Shown: positions 1 to 64,000, counted from the stretch's first letter. The stretch is 64,000 nucleotides of DNA from Pyrobaculum ferrireducens (GCF_000234805.1 NC_016645.1:124001-188000); one strand, 5' to 3'. The notes: generated by a model from the sequence alone, not told the origin. Numbers and translations: made by a program.

Positions 1-96
1 AGCCTTCACCTTCACCCCCACGCGCCCCCTCGGGACCCTCAAAGCCGGCTCCTCCACCCTCTTCACAACACCCCCCTCCACGACAAGCCGCCACAC
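1..96 (-). CDS. N-terminus of a medium-chain (zinc-type) alcohol dehydrogenase, partial
   Basis: A GTG at 96 opens a frame that runs off the left edge, so only about 32 residues are visible. They read like the first beta strands of a medium-chain dehydrogenase/reductase: WRLVVEGG near the start, then a proline/arginine stretch ending in VGVKVKA, the usual 'GEVLVKVKA' position. A TATA-like TTTATATA at about 123-116 lies about 20 nt upstream, as expected for a leaderless archaeal transcript, and this chose the start. Substrate and zinc ligands lie outside the window. The family call rests on a short N-terminus. Confidence 0.5.
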   Translation of the reverse strand, partial: MWRLVVEGGVVKRVEEPALRVPRGRVGVKVKA

Positions 97-124
97 CCAC
101 GGCCAGCCGCCGGGGTATATAAAA

Positions 125-1559
125 CTAGCCGAGAATCCTCTCCACCACCGCCCTCACCCGCGCCGCCGTCTCCGGGTCGGGAGACACCTCCTCAGGCCAC
201 CGCCTCCCCCCGTACTCCTCCGGAAGCTTCCGCGTCGCGTCTATCCCAAGCTTAGAGCCGTACCCGGGGATGGGCGACCCCGTGTCGAGGACGTCCACGT
301 GGGCCCCCGGCACCACCACCACATCCCGCTGCGGGTCCACCCTCTGCGCCACTGCAAACAAAACCTCATTCAAGTCGTGGACATTCACGTCGTGGTCAAC
401 CACTATAACAATTTTAGTAAGAGACAGCATGTGGCCCAGCCCCCACAAGGCGAACATCACCTTCTTCCCATGCCCCGGAAACCTCTTCCTAATCGACACG
501 ATTGCCACACCCTGGAATAGGCCGAACTCAGGCAGGTTCAAGTCCACAACCTCCGGCAGTAGGAAGCGGAGGACGGGTAGGAAGACCCTCTCAACCGCCT
601 TCCCCATGTAGGCGTCCTCAAGAGGCGGCCTCCCCACCACGGTGCCGTAGTAGATGGGGTCCTCCCTACGCAGAAGAGCCCTGGCCTTGAAGACGGGGTA
701 GAGACCCCCCTGGTCGTAAACCCCGTAGTGGTCCCCCGAAGGGCCCCTCCCTCCGCAAGTCGCCGACGTCGACACACCCCTCCACCACCGCCTCGGCCCT
801 CGCCGGGATGTACAGGTCGGTGGCCACGCCCTTGGTCACCTCAAGACCGGCCCCCCTGAGGACCCCCGCGAATAGGTACTCGTCCAGGGGGTAGGGAGTC
901 GGCATCATCCCGCTGAGGAGAAACGCCGGGTCCCCCCCAATCACCACCGCGGCCTCCACACAGCCGCCGGACGACGAGAAGAGGTCAGCCGCCCTCTTGT
1001 GTATCTGCGCGTGGACGAGGGCCTCCCTCTCGTTCAGAAGCTGAATTCTGTACACCCCCACGTTATATATCCCCCTCACATCCCTCGTCACCAAAAGGCC
1101 GTATGTTATGTAGCGCCCCGCGTCCCCCGGCCAGCTCTTAAACGCAGGGATGGAGAGGAGGTTAGGCGCCTCCTCCACCACCTCCTTGACAGGGCCCCCC
1201 CGCACCGCCCTAGGCGCGTAGCGCCCCAGCTCAAAAAACCCCACAGCCGCCCTGAACTTATCCAAGAGAGTCAGCGGAGGAGGGGCGGAGAGGGGCTCCA
1301 GAAGCCTCCTCCCCACCTCCTCCAGCTCCCCCACCCCAAGCGCCAGCTTAATCCTCTCAAGAGAGCCGAAGAGATTCCCCACAACCCTCCACCCCGGGAA
1401 CCCCCTCACAGACTCAAACAGCACCGCGGGCCCCCTCCCGTACATAACCCCCCGCAGAACCTCAGGAATCTCCAGCTCAGGCGACAGAGGCTCCGAAACC
1501 CTCCTAAGCCACCCCCGCCCCTCAAGCGCCTCCAAAAACTCCCGCAAGTCCGAAAACAC
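125..1559 (-). CDS. UbiD-family decarboxylase, interrupted by a one-base frameshift
   Basis: The two frames together make about 478 residues, a normal UbiD length. The upstream part (666-1559) carries the N-terminal domain. It breaks inside the UbiD signature, where one frame reads EGPFG and the other GDHYGVYD. The break is in a run of five C on the + strand at 733-737; four would restore EGPFGDHYGVYD. UbiD enzymes use prenylated FMN to remove CO2 from acrylic or aromatic acids. In archaea, members act in quinone-type pathways and, as trans-anhydromevalonate phosphate decarboxylase, in isoprenoid synthesis; I cannot choose between them. The GTG at 1559 follows a TATA box at about 1579-1586. 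Conservation on both sides suggests a recent indel, slippage or a sequencing error rather than a decayed gene. Confidence 0.8.
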
Positions 1560-1607
1560 GGGGGGAGGGTGCCCCGGGTATAAAAACAGTGGTTTGAGAA
1601 AACACGC

Positions 1608-2516
1608 CTAGTGGAACAGCCTCTCTATGCCGAAGAGGCGGCCCAGCCACTCCCCCAGGAGGTAGGTCAGAAAGGCGGTGCCCAGCAGGAGGCCCACCGT
1701 CTGCACAAACTCAAACTTGAAGTCCCTCTCCCCGTAGACAGCCGCCTGGAAGGTCAAGACAAAGGACAGGGCGATCCCCACCGCGATAGACGCCGCGAAG
1801 GCCAGGTAGACGTCGTGCAGGAGGAAGTACGGCAGAGACATGAGAGCCACAGCCGCCGTGTAGCCAACCCCAGTCACCACCGCCGCCACGGCCGGCGACT
1901 TCCCCACCTCGTGCTTAGTCTGGAGGTATGACGCCGAGGCCATGGAGATGGCCGCCCCAACCCCCACGATGAGGCCGATAACCCCCGCCACCACCGTGCT
2001 GTTCGTGGTGCCCAGAGTCCCCGCGTGGGCCCCCGTGATTTCGATAATCGCGTCCGCCAGACCCAGCACCAGAGCCCCCATGTACTTCACAATAGCCTCG
2101 TCAAGCTGAGAAATCAGCGCCCCCTCGTGCTCCTCCTCGTCGGCGATAATCCGCCGAAGCGCCTCCCGGTCCCCGCCCGACAGGAGCCCCTCCACAGACC
2201 TGTAGCGGGCGATCGCCTCCCGCTCCCCCCTCTCCATCAGCTTCGCCACAAAGGTAACCCCCAGCAACAGGCGGAGAAACGCCATGAAGTAGGCATACAG
2301 CCGCGTCCGCCCCTCCGGCGGCTTGACGCCGGCGAACCTGTTCCAGAAGCGGAAGTGCTCCAGCTCCTGCGCCGCCAGCCGCTCCAGCACCACCCGCCGA
2401 GACGCACTCCGCTCCACCCTCGCCAACACGCTGTACGTCACATACTCCCTATACTCGTCCAGCGCCGCCTCCCGCGCAACTTCAACCAACTTCTGACTAG
2501 AAGCCACTTCTACCAC
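1608..2516 (-). CDS. Ferritin-like domain fused to a VIT1/CCC1 iron(manganese) transporter
   Basis: 302 residues. The first half (about 10-140) is helical and has rubrerythrin-like metal motifs AQELEHFRF and DEEEHEGA, fitting a four-helix di-iron domain. From about residue 140 the VIT1/CCC1 membrane domain follows (LVLGLADAIIEITGAHAGTL, then ISMASASYLQTKHE), with about five hydrophobic segments. The same architecture is known in bacterial MbfA, a membrane ferritin-like iron exporter. The likely role is Fe2+ or Mn2+ efflux or storage. The GTG start at 2516 sits about 21 nt below a palindromic TATA box at 2537-2544 and inside an inverted repeat. A winged-helix regulator lies immediately upstream on the same strand, so metal-responsive control is plausible but inferred. 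Confidence 0.85.
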   Translation of the reverse strand: MVEVASSQKLVEVAREAALDEYREYVTYSVLARVERSASRRVVLERLAAQELEHFRFWNRFAGVKPPEGRTRLYAYFMAFLRLLLGVTFVAKLMERGEREAIARYRSVEGLLSGGDREALRRIIADEEEHEGALISQLDEAIVKYMGALVLGLADAIIEITGAHAGTLGTTNSTVVAGVIGLIVGVGAAISMASASYLQTKHEVGKSPAVAAVVTGVGYTAAVALMSLPYFLLHDVYLAFAASIAVGIALSFVLTFQAAVYGERDFKFEFVQTVGLLLGTAFLTYLLGEWLGRLFGIERLFH

Positions 2517-2525
2517 GAAGTGGCT
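2502..2525. promoter_or_regulatory. Inverted repeat over the VIT1 transcription/translation start (candidate operator)
   Basis: Two perfect 9-bp arms, agccacttc (2502-2510) and gaagtggct (2517-2525), are separated by 6 nt and cover the GTG start at 2516. The TATA box is at 2537-2544, so transcription should begin inside the repeat. A dimeric repressor bound here would block initiation. The adjacent winged-helix gene is the obvious candidate, but that link is inference. Confidence 0.55.
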
Positions 2526-2537
2526 ACAGACTGGAGT

Positions 2538-2960
2538 TTATAAACCTGACGCCCCTCCCCCCTGCCCCTCCCCACCGGCCCTCTTCACGTGATACAAATT
2601 CTTGGCAATCGCAAGCAGGGCCGAGGCCACGTCGCGCCAGTCGGCCTCCAGCCCCCTCACCACCTCCATAAAAGACGACTCGCTGGACACCCCCCTAGCC
2701 CGCAGAAAAGCCCACAGCTCCTTAAAGAAATCCGCCATCTTAAGCGAGTGGAGATACGCATCCAGAGAATCCCTAAGCACAGCCACCCTCTTACGCCCAT
2801 GCGAAACCGTAAACACAACCCCATCCCGCTCCAGCACATACAGATGCCACTGCGCCGCCCCGTAGGAAATCCCCAAAGCCTTCGCAATCTGGTACACAGA
2901 AGCCCCCCCAGTAGCCCTCAGATACTCCACGATGCGGCGCCTAACCTCCACAGGCTCCAC
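2538..2960 (-). CDS. Winged-helix transcriptional regulator
   Basis: 140 residues. The N-terminal 65 form a winged helix: RRRIVEYLRATGG, the recognition region YQIAKALGISYGAAQWHLY and a wing around VLERDGVVF. The C-terminal half is helical, with a Gly-rich tail and no recognised ligand domain. The GTG start at 2960 lies 21 nt below a TATA box (2981-2988). The stop falls inside the TATA box of the downstream VIT1 gene, so the two genes have separate promoters about 20 nt apart. The helix motif GAAQWHLYVLER is strikingly like that of the membrane-bound regulator at 55126-55794. A role in controlling the iron transporter is inferred from position only. Confidence 0.75.
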   Translation of the reverse strand: MEPVEVRRRIVEYLRATGGASVYQIAKALGISYGAAQWHLYVLERDGVVFTVSHGRKRVAVLRDSLDAYLHSLKMADFFKELWAFLRARGVSSESSFMEVVRGLEADWRDVASALLAIAKNLYHVKRAGGEGQGGGASGL

Positions 2961-3009
2961 ACCCCAAACAAAACACCAGTATAAAAAGACAAGAGGGAGA
3001 GAGAGCAGA

Positions 3010-3024
3010 GAAAAATTTATAAAC
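3010..3024 (+). promoter_or_regulatory. rRNA operon promoter (BRE/TATA)
   Basis: The A-rich stretch gaaaaatttataaac matches an archaeal BRE plus TATA box (tttataaa at 3016-3023). Transcription should begin near 3045, about 170 nt before mature 16S. It is the only strong AT-rich element upstream of the operon. Confidence 0.75.
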
Positions 3025-3061
3025 AGCCAAGTTCAAGAAAAGACGCGCGCCTTTCTAGTGA

Positions 3062-3081
3062 GGCCGGGCAAAAGCCCGGCC
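3062..3081 (+). other. Leader hairpin of the pre-rRNA
   Basis: A perfect 8-bp stem (ggccgggc / gcccggcc) closes an aaaa tetraloop at 3070-3073, just below the predicted rRNA start site. It lies outside the 16S processing stem. Role unknown. Confidence 0.6.
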
Positions 3082-3160
3082 GAAATCACCCTAATGTTCC
3101 CCGGACGTCCCCCCCTGGAGACTCCAGGCCGGGGCGCCGGGGAGAAAACCCCACGCCGCC

Positions 3161-3192
3161 GCCGAGGAGAAGCCCGGACAAACCCACCCCCC
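3161..3192 (+). other. 5' arm of the 16S processing stem (BHB motif)
   Basis: gccgaggagaagccc (3161-3175) is perfectly complementary to 6839-6853. The core ggac (3176-3179) pairs with gtcc (6832-6835). Bulges aaa (3180-3182) and aaa (6836-6838) flank it, and C-rich 3183-3192 pairs with gggggtggg at 6821-6829. This is the bulge-helix-bulge substrate cut by the archaeal splicing endonuclease to release pre-16S. Confidence 0.8.
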
Positions 3193-3591
3193 GGGCGGCC
3201 TTGCGGCCGTCCGAAACCGGTTGATCCTGCCGGACCCGACCGCTATCGGGGTAGGGCTAAGCCATGCGAGTCGCGCGCCCGGGGGCGCCCGGGAGCGGCG
3301 CACGGCTCAGTAACACGTGCCTAACCTACCCTCGGGAGGGGGACACCCCCGGGAAACTGGGGCCAATCCCCCATAGGGGAAGGGCGCTGGAAGGCCCCTT
3401 CCCCCAAAGGGGCGGCGGCCGATCCGCCGCCGCCCGCCCGAGGATGGGGGCACGGCCCATCAGGTAGTTGGCGGGTTAAAGGCCCGCCAAGCCGAAGACG
3501 GGTAGGGGCGGTGAGAGCCGCGAGCCCCGAGATCGGCACTGAGACAAGGGCCGAGGCCCTACGGGGTGCAGCAGGCGCGAATACTCCGCAA

Positions 3592-4309
3592 ATGGGGGAC
3601 GGTCGGCTCACCATGGGCTACATATTCGACCTAAGCCCCGTAGTCTACTCCAAATTCGACCGTAGAAGAGGCATAAAGATACCAGAAAAGCCATCAGAAA
3701 ACCTAGCCGAGGAAGTTGCCATACATCTAGGCGACGGCTACCTCTTCTACGACGCCAAAGACCACAGCTACAGATACGGCATCGGCCTAAACCCAAAAAC
3801 CGAGGTAGACTACGCCAAAGCGGTAGCAGAACTACTCGGAGAACTATACGGCTACAAGCCGCCGGTAAGAAACGCGAGAATTGAGATAATGTCCCAAGCA
3901 ATCGGCACGTTCAAACACAGAGTGCTAAAATTCCCCATAGGTCAGCGCACCGGGACAGAGGACCTCCCATTAATAGAGTGGATACTAACAGACGAGAGGT
4001 ATATGCAGGCGTTTGTCAGAGGCCTCTTCGACACAGAAGGCTCTATAAAGAAAATTTCGAGAACAATAGGCGTGGTCGTAAAGCAGAGAAACAAGAAGAC
4101 AATTGAATTCTACATAAAATGCCTAACAACACTTGGCTTCAAGCCAAAGCTGTACACATGGGCCGAGAAGGAGAGACCCATCTACGCAGCGGTTCTCCTA
4201 GGCAGAGACGAGGTAAAAAACCTACTGTACACAATCAAACCAAGAAACCCAACCAAGACCCCCCCTTTTCTAATCTTCATCCCTCCCACGCCGGCCTCCC
4301 CCAGCGGAA
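3592..4309 (+). other. 16S rRNA intron 1 (E. coli position about 373), 718 nt
   Basis: The BHB junction is canonical. Core ccgc (3586-3589) pairs with gcgg (4304-4307). Bulges are aaa (3590-3592) and aat (4308-4310), and the inner helix is tggggg (3593-3598) with ccccca (4298-4303). Cutting after the second nucleotide of each bulge gives this intron. The P. aerophilum 16S intron at the same site is of similar size (713 nt, from memory). It encodes a LAGLIDADG protein whose frame has no stop before the 3' splice site. Confidence 0.9.
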
Positions 4310-4374
4310 TGCGGGCAACCGCGACGGGGCTACCCCGAGTGCCGGGCGAAGAGCCCGGCTTTTGCCCGGTCTAA
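3613..4374 (+). CDS. Intron 1-encoded LAGLIDADG homing endonuclease
   Basis: The likely ATG start is 3613, 21 nt inside the intron. Two LAGLIDADG helices are visible: AIHLGDGYL at about residues 36-44 and [10 protein letters not shown] at about 135-144, each with the acidic metal-binding residue. This is a single-chain two-motif enzyme of about 230 residues before the splice site. Such enzymes cut intronless 16S alleles and spread the intron. The frame does not stop within the intron. It runs on through exon 2 to TAA at 4372-4374 in unspliced RNA; in a circularised intron it would cross the junction and end after about 24 further codons. Product length is therefore uncertain. Confidence 0.85.
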
Positions 4375-4452
4375 AAAGCCGGGCGAATAAGCGGGGGGCA
4401 AGTCTGGTGTCAGCCGCCGCGGTAATACCAGCTCCGCGAGTGGTCGGGGTGT

Positions 4453-4483
<31 letters not shown>

Positions 4484-4627
4484 GGTAAGTCGCTCCTGAA
4501 ATCCCCGGGCTCAACCCGGGGGCGGGGGGCGATACTGCCGGGCTAGGGGGCGGGAGAGGCCGCCGGTACTCCGGGGGTAGGGGCGAAATCCGTTAATCCC
4601 CGGAGGACCACCAGTGGCGAAAGCGGG

Positions 4628-4667
<40 letters not shown>

Positions 4668-4673
4668 GAGCAA

Positions 4674-5458
4674 ACCGGGCTCAAGGCCGGCTCGAAAGAG
4701 GAAAGAGATTTAACAAACAGCCAGATGTGTATTATGGGTTGCGACAGGCGCTCAGCGATAAGGTTGCTTCCATTTGTCCTGTCGGATGGAGGTGTGTATA
4801 GGGGACGGGAGATCTACTTCACAAGTACTGACGAGGCCCTCGTGGAGCACTTCAGAGCCGTGGCTCACGAGGCGTTCGGCTATAAAGGGTACGTCGTGAA
4901 GAGGAGCAACGGCGCGTATGTGGTGAGGATCAAGGGCAGAGGCTACGTCGAGTGTCTAGCCGATGTGGTCCCCGAAGTGGTTTGTAAGCCGCGTTGCGCG
5001 GTGAAGTTGCCGCAGGAGCTGTACCGACACGCGGATGTGGCCAAGTGGTTCATAAAGGTCTACGCATCATGCGACGGAGGTATCTCGGTCATGCTCGGAA
5101 AGAGGGGCAAGTATAGGTTCTTAGTCAGGAGGGTCTTCATCACCGCCAAAGACCCAGATATCAGGAGCCAGATAGCGGAGCTGTGGAGAACTCTCGGATA
5201 TAGGCCACACGACGATAGGGACAAACACATATACATAAGCAACAAGGAGGATTTGGTGAAATACGCACAAGAGATCAGATTCCTCGACGGGGTCAAGGTA
5301 ACAAGGAACTCGAAAAGGTTCGGCGGAATAGAAAAGAACACGTTACTCGACCTCGTCGTGAAATCCTACGAAGATCCCCACGCGCTCGACCCCTTTTTCC
5401 CCGCAGCTCTGTGACCCATCATCTTTCTCACCCCCACGCCGGCCTGGCCCGGGCTCAG
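4674..5458 (+). other. 16S rRNA intron 2 (E. coli position about 781), 785 nt
   Basis: Core gagc (4668-4671) pairs with gctc (5453-5456). Bulges are aaa (4672-4674) and aga (5457-5459), and the inner helix ccgggc (4675-4680) pairs with gcccgg (5447-5452). A further 8-bp stem is aggccggc with gccggcct. The spliced exon reads gagcaaaggggattagatac. Shared ccgggctca copies at both ends make other junctions look possible, but only this one gives a canonical BHB and a plausible 16S loop. Confidence 0.85.
4734..5414 (+). CDS. Intron 2-encoded degenerate LAGLIDADG endonuclease
   Basis: About 226 residues from ATG 4734; ATG 4725 is in frame and equally possible. The two LAGLIDADG-like helices are divergent: LLPFVLSDGGV at about residues 11-21 and FIKVYASCDGGIS at about 106-118. 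Both keep the Asp/Gly end that carries the catalytic acid. The stop at 5412-5414 lies inside the intron, unlike the other two intron genes. Base composition is more AT-rich than the surrounding rRNA. It probably acted as a homing enzyme for position 781; whether it is still active or only helps splicing as a maturase is open. Confidence 0.75.
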   Translation: MGCDRRSAIRLLPFVLSDGGVYRGREIYFTSTDEALVEHFRAVAHEAFGYKGYVVKRSNGAYVVRIKGRGYVECLADVVPEVVCKPRCAVKLPQELYRHADVAKWFIKVYASCDGGISVMLGKRGKYRFLVRRVFITAKDPDIRSQIAELWRTLGYRPHDDRDKHIYISNKEDLVKYAQEIRFLDGVKVTRNSKRFGGIEKNTLLDLVVKSYEDPHALDPFFPAAL

Positions 5459-5767
5459 AGGGGATTAGATACCCCTGTAGTCCCGGCCGTAAACGATGCG
5501 GGCTAGCTGTCGGTCGGGCTTAGGGCCCGGCCGGTGGCGAAGGGAAACCGTTAAGCCCGCCGCCTGGGGAGTACGGCCGCAAGGCTGAAACTTAAAGGAA
5601 TTGGCGGGGGGGCACCACAAGGGGTGAAGCTTGCGGCTTAATTGGAGTCAACGCCGGAAACCTCACCCGGGGCGACAGCAGGATGAAGGCCAGGCTAACG
5701 ACCTTGCCGGACGAGCTGAGAGGAGGTGCATGGCCGTCGTCAGCTCGTGCCGTGAGGTGTCCGGTTA

Positions 5768-6368
5768 ACCCGGGCCAGGAGGGTTAAATACCGGGATCAG
5801 TATACTTCCATGGATCTTGATCAGTGGCTTGACTACTTAACGGGACTTGTCCTGGGGGATGGCTACCTGTACCACTACAGAAAAGAGGGGAAGTATTACG
5901 TCAGGATCACTGACAAAAGCAGAGACTTCCTAGAAATGTTAAAAAATGAGTTACTAAAAATAGGGATCAGAAGCCACATCTATAGACAAGGGCAGAAAAA
6001 CGCATATACACTAGAGATCTCAAACAAAGAACTTTATTACACAATAAAACTGCGAACACGGCAGTTGCTAGAAAGTCCAACTCCACACTTCGTAGCAGGC
6101 TTAATAGACGCCGAAGGCTCACTTCAAAAACCCAGAAAAGGCTCCATACGAATAGCTATAACCAACACAAAACCAGAGCTTCTGCACCCCATTGTAAAAA
6201 TCCTCCAAACTATCTGCATAAACGCCGAAGTCAAACCCTACGGAAAGGCAAAACACGGTGAAAAGCAGAGATACAGAGTAGTCATATACGGCAAGGAAAA
6301 CATAGAAAAAACTCTCCAAGCCATCCCCCTCCGGCACCCAAAATTCCACCCTCCAGCCCGGGGCCGAA
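5768..6368 (+). other. 16S rRNA intron 3 (E. coli position about 1092), 601 nt
   Basis: Core cggt (5762-5765) pairs with gccg (6363-6366; one G-U pair). Bulges are taa (5766-5768) and aaa (6367-6369). The inner helix is cccgggc (5769-5775) with gcccggg (6356-6362), extended by ggagggt (5778-5784) with accctcc (6348-6354). Splicing gives ggttaagtccggcaacgag, the expected 16S sequence. Confidence 0.9.
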
Positions 6369-6400
6369 AGTCCGGCAACGAGCGAGACCCCCACCCCTAG
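5810..6400 (+). CDS. Intron 3-encoded LAGLIDADG homing endonuclease
   Basis: ATG 5810 opens a frame of about 186 codons up to the splice site. The motifs are well kept: LTGLVLGDGYL (residues 10-20) and VAGLIDAEGS (95-104), each ending in the catalytic acidic residue. The size fits a compact two-motif enzyme. The frame passes the 3' splice site and ends at TAG 6398-6400 in exon sequence. If the excised intron circularises, the frame would instead read six more codons (N P G Q E G) and stop at TAA 5785-5787. The gene is A-rich, unlike the GC-rich exons, consistent with horizontal origin. Confidence 0.9.
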   Translation: MDLDQWLDYLTGLVLGDGYLYHYRKEGKYYVRITDKSRDFLEMLKNELLKIGIRSHIYRQGQKNAYTLEISNKELYYTIKLRTRQLLESPTPHFVAGLIDAEGSLQKPRKGSIRIAITNTKPELLHPIVKILQTICINAEVKPYGKAKHGEKQRYRVVIYGKENIEKTLQAIPLRHPKFHPPARGRKSGNERDPHP

Positions 6401-6766
6401 TTGCTACCCCGCTCTACGGGGCGGGGGGCACACTAGGGGGACTGCCGGCGTAAGCCGGAGGAAGGAGGGGGCCACGGCAGGTCAGTATGCCCCGAAACCC
6501 CGGGGCTGCACGCGAGCTGCAATGGCGGGGACAGCGGGATCCGACCCCGAAAGGGGGAGGCAATCCCGTAAACCCCGCCCCAGTAGGGATCGAGGGCTGC
6601 AACTCGCCCTCGTGAACGTGGAATCCCTAGTAACCGCGTGTCACCAACGCGCGGTGAATACGTCCCTGCCCCTTGCACACACCGCCCGTCGCACCACCCG
6701 AGGGAGTCCCCTGCGAGGCCCCTTGCCGACGAGGTGGGGGGACGAGCAGGGGGCTCCCAAGGGGGG

Positions 6767-6816
<50 letters not shown>

Positions 6817-6820
6817 ACCC

Positions 6821-6853
6821 GGGGGTGGGTAGTCCAAAGGGCTTCTCCTCGGC
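6821..6853 (+). other. 3' arm of the 16S processing stem, overlapping the 23S stem
   Basis: gggcttctcctcggc (6839-6853) pairs with 3161-3175 and the BHB core gtcc with ggac upstream. Positions 6847-6853 are also needed by the 23S stem (6847-6855 with 9915-9923), so the two helices cannot form together. The 16S-23S spacer is only about 45 nt and has no tRNA. Confidence 0.75.
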
Positions 6854-6861
6854 CCCGCAAG

Positions 6862-9908
<3,047 letters not shown>

Positions 9909-9923
9909 GCGAATGGGCCGAGG
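9909..9923 (+). other. 3' arm of the 23S processing stem
   Basis: gggccgagg (9915-9923) is complementary to cctcggccc (6847-6855). gcg (9909-9911) pairs with cgc (6856-6858) as the core, with bulges aat (9912-9914) and aag (6859-6861). This fits a splicing-endonuclease BHB site, though the core is 3 bp rather than 4. Confidence 0.65.
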
Positions 9924-9950
9924 CGGCGGCGTGGGGTGTCTGTCTTTCAG

Positions 9951-9971
9951 CCTCCTTTTTACTCCGTTTTT
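9951..9971 (+). terminator. T-rich terminator of the rRNA operon
   Basis: Two T5 runs (cctccttttt, then ccgttttt) directly follow the 23S processing stem. Archaeal intrinsic terminators are T tracts of this kind. No 5S or tRNA gene follows. Confidence 0.55.
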
Positions 9972-10041
9972 CTGGGGTGCGGCGGCCGGTGTCTTCGTAC
10001 GTTGTCCACGTAATGTTAAATAATACGTTTTTTCGTGGGGT

Positions 10042-12872
10042 ATGCGGGTTTGGTGGCTTGTTCTGGGGGTTCTGGCTGTGGTGTTTGTGTTGGGTGGTAA
10101 TGTGGAGTCTAGTGGGGCTGTTTTTGTGGGTAATGATACTGGTGACTATAGGGGTGTGTATTATCTGAAGGTGTTTGATCTTCAGCGTTGGTGGGATTTG
10201 GGGGTATTCTGAGGTTTTGGTGAGGGCTTCTGTGGGTGCCGAGTGGAGGTTTAGCCGCATCGAGGGGTCTGTTCTCGACTTTGCTTTGTTTTGGGAGGAT
10301 TGTACGTGGTGTGACTCTGACGAGCCTCCTCCTGTGAAGAATGTGGGTACTTTGTATTGAGGATGAGATTTTGAGGGTTGTCTACGTGGGGGTAGGTGGG
10401 TGGTTCAGGTTTTGTGGCACCAGGGTGGGTTTGGCCACGAGGTTTATGTGAATGGGTCTCTCTTCTTTACCCACTACGGCGGCTCCATGGGGAGTGGGCC
10501 GGTGGGTGAGTTTGTCGGGGATGTTCTGCGGGTTGATTTGAGGTCTCTTGGGGATCTGCGGGCGGATTCCTATGCTGTTTTCTACTCTCGGGGTGCTTTG
10601 TGCCGGTCGCCGCTTGCCGCGTTGGGGTGGGCGGCGGCTGTGGGGCTTGACGCGGGGGAGGCGGGTGCCCTTTTGAGGGGGTTTGGTCTGTCTGTGCGGA
10701 GGGTTGACCGGGGGGATGGGGTGGTGCGTTTTGTCTTGTCTAACGGCTCTGTGGTGTCTGTGCCTGTGTTTTTTGAGGTGCAGTCTAACGGGACGGGGCT
10801 TTTCGTGGTGGGTAACCCCTCTTGTGGCAACGTGACTTATTTGGCTGTTTTGAAGTTTTCCAGGGGCGGGGTCAGCGGGGTGTTGCGTTTTAACCTCACG
10901 GTGCCTGCTCTAGACGCCGTGGTGGTGTCGCCGGCGGTGTTTCGGGGAGTTGACGGGGTGTCTGAGGCGTCTCTCTTCCTCTACGCCCCTGCCGGCACGT
11001 ACTCGCTGGGCAACTTCTCTGTTTCTTTTGACAAGCCCCGCCTCGTGGCTGGGAACCGCTCTGTTTTGTTGTGGCCGCTTCACGCGGTTTTTCTCCCGCC
11101 TGAGGCGAAGAGGCTTGTGGACGCCGTGGATTGGTGTAACAAGGCTTTTTGGGATGCTTTTGACAAGGTGGCGGATCCCTACGACTACTCTCTGCTGGGG
11201 GAAGTGGCTCTCACCGTCGTGCCGGTGGGGAGGATCGTGGGCTTTTTCGGGAAGTGGCTGGCGAGGGGGGGCCAGGGGGCTTGGGGAGATCGGCGACTTG
11301 ATCTCCGCTGTTAGGTCTGCCGTGACTGCCTTGTCCGCTAGCAGGTGGGCTAGGGCTGCGGGGTCCGCGGCGGGCTACGTACTGCCCGACGTCTTCATTG
11401 CGGAGGATCTCCGGCGGCTTCTTGCGCCTCAGGAGGCTGGGGAGGTGTTCTCCGCTTTTGGGGTTGAGTTGTCTGAGGTGGAGCGGTTCCACGCCGGGGT
11501 GCTGACGGAGCAGTCGTGCCGCAACGCCGGCAGGTACTACGCCGCGGTTTACGTTTCCTGGGTGCAGAGAGTGTCCGCCGTCGTCGACCTGGCCTCCAAC
11601 CTATACGCCAAGGTGTCGAAAGACGCCCTGGAGAAATTCGGCAAGTCGTTCGTCGGCGTAGGTGAGAGGAGTAGAGTTTTCTCTTTTAGCACCCATCTGG
11701 GGTACGTCGCGGCGAAGGCGTGGGGGCCGTACGGCGTCGACGAGAGGGAGTGGGTTAAGGCTTATGAAAGGCTGGCAGAGGCGCTGACAGGGAGGGTGGA
11801 TGCCGTAATTGTTGCTGCTGGTAGGGCTGGTTTTGTGAAGAATGATGGCAATTTACATATTGTGACAAATCTAGGGCTGAAAAAGAGTACTTATTACTTC
11901 AATACGAAAATAGTCTATGACAAGGCTGATATCAGAGGGGGGAGGCTGTATTACGAGCTTGGCGGTGAAGAAGGCGGCGGCCTTTACGCGGCTTTCTACG
12001 ATGTGAAAAAGGTTGTGAGGCATACATCACCTGAGTTTTTTGAAGAGTTAGAACGTCGGGGATTAGCTAGTGTCTCTGTGGAGAAATTGGAAGGTAAGGG
12101 TAATTTTATCTGTGTTCATTATAGCGTAAATTATGACTCTGAATTTTTCTCGGCAGTGCGTGGATTAGTGTCAACAGATCCGCGTGGTGGCTGGGATCAG
12201 AGACTTGCTTCAATGCCGCTTTTCAAGATATTGTCCGGGGTTGTAAGAGTTGAGCAAGCGGCGTATGAGGTGGATCTGGGCGGACCTACTAGTGTTATTG
12301 AGCGTTTAGAATATCCTGTTTCTATGTCGGGTGTTGTTGGTTTTCTTAAGGATACTGGTAGCGTTACTCTAGGTAGTGTGGGAGACTACTACCAACTGAA
12401 GGGCGTTAGGGCGGGCGGGGCAGCGCCTGATGGACTTGCGCTGATTAGATGGGGTGGTTTAAGAGTTGTGATTGCTGAGGTTGTACAAAGCGATGTGGAT
12501 CAATCAAAGCTCATCCGTAAGTTAGTTGAGAAAGCAACTAACACAATTGGTAACTTAATTTCTGCAGGTGTGCTTGCGGGTGACAGATTTACTGACTACG
12601 GCATAGCCCTGGCCGCCTTTAGGGTTGACGTCTTGCGTGGGGTTACTGTGGGGGGCAACGCCTTGGGAAGCGGCCCCGTCGACGACTCCGTCCTCGCATA
12701 TCCCCAGGCGAGGAGCGGCCTTGTGAAGTGGGCTGAGGCTCTTGGGGGGAGGAACAGAGCGGCTTTGCTTTTAGCCGACTACCAAGGGAGTGGGCCTAGT
12801 TACAGGGTGAGGGCTGTTTTGCTAGATGGAGTGGGTATAAGTTACGATATTTTAAAGAGCTGTTTTAGCTAG
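10042..12872 (+). pseudogene. Unit A large exported protein with PD-(D/E)xK-like C-terminus, frameshifted
   Basis: ATG 10042 lies about 18 nt below a TATA box (ttaaataat) and begins with a signal peptide (MRVWWLVLGVLAVVFVLG). Following the protein to 12872 needs several frame changes, each at or near a homopolymer: G5 near 10200, a stop-containing stretch at 10355-10395 and G7 near 11267. From about 11290 one frame stays open to TAG 12870. The N-terminal 400 or so residues are secreted-type, Asn-Gly rich, and paralogous to unit B (for example GLSVRRVDRGDGVVRF against GYNVTAVERRYGTAVF). The C-terminal region has PDGLALI and VVIAEVVQ, resembling a PD-(D/E)xK core with the Lys lost. 11760-12590 is clearly more AT-rich than the rest, as if the C-terminus was exchanged. 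The family is unrecognised, possibly PaREP2-like. Confidence 0.6.
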
Positions 12873-12875
12873 TCT

Positions 12876-13952
12876 GTGGATTTGGGTCTTTTGTGGAGGC
12901 GCTGGCTGGGGGTGGGGAGGTTTGGGTTGAGGAGCTACGTGGGGGTGTGCGGCGTCGGCTTGGTTGAGGGCTCGGCGGCGGCGGTGGTGGGCAGGGCAGG
13001 GGGCGGGTTCGTGGCTTATGTATGTGCGGATGTCGACAGATCTTTTTGGGAGAGGCACGGCTTGGCGTGGGGGGAGCCGGCGCAGTTTTGGGGGGGTAGG
13101 TGGCCGGCTGGTGTTGACTACGGCGGGAGGTGCAGCCTCTTCTCGGCGTCGCCTGTCTATCTGCTGGATAGAGTTGTCATGAGGCTTGAAGGGCCTTATG
13201 GGGGGTTTTTTAAGCCTCTGTGCGCGGCGCCCCTGGCGGGGTCTAGGTGGTGGGTGTACGTCGCTGGCTGTTCTGATGTTTTTGAACTCGTCGGGCTGAA
13301 CTACCCGAGAGACGTATGTGACGCGGTTTTTATACTCGCCGAGGGGGGCATCTCGACGTACTGCAAGGAGTGCGGGTTTGATCCCAATATCCACAGCTCG
13401 TGTAAATTCTCCCTAGCTAAAGCCGCCGTGTACCACTCCCCAGTCGGCCCCCCTGTCGCGGCGCCGGGACGGGGCGCTCTTTTAGGGGCGGAGCTCCCAG
13501 TGGTTAGGCGCAGGGATGGCTACCTCCGCGTCGGCTCTTGGCTGGCATGGCACCGCGTCCTCGGCACGCTAGACGGCGGTAGGTGGGTGTTGATTGGAGA
13601 CGACGGGCTGTACGAGGCTGTTTTTACGGCCACTGTGGAGAGGCCTTTGGAGGTTTTTGGCGAGGTTGGCTATGTTAGGGTGGCCGGCCCCTATAGAGGC
13701 GATGTTGACGATGTGCAGTCTCCCTGCGGCGCTCCCAGGCTTGTCGCATGTGTTGAAGATACGAGGGAGGCCTTGGCCGCGGCTGGGCATAGGTGCGAGG
13801 CGGAGGGGGGTGTTCCGCATGTGGTTTTGGGAGACGCTGTTGAGGTTGAGCTGGGCCGGGAGTTGATAGATTGGCCGCTGAGTGATAGTTGTGGGGCTGT
13901 TCTCAAACGCGGGCTGTACGGCGTCTTGACTCCTTTAGATGTTGGTGTATGA
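12876..13952 (+). CDS. Unit A downstream protein 1 (carries the shared module)
   Basis: 358 residues from GTG 12876, three nt after the unit A stop, so probably co-transcribed. It has no signal peptide and several Cys. The first 190 residues are unlike anything I recognise. Then comes the module found in four genes here: GAELPVVRRRDGYLRVGSW, GRWVLIGDDGLYEAVF and FGEVGYVRVAGPY, followed by DVDDVQSP. A variable tail ends with DWPLSDSC. The gene ends in an ATGA overlap with the next. Its position suggests a partner (immunity-, chaperone- or adaptor-like) of the large protein; this is inference only. Confidence 0.6.
   Translation: MDLGLLWRRWLGVGRFGLRSYVGVCGVGLVEGSAAAVVGRAGGGFVAYVCADVDRSFWERHGLAWGEPAQFWGGRWPAGVDYGGRCSLFSASPVYLLDRVVMRLEGPYGGFFKPLCAAPLAGSRWWVYVAGCSDVFELVGLNYPRDVCDAVFILAEGGISTYCKECGFDPNIHSSCKFSLAKAAVYHSPVGPPVAAPGRGALLGAELPVVRRRDGYLRVGSWLAWHRVLGTLDGGRWVLIGDDGLYEAVFTATVERPLEVFGEVGYVRVAGPYRGDVDDVQSPCGAPRLVACVEDTREALAAAGHRCEAEGGVPHVVLGDAVEVELGRELIDWPLSDSCGAVLKRGLYGVLTPLDVGV
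13490..13752 (+). repeat. 263-bp direct repeat, copy 1 (partner 14344-14606)
   Basis: It aligns base for base at an offset of 854 nt with no gap. The first 64 bp and the blocks at about 13648-13680 and 13712-13752 are essentially identical, while the middle has diverged. It encodes the shared module of the two unit A downstream proteins. The patchwork of identity points to gene conversion. Confidence 0.85.
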
Positions 13953-14878
13953 AATACGTATTTGGTAGGTCTGGTAGTGGCTTTGTTGTATTTAGTTGTG
14001 ATGAGACGTGGTATAAGTACATCGGCGACGCGGATTTCTACGAGAAGTTGAGGAGTAGGTGGTATGAGGGTTTGTGTCTATATGTTGACGATAGATGTGA
14101 ACGGGTGGAAAATGTCTACGATTTTAGGTCTATCTGTATACCTTCATTGCGGTTGGGGAGTGGATTTACTCGTTGGTGGTTTAGTGGCGGAGTCTTCATG
14201 AGCGAGACATCTTCAGGCTTGTTGTATCTGTGGCTGAGAGATGTTGCAGTTACCGAAGATTTCATGGTGGTGAAACTGGATTTGCATTTTCGAAAAAACC
14301 CCAACTGCAGTTATAACCCTGGCGCCGGCTCTCTCACCGGCGCGGAGCTCCCAGTGGTTAGGCGCAGGGATGGCTACCTCCGCGTCGGCTCTTGGCTGGC
14401 ATGGCACAGGGTGCTGGGCTTGCTCGACAACGGTAGGTGGGTCCTCGTCGGGGACGACGGGCTTTACGAGGCTGTGTTTACGCCTACGGTGAAGGACCCG
14501 CTGGAGGTTTTTGGCGAGGTTGGCTATGTTAGGGTTGTGGGGCCGTATGTGGGCGACGTGGATTTGGTGCAGTCTCCCTGCGGCGCTCCCAGGCTTGTCG
14601 CATGTGGTGAGGAGGGCGTGGAGGTGGCCAGGGCGTTGTTGGAGTATGTGGAGGGTGTTTTGAGGGGGTCTGGGGTTTTTGACGTGGGTAGGTTTCTCCC
14701 CGGCGGCTGGTCTTGTGGGGGGTCGTTTGTCATCCCGGAGCTGGTTGAGGTGGATGTGCCTAGCCGCGTCTTGCTTGACTGGCCTCTGGCGGATCCGTGT
14801 CCCCACGTCTTGGCGGCCGCGGATAGAGATCCGCTGGGGTTGTTGACTACGGAGACGTGTTACAAATGTTGGGGTTAG
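13949..14878 (+). CDS. Unit A downstream protein 2 (carries the shared module)
   Basis: 309 residues; ATG 13949 overlaps the previous stop (ATGA), so the two are translationally coupled. The first 120 residues are AT-rich in DNA and unique, with several Cys and Trp. The next 95 repeat the module of the upstream gene almost exactly, with 263 bp aligning without gaps at an offset of 854 nt. The tail again ends in LLDWPLADPC, as in its neighbour. A variable head joined to a constant module suggests swapping by recombination. Function unknown. Confidence 0.6.
   Translation: MKYVFGRSGSGFVVFSCDETWYKYIGDADFYEKLRSRWYEGLCLYVDDRCERVENVYDFRSICIPSLRLGSGFTRWWFSGGVFMSETSSGLLYLWLRDVAVTEDFMVVKLDLHFRKNPNCSYNPGAGSLTGAELPVVRRRDGYLRVGSWLAWHRVLGLLDNGRWVLVGDDGLYEAVFTPTVKDPLEVFGEVGYVRVVGPYVGDVDLVQSPCGAPRLVACGEEGVEVARALLEYVEGVLRGSGVFDVGRFLPGGWSCGGSFVIPELVEVDVPSRVLLDWPLADPCPHVLAAADRDPLGLLTTETCYKCWG
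14344..14606 (+). repeat. 263-bp direct repeat, copy 2 (partner 13490-13752)
   Basis: Second copy of the module-encoding repeat inside the gene at 13949-14878. Recombination between the copies would delete or swap 854 bp and fuse the two genes in frame, because 854 is not a multiple of 3 but the genes are also in different frames. Confidence 0.85.
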
Positions 14879-14971
14879 GGAAAAGCGGCGGCGTGGGGTG
14901 TTTATCTCCGTAGCCTCTCTCCCTCTTTGTGTCTAGCGTATCCCGCCGCGGCGTTGTATGTTGTCTACGTG

Positions 14972-17887
14972 ATGTTTGATACTTTTTTCGTTGGGCTGGG
15001 GGTTTGGTGGCTTGTTCTGGTTGTTGGGGTTTCTGTGTTTGGGTATAGCGTCTTCTGGGGTGAGTTTATCCACTGCGATGTCGGCTCGTGTCCTTATCCC
15101 AACGCCGAGGGGCGCTTCCTCTCGCTCAACTCCACCTCTATTGTCTTTGACACGTCGGGTGACCCCTCGGCTATGGGGTTCTACGTGGTGGCGGTGGAGC
15201 TGGGGAGGCACACTTCTCTAGAGATCTCGGGCTGGTGGTCGTATCAGCTTCCGTGTACGATGGCTTACGTGGTGTCGGACGCGGGGCTCTCCGTCATGGA
15301 GTGCTCGACGGGGGGCGGCCAGACGTGCCGTGTGTCGGGTGTGCTGTCCCCCGGGGTCTACTACATAGTTCTCGTCGACGCGTGGGCTCAGCAGACGGTG
15401 AGGGTCGCCGCGGCGGCCGGGTCGCTTAAGCTGGCTGACGTGTCGCCTCAGCGCGTGGCTTGCGCCTTGTGGCGGGGCGGGGTGCTCGTGGGCCAGCGCA
15501 TTACATACGCCTTTAACTGGCCCTCCCGCCCCGGCGTCTCTGTCTCTCAAGATATTGTGGAGGGGGCGTGCGGCCCTCCTGCCCTCCAGGAGGCTCTCGC
15601 CTTCGCCGCGGTTTTCGGCCTCAACGCGTCTGAGGCGTCGCTTCTCACGCGGCCTTTTGGCTACAACGTTACTGCCGTTGAGAGGAGGTACGGCACGGCC
15701 GTCTTCCGCCTCCAGCCCGACTTGACCTACGTGGTGCCGCTTGTTTTCGACGTCCAGCTTGGGGGCCAGGGGCGGCTTTTCCTGGTGAATCCCAGCAACG
15801 TGTCTGTGGCGTGGAGGCTGGAGCTTCACGTGTCGAATAAGTCTGGCGAGGGGAGGCCTAGGGGGGCGGAGGCGGGGTCTTTCGACGTGGTTGTGCCTGC
15901 GGGGTCTATGCGTAGTTTCTATGTCTACGGCTTGGCGAGGGAGGGGGGTTTCTACGTCGTTTCGTATAAGTTGCGTGTTTTGAATGAGTCGGTTTCGTGG
16001 GGTAGCTATACGTTCTACGTAGGGGGCAGGTTGGCGACGCAGAACGGCTCGGTTCTCAACTACCTCTAGGGTGTCGCGGAGCAGTTCTGGGGGTTTGTGG
16101 CTGGGGATCAGTGTCTGTCGGCGCGTGGGGCTGGGAGGCGGTGGGCGGCGGAGAGGCTGGGGCTGGCTGGGGTGGCTACTGAGCTGGACGCGGCTGCTGG
16201 CGGGGCGCTTCTGGTGGCTACCGGGGGCTCGCTGGGGGCGGTTAAGCTGGGGGCCTCCGCCGGCGCGGCGGCGGCTAAGGCGGCGGAGCTGGCTAGGAAG
16301 GCGTGGCTGGTGGCTAAGGCGCTGTCGCTTGCGGATCTCCTCGCCCATGGAGTCCTCCTGGGCTGGGACGTGTATCTAGAGGCGTCGTCGGGCAGGGTCA
16401 GGTGGGAGGCCGTCGCAGACGCGGCGCTTCTGGCCGGCGGGCCTGTTGCGGCTAGGGTTAAGCCCATCGCCGCGGCTCTTGCCGGGGGCGGGGCTGTTAT
16501 GCTGTTTCTGGGGGAGCCCTTCGACGCGGCTTCTGAATTCGCTGGGGAGCTCTACTCGGAGGCGGGGCGGTACGGCGCGTACGCCGACTGTTTCGTAGAC
16601 GGGGCTCTCCAAGCCTTCTCTACCTACGCCCAGGAGGTGGAGGCGGCTAGGTGGCTGGGCATCGCGTCGGCTTTCGTAGACCTCAGCGACCTCGCCAACA
16701 ACAAAGACTGGCTAGGCAACAGACAGCTCGCCGCAATGGCCGCCTTCAGCTACGAGCCTCCCGTGCCGGTGTTTAGAGATAGTGAGCTTCTGCGCCGTGT
16801 TAAGGGTGGTGTTGATGCGGTTATGTTTGGGAAACATATTGTGGGGGTGAGGGAGTCTGGGGACGTGGCGGTTATGAGGGCGAGGGATTTGGGGAGGCGT
16901 TTCGAAGTGACCGGCCTTACGCGGGTGTCTTCGGTGGTGGTTGGCGGGGGTGGTGGGTTTGAGATAAGGATTTCGAAATATAGTGTGGGTACCGCGGGTT
17001 ATCTGGTGAGTGAGGTTGTGGATGTAAAGAGCGGCCGCCCTGTTGTTATTGGCTATAACGACATGTTTACCGCCTTGGCTATTGCGCGTGGGTTTAGTGG
17101 CGACGTGTATAGGGGGGTGTACCGGAACCGCGAGGTGTACGTCCTCTCATACGGCTCTTCTCTATATGTGCTGGAGGGCAAGCCGGAGACTTTCTACAAG
17201 TACCTCTCTGCGGCTTTGATGCCGGAGATTGCCGGCGTAAACCCCGCCGTGGTGGGTGCCGAGGTTACTCTGCCGGCGGTTTACCGGGATGGGAGGTGGG
17301 TGTGGGACGTGGCTATTAGCGAAACCGCCTTTGGGAGGAAGAGTGCCTTCATACCTCTAAGCCCCGCGGGCTACCGGCTTGACATCTTGGGGGTTCTGGA
17401 CGACGGCAGGTTGTTGATTGGGGAGGTTAAGAATATGGAGGGCCTGGGCGGACCTGCAGATTTGGAGCTCGACAAGATGGCGGGTAGGGCTGCGGTGCTG
17501 GCTGACCTCCTTAGGGATAACGCCGCGTTGCTAAGCGCGTTGGTTTCTGTATACAACGGGGGGAGGTTGCCGGGCGGGGGGAGGGTCTCCAGCTCGTTTA
17601 TGGCCAGCCAGGTTTTGATATTTCCAGACCTGAAGAAGATCTTCGCCCCCGGCGGGGTGAAGTTCGTCGTGGTGGCGGCGGACGCAAAGAGAGCCGTGGT
17701 TTTTACATACGACGTGTCGCTGGACCAGCTTCGGGATGTCAGCTTTTTGAATAGGGTGGCCGAGGAGGTTTACTACGGGTTTAGGGAAGCCGAGGCGCGG
17801 GAGCGCCTGTACGGCATAGGGGAGGCTGTGGGGAGGGTGGCCGACCGCTACAGGGCGTACACGTGGTACGTAGAGTTTTTAAAATAG
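14972..17887 (+). CDS. Unit B large exported protein with PD-(D/E)xK-like C-terminus, one in-frame TAG
   Basis: The region around 14888-15030 resembles the unit A promoter and signal-peptide region. A hydrophobic segment (VWWLVLVVGVSVFGY) follows the first possible ATG (14972); the exact start is uncertain. One frame is open for about 970 codons except for TAG at 16067-16069. The ectodomain (to about residue 365) is paralogous to unit A. After the stop comes an Ala-rich, partly hydrophobic region, then the C-terminal part with RLDILGVLDDGRLLIGEVKN, a clean PD-(D/E)xK nuclease core (D, then ExK). Either two proteins are made, or the gene is interrupted, or the stop is read through. Five coupled genes follow. 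Best guess: a surface or secreted protein delivering a nuclease domain. Confidence 0.6.
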
Positions 17888-17896
17888 TAGCCTACT

Positions 17897-18898
17897 GTGG
17901 GCGTGGCCGTCCCCGTTGCCTCGCCGCTTTTCGACGTGTTGGAGGAGGCTCGGGTAGACGTCTTCTTCATGGAGAGCCTCGCCCGCCGCTGGGCCGGCGG
18001 CTGGGTTTTGGACAGCTCCGTTGGGCTTTTGGCCACGGTGGAGCGCGACGCCTCCTGCCTCTTGGAGGAGGTCCGCGTCTACTTCTCGGCGCCTAGTTGC
18101 AGGGGGTATGCGCAGGTGGGCTCCGCCGGGGCTTCGCTCTACCTGGTTCCTATCGACATCTCCCCCTGCCCCCTGGTGTACGTGGTGTGCGGCGGGAGGG
18201 GGAGGGTCCTGGCGCCGACCTACGTCTTTGAGGGGGGTGTCTTCAGACCCGGCTCTCTGCTGGTGGAGGTGGGCGCGGCGGCTCCTCGGTGGCGGCGCCA
18301 TCTCTGGCCGCCTTCGGCGGCGGCTGGGTGGAGGCCTGCTAGGCTTCTGTGGGGCGGCGCCGCGGTGCGTCCCGGCGGGGCTGAGTCTGTTATCCGCGGC
18401 GTCTCGGGGTACCCGGTGCTCTACGCCGGCGCCGTGGGGGCGCTCTACGGCGTCGCGGGGGGCCACATACTGCTGGAGTTCAAGGCGCCTGGCGGCGGCG
18501 CCCACATAGGCGAGAGGTTCGCAGTCTACAGAAGGGTGGGGGAGTATCTTCTTATGGAGGCTCCTTGGGGTGTGGATTTTGTTTTGAATTTTGTCTTGGG
18601 TGTGGTGGATGGGGGGTGGGTGCTTATGGGTAGAGACGGCTTGTATGTGGGGGTTTTCCACAGGCGGGAGGACGGGGAGAGGTTTGGCTATGTGGAGGTG
18701 GTAGGCCCCTATCAAGACGACGTAAGGAAAGTAGAAGGGCCTACCGACTTGATTCCGCACGTCTTCTGCACGCAGGAGGTGGCCCGGGCGACTGGGTGCA
18801 AGCCCGGGGAGGTTCAGATGTATGAGGACTCGGATAATTATTTTGAAGTTAGGCAGGGGGATTTGCAGACGCTATGTTGGCCGGCGTGTACCTACTAG
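17897..18898 (+). CDS. Unit B downstream protein 1 (carries the shared module)
   Basis: 333 residues from GTG 17897, nine nt after the unit B stop. Residues 1-200 are unique and Val/Gly/Cys-rich. Residues about 205-285 hold the module: IGERFAVYRRVGEYLLMEAP, VVDGGWVLMGRDGLYVGVF and FGYVEVVGPY, then DDVRKVEGP. It is recognisably the unit A module (GRWVLIGDDGLYEAVF, FGEVGYVRVAGPY). The tail contains four Cys. It overlaps the next gene by 25 nt. No known family recognised. Confidence 0.6.
   Translation: MGVAVPVASPLFDVLEEARVDVFFMESLARRWAGGWVLDSSVGLLATVERDASCLLEEVRVYFSAPSCRGYAQVGSAGASLYLVPIDISPCPLVYVVCGGRGRVLAPTYVFEGGVFRPGSLLVEVGAAAPRWRRHLWPPSAAAGWRPARLLWGGAAVRPGGAESVIRGVSGYPVLYAGAVGALYGVAGGHILLEFKAPGGGAHIGERFAVYRRVGEYLLMEAPWGVDFVLNFVLGVVDGGWVLMGRDGLYVGVFHRREDGERFGYVEVVGPYQDDVRKVEGPTDLIPHVFCTQEVARATGCKPGEVQMYEDSDNYFEVRQGDLQTLCWPACTY
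18533..18742 (+). repeat. 210-bp near-identical direct repeat, copy 1 (partner 19297-19506)
   Basis: It begins agggtgggggagtatcttc and ends just after gacgtaaggaaa at an offset of 764 nt, with very few mismatches. It encodes the module core. Identity this high between genes with unrelated flanks implies recent duplication or gene conversion. Confidence 0.9.
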
Positions 18899-19710
18899 CT
18901 CCGCCTGTTGTTGAGGAGGACCACACGGTTCCATATTATCTAGAGGTTGTCGGGGTAGGTGGGGTGGCCGAGTGCAATCTGTGGAGGGGTTGCAGAGCTG
19001 TTCCAGTTCTGGCTCTGACGTCGACGTGTCACGTCGTGAGGCTTACCCTAACCTCGGCTTATACAGCTCGGGAGATCCTCGGCGGATCTCCGAGTTTTAT
19101 CCACACGTTGAAGCCTCCGCTTGGTGAACGCAGGCTGGGCGAGGTCTTTAGTAAGTTGTGGACAAATGCCAGGTATTTGGCCTTCTACCTCCGTCCGCTG
19201 TCTAGAAAATATGGGGCGTCGGCCCAGTCCATTTTTGAGGGGTTGAGTATACCCGGGAGAGGTTCTCTTTTTGGTGAGAGGTTTGTGGTGTATAGGAGGG
19301 TGGGGGAGTATCTTCTTATGGAGGCTCCTTGGGGTGTGGATTTTGTTTTGAATTTCGTTCTGGGCGTGGTGGATGGGGGGTGGGTGCTTATGGGTAGAGA
19401 CGGCTTGTATGTGGGGGTTTTCCACAGACGGGAGGACGGGGAGAGGTTTGGCTATGTGGAGGTGGTAGGCCCCTATCAAGACGACGTAAGGAAAATAGAA
19501 GGGCCGCCGTATTTGGGCTTTGCGGCGGCTTCGACGCCGGGTTTTCCGATATGTGGCGGTGGTGGTTCTGTCAGCTACAAGGGGGTTTGTCTCGACGATG
19601 GCGAGGTTTTCCGGGGGGTTACCATGTGGCCGGTTGAGCGGGTTGACGTGTCGGCCGCGGCGTCGAGGTTGCGGGATTTGTGCGCGGAGGCGCGCCGGAA
19701 GCGCGGCTAG
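18874..19710 (+). CDS. Unit B downstream protein 2 (carries the shared module)
   Basis: 278 residues; ATG 18874 overlaps the upstream gene, and a later in-frame GTG is possible. The head (1-130) is unique. Residues about 140-210 carry the module, and the encoding DNA is nearly identical to the upstream gene (18533-18742 against 19297-19506). The tail is unique, with Cys and a basic end. The stop TAG at 19708-19710 directly abuts the next ATG. Same role question as its neighbour. Confidence 0.6.
   Translation: MLAGVYLLAPPVVEEDHTVPYYLEVVGVGGVAECNLWRGCRAVPVLALTSTCHVVRLTLTSAYTAREILGGSPSFIHTLKPPLGERRLGEVFSKLWTNARYLAFYLRPLSRKYGASAQSIFEGLSIPGRGSLFGERFVVYRRVGEYLLMEAPWGVDFVLNFVLGVVDGGWVLMGRDGLYVGVFHRREDGERFGYVEVVGPYQDDVRKIEGPPYLGFAAASTPGFPICGGGGSVSYKGVCLDDGEVFRGVTMWPVERVDVSAAASRLRDLCAEARRKRG
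19297..19506 (+). repeat. 210-bp near-identical direct repeat, copy 2 (partner 18533-18742)
   Basis: Second copy, inside the gene at 18874-19710. See the partner for extent and identity. Confidence 0.9.
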
Positions 19711-20190
19711 ATGCGTCCGGCGGTGTTGAGGGAGGGCGCCTGGGAGCGGCTTATAAACGATATGTATGAGGTGTATAGGAAAGTGGGCGCCCTTGTCTCT
19801 GTTGGGAAACTTGCTAGAGGTGGGCTATCTGCTGGTGAAATTTTGTCGTATTACATAGCGGCGTTCAACGGGGCTGGGTTCAGCGGGGTAGGAGCCTCCG
19901 GGGCCACTAGTACTTTTGTATATGAGCCGCGTATTGCAAAGCTGAACTGGCGTGGCGAGAAGACGCCGGTTGTGTTTTCTCTGGTGCTTGTGGAGATGAG
20001 GCTGGGTAGGGGGGTTGTCTACGCGGTGGAGACTGAGCTGGGTTCGCTGACGCCGGATTTCTTAAAGCGTGTGGCTGGCGACGCTTATGACAACTTCTAC
20101 CAGGTGGAGCTCGCGGGGGGCAAGCCAATACCGGAGGTTGTTAATCGTGTGGCTACGGAATTTGTGGGTACTCCCCAGTTTCTGCGGTGA
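19711..20190 (+). CDS. Unit B downstream protein 3, unknown function
   Basis: 159 residues from ATG 19711, directly adjoining the previous stop. It has no signal peptide or membrane segment. The N-terminal half is helical (WERLINDMYEVYRKVGALV), followed by a Gly-rich stretch and a C-terminal part with alternating hydrophobic strands and helices. It lacks the shared module. The stop overlaps the next start (GTGA), so it belongs to the unit B operon. Family unrecognised. Confidence 0.55.
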   Translation: MRPAVLREGAWERLINDMYEVYRKVGALVSVGKLARGGLSAGEILSYYIAAFNGAGFSGVGASGATSTFVYEPRIAKLNWRGEKTPVVFSLVLVEMRLGRGVVYAVETELGSLTPDFLKRVAGDAYDNFYQVELAGGKPIPEVVNRVATEFVGTPQFLR

Positions 20191-20567
20191 TTCCCGAGGT
20201 TATTGTCTGCGGCGACGGGTGCGGGGAGGCTCTCTCTTTCGAGGGAGGGCTGGGGCTGACGGCTGGCGTGAGGAGGGTCGGCTTTAGATTTGTCCGCACA
20301 CCGGCTGGGGGGAGGGAGATGTTTAGAAGGGTCTCAACGTGGGGGCTTGCGCTGTTTACAGAAGGCGGCGGAGGGCACTACGTGGTGCTACCCGCGCAGG
20401 ACGGCCTTTATCTAATCTACGCAGAGTCCGGGCCTCCGCCTGTGGCTGACTACCCGGCGCCTCCCGCCCCTTATCTAAGCAGCGGCGAGTTTCGCTGGAC
20501 GCGCTTCATCGGCGGGGACTACGTCAGTGGCGGCAGATTATCCTACTGCTTTCTCTCCTTCCTCTGA
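20187..20567 (+). CDS. Unit B downstream protein 4, module-related fragment
   Basis: 126 residues from GTG 20187, coupled to the upstream gene by GTGA. The middle (HYVVLPAQDGLYLIYAESG) resembles the 'GRDGLYVGVF' part of the shared module, so it may be a diverged or shortened relative. Its 3' end runs into truncated MFS transporter sequence in another frame, so the tail (residues after about 113) may be foreign and the gene cut short by the same rearrangement. Confidence 0.45.
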   Translation: MIPEVIVCGDGCGEALSFEGGLGLTAGVRRVGFRFVRTPAGGREMFRRVSTWGLALFTEGGGGHYVVLPAQDGLYLIYAESGPPPVADYPAPPAPYLSSGEFRWTRFIGGDYVSGGRLSYCFLSFL

Positions 20568-21114
20568 GTTGTATAAAAGAGCACTCTATAAAAATTGGAT
20601 GATTTACACTATAGGTACTGAAATGGTAGTGGGCATACTGCCGCTTTATGCCGCTACGATAATCGGCATGGGTCCTCTAACCCTGGGTTTTATGTTCTCA
20701 GCGGCGAATATCGCAACCCTCGTCGGGTATTTGCTTGGGGGTTTTGCGTCTGATCTAATCGGCAGAGGTAAAGTGATTGCGTTATCCCTCCTCCTAAACG
20801 TCCTGATTTTATTCTCGCTATCAATGGCAAAAGACCCGTATGCATTCCTGGCGCTGTGGGCTTTGGCGAGTATGATATTCTTAATGCATGAGGCTCCCGA
20901 AACTTCATATGTGGCAAAGAAATCGCCGGAGGATCTTAGAGGTTCTGCGATGGGTTTGTTGGGGACATCTACAGGGCTGGTCTCGTGGATAAGCCCTGGT
21001 ATAAGTACTGTTTTGTGGACATCCCTGGGACCCGCAGTCATCTTCTATGTAATGATTATAGTATCGGCATTTGGGTTGTTGTTAATTATTAAAAGCGTTT
21101 GGAGTTATAAATAA
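20545..21114 (+). pseudogene. MFS transporter fragment (one half of the protein)
   Basis: About 185 residues with roughly six membrane helices and the MFS loop signature GGFASDLIGRGK, so this is only one six-helix half of a normal 12-helix carrier. No signal or first half is present upstream; that space holds the end of the unit B operon in another frame. A TATA-like tataaaag lies at about 20572, but it sits inside the coding frame. It is best read as the remnant of a transporter truncated when the island arrived or by a deletion at its edge. Substrate unknown. Confidence 0.65.
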
Positions 21115-21189
21115 CGTCCCCTTTCTGTTCTTAGAGGCGCGGCCCGCCGCAAGGGGTCAGAAGCACAAGCGGCGGCGCATCTGCAGATA

Positions 21190-21779
21190 GGGCCTACATA
21201 GACTAAGAAAAGAGTTGTGTGTGGGTGGGGCCTGCTGGCAGAGGCGCTGGCTGGGTTTGCAGTTGGAAGGATGCCGCCCTGTTGTCGACGCTTTTGAGAC
21301 AACGGGTACGCGTGGAATTGCTCTACTTGCTGGAGGCATTGACGAAGAGGCGTGGAATGGCGGCGTTGGCAGAGGCAGATCCTCCGGAGAGGGCCGGGCT
21401 TTTGTAGAGGCGGCGGGGGAGTTGCTTCCCGCCGCAGGAGAGGGGGTAGTTAGGGGGATCTGCGCCGGGCTGGTGAGAGGATTTGGGGGTGGCTGTGCCT
21501 GCCGTCGGGCGTCTGAATGCCGGCGGGGGGCTAGGCTCTCCTCGCATGGGGGAGCTGTGGCGCTGTGCTAGTTGGGTGCTGGGCGGTTGGGTGCACGACG
21601 CTTGGAATGCCGTGTATGCAGACTTCTACGAGGGCTGGGCTACGCGGGGGGCGAGTAGCAGAGGTGTTGAAAGAGTAAGTAGGTTGGTTGAGGAGCTCGC
21701 TGATAGGGTGTTGGAGTGGGCCGGAGGGGGCCTTTTGAGGCTCCGTGTTAAGACTGTGGGCTGGATGCCGCTCTTTTGA
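21190..21779 (+). pseudogene. Degenerate region, possible PaREP1/HEPN-family remnant
   Basis: No single frame explains this stretch. Pieces in two frames look helical: RVELLYLLEALTKRRG (near 21310) and, further on, WNAVYADFYEGWA with VERVSRLVEELADRVLE (near 21600-21720). The latter recalls the 'NFYEnW' segment I remember from PaREP1-type proteins. At least one frame change would be needed. The last part overlaps the 3' end of the minus-strand PaREP1 gene. Low confidence. Confidence 0.3.
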
Positions 21780-22206
21780 TATGGGACACTACCTCCTCTA
21801 CGTCTCTCTTTACCATATCCTCGTTGGCGTATCTGGACGCCTCGGCGTCTCTGTCTAGGCCGTTGTATTGGAACTCGTGTAGGTTCAGGGCGAGCTCGAC
21901 TATTAGCCGTAGCTCTCTGTCGCCGACTAGAGCCGCCACTTTCCGCATTCTAGATGTGGGCATTGTGGCAATTATCCACTCTCCCCTCTCCACGATTTTG
22001 TTGGGTCCGAGCCTGCGCCTGCCTGGGAAGGCGGCTACTACCTTATCTCTCTGCGCCGCGGCCACTGCCGCCAGGTAGGCCTTGACTGCTTGAAATGCCT
22101 TGCCGGCGGCGTTTCGAAGGAGGCCGTTTTTTAGGAACTCCTCTGCGAGCTCTGCCTCGTATATAGCCTCCTTTAGGCGATCTCGCCGGTACTTCTCTAA
22201 ATCCAC
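21748..22206 (-). CDS. PaREP1-family HEPN-domain protein
   Basis: 152 residues. It starts with two long helices typical of HEPN folds (RLKEAIYEAELAEEFLKNGL, then NAAGKAFQAVKAYLAAVAA). The C-terminal signature LHEFQYNGLDRDAEASRY is followed by a charged helix ending in VEEVVSHIKRA. This is the PaREP1 layout, a family expanded in Pyrobaculum; HEPN proteins are often RNases in toxin-antitoxin or defence systems. The GTG start at 22206 has a TATA box (gtttaaaac) about 45 nt upstream, so a short leader is likely. A related, broken copy lies at 28681-29079. Confidence 0.75.
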   Translation of the reverse strand: MDLEKYRRDRLKEAIYEAELAEEFLKNGLLRNAAGKAFQAVKAYLAAVAAAQRDKVVAAFPGRRRLGPNKIVERGEWIIATMPTSRMRKVAALVGDRELRLIVELALNLHEFQYNGLDRDAEASRYANEDMVKRDVEEVVSHIKRAASSPQS

Positions 22207-22259
22207 CCAGGGCTTTGTGAGAGAGTACGTCTACAACCGTGGAGAGAGTTTTAAACCTT

Positions 22260-22865
22260 TCCCACCTCCGCCGTTTTCGACAGGCGCCGCGTGGCGCGTC
22301 TGCCCCTACCTATCTTTCAATACTTCGGCCTCGGTATCATGCCGCACGCCGTGGGGCGGGCGTCAACGTGGTGCATCGTCAACAGGGAGGTGCCCTGTCT
22401 GATCAAGCCGGCGCTGTGCCTCCATGACTGTGCGACGGTCTTGGCGGGGGTCTTTTCGCGGGAGTGCTCGGCTGTGCGGCTGGCGGTTGCACAAACTTGG
22501 AGGGTGTGGGGCGGTGCCTCGTACCTAGCCTCTGCGCTATTTTTTCCGCGGCGATCTGCGCCGAGGGTCGTCTGCTTATCCCTCGCTCCTACGGACCGCG
22601 ACCACAACCACGTCTCTGCCTGAGAGCAGAAGCCTATGATATACCTAAACGGAGAAGGGGGCTCTTATTCGAAGATCGCCAGAGGGGCTTGTTGTCTGTA
22701 GCCGAGCCGGTGCTCGCCGACAGCAAGGTTGCCCGGGTCCACGGCTGTGTGATGGCGCAGATACACCCGGCGGCACTTGGGTGTATGTGGGGAGCCTCCG
22801 GGCTGTCGTTTAGTAGACACACGGAGCTCTCCCTATGTCTGGAGACCTCTCCGTAACTTCCCGGC
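22260..22865 (+). other. About 600 bp without a convincing gene
   Basis: Several overlapping frames of 90-155 codons exist on both strands, but none has a promoter-consistent start, a recognisable domain or a persistent codon bias. The + strand frames are Cys-rich and could be the ruins of an accessory gene. I see no RNA gene or repeat here. Confidence 0.4.
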
Positions 22866-22970
22866 GTATTGAGAAGCCGCGTCGGCGTTGGACAGCGTGC
22901 CGGACTTCTAGGCCCCACCGCCCTCCCAATGGAGAGAGAAACTTTTAAATTAGCTGGGTGGGGTTTGGCC

Positions 22971-23186
22971 GTGGGCAAAACGGCGGCTGTGAGCATCCCG
23001 CCTTGGATTGACGAGGAGGAGTTTAGAAGAGTTGTGGAGGAGGTTGTTAAGAGGCTGGGGGGGAGGGTCCCGGTGCAGGAGCTCAGGAGGAGGCTCGGCA
23101 TAGGGCCTGAGGATTTGGTCGAGGATCTGGAGGCGGTCGACGTGGAGATCCTTGAGGCGCGGGAGAGGGAGAGGTTGCCGCTGTGA
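22971..23186 (+). CDS. vapB: VapB-type antitoxin
   Basis: 71 residues from GTG 22971, about 21 nt below a TATA-like cttttaaat (22942-22950). Typical archaeal VapB pattern: a short strand AAVSIPPW, then amphipathic helices (DEEEFRRVVEEVVKRL), an LRRRLGI helix and a charged C-terminus EARERERL that would wrap the toxin. It overlaps vapC by GTGA, the usual layout. It would neutralise the PIN RNase and autoregulate the pair. The partner gene is frameshifted, so the antitoxin may now be orphaned. Confidence 0.7.
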   Translation: MGKTAAVSIPPWIDEEEFRRVVEEVVKRLGGRVPVQELRRRLGIGPEDLVEDLEAVDVEILEARERERLPL

Positions 23187-23603
23187 TATTGGACACAAGT
23201 GCCGTAATTGAGAGAGTAAGGGCGCGGCGATCGGTTGTGGAGGATATAACGGCCGTCACACTAGTAGAATACCCCAAACATTTATTATAAGCGCTTCTCG
23301 GGGGGCGTGATTTTCCCCATCTATGAGGACTACATAGTGGCTCATAGACTACAGCTGGCGCTGATCGGCTTGGGCAAGCCGCAGGCGTTTTCTGACTTGC
23401 TGGTGGCGGCTGTGGCGATAAACCGCGGCGAAGAGCTGGCGACGAGAGATAGGGATTTCGACGTAATAGCGGAGGCCGCAGGTGTCCTCGGACTGCGGCT
23501 GAGGGTAACAACGTTGCCTATATCTAAAACTCGTGACGCGGCGCTTCTCGTAGACGGGCGGCTGGGGCACGTCTATGAGCTGTGGAGAGGTCACCATTTG
23601 TAG
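23183..23603 (+). pseudogene. vapC: VapC PIN-domain toxin, frameshifted
   Basis: GTG 23183 overlaps the vapB stop. The first frame reads ILDTSAVIERV with the first catalytic Asp, then TAVTLVEYP with the conserved Glu, and stops at 23288-23290. A +1 change between about 23270 and 23288 restores the rest: FPIYEDYIVAHRLQLALI, then LLVAAVAINRGEELATRDRDF with the last catalytic Asp residues. All PIN acids are therefore present but split over two frames. Either a recent inactivating indel or a sequence error; a lost toxin beside a kept antitoxin is biologically sensible. Confidence 0.7.
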
Positions 23604-23673
23604 ATGGAGTAGATGGATACGCCGCGGCGAGGGATTTCGGAGGCGGCGTGGGGGTGGGCGGGGAGGGGGCTGT

Positions 23674-24366
23674 CTATTCCTTTGTTTGTTTTTCTTTCTT
23701 TTCCATTTCCCTCCTCCTCAGCAGGCCTTTTACTATTGCTATGTACATCATTAGTTTGGGGTAGTATTTGATTAGGTCTTCTCTTCCCGTCTCCCGCGCC
23801 TCTCTGTCTATGGCTTCTGCTATTTTCTCGAGCTCAGCCACGTCCTCCCAGGTGTAGTCTCTGATCTCCTTGTCGAGGAGGTCTAGAAGCCTCTTCCTCA
23901 CCTCCTCTGTGTAGTACCTCGACCTAGCGGCGGGGGCGAGGGTCTTCAGAGAACCCCGCAGAAGCACAGCCTCAGGCTCCGTCACCACTCCCTTAGCCGC
24001 GAGGAAGTCGATGAGGGTATTTTGGTAGCTGTAGAAAGCCTCTCTAAACTCCAGAAGGCCCCTGGCCACCTCCCCAACACGGGTCTCAAGCACGTCAATA
24101 CGCCTCTCGAGATTGCTGATGCGGTTCTCAATTCTATCTACACGCCCTTCAAGATTCTCGACTCGCGTCTCTAGCCCATGGATATGCTCCTTTAGGCTGT
24201 CGATGCGGCCGCCTAGCTCCCCCCTCACGGAGTCAATTTCCTTACTGAGTTTGTTTTTTACATCTTCTATCTTTCTGTCGAGTGAGTAGTACAGCACGAT
24301 AACTGCGGCGGCGACAAGCGGCGCCTGGGCTATAAGCGAACTGATTACAACATCTACGTTAACCAC
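23674..24366 (-). CDS. Membrane-anchored coiled-coil protein
   Basis: 230 residues. An N-terminal hydrophobic helix (SLIAQAPLVAAAVIVLYYSL, residues 9-28) anchors it. Residues about 29-105 are a continuous coiled coil with heptads such as ENLEGRVDRIENRISNLERR. The C-terminal 120 are helical and charged, ending in a Lys/Glu-rich tail. The GTG start at 24366 follows a TATA box (tttataa, 24385-24391). No enzyme motif seen. It resembles small archaeal coiled-coil proteins often found near nuclease-like genes, but I do not recognise a family. Confidence 0.65.
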   Translation of the reverse strand: MVNVDVVISSLIAQAPLVAAAVIVLYYSLDRKIEDVKNKLSKEIDSVRGELGGRIDSLKEHIHGLETRVENLEGRVDRIENRISNLERRIDVLETRVGEVARGLLEFREAFYSYQNTLIDFLAAKGVVTEPEAVLLRGSLKTLAPAARSRYYTEEVRKRLLDLLDKEIRDYTWEDVAELEKIAEAIDREARETGREDLIKYYPKLMMYIAIVKGLLRRREMEKKEKQTKE

Positions 24367-24687
24367 TGTAGGGTATCCGTTGCTGGTTATAAACTTAATC
24401 TTTCGGCCGGCGCTTATGGAGGTGTCTTTGGCTACGTAGCTGGCTGTCTCTGTTTGGGGCGGCGTTACCTATCCACCTGCCCGACGTGTCGGCGGGGGCC
24501 GTCTAGTGCGGAGGTCCCCGTCTTTATTTTCACTACTGTGGCCTTTTAGTGGCTTCGGCGTCTGCGGCTGATGGGATCAGCTGCCGGGATCTCTGCGTCT
24601 GACGCGTGTCTGCCACCGGGCTGTTTTGTCCTGTCTGCTTGAGGTGGTTGCGTGGTGGCTGTGTGGGGTGGGGGGCGGCGGGGATGT
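24367..24687. other. 320 bp intergenic, no gene seen
   Basis: It contains the coiled-coil gene's TATA box at 24385-24391 and otherwise only short frames. A GC-rich stretch near 24480-24510 is not foldable into a convincing tRNA. Nothing else is supported. Confidence 0.4.
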
Positions 24688-25737
24688 TTACTGGTTTTTT
24701 GTGGCTAGCCAGCTGTCTACCACCTGGGCTATTCCTTCGAATTCTCTTAGGCGTTCTAGGTGGCGCATGGTGAGCTTCGCCTTCCCCCGGGTGGCTGGGT
24801 AGTCTCCTACCAGCGCCTTGAGTATGGCGGCTTTGGTGGGGTCTGAGACGCGTACCTCGGCCCTGGCGGCGTATCCCCCGGTGGTTTTTTCCCATCTGAA
24901 AGTTATGGCGAGGGCGCCCGGCGCCCCTGCCGATTCGTACTCCGCGGTAATCCTTAGGCGCCCCGCGTCGATTTCCGCGGCGAGCTTCTTGACGACGGCG
25001 GCGACGTCCCCCGTGTTGACGGCGAGGGGTAGCCTTCTCGAGGCTGGGGGCGGCACTGCGTCGGCTACGCCTAGCTCCCCGGCTTTTTGCCTCAGCTGTT
25101 TTATGAAGCGCGCCGCCTCTGGATCCCCCGCGCCTGCCCTCCTGGCCACCTCCAGGAGGCCTGGTCTGGTGAGGCGTATGTAGAACCGGCCGCTGGGGGT
25201 TCTGCCAGCTGTGAAGTGGGGGCCCTCTGCGAGGCCGCGGCTCCGGAGCCTCTCCACTGCCTCGGCGAACCGCGTCTCGCTTCTGGGCTTGTGTACCGCG
25301 GAGAGTCTGCCCGACTTCTCGATGCTCACCGCGAAGCGGACTCCGGCGAGTGTGGGGGCGCCGGCCTCCTCCAGCCTGCCGACTAGCGACTTGTGTCTTG
25401 CCTCGTCTATGGTCTCCGCCTGGCGGAGCTTGTCTAGGAACTGCCTCACGGCGCCGGCCCACGCCGGGTTTCACACGGCCAGCACCTGGTTTGTGATGAG
25501 GACTACGTACCGGCTCCCGCCGTACTGCCTCGCCGCGGCCTCGCCTCCCATCGCTCTGAGCATCGAGGCGAGGCGCTCAGCCCCCTCCCGGGAGCCCTTG
25601 TACTTGGCGAAGAGCTTGCCCTGGTGCTAGTAGAGGGTTATCCGAGCCGCCTCGGCCCCGCCCTCGCCTCTAAATAGGAGGACGGCCCTGGGAGCCCCGC
25701 CTCCCAGCTTAAAGCTGTCTATCTCCAAATTAAACAC
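24688..25737 (-). pseudogene. PaREP2b-like protein with two nonsense codons
   Basis: GTG 25737 lies 19 nt below a TATA-like atttattaa. The frame reads VFNLEIDSFKLGGGAPRAVL and is broken by TAG after RITLY (near 25627-25630) and TGA after NQVLAV (near 25470). It is then open for 253 codons to 24688. The reading frame is the same throughout, so these are point nonsense mutations, not indels. The body contains GSRYVVLITNQ and many basic/Glu helices, like the PaREP2b proteins of Pyrobaculum as I remember them. Function unknown in the family. Ending with WLATKNQ. Confidence 0.55.
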
Positions 25738-25968
25738 AGTGCCGGATTCCGCCAGTTAATAAATACTTGATGGATGAGGAGGTTTTAGAGCGTTGCGTGA
25801 TCTGTGGTTTCCTCAGTGGGGATTATGTGCCAGTCTCGGTGGCTTCAGTCTAAGGCTACAGAGGCGTAGCTCCGAGTAGCCATGAGCTAAATGTCTTAAC
25901 AAAGCTGAGATGTTACTTAAGTCTATTATCTTTGGGAGTAATATTTTTAAATATGATTTTTTTGGCTT
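25738..25968. other. Intergenic, AT-rich toward the right
   Basis: It holds the TATA box of the PaREP2b pseudogene (25756-25764, minus) and that of the secreted protein (25940-25950, plus). I looked for a C/D-box RNA near 25768-25810 and found no complete box set. Confidence 0.4.
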
Positions 25969-28113
25969 ATGTTGAAGAAATTAGTGTTTTTGATGCTGTC
26001 TTTGGCGCTTGCTGGCATGGCTCAGCACTCTTTAAAGGTGTGTCTGAGTGCTGGGGGGTTGGGCCTCGCTGGTGAGAGACCTGTTGTGTCTGGTATGTAT
26101 TGGAATGGCACTATGTGGATATCGACGCCTATATTTGTAGAGGGTGATGTGGTCAACGCGGTGTATATATGGGATCTTAATAAAACAAATCCCTCGATAC
26201 ACCGCGTGATGTTGCTTCCGCCTGTGTTTAGTAATTTGACAAAGATCTGTATGTACCTGCCCAGGTTGCGTGTGCGACAGAGGCCGGGGCCACCAGGGCA
26301 TCCCGGTGTTATGGCTAGGGTGCGTGTTGAGGCGGGGGATGAGTACTACATCTTCATAGCCACCGACATCCCGGGGGCTGTGCCCATGAATTTAACGGCT
26401 GAGATGGTGAACGCAGAAGTTTTAGAGGTGGTGAGAAACGGCAAGGGAGGGGGACCGCGGCAAGTTGCCGGCGCGGTAGCACAGGTGGCTGTGTCTTTGC
26501 CAGACTCAACGCTTCAGTACACGTCTTCGAGGGATTGGTCGCTGAGCTGGCAGGGCACCATAGGTGGTGCATTTAAGCTGAAAAACACAGACATGACCAG
26601 GCTGGACTATATGACGAAGAGGTGCGGTAGTGGGAACGTGGAGGTGCCGCCGGGGGTCCCGCGGATAGATGTAGTAATAACGGCGGCGTCGACTAAGACC
26701 ACGTGGTATGTGTATGTAACTGACGATACTGGTACTCATCAATATGTTGCCCCTCTTCCTGACGGTGCTCCCTACGCCGTTGTCAGCCACTACTTCCAGT
26801 CAACACAGTCACCCAGGACGATTGCGGTTGCAGTATGCCCTATGGATATAGACACTATCAAAACCGCCGCTATAGACGCCTTCATATATCTTGAGGGGGC
26901 GGTGTCCATGTACCCAACCCTGTGGCATAATATAATTATGGGAGGCATAGGAGGCCAGGTCTATAGAAGAGGCGTATATGTGATAGTGCCCGGTGTCCAC
27001 ATACCACCTGGTTCTGTAATTAACCCGTTGCTAAGGGCGGACATAACCGTGGGATACTCCGGCATGGTTTATCCAAGTACTGTCAACATATATCTGGGAT
27101 CTACGCCTGTCGCTACGGTAACCGGAACGGATCTTGGCGGTGTTGTAAGGTACAGCGTGGCTACCACATTTGATGCTAGAGAGCATTTGAGGACTGGCGG
27201 CGTAGCGGACAGCTTGATAATAGGCCCCGTCGACGGCTACTATATGTTTATCGAAAACATAGGCGTAGAGGGCACCGCAAGGCCTGAGATAAATAGACCA
27301 ATGTCGAGAATTTTTAGAGACGCCGCGACGCCTTGGTTGCAGGCTACTTACGTGTATATACCGTATGGTGGCGTAGCAAATTTGTATATGTACAGAGCAG
27401 ATATAAGAATAGTTGACAGGGCGGGGTCTATTCAGTTAGATGGCGTTCGTCTAGTCGGCGTGTTGTCGCCGTGGCAGAATTACTTGGTCTGTACTAGCGA
27501 TAGCGGAAATCCTGCATTAAGGCTGTATCTAGATCTATATAGAGGGTGGGATGGCTCCTTAATAAGGGATTGGGACGTCGGGCAAGCCTCCATCCAGACG
27601 CAGGGCTCCAGCGAGCCACAGCTGATCTTCTTCAAGCTGGTTGTCGAGTTATTAATAAGATTGTTTGAAGCTGCTGGCTGGATAGCAAATGCGTTGGGTG
27701 AGTGGTTCGGTTGGGTGATGTTCGCCGCGGATCTCTACAGTTCAGTGTCGTCGGCCTCAAGCGTGTCGTGGTACAAGACGTCTGCAGGCGACTTGGTGAT
27801 ACAGCTCTATGTAAATTACCAAGACGCGGGCAAGCCCGTGGCGTTTGGCGTGAACTTTTACTGTCCTCTTAGCTCTCTAGGCGGCTACGACGACTATGTG
27901 GTTGTGGTGAAGAGGGTGGAGATGTGTGGTAAGGTGCTTTATGATAAGGGTATGTCTAGTATCGGGGGTGCTGAGTACTATATGCCGAAGAGCTATATCT
28001 ACAACTACGCCACAGCGGGCATAGATCTGTATAGGACCTTCACCTGCGGAGCCCAGGAGGACCTAACGTCAGGTGGAAATGCGTATTCGTGCAATATTGA
28101 TAAATATAGATAA
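25969..28113 (+). CDS. Large secreted protein of unknown function
   Basis: 714 residues. ATG 25969 lies about 20 nt below a TATA box (tttttaaatat, 25940-25950). The signal peptide MLKKLVFLMLSLALAGMA is clear. The mature part is rich in beta-strand patterns, Tyr, Val and Asn-Xaa-Ser/Thr sequons, with few Lys, typical of exported crenarchaeal proteins. An amphipathic or membrane-seeking segment lies near residues 550-590 (FFKLVVELLIRLFEAAGWIA). It has few Cys, including a pair near the C-terminus. It is more AT-rich than the core genes and followed by a T-rich terminator. I recognise no family; surface protein, adhesin or virus-related protein are all possible. Confidence 0.7.
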   Translation: MLKKLVFLMLSLALAGMAQHSLKVCLSAGGLGLAGERPVVSGMYWNGTMWISTPIFVEGDVVNAVYIWDLNKTNPSIHRVMLLPPVFSNLTKICMYLPRLRVRQRPGPPGHPGVMARVRVEAGDEYYIFIATDIPGAVPMNLTAEMVNAEVLEVVRNGKGGGPRQVAGAVAQVAVSLPDSTLQYTSSRDWSLSWQGTIGGAFKLKNTDMTRLDYMTKRCGSGNVEVPPGVPRIDVVITAASTKTTWYVYVTDDTGTHQYVAPLPDGAPYAVVSHYFQSTQSPRTIAVAVCPMDIDTIKTAAIDAFIYLEGAVSMYPTLWHNIIMGGIGGQVYRRGVYVIVPGVHIPPGSVINPLLRADITVGYSGMVYPSTVNIYLGSTPVATVTGTDLGGVVRYSVATTFDAREHLRTGGVADSLIIGPVDGYYMFIENIGVEGTARPEINRPMSRIFRDAATPWLQATYVYIPYGGVANLYMYRADIRIVDRAGSIQLDGVRLVGVLSPWQNYLVCTSDSGNPALRLYLDLYRGWDGSLIRDWDVGQASIQTQGSSEPQLIFFKLVVELLIRLFEAAGWIANALGEWFGWVMFAADLYSSVSSASSVSWYKTSAGDLVIQLYVNYQDAGKPVAFGVNFYCPLSSLGGYDDYVVVVKRVEMCGKVLYDKGMSSIGGAEYYMPKSYIYNYATAGIDLYRTFTCGAQEDLTSGGNAYSCNIDKYR

Positions 28114-28116
28114 TCC

Positions 28117-28148
28117 TATTTTTTATTTTTAATTTCTATTTTTTTAAT
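28117..28148 (+). terminator. T-rich intrinsic terminator
   Basis: Successive T runs (cctattttttatttttaat, then ctattttttt) follow the stop of the secreted protein directly. This is the archaeal intrinsic terminator pattern, and it is among the most AT-rich spots in the window. Confidence 0.7.
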
Positions 28149-28251
28149 TTCAGTAATTAATTTTATTTTATATAGATTATTATATGGTGTTTTTCTATAT
28201 GCACTGGCATTTTCTGCATTTTTTGCTTATGGATCTTCTTATCTGTTTGCG

Positions 28252-28656
28252 GTGTCGAGGAGGGTGGCTTGGGTCTTTGCCTACGTGGTTTTTCTTCTGT
28301 TGGAGCTTCTCGTAGTATACCTAGATCTTCCACTAAGAACTACGTTGATGGAGATATATCTTCTGCTGTGGTTTTTTGCTGGTCTCCTATTTGGTAGAGG
28401 TGTGGGGAGGGTTGCCTCTCTTGTATTTTACATGTTGGGGGCGTTGGCGAGCGGCGTTGTTGTCTACTCACTAGGCTACCTCTATAGGTTTATGGTGCCG
28501 CCGCTGTATCCCAAGCCTATCTACGGCGTGCCGTCGCCCCTCGATGTGCCTGTCTACGTTGCTGGGTTCTACGTCTGGTGGAGAATTCAATGCGTGGCTA
28601 AAAGATGGGGAGGAGAGTTGTCGTGTCCTCGCCAAAGGAGGATTTCTCAGTCCTAG
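28252..28656 (+). CDS. Small multi-span membrane protein
   Basis: 134 residues from GTG 28252, with three or four hydrophobic helices (FAYVVFLLLELLVVYL, LLLWFFAGLLF, LVFYMLGALASGVVVYSL) and a cytoplasmic basic tail. The frame is open further upstream to about 28141 and encodes one more hydrophobic stretch (FLYALAFSAFFAYGS) but has no ATG, GTG or TTG there. The true start may thus be a non-standard codon, or the extension may be chance. It follows the large secreted protein on the same strand. No family recognised. Confidence 0.5.
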   Translation: MSRRVAWVFAYVVFLLLELLVVYLDLPLRTTLMEIYLLLWFFAGLLFGRGVGRVASLVFYMLGALASGVVVYSLGYLYRFMVPPLYPKPIYGVPSPLDVPVYVAGFYVWWRIQCVAKRWGGELSCPRQRRISQS

Positions 28657-28680
28657 TTCTTCGCCGATTTTATTGAAGCC

Positions 28681-29079
28681 CTAGGCTGACCTGCCTACTT
28701 GTATCTCATCAACTAGGTGCTCTACGTCTCTTTTCACGTCGTCGGGGTTCGTATATCTGCCGGCGTCGCATTCTCTGTCGGGGTTGTTGTACTGGAATTA
28801 GTGTATGCTCAGAGCAATTTCGGTAAGGTGGAGCATATCCCAGTAGTGTCTCTCCGCTAGTAGTCCGGCGATCTCCCGCCTCCGGGAGGTCGGCACATCC
28901 GCAATTATTAGGTGGATCCTGGACCTAGTCTTGTCGGTTCTATTTTTACGACGTCTGGATGCCTGCTGGCTAGCGGATTTCTGTCTGCCGCCTTGTGGAT
29001 GGCGTGTAGCGCTTTTCACACCTAAAAAGCCTTGCTTGAGGGGTTCGCGGAGGTGACTGCGCCAGGCGGCCGAGTGCAA
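28681..29079 (-). pseudogene. PaREP1-family gene remnant with a nonsense codon
   Basis: The frame reads DVPTSRRREIAGLL, then LHLTEIALSIH, a TAA near 28798-28800, and continues FQYNNPDRECDAGRYTNPDD with VKRDVEHLVDEIQ to TAG 28681-28683. The intact paralogue at 21748-22206 has LHEFQYNGLDRDAEASRY here, so the TAA replaces the Glu of the HEFQYN signature. The N-terminal helices upstream are degraded. A dead copy of the same family. Confidence 0.65.
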
Positions 29080-29438
29080 GCTCGCCCCACTGGGACCTCC
29101 CTTACCCCTAGATTGAGGTGTCCACCCGCGCCTCTCAGCGGCGAGTGCGAACTCCAGCGCGTAGGTGCATGCGTCGCAGGGAGAGTTGTAAAGGGCCGGT
29201 GGGCTGGGGCCTATCCGGAGATTTCTTAGCCGGGGGGGGTTCCGTCTGTTGACTGGTGTCGTGTGTCATGTCTCCAATAGCTGTGGTAGCGCCAAATCTG
29301 GCGGCTGGGTTTGGTGGCATTTTTTAGATGGTGGATTGGGTTATGTTGTTTTGATTGTGGTGTTTGTCTTGGGGAGGTTGCGCCTTGGGGTGTTTTGTGG
29401 CGGTTTAATTTTTATATTGTGGTGTCGGTGTGGGCTAG

Positions 29439-30251
29439 GTGAGGGGGTTGCTTGGTGTTGCGGTTTCTTTGGCGGTTTTTGCTGTGGTGTACGTGCTGGG
29501 TCCGCGGCGTGGTGGGGAGGGATGGGGGCCAGGTTTTTAGATTCGCCGTGTATTACGGTCCCGTGGACGACGCGGTCGTGGAGGTGTTGAATAGGTATGA
29601 TCATGTGGTGGTTGACCCTACGAATGTCGATTGGGGGTTTCTGAGTAGGATTAGGGCTGTGAAGGTGTCTTACCTAGATCTTGGGGAATACGTAGCTATG
29701 GAGCTGGGGGACTGTGCGGTTGGCCGTGGCGTGTTTGTGGGGTATGACCAGCTGTGGGGTCGGCATGTTGTGAACGCCTCGTCGCCTGAGTGGGTGGAGT
29801 ATATCAAGTGCCAGGTTAGGCATGTTATGGAGATGGGGGTTTGACTGTGTTATGCTTGACGATGTGGATGTGGCTGAGGAGTACCCCTCTGCCGCGCGGG
29901 GAATGGTGGAGTTATTAAGGGGGTTAGGGAGTCCTATCCCTGGGCCGTCATAGGGATGAATAGGGGCTTTGCAGTTCTTTCCAACATGTCGAGGTACATA
30001 GATTTTGTCTTGCTTGAGGATTTTGGGACGTATGTGGCTTCCCGGGGGAGGGTTGGATACGTGGAGGAGGGCGTCGTCAAGTGGTGGCTTGCGGCGGCGC
30101 GCCGCCACGGCGTGAGGGCGCTGGCTCTGGCCTACGCCGAGTCGCCCGGAGATGTGTACTATAGATACGCCAAGTCGTTTGCGGAGAGGGAGGGGTGCCC
30201 CTCTTTTTTAGCAACTGGAACTTGACGGCGCTGTGGCAAGAGGCGCGTTAA
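29439..30251 (+). pseudogene. Secreted glycoside hydrolase (GH114/TM1410-like), multiply frameshifted
   Basis: GTG 29439 follows a TATA-rich stretch (29404-29418) and starts a signal peptide (RGLLGVAVSLAVFAVVYVLG). The mature protein continues in other frames: FRFAVYYGPVDDAVVEVL, GFDCVMLDDVDV (catalytic-type Asp region), then SYPWAVIGMNRGFAVLSNM and LLEDFGTYVA, ending SNWNLTALWQEAR before TAA 30249-30251. About four shifts are needed, at G-runs near 29515, 29837 and 29920 and a T6 run near 30205. The order of motifs matches TIM-barrel endo-alpha-polygalactosaminidase-like proteins. Every shift being in a homopolymer is notable. Substrate unknown. Confidence 0.6.
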
Positions 30252-30341
30252 GGCGCCGTTGTCCGCCCGGCGCGGGCCGGTCACATGGACGGGGGGTTGT
30301 TGAGTGTGGGGTTTTTATTGACGTTGGTGGTTTTCCACGGG

Positions 30342-31478
30342 ATGTATTCCATCTGTGCTAAGTGTGGTGGGCGGAGGATGCTGTGTGGACTTCCCCGGTG
30401 CCCTATTTTGGAGAGGGTTAGGGCGGTTAAGTCTTCTATGTTTAGGATTAGGGGCCGCGAGGTGTTCGGCGCCACTCCTCCCAGCGCCGTAGTGGGGGAG
30501 GCGGGTTGGCCCAGGGTGAGGGTTTACATAGGGGAGCCGCCGGAGGTCTGGGGGGAGGAGGCTAGGGCGTATGACGACCCCCGGCTTCTCTGGGGGCGCG
30601 GCCTCGAGGAGATTATTAAGCTTAGGAGCTACATGGCGTTTGGATACAGGACGTCGGTGGGGCCGTGGGAGCTGGGGGAGCTTCCCCTCCTCGCCGTGTC
30701 TGAGAGGCCGGTGGATGTGGAGATGAGGCTTGCGAGGGACCCGGCGCCGGGGGTTAGGTTTGACCTTAGGGAGAAGCCCATGGGCCCTAGGGCGCCTCTG
30801 GAGAGGGTGCGTATAGATGGGAACCCAGCCGTCCCGAGGCCTCTCGACAAGCTGATGTCCGACGACGTAAAGGCGGGGGAGGCTGTGGTTGAGCTGTACC
30901 GCCGGGGGGTTGACCTCTACATTATCCAGAGGGCGTTTTCGCTGGGGTTGCTGGGGGCGGGGCACAGACGTAGGCTGGTGCCGACGCGCTGGGGGATAAC
31001 GGCGGTGGACGTTGCTGTGGGGGACTACCTGGCGGGTAGGGTGAGGGATATGCCTGAGGTGGACGGGGCGCTGTACGGCTACGGCGAGTATCTCGACAAC
31101 CGCTACCTAGTCGCCGTGGTGCCGGGGCCGCTGCGGTTTTTCTACCTGGAGCGCTGGGTCTACGGGGGGAGGGTGGCCGAGATCGAGGTGGTGGAGGATC
31201 CCCGCGGCCGGAGGAGCACCGTGGACGGGGGCTTCGAGGCGGCGAGGGTGGCTGTGCTGGAGACGCTGGCCGCCTTGGGTAGGAGGGGGACTGTCTCTAT
31301 TGTTAGGTGGATTGGGGAGGGCTACTACGTGTCTGTGGGGAATTGGCAGATTAGGGAAACTCTGCGCCGGATCAGACTCAAGCCTCTCGACGAGGAGTAT
31401 GGGAGGTACGTGGCGCTGGTGGGGAGGGACCCCCTCGCCCTCATTAAGCAGTCGAGGAGGCTCGACGAGTTTATGTAG
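30342..31478 (+). CDS. nreA: NreA-type DNA repair protein
   Basis: 378 residues from ATG 30342. That start lies about 25 nt below a TATA-like tttttatt and right before the zinc finger, so I prefer it to upstream in-frame codons. The N-terminus CAKCGGRRMLCGLPRC is the Cys4 finger of archaeal NreA/NreB. Family motifs follow (SSMFRIRGREVFGATPPSAVVG, giving the 'G..PPS.FVG' block). The C-terminus KQSRRLDEFM looks like a PCNA-interacting box (hydrophobic residue, then aromatic-hydrophobic end). In Haloferax, NreA acts in DNA repair with PCNA and helicase partners. Length is normal. It stands as a single transcription unit among remnants. Confidence 0.85.
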   Translation: MYSICAKCGGRRMLCGLPRCPILERVRAVKSSMFRIRGREVFGATPPSAVVGEAGWPRVRVYIGEPPEVWGEEARAYDDPRLLWGRGLEEIIKLRSYMAFGYRTSVGPWELGELPLLAVSERPVDVEMRLARDPAPGVRFDLREKPMGPRAPLERVRIDGNPAVPRPLDKLMSDDVKAGEAVVELYRRGVDLYIIQRAFSLGLLGAGHRRRLVPTRWGITAVDVAVGDYLAGRVRDMPEVDGALYGYGEYLDNRYLVAVVPGPLRFFYLERWVYGGRVAEIEVVEDPRGRRSTVDGGFEAARVAVLETLAALGRRGTVSIVRWIGEGYYVSVGNWQIRETLRRIRLKPLDEEYGRYVALVGRDPLALIKQSRRLDEFM

Positions 31479-31495
31479 AGCCCGCCGGCCGCGCG

Positions 31496-31681
31496 CTACG
31501 CGGCGAGGGGGATTTTTGCCCTCCTCATGAGTTCTCTAAAATCCTCCAGGGGGATCCCGGCGAGCTTGGCGGCCCTTCTCATATTTCCGATCTCTACATA
31601 GTACTACAACGTCGCCCTCAGGTCGCGTCTGCTGAACTTCACCCAGTCTAGGAGAAAGCAGGTGTCCGCCACCGCCTGCAT
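31496..31681 (-). pseudogene. Chimeric toxin remnant: PIN N-terminus joined to an antitoxin C-terminus
   Basis: ATG 31681 overlaps the stop of the antitoxin gene (TGATG). The first residues, QAVADTCFLLDWVKFSRRD, are the start of a PIN toxin with its first catalytic Asp. After a TAG the same frame continues YYVEIGNMRRAAKLAGIPLE, then DFRELMRRAKIPLA, which matches the C-terminus of the neighbouring antitoxin (YYIETGDLYIASRIAGMSME). The PIN body is missing. Recombination between two tandem toxin-antitoxin pairs would give this. Confidence 0.6.
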
Positions 31682-31914
31682 CACGTGCTTGGGATCTTGG
31701 CCCTCCTCCTCAATTCGTTGAACTCCTCCATAGACATGCCGGCGATGCGCGACGCGATGTATAGATCCCCGGTTTCTATGTAGTACTGTAGCGCCGCCCT
31801 CTGTCTGGGGGGTAGGCTGTGTATAAAACTCCAGTCCGCCCTCTCCCGCCTAATGCGCCTCGCCTCGTCCAGATCCTCAAAATACTTAGCCAACTCCTCC
31901 ACGCCATTAATCAA
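31681..31914 (-). CDS. Antitoxin of a PIN toxin pair (UPF0175-like)
   Basis: 77 residues, starting at TTG 31914 about 19 nt below a TATA box (atataaag, 31933-31940). A charged N-terminal region is followed by a helix-turn-helix-like C-terminus: ALQYYIETGDLYIASRIAGM, then SMEEFNELRRRAKIP. This matches small archaeal antitoxins paired with PIN domains. Its toxin is reduced to a remnant directly downstream, so this gene is probably an orphan. Assignment to the UPF0175 type is from memory. Confidence 0.55.
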   Translation of the reverse strand: MINGVEELAKYFEDLDEARRIRRERADWSFIHSLPPRQRAALQYYIETGDLYIASRIAGMSMEEFNELRRRAKIPST

Positions 31915-32016
31915 GGCTGGTATTTAAAAACTCTTTATATGGAAGGCTGGATGTCAGCAACAAGTGGTGAGAGATTTGGTGGCGAGTCTTCCGTGTGGTG
32001 GGTGAAACGGCATAGT

Positions 32017-32028
32017 GGGGGGGGGGGG
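32017..32028 (+). repeat. 12-base G tract
   Basis: Twelve consecutive G residues, the longest mononucleotide run I saw in the window. It lies between the antitoxin promoter and the TnpB remnant. Likely length-variable; no gene clearly uses it, though a short + frame from ATG 32071 (MGHILYEAVLNVLTRVAGYS) begins just after. Confidence 0.9.
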
Positions 32029-32070
32029 CTTCCCTTCGCCAGCCCTTGTAGTCTCGCCAGTCCTCTGCTA

Positions 32071-32160
32071 ATGGGACACATACTCTACGAGGCGGTGCTG
32101 AACGTCTTGACGAGGGTGGCGGGATATTCCGTAGAGCTCGGACTATTAGCCGATCTCCTC
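32071..32160 (+). pseudogene. Truncated gene start abutting the IS200/IS605 right end
   Basis: About 30 codons from ATG 32071 read like a real helical protein (GHILYEAVLNVLTRVAGYSV, then ELGLLADLL). They then run into the hairpin of the transposon right end. Probably a gene cut by the insertion. Low confidence because so little remains. Confidence 0.35.
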
Positions 32161-32180
32161 CCCGCCTTGAAGGGCGGAGG
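32157..32180 (-). ncRNA. IS200/IS605 right-end hairpin, candidate omega-RNA segment
   Basis: On the + strand, ccgcc (32162-32166) and ggcgg (32173-32177) flank ttgaag, with flanking partial pairs. It lies about 20 nt below the tnpB stop on the same strand. In IS200/IS605 elements this position holds the right-end palindrome and the scaffold of the TnpB guide (omega) RNA. Any guide would lie at lower coordinates. Confidence 0.45.
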
Positions 32181-32196
32181 TTCCCCTCAGAGCGGC

Positions 32197-33560
32197 TCAC
32201 AGGTGCCCTCGTCCCCCGCCCAGGCGGGCGGGGGTCATGGGGCTGGCCCGGGCCAGCACGTCGGGCCATTGGACGTATCCCTCAGCCTCCAGTACGTACT
32301 GAGACCACTCCTCCAGCGTCTTTTCGTCTACAGCTGACAGCGCCCTTTTGACCGCCTCTGCGCACACGGGCTCCAGCTTCTCCACAGCCCTCCTCAGCAT
32401 GTTCAACACCGAGGCCACATCCCGGTGCACCCAGTGGTTGTGCGGGCAGAGGCCTATCTTGGGGCCGAGGGGAAAGGAAAGCTCTGCGCCGTGTACGGGA
32501 CATGTTTTGGAGTTCCTGTACGAAGACACCACCACAAACCTCAAGCCGCGCTCCGCGGCTTTATCCCTCGTCTTCTCCACCACAGTTTTGATAGGCGTCT
32601 GCTTTATCCGGTGCCTTAACTGGGGGCTCCCCTTGTCCTCAATCATCCCCTCCTGCGGCTTTTTACCGACATTCTCAGTCACTAGAAATGCCGGCTCCTT
32701 AGTCAGTTCGTGGGCGATCTTGTTCACTCTATCCCGCTTCCTGTCCCTCTCCCTCAGCTTCTTGACGCGCTTTCTGTACTCCCTCGTGTGGGTGCCGGAA
32801 AGCCTCTTTCCGTTTATCTCCACGGAGAGCTCCTCGGCCCACCTCCTTCTGATCGCGTCGTAGCGCCTGGCCAGCCTGCCGAAGTCGGTACGGAACACCT
32901 TAATCGAGATGGGCGGAGACATCCACTCTCCGTTCCACCTAGCCACCACATCGGCCGAGGCCTTCAAATCTACTCTAGCCGCGACCACAGTGTTCTCATT
33001 GACGTCAAAGGCGATAACGGCGGCTGGCTCTTTAGGCCTCTCTGGCTACACTTCGTAGGTGAATATGGCGTACACCTTGTTCTTCACTCGCTTGAGCCTA
33101 ATGGTGGACGATCTCTGGGCCCTTCCTGTCATCACCATCCACTCAAACCTCCAAAACCTCTTGCGCGGCCAGAGCTCCACGATGTGTCTGCCGGACATGA
33201 GCCTTATCGATACCGCTGTGGGAGAGCCGAAGTGCCACGTCCTCTCGTCTGAGTAAGGCGCTACGCGCTTAACCACGGGGGGCTTTCCCTCTGTTTCAGC
33301 CCAGGCGCTGTACGCCTCCACGGCGTCTTTCACAGCCTATTGCTGATAGGCAGATGGCAGACCGGTCTGCCCAGTCAAGTCTTTCACCTCGCTCCACACC
33401 TTGAAGTAGCTGGCCCCCCGTACCTCTCCACGAGGTAGCTTACCACCAACTGCTTGCCCTCTTGTACCTCCTCTCCAGCTCCAGCTCCAGGTATTGGTTG
33501 CCGTCCAGCAGAAGCGGAACGGCCACAGAACGCCTAACCAGCTGTCCAAATTGAAGCCAG
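32197..33560 (-). pseudogene. tnpB: TnpB (IS200/IS605-family OrfB), interrupted by stops
   Basis: Three blocks in order. The N-terminal part (from about 33560) reads RRSVAVPLLLDGNQYLELEL. The central part (33046-33333) has a TAG before it and a TAG after FTYEV. The C-terminal part contains the RuvC residues: AVIAFDVNENTVV (Asp), AFLVTENVG (Glu) and VHRDVASVLNM (Asp), and a zinc-finger region CPVHG with CPHNH. TnpB is an RNA-guided nuclease that maintains the transposon. At least two nonsense codons plus an N-terminal frame change make this copy dead, although its catalytic residues are intact. No TnpA gene is present. Confidence 0.8.
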
Positions 33561-33642
33561 CTAAAAGCTTTACCTCGCCTTGAATGGCGAGGTTTTCAGT
33601 CGACTCTATAAGGAATATATACCTGTTATCTCTTATACCACC

Positions 33643-34113
33643 GTGGATGAGGTAAAAAACGTGGCCTACGTCATCTACCGATTGGGAATTAGGGCGCAGG
33701 ACCTATTGGATCAGGGCGATAGGGGGTTTGAAACCAGGGTTTTAGTGCAGAAGGCCGTCTATTTCCTCCAGAGGCTTGGGCTTATGAGGGGCTACGTCTT
33801 TGACTTGTACCTCCACGGGCCCTACTCCACGCAGCTGGCAGACGACTACATGTGGCTCGCCAGGAAGGGCGACGAGTACATCAGCCGCGTCGCCGAGGAG
33901 TGTGCCGAATGTCAGAAGCTCGACGGATTGCTTGAATACCTCGGCGAGATCGACCTCCGCACGCTGGAGGTGGCCGCCACGTTGGCTGAGCTAGCAGCCG
34001 TTAAGGGAAATCTCGAAGAGGCGAAGGGCCTTACCCGCAGGATAAAACCCTGGGTTGACGATGAGGATATAGTCGCCGCGCTTCAAGTTCTCAAAGATCT
34101 GGGGCTAGGGTAG
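33643..34113 (+). CDS. YwgA/Panacea-like protein, putative antitoxin of a PIN pair
   Basis: 156 residues from GTG 33643, 22 nt below a TATA box (aatatatac, 33613-33621); an upstream in-frame TTG at 33580 lies within the tnpB edge and is less likely. The core LVQKAVYFLQRLGLMRGYVF, then LYLHGPYSTQLADDYMWL, matches the 'K..Y.....G....Y.F..Y.YGPYS' pattern of YwgA-type and Panacea-like proteins, some of which are antitoxins. The C-terminus is helical. It ends one nt before a PIN-domain gene on the same strand, so the two form an operon that looks like a toxin-antitoxin pair. Confidence 0.6.
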   Translation: MDEVKNVAYVIYRLGIRAQDLLDQGDRGFETRVLVQKAVYFLQRLGLMRGYVFDLYLHGPYSTQLADDYMWLARKGDEYISRVAEECAECQKLDGLLEYLGEIDLRTLEVAATLAELAAVKGNLEEAKGLTRRIKPWVDDEDIVAALQVLKDLGLG

Positions 34114-34114
34114 T

Positions 34115-34591
34115 GTGGCGCTTCAGTACATACACCTGGATACAAGCACGATAGTTGAAGGAGATATACTCAATAGGTTGGTTTCGAGCCATTTGGTGAA
34201 AAGTGGGAGGTTTAAAATACGTATTTCTCCTTACGTCTTGGCGGAGCTTAGCGCCCTAGCATCAAGAAGAAGGGAGGAGCGAGTAGTGCTAGATGATGTG
34301 ATTTCCTATATAGAAAGCGGCGATATAGAGCTATATATTATAAAGAGGGAGAATTTTGACGATTTCTGTCAGTATGTAGATAGCTTGAGGGGATGGCTTC
34401 AATGGATGGGGCCAAGTGATGTTTTCATACTTGCATCTGCCATGTCGGACAGCGAGTGTAGATATTTTATAACATCAGATAGAGTAATGTTGGAAAATAG
34501 GGATCAATTAGTTAATATTGTTAGTAAGAGATCTTTTGATATAGTAGAGTCATTAGATGAAATAAAGAGATTAAGAAACAGAAGAACATAA
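34115..34591 (+). CDS. PIN-domain ribonuclease, putative toxin
   Basis: 158 residues from GTG 34115. The PIN pattern is visible: YIHLDTSTIVEG (first Asp), ISPYVLAELSALASRR (Glu), SDVFILASAMSDSE (Asp) and YFITSDRVML (last Asp). VapC-like enzymes cut RNA with Mg2+. The gene is AT-rich compared with its neighbours, hinting at recent acquisition. It is directly coupled to the YwgA/Panacea-like gene, an uncommon partner for a PIN toxin. Both genes look intact, unlike most toxin-antitoxin loci in this window. Confidence 0.7.
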   Translation: MALQYIHLDTSTIVEGDILNRLVSSHLVKSGRFKIRISPYVLAELSALASRRREERVVLDDVISYIESGDIELYIIKRENFDDFCQYVDSLRGWLQWMGPSDVFILASAMSDSECRYFITSDRVMLENRDQLVNIVSKRSFDIVESLDEIKRLRNRRT

Positions 34592-34647
34592 GAGGCGGAT
34601 CTCAAGCCAACGTCCCTAGTTGCTCCCAACTCTAGAGTACTTGGGTT

Positions 34648-35757
34648 TTACCGCGCAATGGGATCTCTAAGCGGCTTGTCTCTCCTCACGAGGCCTGCCC
34701 TAAGCGCGTGGTCGGCCAGTGTAATAGCGGCCATTGCTTCAAGAGCTACTAAGGCCTTTGGCACCACCGAGACGTCGTATCTCCCCTTAAATTCTAAAAT
34801 CGTCGGCTCCATCTTGGCCAAGTCTACAGTCTTCTGAGGTTTTCGCACTGACGGAGTTGGCTTAAACCAAACTCTAAAGTATACAGGCTCGCCGACTGTT
34901 ACGCCGCCGAGAACGCCGCCTGCCTTATTACTCTCTAGCGCGAGTCTTCCCTCCTTTACTATTATGGGGTCGTTGGCCTCGCTTCCCTTCATCTTGGCCA
35001 GCGCTCTGCCGGCGCCCCAGTCCAGCGCCACCACCGCAGGTATGGAGAAGGCGGCCATGGCGAGCTCCGCTTTTATTTTGCCGAAGTGGGGCTCCCCGAG
35101 CCCCGGCGGCACGCCGACTGCCCAAACCTCCACGCCGCCCCCAACGCTGTCTCCCTCAGCCGCGGCCCTCCTCAGCAACTCGAGCATAGCGGCTAGGGCC
35201 TCGCCGTCTACCACCGGGAGGGGCTTCTCCCAGCTCTTCTTAACGTCGTCGAAGGTGTAGCTTCCTTTTACCTCGACGCCCCCCAGCTCGATTATGTGCC
35301 CCGCCACCTCCACCCCCAGCTGGGCTAGCAACTTCTTCGCCACGGCGCCGGCGGCCACCACCGCGGCGGTGGTGCGCCCCGACGCCCGCCCCCCGCCTCT
35401 GTGGTCGTAGAACTTCCCGTATTTGAGGTAGTAGGCGAGGTCTGCGTGCCCCGGCCTGGGCTTCAGCCAGAGCTCGTCGTAGTAGCTAGATATCGCCTTC
35501 TTATTCCAGATCACAATGGCGATGGGGGTGCCCTGGGTGTGGCCGTCTTTCACTCCTGAGAGTATTTCAAACTCCTCGGGCTCGCACCTGGGGTTTAGCC
35601 AGTGGATGTGGCAGAACATCCTCCTGTCAAGCTCCCTCCTTATGTCCTCTTCGGAGATGGGGAGGCCGGCGGGGACTCCGTCAATCACCACGCCTAAGGC
35701 CCTGCCGTGGGACTCGCCGAATGTGGTAATCCTGAACTCCCTCCCGAAGGTGTTCAT
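34648..35757 (-). CDS. aroC: Chorismate synthase
   Basis: 369 residues. It starts [20 protein letters not shown], the AroC signature with FGESHG, and keeps the [10 protein letters not shown] region and the C-terminal [20 protein letters not shown]. It performs the last shikimate step, EPSP to chorismate, using reduced FMN. The length is normal. ATG 35757 overlaps the aroE stop (ATGA), so aroE-aroC are co-transcribed. Confidence 0.95.
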
Positions 35758-36542
35758 ATCCCCAGGAACTCCTCCACCGCCCTCCTCATCACCTCTCTGT
35801 CTGGCTCCACCCCGAGCCAGATCTTCTCGGCTTGTGCTCCCTGCTCCACCAGGAGGTCGACGCCGTCCACCACCCGCACCCCGAGCCTCCGGGCCTCCTC
35901 CACCATCCTAGTCCTTGGAGTCGGTATGTAGACGAAGTCTACGTAGAGCGAGGCGCCGCCGAGGTCGGCGAGTACCGCGTCGTGTATGGGGGTGGCGTTT
36001 ACCACGACGTCGGCCTTCACGCCACCTCCCCAGGGCACGGCTTCTACTGTCCGTCCGAACTTCTGGCGGAACTCCTCGGCGAGGGACGCGGCTCTCTCGG
36101 CCGTGCGGTTTGTGATGTATATCCTCCTGGCTTCCGCCTTCACCGCGGCGAAGAGCGCTGCTCTGGCGGCGCCCCCCGCGCCGATTATATAGACGTCGGC
36201 GCCTTTCATATAGCCGCCGGCTAGGTGGTACACCGCGTGGGCGTCTGTGTTGTAGCCCACCAGGAGGTTCCTCTCCACGAGGACTGTGTTGACGGCGCCG
36301 ACGGCCCGGGCCTCGGCAGACACCGCGTCGAGGAACTTCACCACCCCCTCCTTGTGGGGGATCGTTACGTTGAAGCCTCTAAAGTTTAGGCGGGCCAGCT
36401 GGGCGAAGCAGCCCAGCTCCTGCCTCGGCACGTCTATGGCTATGTACACCGCGTTGATGCCCAGCGCTTTGAACGACGCCATATGCATGGCTGGGCTCGC
36501 AGACTTCCCTCGGACGTGGGCGCCGATGACGGCGAAGTACAT
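35754..36542 (-). CDS. aroE: Shikimate dehydrogenase
   Basis: 262 residues. The substrate domain has [19 protein letters not shown] (Ser-x-Ser pocket) and [11 protein letters not shown] (catalytic Lys). The NADP domain has [16 protein letters not shown] and ITNRTAERA. The C-terminus carries [16 protein letters not shown]. It reduces 3-dehydroshikimate to shikimate. ATG 36542 is first in the aroE-aroC operon and lies just below AT-rich tatttaaataag (36558-36569), which can serve as the TATA for both this gene and proC in the other direction. Confidence 0.95.
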
Positions 36543-36584
36543 AGCTCCTTGTTTAACTATTTAAATAAGTGTTTTTCTCGTCAC

Positions 36585-37314
36585 ATGCGTCCCCCAGCTG
36601 ACGGTTGGGGTTATCGGGGCTGGTAAGTTGGGCTCGCAGATAGCGCTTAGGCTACACGGCAACAGCGTGAGGGTCCTCGCCTCTGTAAAGACGGAGAGGT
36701 CTAGACAACGCCTCGCCTCTCTGGGGCTTGAGGTGTATACCGACAACAGACTTGTCGTTGAGAACAGCGACGTGCTTATGGTCGCCGTCAAGCCGGCCAA
36801 CCTGCCGGAGCTGGCCTTCTACGTGGATAAGCCCCTCATATCTTTCGTCGCGGGCGCCACCCTTGAGTCGCTGAGGAGACTCACGTCGAGGCCCTACAGG
36901 GCGATGACAAACGTGGGGCTGACAGCCATAGCCGTAGCTGGCGCCTACGACGAGGAGGTTAATAAACTGCTGTCTTACATCGCCCCCACGTTCTGGGTCG
37001 ACGAGAGGCTTATAGACCCGTTGACGGTGTTGCTCGGCTCTGGCCCCGCAATTGTTGCAGAGCTCGCGACGGCCCTCATTAGGGCGGGGGTGAACATAGG
37101 GATACCCTGGGACTTGGCTAGGGAGGTGGTCCTCTCCCTAATGGCGAGCATGCCCTCCCTCGACGATAGGTTCTCCCTGGAGAAGCTGGCGCAGTACGTG
37201 GCAACGCCGGGGGGCACCACTATAAAGGCGCTTGTGGAGATGGCACCCGTGGGGCAACTAGTCGGCAGGGCTGTGGAGGAGGCGTATCTCAGAATTTCAA
37301 AACTTAGACAGTAG
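36585..37314 (+). CDS. proC: Pyrroline-5-carboxylate reductase, with a shift at the start
   Basis: The body (TTG 36628 on) holds the Rossmann motif GVIGAGKLGSQIALRL, the VAVKPANLPEL loop and the C-terminal signature VATPGGTTIKALVEMAP. It reduces P5C to proline with NAD(P)H. The only good start is ATG 36585, about 20 nt below TATA tttaaata. From it the frame reads MRPPADG and fails unless one C is removed from the C5 run at 36591-36595; four C would give MRPQLTVGVIGAGKLG. This is either a homopolymer error or indel, or initiation occurs at TTG 36628 with loss of part of the NAD motif. It overlaps the Nudix gene tail to tail. Confidence 0.85.
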
Positions 37315-37713
37315 CCTCTCCAAAACCTCCCTGGTGGTTTTTGTCAAGTCCATCTCAAGAGCCTTCCCAACCGGCACCACAGCGACGTCCTCCGCGTCGT
37401 CGCTGGCTGTGGGACTGGCGTCGCCCCCCAGCTCCACTAGGTAGACGAGGATTACAAAGTGGTAATTCACCCGGGGGCCCTCCCTCTCTATATACTCGAC
37501 GGGCTGGAGGAATCTGACGACCCTCCCCGCCAGGCCCGTCTCCTCTCTCAACTCCCTCAGCACCGCCTCTTCAAGCCTCTCGCCTAGCTCCACGCGGCCC
37601 CCCGGCAGACTCCACTTGCCTGGGTTCGGCGGGTACTTCCTCTTGACTAGGACAACCTCGCCGTTTTTCACCGCCACCGCGGCGACGGCGACGGCTGGCC
37701 TATCCATCGACAT
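37297..37713 (-). CDS. Nudix hydrolase
   Basis: 138 residues. The Nudix box is complete: GGRVELGERLEEAVLRELRE followed by ETG (the G-x5-E-x7-REUxEE pattern), preceded by VLVKRKYPPNPGKWSLPGG. It hydrolyses a nucleoside diphosphate linked to another group. ADP-ribose pyrophosphatases of this size are known from Pyrobaculum, which is the likeliest activity. ATG 37713 has a TATA box (ttaaaaac) about 15-20 nt upstream; the phoH-like gene diverges from it. Confidence 0.85.
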   Translation of the reverse strand: MSMDRPAVAVAAVAVKNGEVVLVKRKYPPNPGKWSLPGGRVELGERLEEAVLRELREETGLAGRVVRFLQPVEYIEREGPRVNYHFVILVYLVELGGDASPTASDDAEDVAVVPVGKALEMDLTKTTREVLERLLSKF

Positions 37714-37756
37714 TGGTTATTTCAATGTTTTTAAGCTCTTTTTATACTGGCGTCTT

Positions 37757-38872
37757 ATGTTTGACAAGATTAAGCCGATGACGGTGGGGCAGGAGAGGGC
37801 TGTGAACGTCTTGAGGGATCCTAACAACGAGCTGGTTGGCCTCTTCGGCCCGACGGGGACTGGGAAGTCGCTTATCAGCATCGCCTACGGCATATGGGCG
37901 GTGGAGGGCGGGAGGGCTAAGCGCCTCATCATCGCGAGGCCTATTGTAGATGTGGCGACTGGCGAGGTGCTGACGCCGGAGAAGCTTGGCGAGATGTACT
38001 ACCGCATCGCCGCGGCCTATCTCGAAGACATACTGGGGCCCTACGCCGAGAGGAGCTACATCGAGGGCTTGCTTAAGGAGGAGAAGGTGATTGTGACCGA
38101 CGTCTCCTATCTCAGGGGCCGCACTTTCGACGACAGCGTGATTTTTCTAGACGACGCGCAGAACGTGAGGCCTGAGAGCGCGGCTGAGATTTTGATAAGG
38201 CTGGGGAGGGGGAGTAGGATGATCGTCGCCGGCGACCCCATTTTCCAAAAGCCCACAGACGCGGAGAAGGACGGCGCAACCCTCCTCCGCGAGGCGCTTC
38301 TCGGCGAGGAGAAGGCCGAGGTGGTGGACCTGGGTGTTAAGGACATCGTAAGGCCCGGGGCGAGGCGGGGGATAAAGCTGGCGCTTGAGCTGAGGATGAG
38401 GAAGCGCCACCTCTCGGAGACGGAGAGGTATATATACGAAACCGCGAGGATATTCGCCCCGGACGCCGACATAATAACCGCGGTGGAGTTTAGAGCTGAC
38501 AAGGACTCCCTCGGCATTAAGGGGGAGAACGTTCCCGACGCCATTATTATCGTAAAGGAGGGGCAGCTGGGGAGGGTCGTGGGCCGGGGGGGTGAGCGTA
38601 TAAAGACGATTGAGGGGGAGGTGGGGGCGAGGCTTAGGCTTCTGGAGATGTCTCTGGACTTTAAACAGTGGATTAGGGCTATACACCCCGTGGGCTGGAT
38701 ATCTAAACATATAACAGATGTGGACTTCGCCGGGCCTGAGCTACAGGTGCAGGTAAGGAGGAGCGAATTCGGCGCATTTATTGGACAGAGGGGCGCCTAT
38801 ATACGTCTAATCGACAGGGTGTTTAGAAGGCTCTTCGGCATAGGCGTAAGGGCCGTCGAGGCGGAAGAATAA
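37757..38872 (+). CDS. PhoH-like ATPase with C-terminal KH domains
   Basis: 371 residues from ATG 37757. The P-loop GLFGPTGTGKSL (about residue 30), Walker B VIFLDDAQNV and the sensor motif MIVAGDPIFQ are those of PhoH ATPases. Residues about 265-370 contain two GxxG loops (VVGRGGERIKTIEG and FIGQRGAYIRLID) of KH RNA-binding domains. An RNA-linked ATPase or helicase role is expected; the partner is unknown. The frame is open upstream to 37616, but that region belongs to the opposite Nudix gene. Confidence 0.85.
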   Translation: MFDKIKPMTVGQERAVNVLRDPNNELVGLFGPTGTGKSLISIAYGIWAVEGGRAKRLIIARPIVDVATGEVLTPEKLGEMYYRIAAAYLEDILGPYAERSYIEGLLKEEKVIVTDVSYLRGRTFDDSVIFLDDAQNVRPESAAEILIRLGRGSRMIVAGDPIFQKPTDAEKDGATLLREALLGEEKAEVVDLGVKDIVRPGARRGIKLALELRMRKRHLSETERYIYETARIFAPDADIITAVEFRADKDSLGIKGENVPDAIIIVKEGQLGRVVGRGGERIKTIEGEVGARLRLLEMSLDFKQWIRAIHPVGWISKHITDVDFAGPELQVQVRRSEFGAFIGQRGAYIRLIDRVFRRLFGIGVRAVEAEE

Positions 38873-38900
38873 ATAAAAACACCGGATAGGCACCTCAGTA

Positions 38901-39896
38901 ATGAGGGGGTATCTACTGAAGAATTTTAAAGAGCCCCCCAGTCTTGTGGAGTTGGAGAAACCCAAACCGGGGCCGGGGAGGGTTTTGGTTAAAGTCGCCG
39001 CGGCTGGAGTTTGCTATAGAGACTACCTGGCGCTACAGGGCTTTCAAAGGGTGAAGTTGCCCATGGTCCCCGGTCATGAATTTGCCGGGGTGGTGGAGGA
39101 GGTGGGCGAGGGAGTCGACGAGTTTAAGCCGGGCGACGCGGTGGCTGGGATGATATATGAATTCTGCGGCGAGTGTGAATTCTGCAGAACGGGGAGGGAG
39201 TACCTCTGTAGAAGCAGAAAGGTATACGGCGAGGACCTGCCGGGGGCCTTTGCCGAGTACATCTCTGCGGATAGGAAATCGCTTGTGAAGATCCCGCCTG
39301 GCGTATCTCTCGAGGCGGCTTCCTATGCCGCATGTGTCTTGTCCACCGTGGTTAGGGGCGTGAGGAAGATAGGCGTCTCCCCCGGCCGCCAGATTTTAGT
39401 CACGGGGGCGGGAGGCGGCGTGGGGATACACGCGGTGCAGATCGCCAAGGCATACGGCGCGAGGGTTGTGGCTGTTACAAGCCCCCAGAAGGCTGAATAC
39501 GTGGCTAAATACGCAGACCACGTGATCACTGGGAAATCTTTTGCTGACGAGGTTAAGAAACTAGGGGGCGCGGACGGCGCTGTTGAGTCAGTCGGAGGAC
39601 CTACGCTGGAGCAGACTATACGCGCCGTGAACTGGGGCGGCAGGATAGCACTGATAGGCAACGTAGATCCCCAGCCGACTCCCATCGCGCTGGGCCTCCT
39701 AATCCTAAAGGAGGTGGAGCTCCTCCCCGTACTGCAGGGAGGGAGGGCGGATTTGCAAGAGGCTCTTCGGCTACTGGCGACAGGCGCCGTGAAGCCCGTG
39801 TACACAACCCACAGCTTTGCCGAATTGCCTAGGTTGCTGGAGGAGACCCCCAAGGCATCTCACATCGGCAGGAGAGTTGTCAAGATCGGCAACTAG
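38901..39896 (+). CDS. Medium-chain reductase, acryloyl-CoA reductase-like
   Basis: 331 residues. The MDR fold is clear: GVCYRDYLALQGF (catalytic-domain start), GHEFAGVVEEVGEGVD, the structural zinc lobe CGECEFCRTGREYLC and the NADP motif VTGAGGGVGIHAVQIAKAYG. The pattern CYRDxxxLQG and WGGRIALIGNVDP resemble the Sulfolobus acryloyl-CoA reductase of the 3-hydroxypropionate route as I remember it, so a CoA-ester or quinone-type enal reductase is likelier than an alcohol dehydrogenase. It begins 28 nt after the PhoH gene and may share its transcript. Confidence 0.8.
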   Translation: MRGYLLKNFKEPPSLVELEKPKPGPGRVLVKVAAAGVCYRDYLALQGFQRVKLPMVPGHEFAGVVEEVGEGVDEFKPGDAVAGMIYEFCGECEFCRTGREYLCRSRKVYGEDLPGAFAEYISADRKSLVKIPPGVSLEAASYAACVLSTVVRGVRKIGVSPGRQILVTGAGGGVGIHAVQIAKAYGARVVAVTSPQKAEYVAKYADHVITGKSFADEVKKLGGADGAVESVGGPTLEQTIRAVNWGGRIALIGNVDPQPTPIALGLLILKEVELLPVLQGGRADLQEALRLLATGAVKPVYTTHSFAELPRLLEETPKASHIGRRVVKIGN

Positions 39897-39929
39897 ACCT
39901 GCGGTGTCTGAGCCAGGTGTAGATTATCA

Positions 39930-39950
39930 CAGCCGCGAGGAGCGCGGCTG
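39930..39950. terminator. Hairpin between convergent genes
   Basis: A perfect 8-bp stem cagccgcg / cgcggctg with a 5-nt loop lies in the 57-bp gap between the reductase (+) and galE (-) stops. It may terminate or stabilise transcripts from both sides, although archaeal terminators usually need T runs, absent here. Confidence 0.4.
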
Positions 39951-39953
39951 ATA

Positions 39954-40898
39954 TTACAGTGTCCGCCATAGCTCCCTCGCCAAATCCTCGGCTGTTTTCC
40001 TCACGGCCTCCGCGCTGGTCATAGTCGGCCTCCAGCCCGTCAGCTTCATCAGCTTTGATATTGACAGCGTCATGTATTTAACATCGCCTGGCCACCCCCT
40101 CCCGTCTTCAGTCGCCGGCACTAGCTTAATCTCGGGCCTTAGGCCGAGGACCTCAGACACTATCTTGGCGATGTCGAGAACTCTAACGGCGTCTAGATTC
40201 CCCACGTTGAGCGCCATGTACGGCTCCTTCTCCTCTTCGAGTTTCTGCCAAGCTTGGATAGTGGCGTCCATGGCGTCTGTTATGTAGAGGTAGCTCTTTC
40301 TCTGGGTGCCGTCGCCCAGCACCTCCAGCACGTTGGGGTTTTTTCTAAGCTTCATAATGAAGTCGTATATGACGCCGTGCCTAAGCCTGGGGCCCACTAT
40401 GTTGGCGTATCTAATCGCTAGACATTTAATTCCGTAGAGCCTGGCGTACGTGGCGCACATAACCTCCCCCGCCGCCTTGGCGGCGCCGTAGACGGAAATC
40501 GGCTTATAAGGCGCCTCCTCCGGCGTCGGTATAACCTCGGCGTCGCCGTACACAGTGGACGACGAGGCGAATACCACAGTCTTCACCCCCGTCTGCCTCG
40601 CCCACTCAAGCACGTTAAAAGTGGCGAGTACGTTCTCATTGAAGTGAACCACAGGCTCGGTTGTGGATAGTCTAACCTCTGGATTAGCCGCGAAGTGGAA
40701 GACCACCTCCCCGCGTATGCCGACGCCCCAGTCGGCGTCTTTTAAATCTCTTACATGCAACTCGGCGGCTTTGTTTACAAACTCCCTCCTCCCACTTGAC
40801 AAGTTATCCACCACCGCCACGTCATGCCCCATCTCCACCAAGCGATCCACTAGGTGGCTCCCGATGAAGCCTGCCCCGCCCGTGACGACAATTCTCAT
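39954..40898 (-). CDS. galE: UDP-glucose 4-epimerase (NAD-dependent)
   Basis: 314 residues from ATG 40898, chosen because TATA aataaatag lies 22 nt above; an in-frame GTG at 40910 is too close to it. Extended SDR: MRIVVTGGAGFIGSHLVDRL, the SSSTVYGDA loop with catalytic Ser/Thr and YGAAKAAGE with Tyr-x3-Lys. It interconverts UDP-glucose and UDP-galactose, or related sugars, for glycans. A Pyrobaculum GalE of this short type has been studied structurally. It follows aroA but has its own promoter. Confidence 0.9.
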   Translation of the reverse strand: MRIVVTGGAGFIGSHLVDRLVEMGHDVAVVDNLSSGRREFVNKAAELHVRDLKDADWGVGIRGEVVFHFAANPEVRLSTTEPVVHFNENVLATFNVLEWARQTGVKTVVFASSSTVYGDAEVIPTPEEAPYKPISVYGAAKAAGEVMCATYARLYGIKCLAIRYANIVGPRLRHGVIYDFIMKLRKNPNVLEVLGDGTQRKSYLYITDAMDATIQAWQKLEEEKEPYMALNVGNLDAVRVLDIAKIVSEVLGLRPEIKLVPATEDGRGWPGDVKYMTLSISKLMKLTGWRPTMTSAEAVRKTAEDLARELWRTL

Positions 40899-40917
40899 GC
40901 CTCTCCCCACGCGCCGG

Positions 40918-42132
40918 CTATTTATTGATTTCCCCCGCGGCGAAGTACAACACAGCCGAGGGCCAGGACTTGGCGACGGGTCCTATATCGTCTACGCAGC
41001 CTCCCACGATTCTAGACGCGGCCAGCGCCATTAGCCCAATTCGGTGATCTCCATGTGTTTTGAACTCCACTCCTCTACGCCTGGGGGGGCCGCGGATGTG
41101 CAGAGCCCCGTCTCTATACTGGACTTCTACGCCGAGCCTCTCCAAGATGTCGGCGACTGTTGCTATCCTATCGCTCTCCTTGAAGCGTAGATGTTCTACG
41201 CCTCTTATAGTCGATACGTCGTCTACGACGGCGGCGGCTAGCGCCACCGGCATCACCAAGTCGGGGTTTCCGCCTAGATCCACCTCGACACCCTTTGTAA
41301 ATGCTCCCCTAGCCTTGACCACGTGACCATCATAACTGACGTCTGCCCCCATGGCTCTGAAGATATCTACAAGCGTAGCGTCGAGCTTAGTTAGGCGGCC
41401 TGTCAGCTCGACCTCTCCGCCGGTGGCCACCGCCGCCACAGCCAGGTATGAGGCTAGGCTGAAGTCCCCCGGCACGTCCACCTCCCCGGGGCTCCTCAGC
41501 CCGCCGTCTACTGCAACGCCGTCGCCGAGCTCGACCTTGGCGCCGAAAAGCCTCAACACATCTGCCGTGGCTTCTACAAAACTCCACGACTTCCTCTCGC
41601 CGACGGGCGTAATTACGCCGCCCTCCCCAGCCGCGGCTAGGAACATCAAGCCGGATATGTATTGAGAAGAGACGTCGGCCCTTACCTCAACTCTAAACCT
41701 CCCCAGCCTTCTGCCCCGTATAACCACGGCACCTGGTAACTTAACCACTTCCGTCAGCTTCCTCAACACGGCTATTAAGTCGTCTATCGGCCTCCCCCTG
41801 AGGGTGCCTCCGAAGTAGACAGCGGTTACGCCGGGCACGCCGGCGTAGAGGGCGACGGCTGTTCTAAGCGTGAAGCCGCTCTCGCCCACGCTGAAGGCTC
41901 TGAAGAAGTCCGGCTCACGTCGAGAGACGACAACGTCGCTCCCCCTCACCCTAAGGACTGAGATGGGCTGTATGGCCCTGAGCATAGCCACAGCGTCGTC
42001 GCTCCACTCGACGCCCCTCACGACGGTCTCCCCCTCGGCCAGCGCCGAGGCGAGGAGAAGCCTCTGCGCCATCGGCTTCGAGGGGGGCATCGCGAACCTC
42101 CCCTCTAGACGCCCAGCCTCAAGACAGTACAT
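40918..42132 (-). CDS. aroA: 3-phosphoshikimate 1-carboxyvinyltransferase (EPSP synthase)
   Basis: 404 residues. The PEP/shikimate-3-P residues are visible: [20 protein letters not shown] (the 'SKS..R' loop with Lys and Arg), [12 protein letters not shown] (the 'GN.GT..R' equivalent) and the C-terminal [19 protein letters not shown] plus [16 protein letters not shown]. It joins PEP to shikimate 3-phosphate. Its start overlaps aroB by 14 nt, the last of a four-gene operon tktA-tktB-aroB-aroA. Confidence 0.95.
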
Positions 42133-43141
42133 ACTCCACAGCCCCGGCCACCTCCCCCGGCCTCAGCCTCTCTAGAAACCACCTGCCGGGCCTAACCACC
42201 ACCGGGACGTATATGTAGTCCCCCCTCCTCTTCTTGTCGTACCTAACGAGGCTCTTAGCCGCCTCGACCTGCTCTCTGTCGGCCTTAACCTCCGTGGGGA
42301 GTCCGAACGCGGCGAGGAGGGCCCTCACCTCCTCGGCGTATCTCTCGGCTAGGTACCCGAGCTTCGCCCACAGGCGGAGCTCTGCGACGATGCCAAGCGA
42401 CACGGCCTCGCCGTGTAGCAAGCCGAGGACGCGCTCCAATGCGTGGCCCACCGTGTGGCCGACGTTCAGCACCTGCCTAATCCCCCTCTCCTCGAACTCG
42501 TCAGCCTCCACCACAGCCGCCTTCAGCCTAAGGGAGCGGAAAACCGCCTCCTCAAGCTCGGCTTCAGATCTCCCGAGGAGGGGGTCGACGTTGCGCATGA
42601 GCCATTCGTAGAAGTCGCCGTCCAGCGCCACTCCGTACTTGACGACCTCGGCAAAGGCAGAGACGTAGATCCTCTGCGGCAGTGAGCTGATCCACTCCAA
42701 GTCGCTGAGAACCGCGGCGGGTTGGTGAAACACCCCCACGAGGTTCTTCACAGGGCCCCAGTCCACCGCGCCTTTGCCACCCAGCGCGGCGTCCACCATG
42801 GCCAGTAGCGTAGTGGGGACCTGGACTAGGCGTATGCCCCTCATATACGTCCCCGCGGCAAAGGTGGCCAGGTCGAGCAGGGCCCCCCCGCCCACTGCCA
42901 CGAGGGTGGAGCTCCTGTCGGCCTCTGCGTCGTGGAGGAACTGATATACCTGAGTCAACACATCGAGGCTTTTTACAGACTCCCCGCCTCTCAGCACCAG
43001 GGCGGGCGCGCCGGGGAGGGGGTTTCTAAGCCCCTCCTCAATTACAACCACCGGCCTTTCCACGTAATCGCTATAGTTGACCCCCCTCCCCACCACCACC
43101 TCTGTGACCCCCCTGCTGTGTCGGTAGTAAAACCTCCTCAT
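42119..43141 (-). CDS. aroB: 3-dehydroquinate synthase
   Basis: 340 residues. NAD and metal motifs: [40 protein letters not shown] and [11 protein letters not shown] (zinc His), with [10 protein letters not shown]. It converts DAHP to 3-dehydroquinate. This is the classical AroB, not the archaeal AroB' used with the ADH route, consistent with the DAHP synthase at 45954. ATG 43141 overlaps the tktB stop by 4 nt. Confidence 0.95.
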
Positions 43142-44082
43142 CTCAGCTTAACCAACTCCTCCGCCCTCGCCGCTATGTTCTCAGGCGTGAGGCCGAAGTA
43201 CTGATACAGCTCCTGGGGGCTTTTGGCTGTCCTCCCGTAGGACTTAAGCCCCATTATAGCCATCTTAGTAGGCCTAGTCTGCGATAGATACTCGGCGACT
43301 GCGGAGCCGAAGCCGCCGTAGACCATGTGCTCCTCCACGGTCAACACAGCGCCGGTAGAGGCGGCGTATTTCTCAACGGCGGAGTAGTCCAGCGGCTTCA
43401 CAGTGGGGAAGTGCACAACGGCGGCGGAAACCCCCCTGTCTCTCAACAACTGGGCCGCCTCCACGGCGAAGGGCAACACAGCCCCCGTGGTGAATATAGC
43501 CACGTCGCCCCCATCCGCGACTGTGTAGGCCCGCCCCACCTCAAACCTGTCGTATAGCCCGCAGGTGGTGGGTATGTGGAAATCCCTCCCCACCCTTATG
43601 TAGACAGGCCCCTTCAAAGCCGCCGAGGCCGTGACGGCCTTGTACACCTCGCAGGAATCAGCCGGGGCGATCACCGTGAAATTCGGCAGGACCCGGAATA
43701 GGGCTATGTCCTCCAGCGCCTGGTGGGAGGGGCCGTCGTACGCATCTGCGAAGCCTGCATGTGTCCCCACTAGGCGCACCGGCAGGGCGAGCCTATCGAC
43801 GGAGTTCCTCGCCTGCTCCCACGCCCTTGTCATAAAGGCGGCGAAGGTCAGGGCGTAGGGCATAAACCCTGCTATGGCCAGCCCTGCGGCGATGCCCACC
43901 AGCGCCTGCTCCGCGATGCCAACGTTGAAAAACCTCTCGGGATGCCTCTCGGCGAAGAACTTGGCGCGGGTCGTCTCTCCAGTGTCGGCTACGAGGACGA
44001 CGACGTCTTGCCTCAAGTCGCCTAGATCTGCCAGAGCCCGCCCCAGCGCCTCCCTAGGGGTTAAAGACTCTATGTCTAGCAT
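43138..44082 (-). CDS. Transketolase, C-terminal subunit
   Basis: 314 residues. The pyrimidine-binding domain has [19 protein letters not shown] with the catalytic Glu, and the last domain follows ([18 protein letters not shown]). Archaea often split transketolase into two proteins. The enzyme supplies erythrose 4-phosphate, one of the two DAHP synthase substrates, which explains its place ahead of aroB. It overlaps the N-terminal subunit by 7 nt. Confidence 0.93.
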
Positions 44083-44879
44083 ATATTCCCCGCGTATCTA
44101 AGGGCGTCGTCTCTCGAAAGCCTCTGCTTAGCGGTGTCCTCTATCTCGGCCACCCCCCTCCCCCTCACCGTCTTTGCAATAATCACGGCTGGCCTCCCGG
44201 CGTTTTCGGCCTTCTCTAGAGCAGATATTATCTGACCGACGTCGTGGCCGTCTACCTCAAACACCTCGTAGCCCAGCGACTTAAACCTACCTGCCAGATC
44301 TCCCTTTCTCAAAACCTCCTCGCTGTGTCCGTCTAGCTGCACTCCGTTGAAGTCGACGATGGTGATTAGGTTAGTCAAGCCATAGTGAGCCGCCACGGCA
44401 AAGGACTCCCAGCTCTGCCCCTCGTCAAGCTCCCCGTCGCCCACCACTAGATAGACTCTGCCCTTCTCGCCTCTGATCTTCAGGCCGAGGGCCAGCCCCA
44501 CGGCGAGGCTAATACCCTGCCCCAGCGATCCTGAGTTCGCCACGTCTACAAAAGGCGTGTCCACCTCTGGGTGGTTCTGGAGGCGGCTCCCAAGGCTGCC
44601 GGTCTCCCTAAGCTCGTCGAGGGTGAGGTAGCCCATGGCGGCGGCCAGGGCGTAGACAGCGTGTATGGCGTGCCCCTTCGACAGCACGAAGTAGTTCCGG
44701 TTGTGCACCCCGTTGGCCATGTTGAACTTTACGCGTCCGGTGCCGTACAGCGCCGCCACTATCTCCATAACCGAGAGGGAGGAGCCGAGGTGTATGCCGG
44801 GATCGTAGCCGGCCATCAACACGACGTACTTCCTAGCCTTGCAGATCAGAGGCTCAAGCTCAGAGGCTCTCCTCTCCAC
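44076..44879 (-). CDS. Transketolase, N-terminal (ThDP-binding) subunit
   Basis: 267 residues from GTG 44879. It has the ThDP motif VVGDGELDEGQSWE through IVDFNGVQLDG, and the N-terminal GYDPGIHLGSSLSVMEIVAALY. Start choice is uncertain: the frame is open far upstream, a TATA-like ttaaatat lies at about 44925-44932, and an ATG at about 44904 in another frame would fit a leaderless start if the G4 run near 44885 were G5. With GTG 44879 the N-terminus (VERRASELEPLICKARKY) looks normal for the family. First gene of the aroB-aroA operon. Confidence 0.88.
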   Translation of the reverse strand: MERRASELEPLICKARKYVVLMAGYDPGIHLGSSLSVMEIVAALYGTGRVKFNMANGVHNRNYFVLSKGHAIHAVYALAAAMGYLTLDELRETGSLGSRLQNHPEVDTPFVDVANSGSLGQGISLAVGLALGLKIRGEKGRVYLVVGDGELDEGQSWESFAVAAHYGLTNLITIVDFNGVQLDGHSEEVLRKGDLAGRFKSLGYEVFEVDGHDVGQIISALEKAENAGRPAVIIAKTVRGRGVAEIEDTAKQRLSRDDALRYAGNIC

Positions 44880-44979
44880 CCCGACAGCAGATACCCCTGG
44901 GACATGTAACTGACGAAAATAGCCATATTTAACCTTTGACCTAGGCAACATCTTAATAAATAGGTGAGGTGGCTCCTCT

Positions 44980-45927
44980 ATGGAGAAGCTTTTGAGAAAT
45001 ATAGAAGAGGTGGTGACCGTCGAGGAGTTTAAGGCGCTGAGAGGCGGCTTGGCGTATCTAGGCTTCGAGCCTCTGTGGCCTATACACATCGGGTGGCTTA
45101 TCTGGGCCTACAAGCTGGCGGAGCTCAAGGAGGCTGGCTTCGACGTGGTGGTGCTGGTTGCTACGTGGCACGCGTGGATAAACGACAAGGGGTCTGTGGA
45201 GGAGCTGAGGGCCCAGGGCGAGAAGATCAGGGCCGTGCTGGATAAAATCGGCAGGTTTAGATATGTCTACGGCGACGAGGTGGCGAAAGACCCCAGGTAC
45301 TGGGAGCTGGTGGTGAAGATCGCAAAGGAGACTTCTCTGGCTAGGGTGAGGAGGGCCACGCCTGTCATGGGGAGGCGGGCTGAGGAGGTGGAGCTAGACT
45401 TCTCCAAGTTGCTATACCCCATTATGCAGGTAGCCGACATCTTCTACCTAGGGGTGGACGTGGCGGTGGGGGGCATGGACCAGCGGAGGGCCCACATGCT
45501 GGCCCGCGACGTGGCGGAGAAGCTGGGCTTCAAGAAGCCTGTGGCGCTTCACACTCCGATAATAACATCGCTGTCCGGCACCGGCAGGATGGAGGGTAGC
45601 CACAGAGAGATAGACGAGGTCTACGCCATGTATAAAATGTCCAAGTCGAAGCCCCAGAGCGCCATATTTATAACCGACTCGGAGGAGGAGGTGAGGCGCA
45701 AGGTGTGGGCCGCCTACTGCCCCCCAAAGGAGACTAGATTCAACCCGGTGTTTGAAATAGCGGCTTACCTCTTAATTCCGTACGGAGGGCCTCTGGAGGT
45801 CGGCGGGAGGAGGTACGAATCAGCCGAGGCGCTAGAGAAAGACTACAGGGAGGGGATCGCGACGCCCCAAGCCCTAAAAGAGGCGGTCTCCGCAGCCCTC
45901 GTGGAGCTTCTCACAAAGCTGAAATAG
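44980..45927 (+). CDS. tyrS: Tyrosyl-tRNA synthetase
   Basis: 315 residues from ATG 44980, 19 nt below TATA ttaataaat. Class I features: YLGFEPLWPIHIGW (the HIGH motif reads HIGW), YPIMQVADIFYLGVDVAVGG, MDQRRAHMLAR and YKMSKSKP (KMSKS). Layout and length match the archaeal/eukaryal TyrRS that lacks the bacterial S4 domain. The segment after the HIGH region (ATWHAWINDKGS) replaces the usual 'ADLHAYLNQKG'. It diverges from the transketolase operon and precedes aroG by 26 nt, linking tyrosine charging with its synthesis. Confidence 0.9.
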   Translation: MEKLLRNIEEVVTVEEFKALRGGLAYLGFEPLWPIHIGWLIWAYKLAELKEAGFDVVVLVATWHAWINDKGSVEELRAQGEKIRAVLDKIGRFRYVYGDEVAKDPRYWELVVKIAKETSLARVRRATPVMGRRAEEVELDFSKLLYPIMQVADIFYLGVDVAVGGMDQRRAHMLARDVAEKLGFKKPVALHTPIITSLSGTGRMEGSHREIDEVYAMYKMSKSKPQSAIFITDSEEEVRRKVWAAYCPPKETRFNPVFEIAAYLLIPYGGPLEVGGRRYESAEALEKDYREGIATPQALKEAVSAALVELLTKLK

Positions 45928-45953
45928 CTATAAAGACCGAGGTTTCTCTACAT

Positions 45954-46940
45954 ATGCTCTATATCGCCGACACGCGTGAGAGGGGGCGCGCGTTGAGGGA
46001 GGAGATAGAGTCCAGGGGCATCCCGGCGTGGTATGTAGAGCTCTGGGGCAACTACATAGTGGCCACGCCGCCCGGCTCCAAAGTCGAGGGGCTGAAGACG
46101 CCCGTTAAGGCCGTGGTGGATCTGAAAACCGACTACCAGCTGGTCTCTAGACAGTGGAAGCGCGACCCCACGCCGGTCAAGATTGGGGATAGGGAAATTA
46201 AAGAGGGGAAGATCTTCATAATAGCAGGGCCCTGCTCTGTGGAGACAGAGGAGCAGATCTTGTCGACGGCTAAAGTGGTGAAGGAGGCCGGCGGCGACGC
46301 GCTGAGAGGCGGCGCCTTCAAGCCCAGGACAAGCCCGTATACCTTCCAGGGGCTCGGCGAGAGAGGCCTCGTCCTCTTAGCCAAGGCGAGAGACGCCACG
46401 GGCCTCCCCATCACCACCGAGCTGATGGATCCTGAGGACCTCCCCCTGGTGGCTAAGTACGCAGACGCCATCCAGGTGGGGGCGCGGAATATGCAGAACT
46501 TCACCCTTCTTAAAAAACTGGGGCGGGCGGGGAAGCCCGTACTGCTCAAGAGGGGGTTTGGAAATACGATAGATGAGTGGTTGCTGGCGGCGGAGTACGT
46601 AGCGCTACACGGCAACGGCGACGTGGTGCTTGTGGAGAGGGGCATAAGGACGTTTGACAGAACTCTTAGATTTACTCTAGACGTGGGGGCCATTGCCTAC
46701 GCCAAGCAACAGACACACCTGCCGGTCATCGGCGACCCCAGCCACCCAGCCGGCGACAGGCGCTACGTAATACCGCTAGCCCTCGCCATACTCGCCGCGG
46801 GGGCGGACGGCCTAATAGTCGAGGTGCATCCAGATCCCGACAAGGCGTGGAGCGACGCCAAGCAGCAGCTCACCTTTGACCAGTTTAGAGAGCTGGTGGC
46901 CAAGGCTAGGGAGCTGGCGAGGGCCCTGGGCAGGTCTTAG
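45954..46940 (+). CDS. aroG: 3-deoxy-7-phosphoheptulonate (DAHP) synthase, type I-beta
   Basis: 328 residues. An N-terminal ferredoxin-like segment (1-75) precedes the barrel: IFIIAGPCSVETEEQI, LRGGAFKPRTSPYTFQGLG, AIQVGARNMQNFTLLKKLG, LLKRGFGNTIDEWL and VIGDPSHPAGDRRY with metal-binding Cys, His and Glu. It condenses PEP and erythrose 4-phosphate, the first step of the pathway. The N-terminal extension is of the type linked to feedback regulation in related enzymes. Its end overlaps the convergent mocA-like gene by 35 nt. Confidence 0.93.
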   Translation: MLYIADTRERGRALREEIESRGIPAWYVELWGNYIVATPPGSKVEGLKTPVKAVVDLKTDYQLVSRQWKRDPTPVKIGDREIKEGKIFIIAGPCSVETEEQILSTAKVVKEAGGDALRGGAFKPRTSPYTFQGLGERGLVLLAKARDATGLPITTELMDPEDLPLVAKYADAIQVGARNMQNFTLLKKLGRAGKPVLLKRGFGNTIDEWLLAAEYVALHGNGDVVLVERGIRTFDRTLRFTLDVGAIAYAKQQTHLPVIGDPSHPAGDRRYVIPLALAILAAGADGLIVEVHPDPDKAWSDAKQQLTFDQFRELVAKARELARALGRS

Positions 46941-47487
46941 AGGCGAGTTTTTCCAAATCCTCCGGCGTGTCGACGTCTATAACCACGCCTGGATCCTCCA
47001 CCTCGACATAGGCCACGGGCACGGCGCCGAGGAGAGCCCTCAGCCCAACGTCCCCCGCGAGCCCCAGCGCCAGCCCGTAGACATCTCTAGCAGAGGCCAC
47101 CGGGTTCCCCCTAGCCCCCCTATACACAGGCACGGCCAAGCCAGATCTGCAAGCCTCTGTAACTCTGCGTACTGTGTAGGGGGAGACACACGGCATGTCG
47201 CCGAGCATCCACACAATACAAGGCTTGTCGTACAACGCGGCTACGGCCGCCTTTACGCTTGTGGACAGCCCGCCTCTCCACCACGGGTTGTAGATAACGC
47301 CAGCGAGGGGGCCCGCGGCCTCCGCCACCTCCCGCCTATTGACCACAATATACGTCTCGAGATCCGCCTCCCGCAACGCCTCAGCGGGCCACCAGACCAG
47401 CGGCCGCCCTCTGAAGTTTGTCAAAAGCTTGTCGCCGCCGAAGCGCGTGGATCCGCCGGCCGCGAGGACGACGCCTACACACCTCAC
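46906..47487 (-). CDS. MocA/MobA-like cytidylyltransferase
   Basis: 193 residues. The nucleotide-binding start VGVVLAAGGSTRFGGDKLL has the LAAGxSxRxG-K pattern, followed by the metal-binding MLGDMPCVSP. It lies directly downstream of, and overlaps by 4 nt, the molybdenum hydroxylase large-subunit gene. The context favours a MocA-type role (CTP:molybdopterin cytidylyltransferase) that matures the cofactor of that enzyme. Confidence 0.85.
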   Translation of the reverse strand: MRCVGVVLAAGGSTRFGGDKLLTNFRGRPLVWWPAEALREADLETYIVVNRREVAEAAGPLAGVIYNPWWRGGLSTSVKAAVAALYDKPCIVWMLGDMPCVSPYTVRRVTEACRSGLAVPVYRGARGNPVASARDVYGLALGLAGDVGLRALLGAVPVAYVEVEDPGVVIDVDTPEDLEKLASKTCPGPSPAP

Positions 47488-49658
47488 CTCAAGGCTCTCC
47501 AGATCTCCTCAGGCGTTATGGGAGTCTTGTCGATCCTCACACCGGGCTTCAGCCTCCTAATTGCATCTTCCACCGCGGCTACCACCGCCGGAGTGGAGGC
47601 GATGGCGGCGGCCTCGCCTATGCCCTTGGTGCCGGTGGGGTGTTTAGAGGGATGATGCGGCTCTGCGAAGTACACCTCGTATCTAGGCGCCTCAGCCGCC
47701 GTGGGCACGTAGTAAAAGGCGAGGTTCGCCGTCACTAAATTGCCCGACTGGTCGTATATGGCCTCTTCATACAGCGCCTGGGCGATCCCCTGCAGGGCGC
47801 CGCCCATGACCTGCCCCGCGGCCAGCAACGGGTTAACCACGACGCCTACATCGTCGTAAGACTTGTAGAGGAGGGGCTTCACAAACCCGGTTTCGGGATC
47901 CAGCTCAACCACAGCTACGTGGACGCCGAACGGGAAGGTGGCGTCCGCCTGGTACACCGCCTCCACCGTCAAGTTAGCCTCCACCTTGCCTCTATAGACG
48001 GCCTTTACCACATCGCTGATGGAGAGGCTGTTTCCACCGCAGATAAACGACCCCTCCCTGTACTCCGGCCTGCATCCGAGCAACTTCTCAGCGGCCTTTG
48101 CCAGCTCCCCCTTCAGCTTCCTGGCGGCTAACACCGCGGCGGAGCCGCCCGCCGTTATTGAGCGGCTACCCATAGTCCCAATGCCGTCGGGCACATACGC
48201 CGTGTCGCCCCACACAACTCTGACCCTCTCCATAGGCACCTCCAGCTCGTCCGCGACCACTTGCGCAAGCGCCGTGGCGAGCCCCTGGCCGTGGGGAGTG
48301 ACGGCCGTGTAGAGGGTGAAGCTGCCGTCTCTCTCAGCCCTCAGCACAGCCACCTCGAAGCCGAATGTGGTTATCTCGACGTATATGGAGAAGCCAACCC
48401 CCAACACCCTCCCCTTTTTAAACTCTTCGTCTGCCCACTTCTTCAGCTGGCGGTAGCCGAGCCTCTCCAGCCCCCTCTCGAAAGTGCCTGGATAGTCCCC
48501 AGTGTCGTATGTTATGCCGAAGACGTTGGTGTAGGGTAGCTCCCTTATGAGGTTCCTCCTTCTAATCTCCACCCGGTCGAGGCCCAGCTCATCGGCGAGG
48601 CGGTCCATAATCCTCTCTATGAAGAAGGTGGCCTCCGGCCTCCCCGCGCCGCGGTACGCGCTGAGCGGAGTCTTGTTAGTCAACACAGCCACGGCCCTCA
48701 CCCTCCCGTGGCGTATGTCGTAGGGCCCGGGCAACATCTGCGCCGCAGTGTCTGCGAGCCCCTCCCCCCAGTAGTAGGCGCCGGCGTCGGCGTACACAAC
48801 GCCCTCTATGGCCAGCACCCTGCCGTCTCTCGCCGCGCCGACTTTGTAATCCAGCACCAGGGCGCGGCCGTGCGTCGTCGTCTTGAAGTCCTCGGTCCGC
48901 GTGGCCACCCACTTCACGGCGGCCTTCATGAGGTAAGCCGCCTTGGAGACCCAGAGCTCCTCGGGGTACACCAAGAGCTTGGAGCCGAAGGCGCCTCCGA
49001 CGAAGGGCTGTATGACCCTCACCCTCGAGAGGGGTAGGTCGAGATGCTTCGCAACCTCCTTCCTAATATCAAACGGGACCTGCGTCGAGCTCCAAATAGT
49101 CAAGCTGTGCCCGTCATACACCGCCAGGACGCCCCGCGGCTCCATCGCAGAAGGCACTAGGCGTTGCGTCGAAATCCTCCCCTCAATCCTCACCTCGGCC
49201 TCTCTCATGGCCTTCTCAACATCGCCCCCCTGGTAAACCGCCTCGTAGGCGATGTTCGTGCCCAGGCTCTCGTCGACTAGAGGCGCCCCCTCTCTCATCG
49301 CCTCGAACATATCCACAACGGCAGGCAAGGGCTCGTAATCCACCACAGCCTTCTCAATGGCGTCTTGTAGCAAGTACCTATCCCGAGCCACCACCATGGC
49401 CACAGCCTCGCCCTGGTACCGCACCTTGCCCCCCGGCGCGAAGTCGAACCCCTCCCCGGGGCCGAACGCCGCCACCACACCCTTCGACTGCCTTACGTCG
49501 GACAGATCTACCCTCAGCACCTTGGCGTGGGCGTAGGGCGACCTCACAAAACCGGCGTAGAGCACGCCGGGGGGCTCGATGTCGTCTAAATACTGGGCCC
49601 TCCCGCTGAGAATAACGTCGTCCTCGACGCGCGGTATGGGCCTCCCGATGTACCTCAT
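47484..49658 (-). CDS. Molybdenum hydroxylase large subunit (CoxL/XdhA family, form II)
   Basis: 724 residues from ATG 49658, which overlaps the small-subunit stop. Mo-cofactor signatures: QPFVGGAFGSKLL, the active-site loop SAYRGAGRPEATFFIERIMD and, C-terminal, GTKGIGEAAAIASTPAVVAAV with the catalytic Glu. The loop AYRGAGR is that of form II proteins, not the AYRCSF of true aerobic CO dehydrogenase. An aldehyde or xanthine-type oxidoreductase is therefore likelier, for example the glyceraldehyde oxidoreductase of Thermoproteales and Sulfolobales. It works with the S and M subunits encoded upstream. Confidence 0.9.
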   Translation of the reverse strand: MRYIGRPIPRVEDDVILSGRAQYLDDIEPPGVLYAGFVRSPYAHAKVLRVDLSDVRQSKGVVAAFGPGEGFDFAPGGKVRYQGEAVAMVVARDRYLLQDAIEKAVVDYEPLPAVVDMFEAMREGAPLVDESLGTNIAYEAVYQGGDVEKAMREAEVRIEGRISTQRLVPSAMEPRGVLAVYDGHSLTIWSSTQVPFDIRKEVAKHLDLPLSRVRVIQPFVGGAFGSKLLVYPEELWVSKAAYLMKAAVKWVATRTEDFKTTTHGRALVLDYKVGAARDGRVLAIEGVVYADAGAYYWGEGLADTAAQMLPGPYDIRHGRVRAVAVLTNKTPLSAYRGAGRPEATFFIERIMDRLADELGLDRVEIRRRNLIRELPYTNVFGITYDTGDYPGTFERGLERLGYRQLKKWADEEFKKGRVLGVGFSIYVEITTFGFEVAVLRAERDGSFTLYTAVTPHGQGLATALAQVVADELEVPMERVRVVWGDTAYVPDGIGTMGSRSITAGGSAAVLAARKLKGELAKAAEKLLGCRPEYREGSFICGGNSLSISDVVKAVYRGKVEANLTVEAVYQADATFPFGVHVAVVELDPETGFVKPLLYKSYDDVGVVVNPLLAAGQVMGGALQGIAQALYEEAIYDQSGNLVTANLAFYYVPTAAEAPRYEVYFAEPHHPSKHPTGTKGIGEAAAIASTPAVVAAVEDAIRRLKPGVRIDKTPITPEEIWRALR

Positions 49659-50098
49659 ACCCCCGCCGCCTCCCTCACCGCCTCTACAATGTTCTGGTAC
49701 CCCGTACATCTGCACAAAACGCCGCTGAGGCCTTCGACAATCTCCTCCTCAGACCTCACGCCCCTCTTCACCAGGTGGTATGCTGTCATCAACATGCCGG
49801 AGGTGCAGAAGCCGCACTGAGCGGCGTGGTGCCTCTTAAAGGCGTCTCTCAGCCTCTGCATAACCTCGTCGCTGTACTCGGCGGTGTATATCTCGGCGCC
49901 GTCCGCCTGCACCGCAAGCACGTTACAGCTCTTAACAGGCCTGCCGTTCATAATTACAGTACAGGCTCCGCACGTCGCCGTGTCGCAACCAATCCGCACA
50001 GAGGTGTAGCCCAGCTCCCTCAAGAGGTGCACTAATAACTTCCTCGGCTCCACATCCACCTCGTGAAGAACCCCGTTTACCCTCAGCGCAATCCTCAT
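49655..50098 (-). CDS. Molybdenum hydroxylase small subunit, two [2Fe-2S] clusters
   Basis: 147 residues. The plant-ferredoxin-type cluster ligands are in RIGCDTATCGACTVIMNG plus a later Cys (VKSCNVLA). The second cluster motifs are QCGFCTSGMLM and GVLCRCTGYQNIVEAV. It relays electrons from the Mo site to FAD. It overlaps both neighbouring subunit genes by 4 nt, so the operon is tightly coupled. Confidence 0.93.
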   Translation of the reverse strand: MRIALRVNGVLHEVDVEPRKLLVHLLRELGYTSVRIGCDTATCGACTVIMNGRPVKSCNVLAVQADGAEIYTAEYSDEVMQRLRDAFKRHHAAQCGFCTSGMLMTAYHLVKRGVRSEEEIVEGLSGVLCRCTGYQNIVEAVREAAGV

Positions 50099-50922
50099 AA
50101 CCTCTCCAGCGCCCTCTTCACGGCCACCCCAACCAGCGCCCGCCTGTACTCGCTAGATGCGCGGAAATCGCCGGGCGGCTCAGCCTCCCTCCTCGCCGCC
50201 TCAGCCGCCTCGGCGATTGTGTCTCTATTCAGCGGAGCCCCCGCCAGCACGGCCTCGGCCTTCCTCAGCCTCCTAGGCGCCTCCCCAGCCCCCAGCGCCG
50301 CCACCCTAGCCCACACCACGTGGCCATCCCTAACCTCAGCCGCGACGGCGGCCGCCGCCAGCGCGAAGTCGTTATGCCTCCTGGAAAACTTGACGTACGC
50401 ACCGCGAGGAGGGCACCTAAACCTAACCTCAGCCACAAGCTCCCCCCTCCCCAACGCGGTGGAGTACGGCCCCCTTATAAACTCCACCGCCCCCAACTCG
50501 CGGACCCCGGCGGGGCCGACGATCTTCACCACCGCGTCTAAAGCCAGCACCGCCGCCGGCCAGTCGCCGAAAGGGTCGGCGTGGGCTAGAGAGCCGCCGA
50601 CGGTCCCCAGCGACCTGACCTGCACATCCCCAATCCTCGACGCCACCTGTCTAAGAAAGGGGCACGGCGACTCCTCCAGCTCGTAGTGCCTAGCCAAAGC
50701 CCCCACCGCCACCTCGTCCCCATACCTCACATAGCGGAGCTCAGCCAGCCGCCCAATATCCACCAGCAATCTGTAGGAGACGGCCCTCAACTTGAGCAAG
50801 GGAACGAGGCTCTGCCCCCCGGCGAGGGGGACGGCCCCCTCCTCCCTATCCAAGATCCTCAAGGCCTCCCCCAGAGAAGAGGCCCTCACGTAGTCAAAAC
50901 TCGGCGGAATCATACCGAGCAA
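50095..50922 (-). CDS. Molybdenum hydroxylase medium (FAD-binding) subunit
   Basis: 275 residues. FAD contacts: VPLAGGQSLVPLLKLR and VRSLGTVGGSLAHADPFGDW, typical of CoxM-like flavoproteins. First gene of the M-S-L operon and then the MocA-like gene. Electron acceptor unknown. ATG or an alternative start at 50922 is followed by MIPPSFDYVRASSLGEAL, the usual N-terminus. Confidence 0.93.
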   Translation of the reverse strand: MLGMIPPSFDYVRASSLGEALRILDREEGAVPLAGGQSLVPLLKLRAVSYRLLVDIGRLAELRYVRYGDEVAVGALARHYELEESPCPFLRQVASRIGDVQVRSLGTVGGSLAHADPFGDWPAAVLALDAVVKIVGPAGVRELGAVEFIRGPYSTALGRGELVAEVRFRCPPRGAYVKFSRRHNDFALAAAAVAAEVRDGHVVWARVAALGAGEAPRRLRKAEAVLAGAPLNRDTIAEAAEAARREAEPPGDFRASSEYRRALVGVAVKRALERL

Positions 50923-50930
50923 CTCCCACT

Positions 50931-51692
50931 CTATTTAAAAATGTCACCCACCGCCTCTATAGCCTTGAGAGCTTCGTAAAACGCCTTGTAAGCCGCGTCG
51001 GGATCCCTAAGAGGACGCGGGGCGTCCCCCCTCCTAAGCGCCTCTACAAACTCCTCAAGGGGCGCCTTCTCCGCGTATCTCAACGCGTTGGGATCACGGA
51101 GCAGAGAGAAGGCGAAGGTGGCGAGGTACCTAAAAGAAGTCCCCCCGTACCTAAAGACCTCCTCCCCCAGCTCGGCGTACACCCTCGCAAGGGCCAGCCC
51201 CACGGCGTAGCTCAGGGCTATGGTCCTCGACACGTAGAAGTCGTGCCTCTCCAAATCCCCCCACTCAACCCTAGCCCCCAGCTCCGCCCAGAAGCGGTAA
51301 GCCTCAGCCGCCCCCCGGCGCCCGGGCACCTCCATAACCAACACCCTCTGCCCCCTTATAGAAGGCGCACCAGGGCCAAAAAGCGGGTGAACCGAAGCCA
51401 CGAGCGCGTCCGGCGGAAAGAGGCGGTAAGCCTCGGCCACACCCTCCTTAAAGGTCGCTATATCCATCACAAGCCTCCCCGAGGACAGAGGCGCAAGAGA
51501 CTTCAAAACCCCGGCAACCTCCCAGAAAGGAACAGCCACCACAACAACCTCAGCCCACCCCACAAGCTCCCCCAGAGACCCCACGTCAGACCTCGACCTA
51601 TCCACGTCAAACACAGCCACCTCATGCACCGAGGAGAACTCCCTCCTCAGCCACGACCCCATAGCCCCACCCCCCACGACACCAACCCTCAC
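50931..51692 (-). CDS. tyrA: Prephenate dehydrogenase
   Basis: 253 residues from GTG 51692. I chose this start because the TATA box tttataag (51712-51719) is 20 nt upstream; in-frame GTG and TTG codons at 51704-51710 are too close. NAD motif VGVVGGGAMGSWLRREF, then ASVHPLFGPGAPSIRGQRV with the catalytic His and family motif, and a C-terminal helical dimerisation domain. It oxidises prephenate to 4-hydroxyphenylpyruvate on the way to tyrosine. The TATA box also serves the divergent nuclease-like gene. Confidence 0.9.
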   Translation of the reverse strand: MRVGVVGGGAMGSWLRREFSSVHEVAVFDVDRSRSDVGSLGELVGWAEVVVVAVPFWEVAGVLKSLAPLSSGRLVMDIATFKEGVAEAYRLFPPDALVASVHPLFGPGAPSIRGQRVLVMEVPGRRGAAEAYRFWAELGARVEWGDLERHDFYVSRTIALSYAVGLALARVYAELGEEVFRYGGTSFRYLATFAFSLLRDPNALRYAEKAPLEEFVEALRRGDAPRPLRDPDAAYKAFYEALKAIEAVGDIFK

Positions 51693-51740
51693 ACGGGGAC
51701 ACACCAACAACCTTATAAACGTAGATACACACCCATATAC

Positions 51741-52490
51741 GTGTCCCTCGCCGAAGAAATACGCCGAGTCTTGCTAGAGCACCCGGAGATTTTAGTGGAG
51801 GTGCTGACCGCTAGGCCTCACATTGTGTACGAAGCCCTCGCCAAGCTACTACCCTGGGAGAAGTTGATGAAGGAGATTGAGGAGATCAAAAACACCATGG
51901 CCACGAAAAAAGAACTAGAAGAGATTAAAAACGCAATGGCGACAAAGGAAGATCTCAAAGCCTTTGCCACGAAAGAGGATCTAAGAGTTTTCGCCACAAA
52001 GGAGGACCTAAAAGCCTTCGCAACCAAGGAGGATTTGAAGGCTTTCGCCACCAAGGAGGATCTCGCGGCGCTTGAGAGGCGGCTGAATCTAAGGATAGAG
52101 GCGCTTGGTGCTATGTGGGGTGTGTGGAGTGAGGAGGCCTTCAGAGAGGGGGTTAGGGAGTTGCTTAGGGAGGCCGGCTACGTGGTGGAGCGGTGGACCT
52201 ACTTCGACGACAAAGGCCAGGTCTACGGCTACCCAAGCGAGGTGGAGCTTGACGTAGTTGTAAAAGACGGCAAGACCTTCCTAGTAGAAATAGTCTCGGC
52301 AGTCAGAAGAGCCCACTTGGCCTATCTGCGGCGGAAGGCCGAGCTGTATCAAGACGTGACTGGGAGGAGGGTGGAGGGGGTTTACGTAATCACGCCGTTT
52401 ATACACGACAAAAACCCGCCGCATGTGGTCGCCGCGGCGCAGAAACTCGGCATAAGGATAATAAAGCCGGAGGAGGCGCCAGGCCCCTAG
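51741..52490 (+). CDS. PD-(D/E)xK-like nuclease-fold protein with tandem repeats (DUF3782-like)
   Basis: 249 residues from GTG 51741, 22 nt below TATA ttataaa. Domains: N-terminal helical region (RRVLLEHPEILVEVLTARPH), a coiled segment with 9-residue repeats (ATKEDLKAF and variants, about residues 67-110), and a C-terminal restriction-endonuclease-like fold. In the last, PSEVELDVVVKDGKTFLVEI keeps Glu and Asp, but the expected ExK reads EIV. Loss of the Lys suggests an inactive or altered enzyme. A related protein with an intact EVK lies at 61298-61831. Role unknown. Confidence 0.7.
   Translation: MSLAEEIRRVLLEHPEILVEVLTARPHIVYEALAKLLPWEKLMKEIEEIKNTMATKKELEEIKNAMATKEDLKAFATKEDLRVFATKEDLKAFATKEDLKAFATKEDLAALERRLNLRIEALGAMWGVWSEEAFREGVRELLREAGYVVERWTYFDDKGQVYGYPSEVELDVVVKDGKTFLVEIVSAVRRAHLAYLRRKAELYQDVTGRRVEGVYVITPFIHDKNPPHVVAAAQKLGIRIIKPEEAPGP
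51939..52073 (+). repeat. 27-bp tandem repeat, four full units plus one partial
   Basis: Units begin at 51939, 51966, 51993, 52020 and 52047 (partial), each encoding A-T-K-E-D-L plus three residues. Synonymous differences between units indicate protein-level conservation. Copy number may vary between strains. Confidence 0.85.
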
Positions 52491-53003
52491 TCAGCCCCCG
52501 CCCAGCAACGTCGAGTTGACACGCGCCACCACCCTCAGCGTCTTGTTCAGAGGCGTCTTCGCGTCGACAACCACCTCCACCACGGCCTCGATACACCTCC
52601 TAGGCTCGACGACGCCCCGCCACTCAGACCAGTTCCCCCACCTAACGCCGAAGTAAGACCCGTCAACATGCACAGCGAAAACCCTAACCTCCGGCGGCAC
52701 CTCCACCACCCGCGCCCACACAGCCGCCGGAGACTCCGCCAAGTTGCACAGCGGCATCTTGAAAAACACCACAGAGCCCCCCGGCGCCTCCAGCCAGAAG
52801 ATCTGCGTACCGTTCAGCCCCACCCCCATCAAAGCCGCCGGAGCCCCCCCGCCGCCCCCACCCACACCAGACGCGCCAAAAAACAAGCCCAAAACCGCAA
52901 AGGCGCCCAGAAGCAAAATCGCAAACACCCTCCTACGATCCTCCGGCAAAACCTCCTCCACAGCCTGCGCCCTCTCCACGGGCTTAACCTCCGTCATCCC
53001 CAC
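52491..53003 (-). CDS. Membrane-anchored surface protein, TasA/bundling-pilin-like
   Basis: 170 residues. A short cytoplasmic head is followed by a hydrophobic helix (RRVFAILLLGAFAVLGLFFG, about residues 24-43), a Gly spacer and a beta-rich ectodomain. The end, RRCIEAVVEVVVDAKTPLNK, then TLRVVARVN, aligns with the C-termini of the two pilin-like proteins at 58685 and 59581 (GQCAILGVDLIIDANAPYYK and GQCATAGVYIRIDPDLP), sharing the Cys and 'ID..P..KT'. It overlaps the 711-residue gene by 10 nt, last in the operon regulator-adhesin-pilin-like. Probably a minor pilin or anchor. Confidence 0.6.
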   Translation of the reverse strand: MGMTEVKPVERAQAVEEVLPEDRRRVFAILLLGAFAVLGLFFGASGVGGGGGGAPAALMGVGLNGTQIFWLEAPGGSVVFFKMPLCNLAESPAAVWARVVEVPPEVRVFAVHVDGSYFGVRWGNWSEWRGVVEPRRCIEAVVEVVVDAKTPLNKTLRVVARVNSTLLGGG

Positions 53004-55129
53004 GCCTCCAGCGTGTATAGTTTTATCGCCTCTCCGGCTTCCGTCTTTACGCCGATGTATGTGGGTGTTGTGGTGTAGCTACAGCCGTATCTCGCCAGTA
53101 TGTTGCCGTTTGCGTCTCTTATTATAACGTCGCCGAAGCCGCCCAGCGGCCTCAGCTCCACGTATCTCGCGGCTGGAAGAGGGCCGAGCGCGTACAGCGC
53201 AGAGCCGCACACCGCGCTGAAGCCAGAGGCACCCCTATACACGCCGAAGACCACGTTTAGAGCCGAGTCAAACACGGCGTATGTACCAACGCCAGTGAAG
53301 TTAGCCACGTAGGTAAGGGCGTTTGGGACAAGCGCCGCGTAGCCCACGCCCCCCGCCGTCGCCAGCAGGCAGCCGTAAGACTGCCAGACGTAGCCCAGCG
53401 AGCTCCAGCCGGCAGGCGGAGGACACGCGCTGTACGTCACAGTCAAGTCGTCCCAAAACACCCAGAAGTCGTCTACGGTGCCGTCTTGGTAGCCGCTGGC
53501 GTCCGCCACGCCCAGCGCCACGCCGACGACTGCGCCGGGGAGGTCGCCGAGGGTGATAGACCAGGTGTAGGTGCTTCCGCTGGCCATTGTGCCGAGGTTT
53601 ATGAAGCGGTACTGCGTCGTGTTGACACACGCGTCGGTGCATATAAGCGAGCCGGGGTTTACGAAGGAGGAGACTATGGCGTACGCGTCGCCGTCTGTGC
53701 GGTAGTAGATATACTCCACGTCGGCAACCCCGTCGCCGTTTGTGTCGACGCCGACGGCTAGAAAAGCGGCGTTGTTCTGAACATCCGCGGCATCTCTCAC
53801 ATACAGCCCCCTCACAGATATGGAGGCGCCGGCCGCTGGTACCGGGGACGGCAGTCTATACACGGCGACGGAGTAGCCGTAGTCGTTAGAGACGACGCCG
53901 GTGGAGCCGTAGGCATCCACCTCAGTAGCTAAAGAAGGCGGCGTCGAGGGGCTGTAGCTGGCGTCTACATATACCCGTGAGTCCGCCCCCCTCGTCAGCG
54001 CCGCGACGCTAGACGGGAGGACACACTTTAATGCGGCGAAGTTATCCCAGTAGCCCTTAGTATCGCCATTTGGAGAATACATACCAAAGGCGACGCCGAC
54101 GACGACGCCGGTGTCATAGATCTTGTTGATAGTCCAGGTTAGCCAGGTTGACGAGGGGGGCGACTTGGAGGAGTTTAATATGGCGACGTAGGGTAGCGAC
54201 CTGCCGTATATTACGCTCGATAGGGAAACTGGCTGTCTGCCGTCAACTGAGGTGTACCACACCACCTCGATGTCGGGAAAGCCGTCGCCGTTTGTATCTA
54301 TGAAAAAGTTAAGTTGCATATAGTCATTACCAGTCAAGGCGGCTTGAACCATGTAGTCAATTTTAAAGCTGGAGGTAGCTGGGAAGCCGCCAATCCACTG
54401 AGAAACGTCTATGAAAACTACGCCGTAGCCGTTTTTCCCATCAGTGTAGATAGAAGGAGGCGGAATCCCCCTTTTATAGTCAAGTGTTACTTCAGAGCCG
54501 CCGGTTGTATATGTCTCGGCCCACGGCGGGAGTTGATCAAATCCCTCGACGATCCAACTACAGTAGCTTGCGAAATTATCTACATATTGGGAAACGCCGC
54601 AACTAAACGCCTGGTTGTAGAGCTTGGCCATGGGCTCCGCTGTGAAGTTTACCCACTGCCACGCGTATATCCCGCCTTGGTTAAACCAGGCCCTGGCCAG
54701 CACCGAGTAGCGGCTCGTGGTCGTGGTTGTCCACACCAGCGGCGCGGTGGTGGGGACATACGGCCCCCCGCTCTGCACGTCGGTGATCTGCACCTGACCC
54801 CCCAGGGAGATGGCGTAGGTGCCGCCGGGCGACCCCGCCCTAGCGACGGCCTCAAGCCTGGCCTGCCACCCGGGGTCTCTCGCCCGGAACAAGCCGACGA
54901 CGTACTGCTCAGGCCACCCCGGCATAAACTTCATGTAGTAATACGTTGCGTTCACATCGACGGCGGTGTACCACCCCCTCACGAGGGGGTACAGCGACGT
55001 GTTGACGTCTTTAGACACTGGGGGCAGGGTGGCGTTGAGGCGCCAGTGGACTGGGTTGAGAAATGAAAGAACCGCGTAGGCGGCCGCAACTCCTAGTAGA
55101 AAAAAGAGGGGGTAAGCCAGGCGCCTCAT
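52994..55129 (-). CDS. Large secreted surface protein of the pilus-like locus
   Basis: 711 residues. The N-terminal signal/anchor is YPLFFLLGVAAAYAVLSFL, then NPVHWRLNATLPPVSKD, which echoes the sequence after the signal in the small pilin-like proteins (NVTYWYVNTTQPPVKKY, NITYWVVNATRPPAMKY). The body is beta-rich and Ser/Thr/Tyr-rich, with repeated 'DTNGDG' calcium-type loops (IDTNGDGFPDIEVVWY, VDTNGDGVADVEYIYY). That pattern suggests two or more homologous jelly-roll or Ig-like domains. A tip adhesin or cell-wall anchored subunit fits. It overlaps the regulator gene by ATGA. Exact family not recognised. Confidence 0.65.
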   Translation of the reverse strand: MRRLAYPLFFLLGVAAAYAVLSFLNPVHWRLNATLPPVSKDVNTSLYPLVRGWYTAVDVNATYYYMKFMPGWPEQYVVGLFRARDPGWQARLEAVARAGSPGGTYAISLGGQVQITDVQSGGPYVPTTAPLVWTTTTTSRYSVLARAWFNQGGIYAWQWVNFTAEPMAKLYNQAFSCGVSQYVDNFASYCSWIVEGFDQLPPWAETYTTGGSEVTLDYKRGIPPPSIYTDGKNGYGVVFIDVSQWIGGFPATSSFKIDYMVQAALTGNDYMQLNFFIDTNGDGFPDIEVVWYTSVDGRQPVSLSSVIYGRSLPYVAILNSSKSPPSSTWLTWTINKIYDTGVVVGVAFGMYSPNGDTKGYWDNFAALKCVLPSSVAALTRGADSRVYVDASYSPSTPPSLATEVDAYGSTGVVSNDYGYSVAVYRLPSPVPAAGASISVRGLYVRDAADVQNNAAFLAVGVDTNGDGVADVEYIYYRTDGDAYAIVSSFVNPGSLICTDACVNTTQYRFINLGTMASGSTYTWSITLGDLPGAVVGVALGVADASGYQDGTVDDFWVFWDDLTVTYSACPPPAGWSSLGYVWQSYGCLLATAGGVGYAALVPNALTYVANFTGVGTYAVFDSALNVVFGVYRGASGFSAVCGSALYALGPLPAARYVELRPLGGFGDVIIRDANGNILARYGCSYTTTPTYIGVKTEAGEAIKLYTLEAWG

Positions 55130-55794
55130 GAGGCCGACGCCGCGAGGAAGTCTAGCTTCTCCCTATCCTCCAGCGGCAGTGCGTCTGGATCCACTGAGGC
55201 GAGGATTACCTCAGCCGCCTTCTTTGGGTTTGTGAAGTAGTAGGTCATGGGGCCTATCCTAATAGACCTCAGCCTGCCCTCCCTCTCCAGCACGTAGACG
55301 TGCCACTGGACGGCGCCCCAGCCCTTGCCCGTGGCCTTGGCTATCTGGGCCAGCGTCGCGGCGCCCAGCTGTTCAACCACCCGCAGTATCTCACGCCTAG
55401 CGGGATCCTCGCCAGTTGCCCTCTTGATGCGGGCGACTATCGGCGCCAGCGGGGCGGCGAGCAGTTCGCGGCGGTTGCTAGCAACGTGGCTGAGGCCAGC
55501 CGCCGCCGCGGCGCCGGCCGCCACCGCCAGTATAGGCGCCTCAGGCGCCGGGACGCTGGGCGGAGGCGGGGGCTTGGGGTACTCCACCGCCACGTACCCG
55601 CTGACGGTGGTGGGAGCCAGCGCCTTGTTCACGCAGGCGATCGCCACCAGCTGGCTCACGTGGATTACGCCGGTGGCGTTGCAGAGGCCGGGCGGCAGAC
55701 TTGCGTAGATCGTGGCAGTGGAGTTAGGCGGCACGTAGACTGGAAACATCCACATAGCCAACGGCGCCAAGACAACAAACACTGTAACATTCAC
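55126..55794 (-). CDS. Membrane-tethered winged-helix regulator
   Basis: 222 residues from GTG 55794. Order: hydrophobic N-terminal signal or helix (VTVFVVLAPLAMWMFPVYV), an exported domain of about 60 residues with two Cys, a Pro-rich linker, a membrane helix (APILAVAAGAAAAAGLSHV, about 86-105) and a cytoplasmic winged helix (RREILRVVEQLGAATLAQIA, then GAVQWHVYVLEREG). It thus joins an outside sensor to an inside DNA-binding domain, a one-component design. It heads the operon with the 711-residue protein and lies below the shared element at 55816-55835. Likely regulator of this surface locus; the signal is unknown. Confidence 0.7.
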   Translation of the reverse strand: MNVTVFVVLAPLAMWMFPVYVPPNSTATIYASLPPGLCNATGVIHVSQLVAIACVNKALAPTTVSGYVAVEYPKPPPPPSVPAPEAPILAVAAGAAAAAGLSHVASNRRELLAAPLAPIVARIKRATGEDPARREILRVVEQLGAATLAQIAKATGKGWGAVQWHVYVLEREGRLRSIRIGPMTYYFTNPKKAAEVILASVDPDALPLEDREKLDFLAASAS

Positions 55795-55815
55795 ATAGAC
55801 ACGGATAGTGCGGTA

Positions 55816-55835
55816 GATAAATATTTAACGTTGTG
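55816..55835 (-). promoter_or_regulatory. Surface-locus promoter element, copy 1
   Basis: On the minus strand: ACAACGTTAAATATTTAT. CAACGTT abuts an AAATATTTAT TATA box, 22 nt above the regulator's GTG. The same combination occurs at 59291-59310 and 59541-59560, and I did not notice it elsewhere in the window. Confidence 0.6.
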
Positions 55836-55849
55836 GCGTGGGCTAATAT

Positions 55850-56261
55850 CTACGGATCTACTCCGCGTCTAAGCGCCTCTCTGTAAATCACGGAGGCTAG
55901 CCGTAGTAAGTCTCTATATAGGCCCTCCTCTAGAATCTTCTGAACCAGCCCGGAGTCCCGTAGCCGTGGACCACGACGTCTCTAAAAAATTACCTTTCTG
56001 AACAAGGTTGCTGTTTAAGAGGCCGTGCTGAGCTAGGGCGGAGGGCACGTCTGAATATCTGCTCGGCGGCTCGGCCCCTAGCTCCACGAGCAGGTGGGCG
56101 GCGTCTATCAGCGTCTGTATCGCCGCCTGCATCAAGTGGAGAGACGCATTTAGCAACCCATAGTCCTCCACCACCTCCGCGGCGCCGTGCCTCCTCACCA
56201 GCTCGTCAAGCGTCTCCAAGTTCCTCTTCACCAAGGCGATTAGCGACGCTATTTTACCCAT
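55850..56261 (-). pseudogene. HepT-like HEPN toxin, frameshifted
   Basis: ATG 56261 begins MGKIASLIALVKRNLETLDE, followed by LLNASLHLMQAAIQTLIDAAHLL, the DUF86/HepT helical pattern. The HEPN RNase motif R-x4-H is found as FRDVVVHGYG in a second frame after a T6 run near 55985. A third frame continues VQKILEEGLYRDLL to TAG 55850-55852. Two shifts are needed. With the nucleotidyltransferase remnant upstream it forms a dead MNT-HepT pair. Confidence 0.65.
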
Positions 56262-56357
56262 AGCGACTCCGCAAACCTCTCCCGAGCCTTGGTCTTTGCC
56301 AGGTGGATCTGGAAATCTGCCCAGAGGGAGAAGGAGGTCGCCACGCATTCCACATAG

Positions 56358-56640
56358 CTACCCCTGGCGTATATCAGCCTCCCCGACGCCGCCCGGCACG
56401 TAGGGCAAGTCGTCGGTAGGTATCAAGACGTCCACGTAGTCGATTCCCAAAACCTCTGAGGCGTCTGCTGAAAAGCTTATCAAGAACTCGAGGTACCCGC
56501 AACCGCTGGCCAGCTTAACCGCCACGTCGACGTCGCTGAGAGGCCCCGTCCCCCCCTGGCTACGGAGCCGAAAAGCGTGGCGAACAGCACACATCAGCCG
56601 TACCTCTCCGCGATCAAGCGCCTCAGCCGGGTTCCGCCGG
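56358..56640 (-). pseudogene. Minimal nucleotidyltransferase (MNT antitoxin), frameshifted
   Basis: Two frames together give LFATLFGSVARGG and GPLSDVDVAVKLASG, the GS-x-DxD signature of minimal nucleotidyltransferases, split by a C7 run (+ strand 56550-56556). It continues FLISFSADASEVLGIDYVDV to about 56400 and then loses similarity. In intact systems MNT AMPylates the HepT toxin encoded just downstream, as here. Confidence 0.65.
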
Positions 56641-56651
56641 CGTTGGCACAG

Positions 56652-57014
56652 CTATATGATGAAGGGGTCTCCCAGCCCCAGGGCCCTGGACACCACTGCG
56701 AGGAGTATGATGTAGATCCAGGCCGCGGCTGCGAAGAGGTACATCGTCCAGCGCCTCTTGTACATCCCCCAGTAGGTGTAGGCCAGGGAGGTGAGCAACA
56801 GCGCCAGGGCCAGTAGGTAGGTGAATCTGGCGTAGAAGTGGCTCCACTGCTGGATTAGGAGCGTGAAGACGAACCCGGCGATGAAGGAGACGAGGACTCC
56901 CGTCCACACGGTGAAGGTAACCGGCCTCGTATAGTACATCAGGTAGATGAGGGGCGCCAGGGCCGCGATCACGCCGCCCGCGGCGGATATCAAGAGGGAC
57001 TCGACCCCGTCCAT
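56652..57014 (-). CDS. Four-helix membrane protein
   Basis: 120 residues from ATG 57014, which begins one nt after the upstream gene's TGA (tgatATG). Four hydrophobic helices are evident: SLLISAAGGVIAALAPLIYL, FTVWTGVLVSFIAGFVFTLL, FTYLLALALLLTSLAYTYWG and MYLFAAAAWIYIILLAVVS. No motif of a known family. It is co-transcribed with another small membrane protein within the surface locus. A membrane platform part for the pilus-like structure is possible but unsupported. Confidence 0.55.
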   Translation of the reverse strand: MDGVESLLISAAGGVIAALAPLIYLMYYTRPVTFTVWTGVLVSFIAGFVFTLLIQQWSHFYARFTYLLALALLLTSLAYTYWGMYKRRWTMYLFAAAAWIYIILLAVVSRALGLGDPFII

Positions 57015-57015
57015 A

Positions 57016-57426
57016 TCAAAACAGCCAGAGGCTGTACCTCCCCGTTGCCAAGGCAACTACGTACAGGGCGAAGAGGTAGACGTAGGCGACGCACGACGCG
57101 AGGGCGAGCTCCAAGTCCTTTTTCGAAGGCCTCAGGGCTACGTTTAGCTGGATTATCTGCGCCGCCAGCACGAGGGCCATTCCTATAAGCGCCGACAGCC
57201 TCCACGCCGAGATGCCGCCGTAGGCCACGGTTATCCAGACCGCGTATATATTCGCGGCCCCAGCCAGCACCAAAAAGGGCACGATTACGTCTCTGTGCTT
57301 AAAGAGGAGCTGGGGGGCGAGGCCGTAGTACCTCGCCGTCAGCCGCTCCGCGTACACCCTGCCAAACGCCACCGCCATCCCCGAAGCCACCCCGACGAGG
57401 AGGGCAACCCAGTTCACAGCCCCCAC
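57016..57426 (-). CDS. Small multi-span membrane protein
   Basis: 136 residues from GTG 57426, about 10-20 nt below TATA tatataaat (57435-57444). Four hydrophobic helices: NWVALLVGVASGMAVAFG, VIVPFLVLAGAANIYAVWIT, ALIGMALVLAAQIIQLNVAL and CVAYVYLFALYVVALATG, with a loop containing RLTARYYGLAPQLLFKHRD. First of a two-gene operon with 56652-57014. Family unrecognised. Confidence 0.55.
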   Translation of the reverse strand: MGAVNWVALLVGVASGMAVAFGRVYAERLTARYYGLAPQLLFKHRDVIVPFLVLAGAANIYAVWITVAYGGISAWRLSALIGMALVLAAQIIQLNVALRPSKKDLELALASCVAYVYLFALYVVALATGRYSLWLF

Positions 57427-57446
57427 GAAGTCTATTTATATAAGTT

Positions 57447-58685
57447 TTACGTTTTCCAAGGCCTTAGAAATTCCCTCTCCGCCTTCACGACCGCCGGCCA
57501 CCCGCCCCAGCTACCCCCCGGGTCGGCCACGACGTACAGCGGCTCAGTCCATCCCGACGGGGCGCCGCAGGGCGGGTTGCAGGTGTTGTACGGCGGCGTC
57601 CTGCTGTACACCCAGTACCTAGTGCCGTTAGCCACGTAAAGCCAGACGTCGCCCGCCCTCGCGGGTTCCGCCGCGGCGGCAGGCCTAAACAGCGAAACCT
57701 CTGTGGTGAGGAATGTAGACACTCCGAAGTCGTACCTCAGCACAGCCCCCCACATGCCCACCGGGGTGCTGTAGCTGTATATATAGAGTCTGTAGGACCT
57801 CCCGGCGGACACGGTATAGTTCACGACCCTCAGCGCAGTTTTATATTCGCTGTGTGTCCGCGGCGTCGGCGAGTCGAAGTAGGGCCCCGCGTAGCCGGGG
57901 AGCAACACGCCGAGCTTCGCCCTCAGTGAGGGCGGGGGCGGCACTGTGAGGTTCACGGCGCGGGGGCACGGGGCCTGGTAGACATACAGCGTGGAGGTGC
58001 CCTCAAGCTTTATAAAGGCGCCGAAGCGGGGCTGGCCGCCGGGGGACGGGACGTATACGGGCGGCACTATGTTCGGCACAGCCTCGCCGTAGTTCAGAAT
58101 CTCGGTGAGGAGCACCGACTTGTTGTACACAAAGACGCAGCCAGCCACAGGCAACCTCGCCAGGGGCCGCTCCCACACGTAGAACATGCCGTCTGCCCCC
58201 ACCTGGACGAACTGCCAGCCAGAGCCGTTGAGAACCACCACTGCCCTCTCCACGGCGCCGGGGTACCAGTCGATTAGCTTAATCTTGAGGAGGACCGCGT
58301 TTCTCCACCCGGAGGGGTGTGTGAAGTTGATAAAACAGTCGCCCTGGACGCCGGGGGGCACGGCCAGGTCTACGTAGTACTTGCCCGGCGCCCCGCCCAC
58401 AGACGCCACTGCAACGGCGCCGCAGGTGGAGGAGACGAGGACAGAGGTTGGGTAGAATATGCTCACCGCTATGGCCCGCGGGTAGCTCCACACGGCGTAT
58501 GGGGAGCTGTATAGGTACAGAGTCTTGCCCTCCACGGCGACGTGGCTAGGCACCTCGCCCACCGCCACCTCGGCCAGGGGGCCTGTGCGGAATGCGTAGT
58601 CGCCCCCCGGCGCGGTGAGGGCGATTAGGAAGACGAGGGCGGGGAAGAAGAGAAGTAGGGTTCTAGCCGCCGCCTCGCTTCTCAT
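57447..58685 (-). CDS. Secreted surface protein, unknown
   Basis: 412 residues; its ATG 58685 overlaps the pilin-like stop by one nt (TGATG), so it is the second gene of that operon. A hydrophobic N-terminus (RTLLLFFPALVFLIALTAPGG) is followed by a beta-rich, Tyr/Pro/Val-rich ectodomain with several Cys and N-glycosylation sequons. It has no C-terminal anchor. It may be an accessory subunit or cap of the fibre. No family recognised. Confidence 0.6.
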   Translation of the reverse strand: MRSEAAARTLLLFFPALVFLIALTAPGGDYAFRTGPLAEVAVGEVPSHVAVEGKTLYLYSSPYAVWSYPRAIAVSIFYPTSVLVSSTCGAVAVASVGGAPGKYYVDLAVPPGVQGDCFINFTHPSGWRNAVLLKIKLIDWYPGAVERAVVVLNGSGWQFVQVGADGMFYVWERPLARLPVAGCVFVYNKSVLLTEILNYGEAVPNIVPPVYVPSPGGQPRFGAFIKLEGTSTLYVYQAPCPRAVNLTVPPPPSLRAKLGVLLPGYAGPYFDSPTPRTHSEYKTALRVVNYTVSAGRSYRLYIYSYSTPVGMWGAVLRYDFGVSTFLTTEVSLFRPAAAAEPARAGDVWLYVANGTRYWVYSRTPPYNTCNPPCGAPSGWTEPLYVVADPGGSWGGWPAVVKAEREFLRPWKT

Positions 58686-59269
58686 CAGCCAGATGGCACC
58701 TTCTCAATGTTTATCTGGTAGGCGGCCAGGGTCTTGTAGTAGGGGGCGTTGGCGTCAATGATCAAGTCGACGCCTAGAATCGCGCACTGGCCCGGCTGAA
58801 GCGTCACGTAGCCCGTGGACGGGTCCACCACAGCCTCGTTTTGAATCACCGCCTGGTTGTCGGTTGCGTTGGTTGGCTGTATGAACTTTACAGCCATGTA
58901 CCTGATATAGTTAGAGCCGGGGTAGAAGTCCTGTAGTAGGCTGGCGTCCTTGATTCTTATCTTCACCGACACGTTGTAGTTGTTGCAGACGCGGAGGGCG
59001 TTGGTGATGTTGACTATGTCGCCAGGGACGCCTGTGACGTATACCCTAGTGATGTTGAGACCGGTGTTGGGGTCGTAGTACCAGTCGGCCTTGACAAATG
59101 CGCCGTTCATTACATAGGTGTCGTTGCCAACGTACTTCTTGACTGGGGGTTGCGTGGTGTTGACGTACCAATACGTCACGTTTAGAATAGACACAGTTGC
59201 AAACAGCGCGGCGGCTCCCAGCAACACCGCAAGCAACCCCAGCAACCTGGTTCTACTTCTCCCAGCCAT
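58685..59269 (-). CDS. TasA/AbpA-like bundling pilin 1
   Basis: 194 residues. N-terminal: RTRLLGLLAVLLGAAALFAT signal, then SILNVTYWYVNTTQPPVKKY. The mature part is beta-rich with LRVCNNYNVSVKIRI and the C-terminal GQCAILGVDLIIDANAPYYK. The size, the NxTYWxVN signature after the signal and the beta-rich body fit the archaeal bundling pilins (AbpA) of Pyrobaculum, relatives of the bacterial biofilm fibre TasA. This match is from memory. A near-identical promoter element drives the divergent paralogue at 59581. Start 59269 is 22 nt below the TATA box. Confidence 0.65.
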   Translation of the reverse strand: MAGRSRTRLLGLLAVLLGAAALFATVSILNVTYWYVNTTQPPVKKYVGNDTYVMNGAFVKADWYYDPNTGLNITRVYVTGVPGDIVNITNALRVCNNYNVSVKIRIKDASLLQDFYPGSNYIRYMAVKFIQPTNATDNQAVIQNEAVVDPSTGYVTLQPGQCAILGVDLIIDANAPYYKTLAAYQINIEKVPSG

Positions 59270-59290
59270 GTGTAGCGTATTTCTCCAAGG

Positions 59291-59310
59291 TTTAAATATT
59301 CAACGTTGCG
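59291..59310 (-). promoter_or_regulatory. Surface-locus promoter element, copy 2
   Basis: On the minus strand: CGCAACGTTGAATATTTAAA. The 8-bp palindrome CAACGTTG abuts the TATA region; the pilin 1 start lies 22 nt below. It is an inverted copy of 59541-59560, differing in one base of 20. Confidence 0.75.
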
Positions 59311-59540
59311 ACGAGAATATACAAATAGGGATACGAATATAGGGACTGTATATATCAAAACACAGACGGCACGGAGCAACCGCCCCGCCACACCACCCTC
59401 TGACATTTCGCCTGTGTCTCCCTGTTTGACTACACCAAATGATAAAAACATTCTTTATAAGTGGGTGGTATAAATCTACGGCAGCGGGTGGTGTTGTTGC
59501 CTGTATCGCGCCGTCTGGATAGTCGTGCGAATCTTCACGG

Positions 59541-59560
59541 CGCAACGTTGAATATATAAA
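59541..59560 (+). promoter_or_regulatory. Surface-locus promoter element, copy 3
   Basis: On the + strand: cgcaacgttgaatatataaa. Same palindrome CAACGTTG plus TATA; ATG 59581 lies 21 nt below. The intervening 230 bp (59311-59540) hold no gene but contain further AT-rich TATA-like sites (near 59355 and 59452). Confidence 0.75.
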
Positions 59561-59580
59561 GAGGTGTGTTTATGGGACTC

Positions 59581-60171
59581 ATGGCAAGGAAAAGGAATTA
59601 CAAACCGCTGGTGGTGCTGGCGGCGTTGGCCGCGGTGGCGCTGGTGGCGGCTGCGGTTACGTTTACCAACATAACGTACTGGGTTGTGAACGCCACAAGG
59701 CCGCCAGCAATGAAGTACCCCGGCGTAGACACCACCGTTGCTGGGGGTAGATACGCCAAGGTCAGCTACTACTTCGACAGCGCCAACGGCTACAACATCA
59801 CAAAAATCTCAGTCATCGGCTTCACCGGCGACCCCGTCAACTATACTGATGTAATCCGCGTGTGCAACTACTACGGCACAACCTCGGTGGTGGCTACTAT
59901 GTACTACAGAGGCATTGTGGACAATCCAAACAGCCTCGCCCGCTATGTCAAGGCGTTCTACGTCTACTGGACCGATCCATACGCCCAGCCGGGCACCGGC
60001 TTCATAACGACTACGAACTACCCGCAGTCGGCGTCTGTTACGATTGATCCAGGCCAGTGCGCCACTGCTGGCGTATACATAAGAATCGACCCGGACCTGC
60101 CGGCTGATTACGCCGACGGCAAGACTATACTGGCCACCTACCAGGTGGACATCCAGATGACGATACAGTAA
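59581..60171 (+). CDS. TasA/AbpA-like bundling pilin 2
   Basis: 196 residues from ATG 59581, chosen because it sits 21 nt below the TATA box exactly as in the divergent paralogue; upstream in-frame GTG 59566 and ATG 59572 are too close. It has the signal LVVLAALAAVALVAAAVTFT, then NITYWVVNATRPPAMKY, a Tyr/Asn/Thr-rich beta body and GQCATAGVYIRIDPDLP with KTILATYQVDI. Clear paralogue of pilin 1. A T5 run at 60187-60191 could end transcription. Probably a second major fibre subunit. Confidence 0.68.
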   Translation: MARKRNYKPLVVLAALAAVALVAAAVTFTNITYWVVNATRPPAMKYPGVDTTVAGGRYAKVSYYFDSANGYNITKISVIGFTGDPVNYTDVIRVCNYYGTTSVVATMYYRGIVDNPNSLARYVKAFYVYWTDPYAQPGTGFITTTNYPQSASVTIDPGQCATAGVYIRIDPDLPADYADGKTILATYQVDIQMTIQ

Positions 60172-60205
60172 CAGGTCTAAACCCCCTTTTTCTCCTATTC
60201 CTTTC

Positions 60206-61093
60206 CTAGGCTACTATCTGTACTGCTTTGCACATCTGGACCACTAACTCGAATATTTGTTTGAAGTCGCCTGCCCTCCTCAGCACCTGGGCTTCGCGGG
60301 CGTCGTCGTATATGGCGAGGCCTGCGGCTTTCTTCAGCCGGCCCATGTCTCTGCACACCTCCAGCCTCCTCTTGAGGAGGTACATGAGGCCCCCGTCTAT
60401 CCAGTCTAGGGCCTCTCTCATGGCGGGTAGCCCCTCCCCCTCCGGTGCTATACCAACAGCGAGCAGAGCGGCGTAGTAGGCGTCTGCGCTTATCTGGCCG
60501 GGGGCCGTGGCCTCGCCGAGGGAGACGTACATAATGGGGCTCCCCAGGGCCGCGGCGGCTACTCTCGTGTAGGCGCCGGCGGGGCCCATGGCGAAGGCGA
60601 CGGTGGGCTTGGGGGCCGCGCCTATTAGGGAGAGGACCCGCAAGCCGTCTCCAGGCTCCCTGGCATACGTCACTATCTTAACTACGTCGCCCAGCTCCGC
60701 GGCTCTGCGGGCCCACTGGGTCAGCACCTCGAGGGGGGGCGTTTTTTCAAAGTCGTGTCTGCTGGCGATGAGCCGTGACCCTCCCTTGGCCCCGGCCACC
60801 TGTCTTATGATGGGAGACTCGGCTTCTACGTCTATATAGTGGGGGGAGAGGTCTAGGAGTTTGAGGTAGAGCTCCGCCCTCTCCTCCTCGCCGCCGCGCC
60901 AGGCTCCGCCTTCCTCCCTCCGCCTCACGGTGAATATAACCGTCCGCCTGGCAACGGCCTCCTCTAGGACGCGTCTGACCTCGACGAGGCCGGCCTCTAG
61001 GTAGTCGAGTCTCAGCTCGAGGCACGGGACGGGGGCCTCAAGCGCTCTCTCGACGTCTCTCGCCTTCCTCACGGGGACCGCGCCGCATATCAA
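60206..61093 (-). CDS. Bifunctional 3-dehydroquinate dehydratase / chorismate mutase
   Basis: 295 residues from TTG 61093, 28 nt below TATA-like tatattttaaa (61121-61131). Residues about 1-215 are type I dehydroquinase (AroD): PCLELRLDYLEAG, RLIASRHDFEKTP with the catalytic His and DVVKIVTYA with the Schiff-base Lys, then VAFAMGPAGAYTRVAAAALG. The last 85 residues, ALDWIDGGLMYLLKRRLEVC, then RLKKAAGLAIYDDAREAQVL, have the AroQ chorismate mutase layout (basic and acidic contacts, helix pattern). The fusion joins steps 3 and 8 of the aromatic pathway in one protein. Confidence 0.88.
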   Translation of the reverse strand: MICGAVPVRKARDVERALEAPVPCLELRLDYLEAGLVEVRRVLEEAVARRTVIFTVRRREEGGAWRGGEEERAELYLKLLDLSPHYIDVEAESPIIRQVAGAKGGSRLIASRHDFEKTPPLEVLTQWARRAAELGDVVKIVTYAREPGDGLRVLSLIGAAPKPTVAFAMGPAGAYTRVAAAALGSPIMYVSLGEATAPGQISADAYYAALLAVGIAPEGEGLPAMREALDWIDGGLMYLLKRRLEVCRDMGRLKKAAGLAIYDDAREAQVLRRAGDFKQIFELVVQMCKAVQIVA

Positions 61094-61297
61094 TACCCCA
61101 TGTGGCCATTGATGTCTGGGCTTTAAAATATAGAAGACGCCGGTCTTATATAGACCCGGCGCGGCTCGCCGCACCCGGGGGGTGAGACCCACATGGGCTA
61201 CCGGTCTTTGTCCGACGTAGCTGACCGGCCCCCATTTACCGCCGTCTGCGTCTTGACTCAGCTGTTTACGCCGGCGCCAGAACTCGGTAGGCCCAGC

Positions 61298-61831
61298 TCA
61301 GTACCTATACACAAGCACCCCCTTGCCTTTTGCGTATTTCTCCACGTCGTCTCCTATTCTGACGCCGGCGAGGATGGCGACGGCGGGCTTGCCGTATGCT
61401 CCGCGGGCCGCCTCAGCCTTCCTAGCCACGGCGTCGACGTCTCTCCTTCTCGCCCTAGTCTTGACCTCCACCACGTACACCGCCCTGTCCGTCTCCACGA
61501 GCAGATCGACGTCGAGGCCGTCCACACGGGCGTTGCGGCGTCTGGCGAGCACCCTCTCCCCACGCCCCTCCACCTCAAGTCTTAAATCCTCCCAGACGTA
61601 CCGGGAGAGAGTGGCCTCGGTTAGAGAGCCCACACTATCCTCAAGCGTGGATACGCGTTTCTCCAGCTTCTCAACTCGTATTGTCAGCTGGGCGAAGCCT
61701 GCCTTGGTGTAGTCCGCAAGCGCCTTCAAAGCCTCGGCCACTGCCTTCATCTCCTCGCCACGGGCCTCCTCCAGCGCCCTCTTTACAGCCCTCTCCACAA
61801 CCTCCTCAAGCGTCTTGAGGTCGATGGACAT
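61298..61831 (-). CDS. Coiled-coil/PD-(D/E)xK nuclease-fold protein
   Basis: 177 residues. The N-terminal 80 are helical with a coiled-coil segment (TIRVEKLEKRVSTLEDSVGS). The C-terminal domain has NARVDGLDVDLLVE with the Asp and YVVEVKTRARRRD with ExK, the full PD-(D/E)xK core. DUF3782-type proteins of this form are common in hyperthermophilic archaea; function unknown, with DNA cleavage presumed. Compare 51741-52490, where the Lys is lost. Confidence 0.7.
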   Translation of the reverse strand: MSIDLKTLEEVVERAVKRALEEARGEEMKAVAEALKALADYTKAGFAQLTIRVEKLEKRVSTLEDSVGSLTEATLSRYVWEDLRLEVEGRGERVLARRRNARVDGLDVDLLVETDRAVYVVEVKTRARRRDVDAVARKAEAARGAYGKPAVAILAGVRIGDDVEKYAKGKGVLVYRY

Positions 61832-62005
61832 GTTACAGAGGGGGCTTGGGCTTAAAAGCTTGGTGGTGTTGTTGTGGCGGGCGTCTGCCGTTGGGCTGGT
61901 GTCGTTGCCGCAGGTGGTTGCGGCGTGGTTGGCTGGTTGCCGCGTGCTTTTTCGGTGGCGTGTTTTTGGGTGTGGCTATGTATAATTACCCTTCTTATCT
62001 CTTCT

Positions 62006-62989
62006 GTGGATTTTGCCTCTGTTCTTAGGCGTATTGGGGAGGCGGGGCCGCGTCATAGGCTTGATATTGGGGATCCCGACGTGCCTCCGCCGGGGGAGCT
62101 TCTGGAGGCTTTGTCGCGTGTTGGGGATATGCGCTACGGCCCTCCGGAGGGTTTGCCGGAGTTTAGAGAGGCTGTGGCTTCTGTTTTTGGGGTGGAGCCT
62201 GGGGAGGTGGTGGCGGTGGCCGGCGGGAGGCACGGCCTCGCCGCGCTTATGTGGGCTTTCCGCAGGAGGCGGCTCCTGACGCCGTCGCCTTACTACCCGG
62301 GCTATTTCGAAATTGCGGAGGTCTTCGGGCTGGGGCTGGGGCTTGTGGAGTCCGGCGATGGGTGGTTGCCTAGATTCGCGGAGAGGGGGGTGTACGTGGT
62401 GAACTACCCGAATAACCCCACGGGGGTTGTGTTGCCGAGGGAGAGGGTGAGGGAGCTTGTGGACGTGGCCGAGTTTGTGATTAGCGACGAGATTTACCGC
62501 GACATTGTGTTTACGGAGTTCACCTCTCCCCTCGACATGTCGCCTAACGTGGCTGTTGTGCACAGCTTTTCTAAGGTCTTCTCGGTGCCCGGTCTTAGGC
62601 TGGGGGCGGTGATTGCGCCTAGGGAGGTGGCTAGGGAGGTGGCCCGCTTTAACAAGGCGACTATCAATGTCCCCCCGACCCACGCCCAGAGGGCTGTGGC
62701 GTCTGTGATAGACATACTGCCGAGGAGGAGGCGGGAGGTTTCCGAGATATACCGCGGCAGGGCGGAGCTCGCGGCGCGGTTGCTGAGGCTCCGGTTTGTG
62801 AAGCCAGGGGGGGCGTTTTACATATTTGCAGAGGCGGGGGAGGGCTGTTTCGAGAAGGCGCTGGGCAGAGGCGTCTCTGTCCTTCCTGGGGAGCTCTACG
62901 GGAGGGGCGGCCACGTGAGGATTGCCCTAGTGGAGGGGGAGGGGGCCCTGTCGGAGGCCTTCTCTGTGTTGAACGAGGTGTGTAGATAG
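62006..62989 (+). CDS. Class I/II aminotransferase
   Basis: 327 residues from GTG 62006, about 20 nt below TATA atgtataatta (61977-61987); upstream in-frame codons are rejected on that ground. PLP fold type I: VNYPNNPTGVVL (Asn), VISDEIYRD (Asp/Tyr), HSFSKVFSVPGLRLG (PLP Lys) and RIALVEGEGAL near the end. It is short for the family, which is about 390 residues. Placed next to aroK and near tyrA and aroD, it may transaminate aromatic keto acids or aspartate; this is inference. Confidence 0.8.
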   Translation: MDFASVLRRIGEAGPRHRLDIGDPDVPPPGELLEALSRVGDMRYGPPEGLPEFREAVASVFGVEPGEVVAVAGGRHGLAALMWAFRRRRLLTPSPYYPGYFEIAEVFGLGLGLVESGDGWLPRFAERGVYVVNYPNNPTGVVLPRERVRELVDVAEFVISDEIYRDIVFTEFTSPLDMSPNVAVVHSFSKVFSVPGLRLGAVIAPREVAREVARFNKATINVPPTHAQRAVASVIDILPRRRREVSEIYRGRAELAARLLRLRFVKPGGAFYIFAEAGEGCFEKALGRGVSVLPGELYGRGGHVRIALVEGEGALSEAFSVLNEVCR

Positions 62990-63015
62990 ATTTATAGAGG
63001 TGCGTACCGCCTCTA

Positions 63016-63831
63016 GTGCAGTGCGCCGTTGCGTGTGCATACGGAGGGGGGACTGTGATCAACGCCATAGCCACTGGGCACGGGGCGGCTTTCCCCATAT
63101 CGCTGAGGGTGGTGGCTGAGGTGTGCCGCTCCGACCGGACCTCGGTCTCTACCTACGCCGACGTGGACGTGGGGCCTGTGGTGAGGATCGTGGAGAGGGT
63201 TGCCGAGAGGTTCGGGACTGGGCCACTCGCCGTCAGAATCACCGGCGACTTGCCCACTGCGGGTGGGCTTAAGTCTAGTAGCGCCACGGTCAACGCAATT
63301 ATCAGGGCGGCGGCGTCGCTGGCCGGGGCCGAGGTGGATCTCTTCGACGTGGCTAGGCTAAACGCCGAGTTGAGCAAGTGGGCTGGGATAAGCGTCACGG
63401 GGGCTTTTGACGACGCCGTGGCGAGCGCCGTGGGGAGGAGCTACCTCACCGACAACCACAAGCTTGTGGTGATTAGAGAGCTGGACGTGTCTGGGAGGGC
63501 CGTCGTGTTGATACCGCCTTACGAGAAGAGGAGGCATAGGCTCGAGGAGATGAGGGCCGTGGCGCCTCTGGTTAGGACCGCGGTGGCCTACGCGGGGCTG
63601 GGCATGTGGAGAGAGGCGATGATGATAAACGCCGCGGCTTACGGCTACGCCCTGGGCTACCCGCCGGAGCCGTGGCTAGAGGCGCTGAGGAGGGGGGCCG
63701 TGGGCGGGGTGTCGGGCACCGGGCCCTCCCACGTCTTTATCACAGACGACCCGGAGGGCCTCGCCGAGGCTCTGTCTAAATACGGCAGGGTCTACGTAGT
63801 GGACATACCGCAGTCGCCCTGCTCCACGTAG
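63016..63831 (+). CDS. aroK: Archaeal (GHMP-type) shikimate kinase
   Basis: 271 residues from GTG 63016, about 20 nt below TATA gatttatag (62989-62997). The ATP motif LPTAGGLKSSSATVNAIIRA is the GHMP signature; GAFDDAVASAVG and GVSGTGPSHVF are the other two GHMP motifs. This is the archaeal shikimate kinase, unrelated to bacterial AroK. It phosphorylates shikimate before AroA. It overlaps a convergent gene by 40 nt. Confidence 0.92.
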   Translation: MQCAVACAYGGGTVINAIATGHGAAFPISLRVVAEVCRSDRTSVSTYADVDVGPVVRIVERVAERFGTGPLAVRITGDLPTAGGLKSSSATVNAIIRAAASLAGAEVDLFDVARLNAELSKWAGISVTGAFDDAVASAVGRSYLTDNHKLVVIRELDVSGRAVVLIPPYEKRRHRLEEMRAVAPLVRTAVAYAGLGMWREAMMINAAAYGYALGYPPEPWLEALRRGAVGGVSGTGPSHVFITDDPEGLAEALSKYGRVYVVDIPQSPCST

Positions 63832-64000
63832 GTGCCGATCCTCGCGGCGGCCCCCCGCGCCCTCACGCCGTCTACCTCAACCTCCACCAGCGCCTCCCCC
63901 AGTATGTATATGCCGCGCCACCTGCATCCGGCCTTCACAGAGTTACCTCTGCGCTCTACGCGCACGGGGCCCTCGTCTGTGTATATGGTCCACTCCCCCT
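63792..64000 (-). CDS. C-terminal part of an unknown protein, partial
   Basis: The frame enters from the right edge and ends at TAG 63792-63794. About 69 residues are visible, beta-rich and charged: EWTIYTDEGPVRVERRGN, then GIYILGEALVEVEVDGVRAR and GTYVEQGDCGM. No domain recognised. It overlaps the 3' end of aroK tail to tail by 40 nt. Confidence 0.6.
   Translation of the reverse strand, partial: GEWTIYTDEGPVRVERRGNSVKAGCRWRGIYILGEALVEVEVDGVRARGAAARIGTYVEQGDCGMSTT

Follow-up and report, generated by a model that had tools for sequence, protein, structure and literature searches.

The closest described relative of the locus presented here is the AbpA bundling pilus of the archaeon Pyrobaculum calidifontis, a TasA-like pilus of the kind by which archaeal cells are linked to one another, reportedly described by Wang et al. 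in PNAS in 2022; PDB entry 7ueg is the solved structure of this bundling pilin. More distant counterparts come from other surface filaments. Chaperone-usher pili have lectin adhesins at their tips, and Sulfolobus possesses membrane-bound regulators of its surface filaments, ArnR and ArnR1. The N-terminus of the Bacillus accessory protein TapA resembles the donor strand of TasA, and it is in this strand only that the accessory protein is like the major subunit (PMC9674648). Finally, the Saci_0406/Saci_0405 thread of Sulfolobus is an archaeal fiber held together by donor-strand complementation, for which the adjacent Saci_0405 has been proposed as an acceptor-less cap (PMC9715654).

Within the 64,000-nucleotide stretch of the Pyrobaculum ferrireducens genome analyzed here (GCF_000234805.1 NC_016645.1:124001-188000; the window), positions 52491-60171 harbor a region that sequence comparison supports as an archaeal bundling-pilus locus of the AbpA/TasA type. 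An initial annotation had proposed a TasA-like bundling-pilus locus, and all four ORFs that it named were found at the positions it gave; the proposal is supported by the homology of its sequences to 7ueg as well as by synteny with the abpA locus of P. calidifontis. The locus also contains members absent from that annotation, namely g412, two small membrane proteins, a transmembrane HTH regulator and a shared promoter box. The pilus itself is of the already known AbpA kind. Its parts list and regulon provisionally appear new to the literature: our search, outside of which the primary AbpA structure paper lay, returned no paper that describes a tip, a base or a regulator for AbpA pili.

Compared with the AbpA pilus of P. 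calidifontis, the major subunit is homologous along its length (phmmer E 5e-59 to 7ueg) and the neighboring genes are the same, whereas a second pilin gene (abpA2), a divergent arrangement, an MntA/HepT-like insertion and a different allele of the candidate tip domain are features of the locus in the window. The Bacillus TasA/TapA/SipW system shares its donor-strand logic and an accessory protein whose likeness to the major subunit is limited to the donor strand (PMC9674648). It differs in that no peptidase family, SipW-type signal peptidases included, was found by Pfam and NCBIfam among the proteins of our cluster, in that the 711-residue protein g711 is far larger and has CBM-like domains, and in the presence here of g170, a membrane protein that resembles the acceptor half of AbpA. 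The Sulfolobus thread is likewise a donor-strand complemented archaeal fiber with an adjacent candidate cap (PMC9715654), yet its subunits belong to another family, and isopeptide bonds have been reported for threads and not for the bundling pilus.

The major bundling pilin, abpA, occupies 59581..60171 on the plus strand, with its ATG at 59581 and an in-frame GTG at 59566, and encodes 196 residues comprising a signal or hydrophobic segment, the donor strand FTNITYWVVNATRPPAMKY and a disulfide-type pair, Cys95/Cys160. Its paralogue abpA2 lies at 58685..59269 on the minus strand and also matches 7ueg (phmmer E 1e-29). Both pilins align to 7ueg residues ~1-200, and a search of the whole PDB with the AbpA-family profile returned 7ueg as its sole match (E 2.5e-89); folds unrelated to AbpA, which would have spoken against the annotation, are not at issue for these two major subunits. 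As judged from sequence only, the predicted hydrophobic signal of AbpA is followed by a conserved donor segment with invariant N30, Y33, W34, N37, P41, P42 and K45. The annotation had drawn attention to a shared N-[IV]-T-Y-W motif after the signal, which indeed reads NITYW in AbpA and NVTYW in AbpA2; g711 has diverged to NPVHW in the window and keeps NVTYW in its relative in G001 (L044). It had further counted at least three pilin-like proteins, a count refined here to two full pilins with donor plus acceptor, one apparently donor-only protein of 711 residues and one apparent acceptor-half membrane protein of 170 residues. As it had also noted, the two pilin genes diverge from a single intergenic region (59270-59580), inside which are two copies of the same promoter box.

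The abpA2 sequences form one Pyrobaculum clade, separate from abpA, with support 100/100. Between the window and its sister species (G009), AbpA2 is 95% and AbpA 88% identical, and abpA2 heads the accessory operon wherever it is present. This slower evolution and the operon-head position suit an internal or junction role for AbpA2. Since the cluster of G001, a single-contig genome of 2,222,430 bp, has only abpA2, AbpA2 may also form a shaft alone. This genome, together with the long separation of the abpA2 clade, lends some weight to the idea that AbpA2 makes up the shaft of a second pilus, used separately, and is not a minor component of the AbpA pilus; we consider this somewhat unlikely, as the two genes have a common box and control region and always occur with one accessory set.

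Several AbpA-related genes lie apart from the accessory set. In G004, a near-identical second abpA (L048, G004:C1:1464000-1480000), ~750 kb away, has the same promoter box and no accessory genes, and a 97-aa ORF away from the cluster (L059:5709-5999) encodes an AbpA-like signal and donor segment, FTNVAVFSVNASLPPGMKYAG, possibly representing a free donor peptide or a gene fragment. G003 has a truncated abpA (L046:8932-9297) with a decayed promoter box, CGCAATGTTGACTATTTAAA, and without accessory genes, and has apparently lost the pilus locus. AbpA-domain proteins are also encoded outside the main cluster at L090 (G045), L091 (G047) and L088 (G046), those of G045 and G047 being without the donor segment.

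The neighborhood is conserved well beyond the window. On the minus strand of the window, abpA2-g412-m136-m134 and HTH-g711-g170 are each tightly packed, with abpA transcribed divergently, and mapping of the loci of relatives in a search of 19 genomes of the family gave the conserved order abpA[-abpA2]-g412-m136-m134-HTH-g711-g170. The cluster was found in nine other Pyrobaculum genomes, with the exceptions that the G008 locus stops at a contig end, that m136 and m134 were not found in G007 and that the g170 slot of G010 lacks the gene. A second genus, which we take to be Thermoproteus (genus and family labels of the relatives are partly assumed, Pyrobaculum included), has the cluster in three genomes, without a clear g170. 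One genome (G002; 2,009,313 bp) encodes an AbpA that does not differ from 7ueg at any of the 204 residues, so that its locus is suited as the reference for the solved pilus; this P. calidifontis locus is complete, with homologues of g412, m136, m134, HTH, g711 and g170 around abpA. A more distant family of the same class (f14, presumably Thermofilaceae-like) has a diverged order, HTH-abpA-~460-480-aa protein-g711-like. Its AbpA homologues reach E 1e-42 and adjoin the HTH protein and the ~460-480-aa protein, which is weakly g412-like (E about 1e-3 in three); a large g711-like protein follows (up to E 1e-172).

Two members of the locus resemble AbpA in part. The candidate tip adhesin g711 (52994..55129, minus strand) comprises an AbpA-type signal and donor strand, a conserved N domain, two variable CBM22-like domains and a conserved C domain; the two DTNGDG loops noted by the initial annotation are present. 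The full AbpA-g711 profile-profile comparison gives P 1.2e-11, the shared part comprising the signal and donor segment together with the beginning of the body, and g711 matches AbpA over its first ~60-100 residues only. Restricted to the mature donor region, the comparison (hhalign) still yields P 2.1e-9, with a score of 61, where none of 300 shuffled decoys exceeded 25, and the donor segment of g711 retains an invariant N, N, P and K spaced as in AbpA. Residues 43-180 alone show no significant match to AbpA (P 0.05), and AF2 predicts a beta domain there. In the PDB, the only credible match to the g711 profile is 7ueg (E 2.2e-4). The AF2 model of g711 (pLDDT 84.5) is of low confidence at residues 25-41, the donor region, before continuing into beta domains, and this local low confidence in an otherwise well-folded model fits an unpaired donor strand.

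Beyond the donor segment, g711 is predicted from its model to carry two CBM22-like domains. Foldseek ranked tandem CBM22 xylan-binding domains best (E 2.9e-9, probability 1.0), with the proviso that the global TM scores are low (about 0.3 for the tandem and 0.47-0.49 for single domains) and that beta-sandwich matches are promiscuous. When the window is compared with G009, its nearest relative, the neighbors of g711 are 88-99% identical, and g711 itself is 61% identical overall, with 98% in the N domain and 25% in domain 1. Swapping of g711 domains between species explains this pattern best, because domain 1, only 25% identical to that of the nearest relative, is 47-54% identical to those of more distant species (G007 and two genomes of another genus), while the N domain stands at 98%. 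Such exchange is the behavior expected of an exposed recognition domain.

Its apparent complement is g170 (52491..53003, minus strand), the candidate membrane base, in which an acidic/basic N-terminal cytoplasmic tail and one TM segment, seemingly an uncleaved membrane anchor, are followed by a Cys and the [IV]D..P..KT half of AbpA, without a donor strand. The C-terminal Cys-to-ID..P..KT pattern that the annotation ascribed to this protein is real, though weaker here than in the pilins and reading VD instead of ID. With signal/TM and bridging sequences removed, the g170 and AbpA ectodomains align (hhalign) over 37 C-terminal columns with P 1.5e-4 and a score of 31.8, the best of 300 column-shuffled decoys scoring 23.8. 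The two are bridged by AbpA-family members that lack a donor strand and match the AbpA and g170 profiles with E 3e-47 and 4e-12, respectively, in G010, whose protein belonged to the training set of the AbpA profile, and E 3e-14 and 6e-9 in G045. The relationship of g170 to the C-terminal half of AbpA thus looks weak when compared directly and stronger via the bridging homologues. The g170 profile returned no match in the PDB. Nor is g170 universal: none was found in G013 or G015, and the match to its profile in G016 is an AbpA frame only.

Together, these features suggest how the fiber might be built. AbpA and AbpA2 would leave the cell through a Sec-type signal, after which the freed N-terminal strand of each would enter the next subunit by donor-strand exchange. 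As g711 has the donor segment and apparently lacks the Cys-containing C-terminal half of AbpA, it would act as a donor-only tip, donating to the last shaft subunit and capping the distal end with its variable, putatively carbohydrate-binding domains. As g170 appears to keep the C-terminal half of AbpA and a membrane anchor and lacks the donor strand, it would be an acceptor-only base, accepting the first subunit and holding the fiber at the cell surface. The putative chain would then run from g170, which accepts, through the AbpA/AbpA2 shaft, which accepts and donates, to g711, which donates. A predicted donor-strand shaft with a carbohydrate-binding tip recalls chaperone-usher pili, although here neither usher nor chaperone was found, the proteins are unrelated, and the base would be an acceptor-only TM protein.

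The same data could be read in the opposite direction, with g711 initiating the fiber in the manner of TapA, on the cell surface or close to it, and g170 acting as a terminator or quality-control cap. TapA does give the first donor strand in Bacillus (PMC9674648), and the likeness of g711 to the major subunit is confined to its donor segment. We nevertheless regard this polarity as unlikely, considering that g711 has no C-terminal anchor, that in g170 a charged N-terminal tail leads into a TM segment, and that the variable, glycan-binding-like domains of g711 are in keeping with an exposed site at the distal end. Another alternative would have g711 and g170 outside the pilus altogether, as co-regulated surface proteins (e.g., S-layer or cell-wall glycan-binding proteins) that borrowed the AbpA signal and N-terminal segment. 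Here, the partial nature of their AbpA similarity and the size of g711, far larger than the pilins, have to be set against linkage conserved across families, a common and exclusive promoter box, and the fact that the segment in common is the donor strand itself with its invariant positions kept; of the alternatives weighed, this one strikes us as the least likely.

The remaining membrane proteins of the preferred pilus model, in which g711 is the tip and g170 the base, would help in export, assembly or anchoring. The largest is g412 (57447..58685, minus strand), an extracytoplasmic protein with an N-terminal TM segment and multiple beta domains and of no known family, which adjoins abpA or abpA2 wherever a Pyrobaculum/Thermoproteus locus is intact. 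Its AF2 model (pLDDT 87) contains several confident beta domains, and none of the top 50 matches to PDB folds had a TM score above 0.22. It is presumed to be an assembly or anchoring factor; it was also considered as a pilin and rejected (P 0.26 in the AbpA profile comparison, no convincing fold match). In two relatives, g412 is split into two frames, at a G9 run in P. oguniense TE7 (G005, L049:8030-8200) and at a (TA)6 run in Pyrobaculum sp. WP30 (G006, L050:8880-9110), which could mean that the pilus undergoes phase variation by slippage or that the sequences contain errors. The small multi-TM proteins m136 (57016..57426, minus strand; 39-99% identity, TM-like segments) and m134 (56652..57014, minus strand; 120 aa from its ATG) are conserved in the cluster, and weak homologues of m134 adjoin the abpA loci of f14 (E about 1e-8). 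Neither Pfam nor NCBIfam placed the pilins, g711, g412, g170 or the small membrane proteins in a usable family.

Two further neighbors deserve mention. Between m134 and the HTH gene, 55914-56594 contains a HepT-like gene (PF01934, E 2.5e-5) and a short MntA-like nucleotidyltransferase-type ORF, with related pieces at the same place in G009, G001 and G007; present in some relatives only, these genes were excluded as pilus parts. Adjoining g170, 51243-52490 encodes a DUF3782/PDDEXK_10 protein with ATKEDLK-type repeats.

The regulatory side of the locus centers on a transmembrane one-component protein (55126..55794, minus strand), with an N-terminal hydrophobic segment, a ~65-aa ectodomain containing two conserved Cys, a TM segment and a cytoplasmic C-terminal winged helix. 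Its match to Pfam HTH_24 is sub-threshold (E 0.0012), and no AbpA-like character is recognizable in its ectodomain (profile P 0.05). It is conserved in the cluster, and homologues of it also occur in f14. ArnR and ArnR1 are similarly TM-anchored winged-helix proteins encoded beside filament genes, though with a different domain order, the likeness being one of description only.

A promoter box, CRCAACGTTRAATATWTA, precedes abpA, abpA2 and this membrane-HTH gene. The copy before abpA is CGCAACGTTGAATATATAAA (59541..59560, plus strand; -40 to -21 from the ATG), that before abpA2 is CGCAACGTTGAATATTTAAA (59291..59310, minus strand), and that before the HTH-g711-g170 unit is CACAACGTTAAATATTTA (55818..55835, minus strand; at -41 of the HTH gene). 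Both pilin genes have the same 20-mer, CGCAACGTTGAATAT[AT]TAAA, at -40/-41. Across the whole genome, the 20-mer with up to 3 mismatches occurs at the two pilin promoters only, and the exact 18-mer at the three abp promoters only. Because every exact match to the core in 11 Pyrobaculum genomes (17/17) falls at an abpA, abpA2 or HTH promoter, one of them being that of the second abpA copy in G004, a dedicated abp regulon is indicated by these sequence patterns; the reversed pattern gave 0 matches in the same genomes. The f14 version differs, GAACTAAAARKTTTAWAW, lying before abpA and, in two f14 genomes, also before the g711-like gene, and 6/6 of its matches are at abp loci (7 f14 genomes searched). 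The Thermoproteus version is related, degenerate and has extra genomic matches, and exclusivity is claimed for Pyrobaculum and four f14 genomes only.

The obvious candidate for a reader of the box is the HTH protein of the cluster. It would bind at three promoters, those of abpA, of the abpA2 operon and of the operon that it forms with g711 and g170, and might adjust pilus production to a signal from outside, which might be the assembly of the pilus. That the box abuts or overlaps a TATA-like element at -40 to -21 raises the alternative that it is merely a strong BRE/TATA promoter and not an operator of this protein; the exact core, however, is found nowhere else in the 11 Pyrobaculum genomes, and individual lineages have versions of their own that are repeated at two or more promoters of a locus, so that we think this improbable. 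The reading of the box by the HTH protein, like the tip and base roles, the polarity of the fiber and sugar binding, is something we infer, and the model as a whole, an AbpA/TasA-type pilus with a g711 tip, a g170 base and an HTH regulator acting via the abp box, seems to us probable. A bolder proposal, which we advance only tentatively and would not yet bet on, is that the cluster is a complete, self-contained pilus design, in which the AbpA fold has been split into a donor-only tip (g711), whose glycan-binding domains are exchangeable, and an acceptor-only membrane base (g170), and in which a regulator encoded with the tip and base senses the state of export or assembly and governs a private three-promoter regulon via the abp box.

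How archaeal TasA-like fibers start, end, attach and are regulated are questions to which this locus offers concrete and directly testable answers, based on a conserved neighborhood with apparent donor-only and acceptor-half pilin derivatives, a rapidly exchanged sugar-binding-like region, and an exclusive box with a candidate regulator. These answers can be tested also in P. calidifontis, in which the fiber structure has already been solved.
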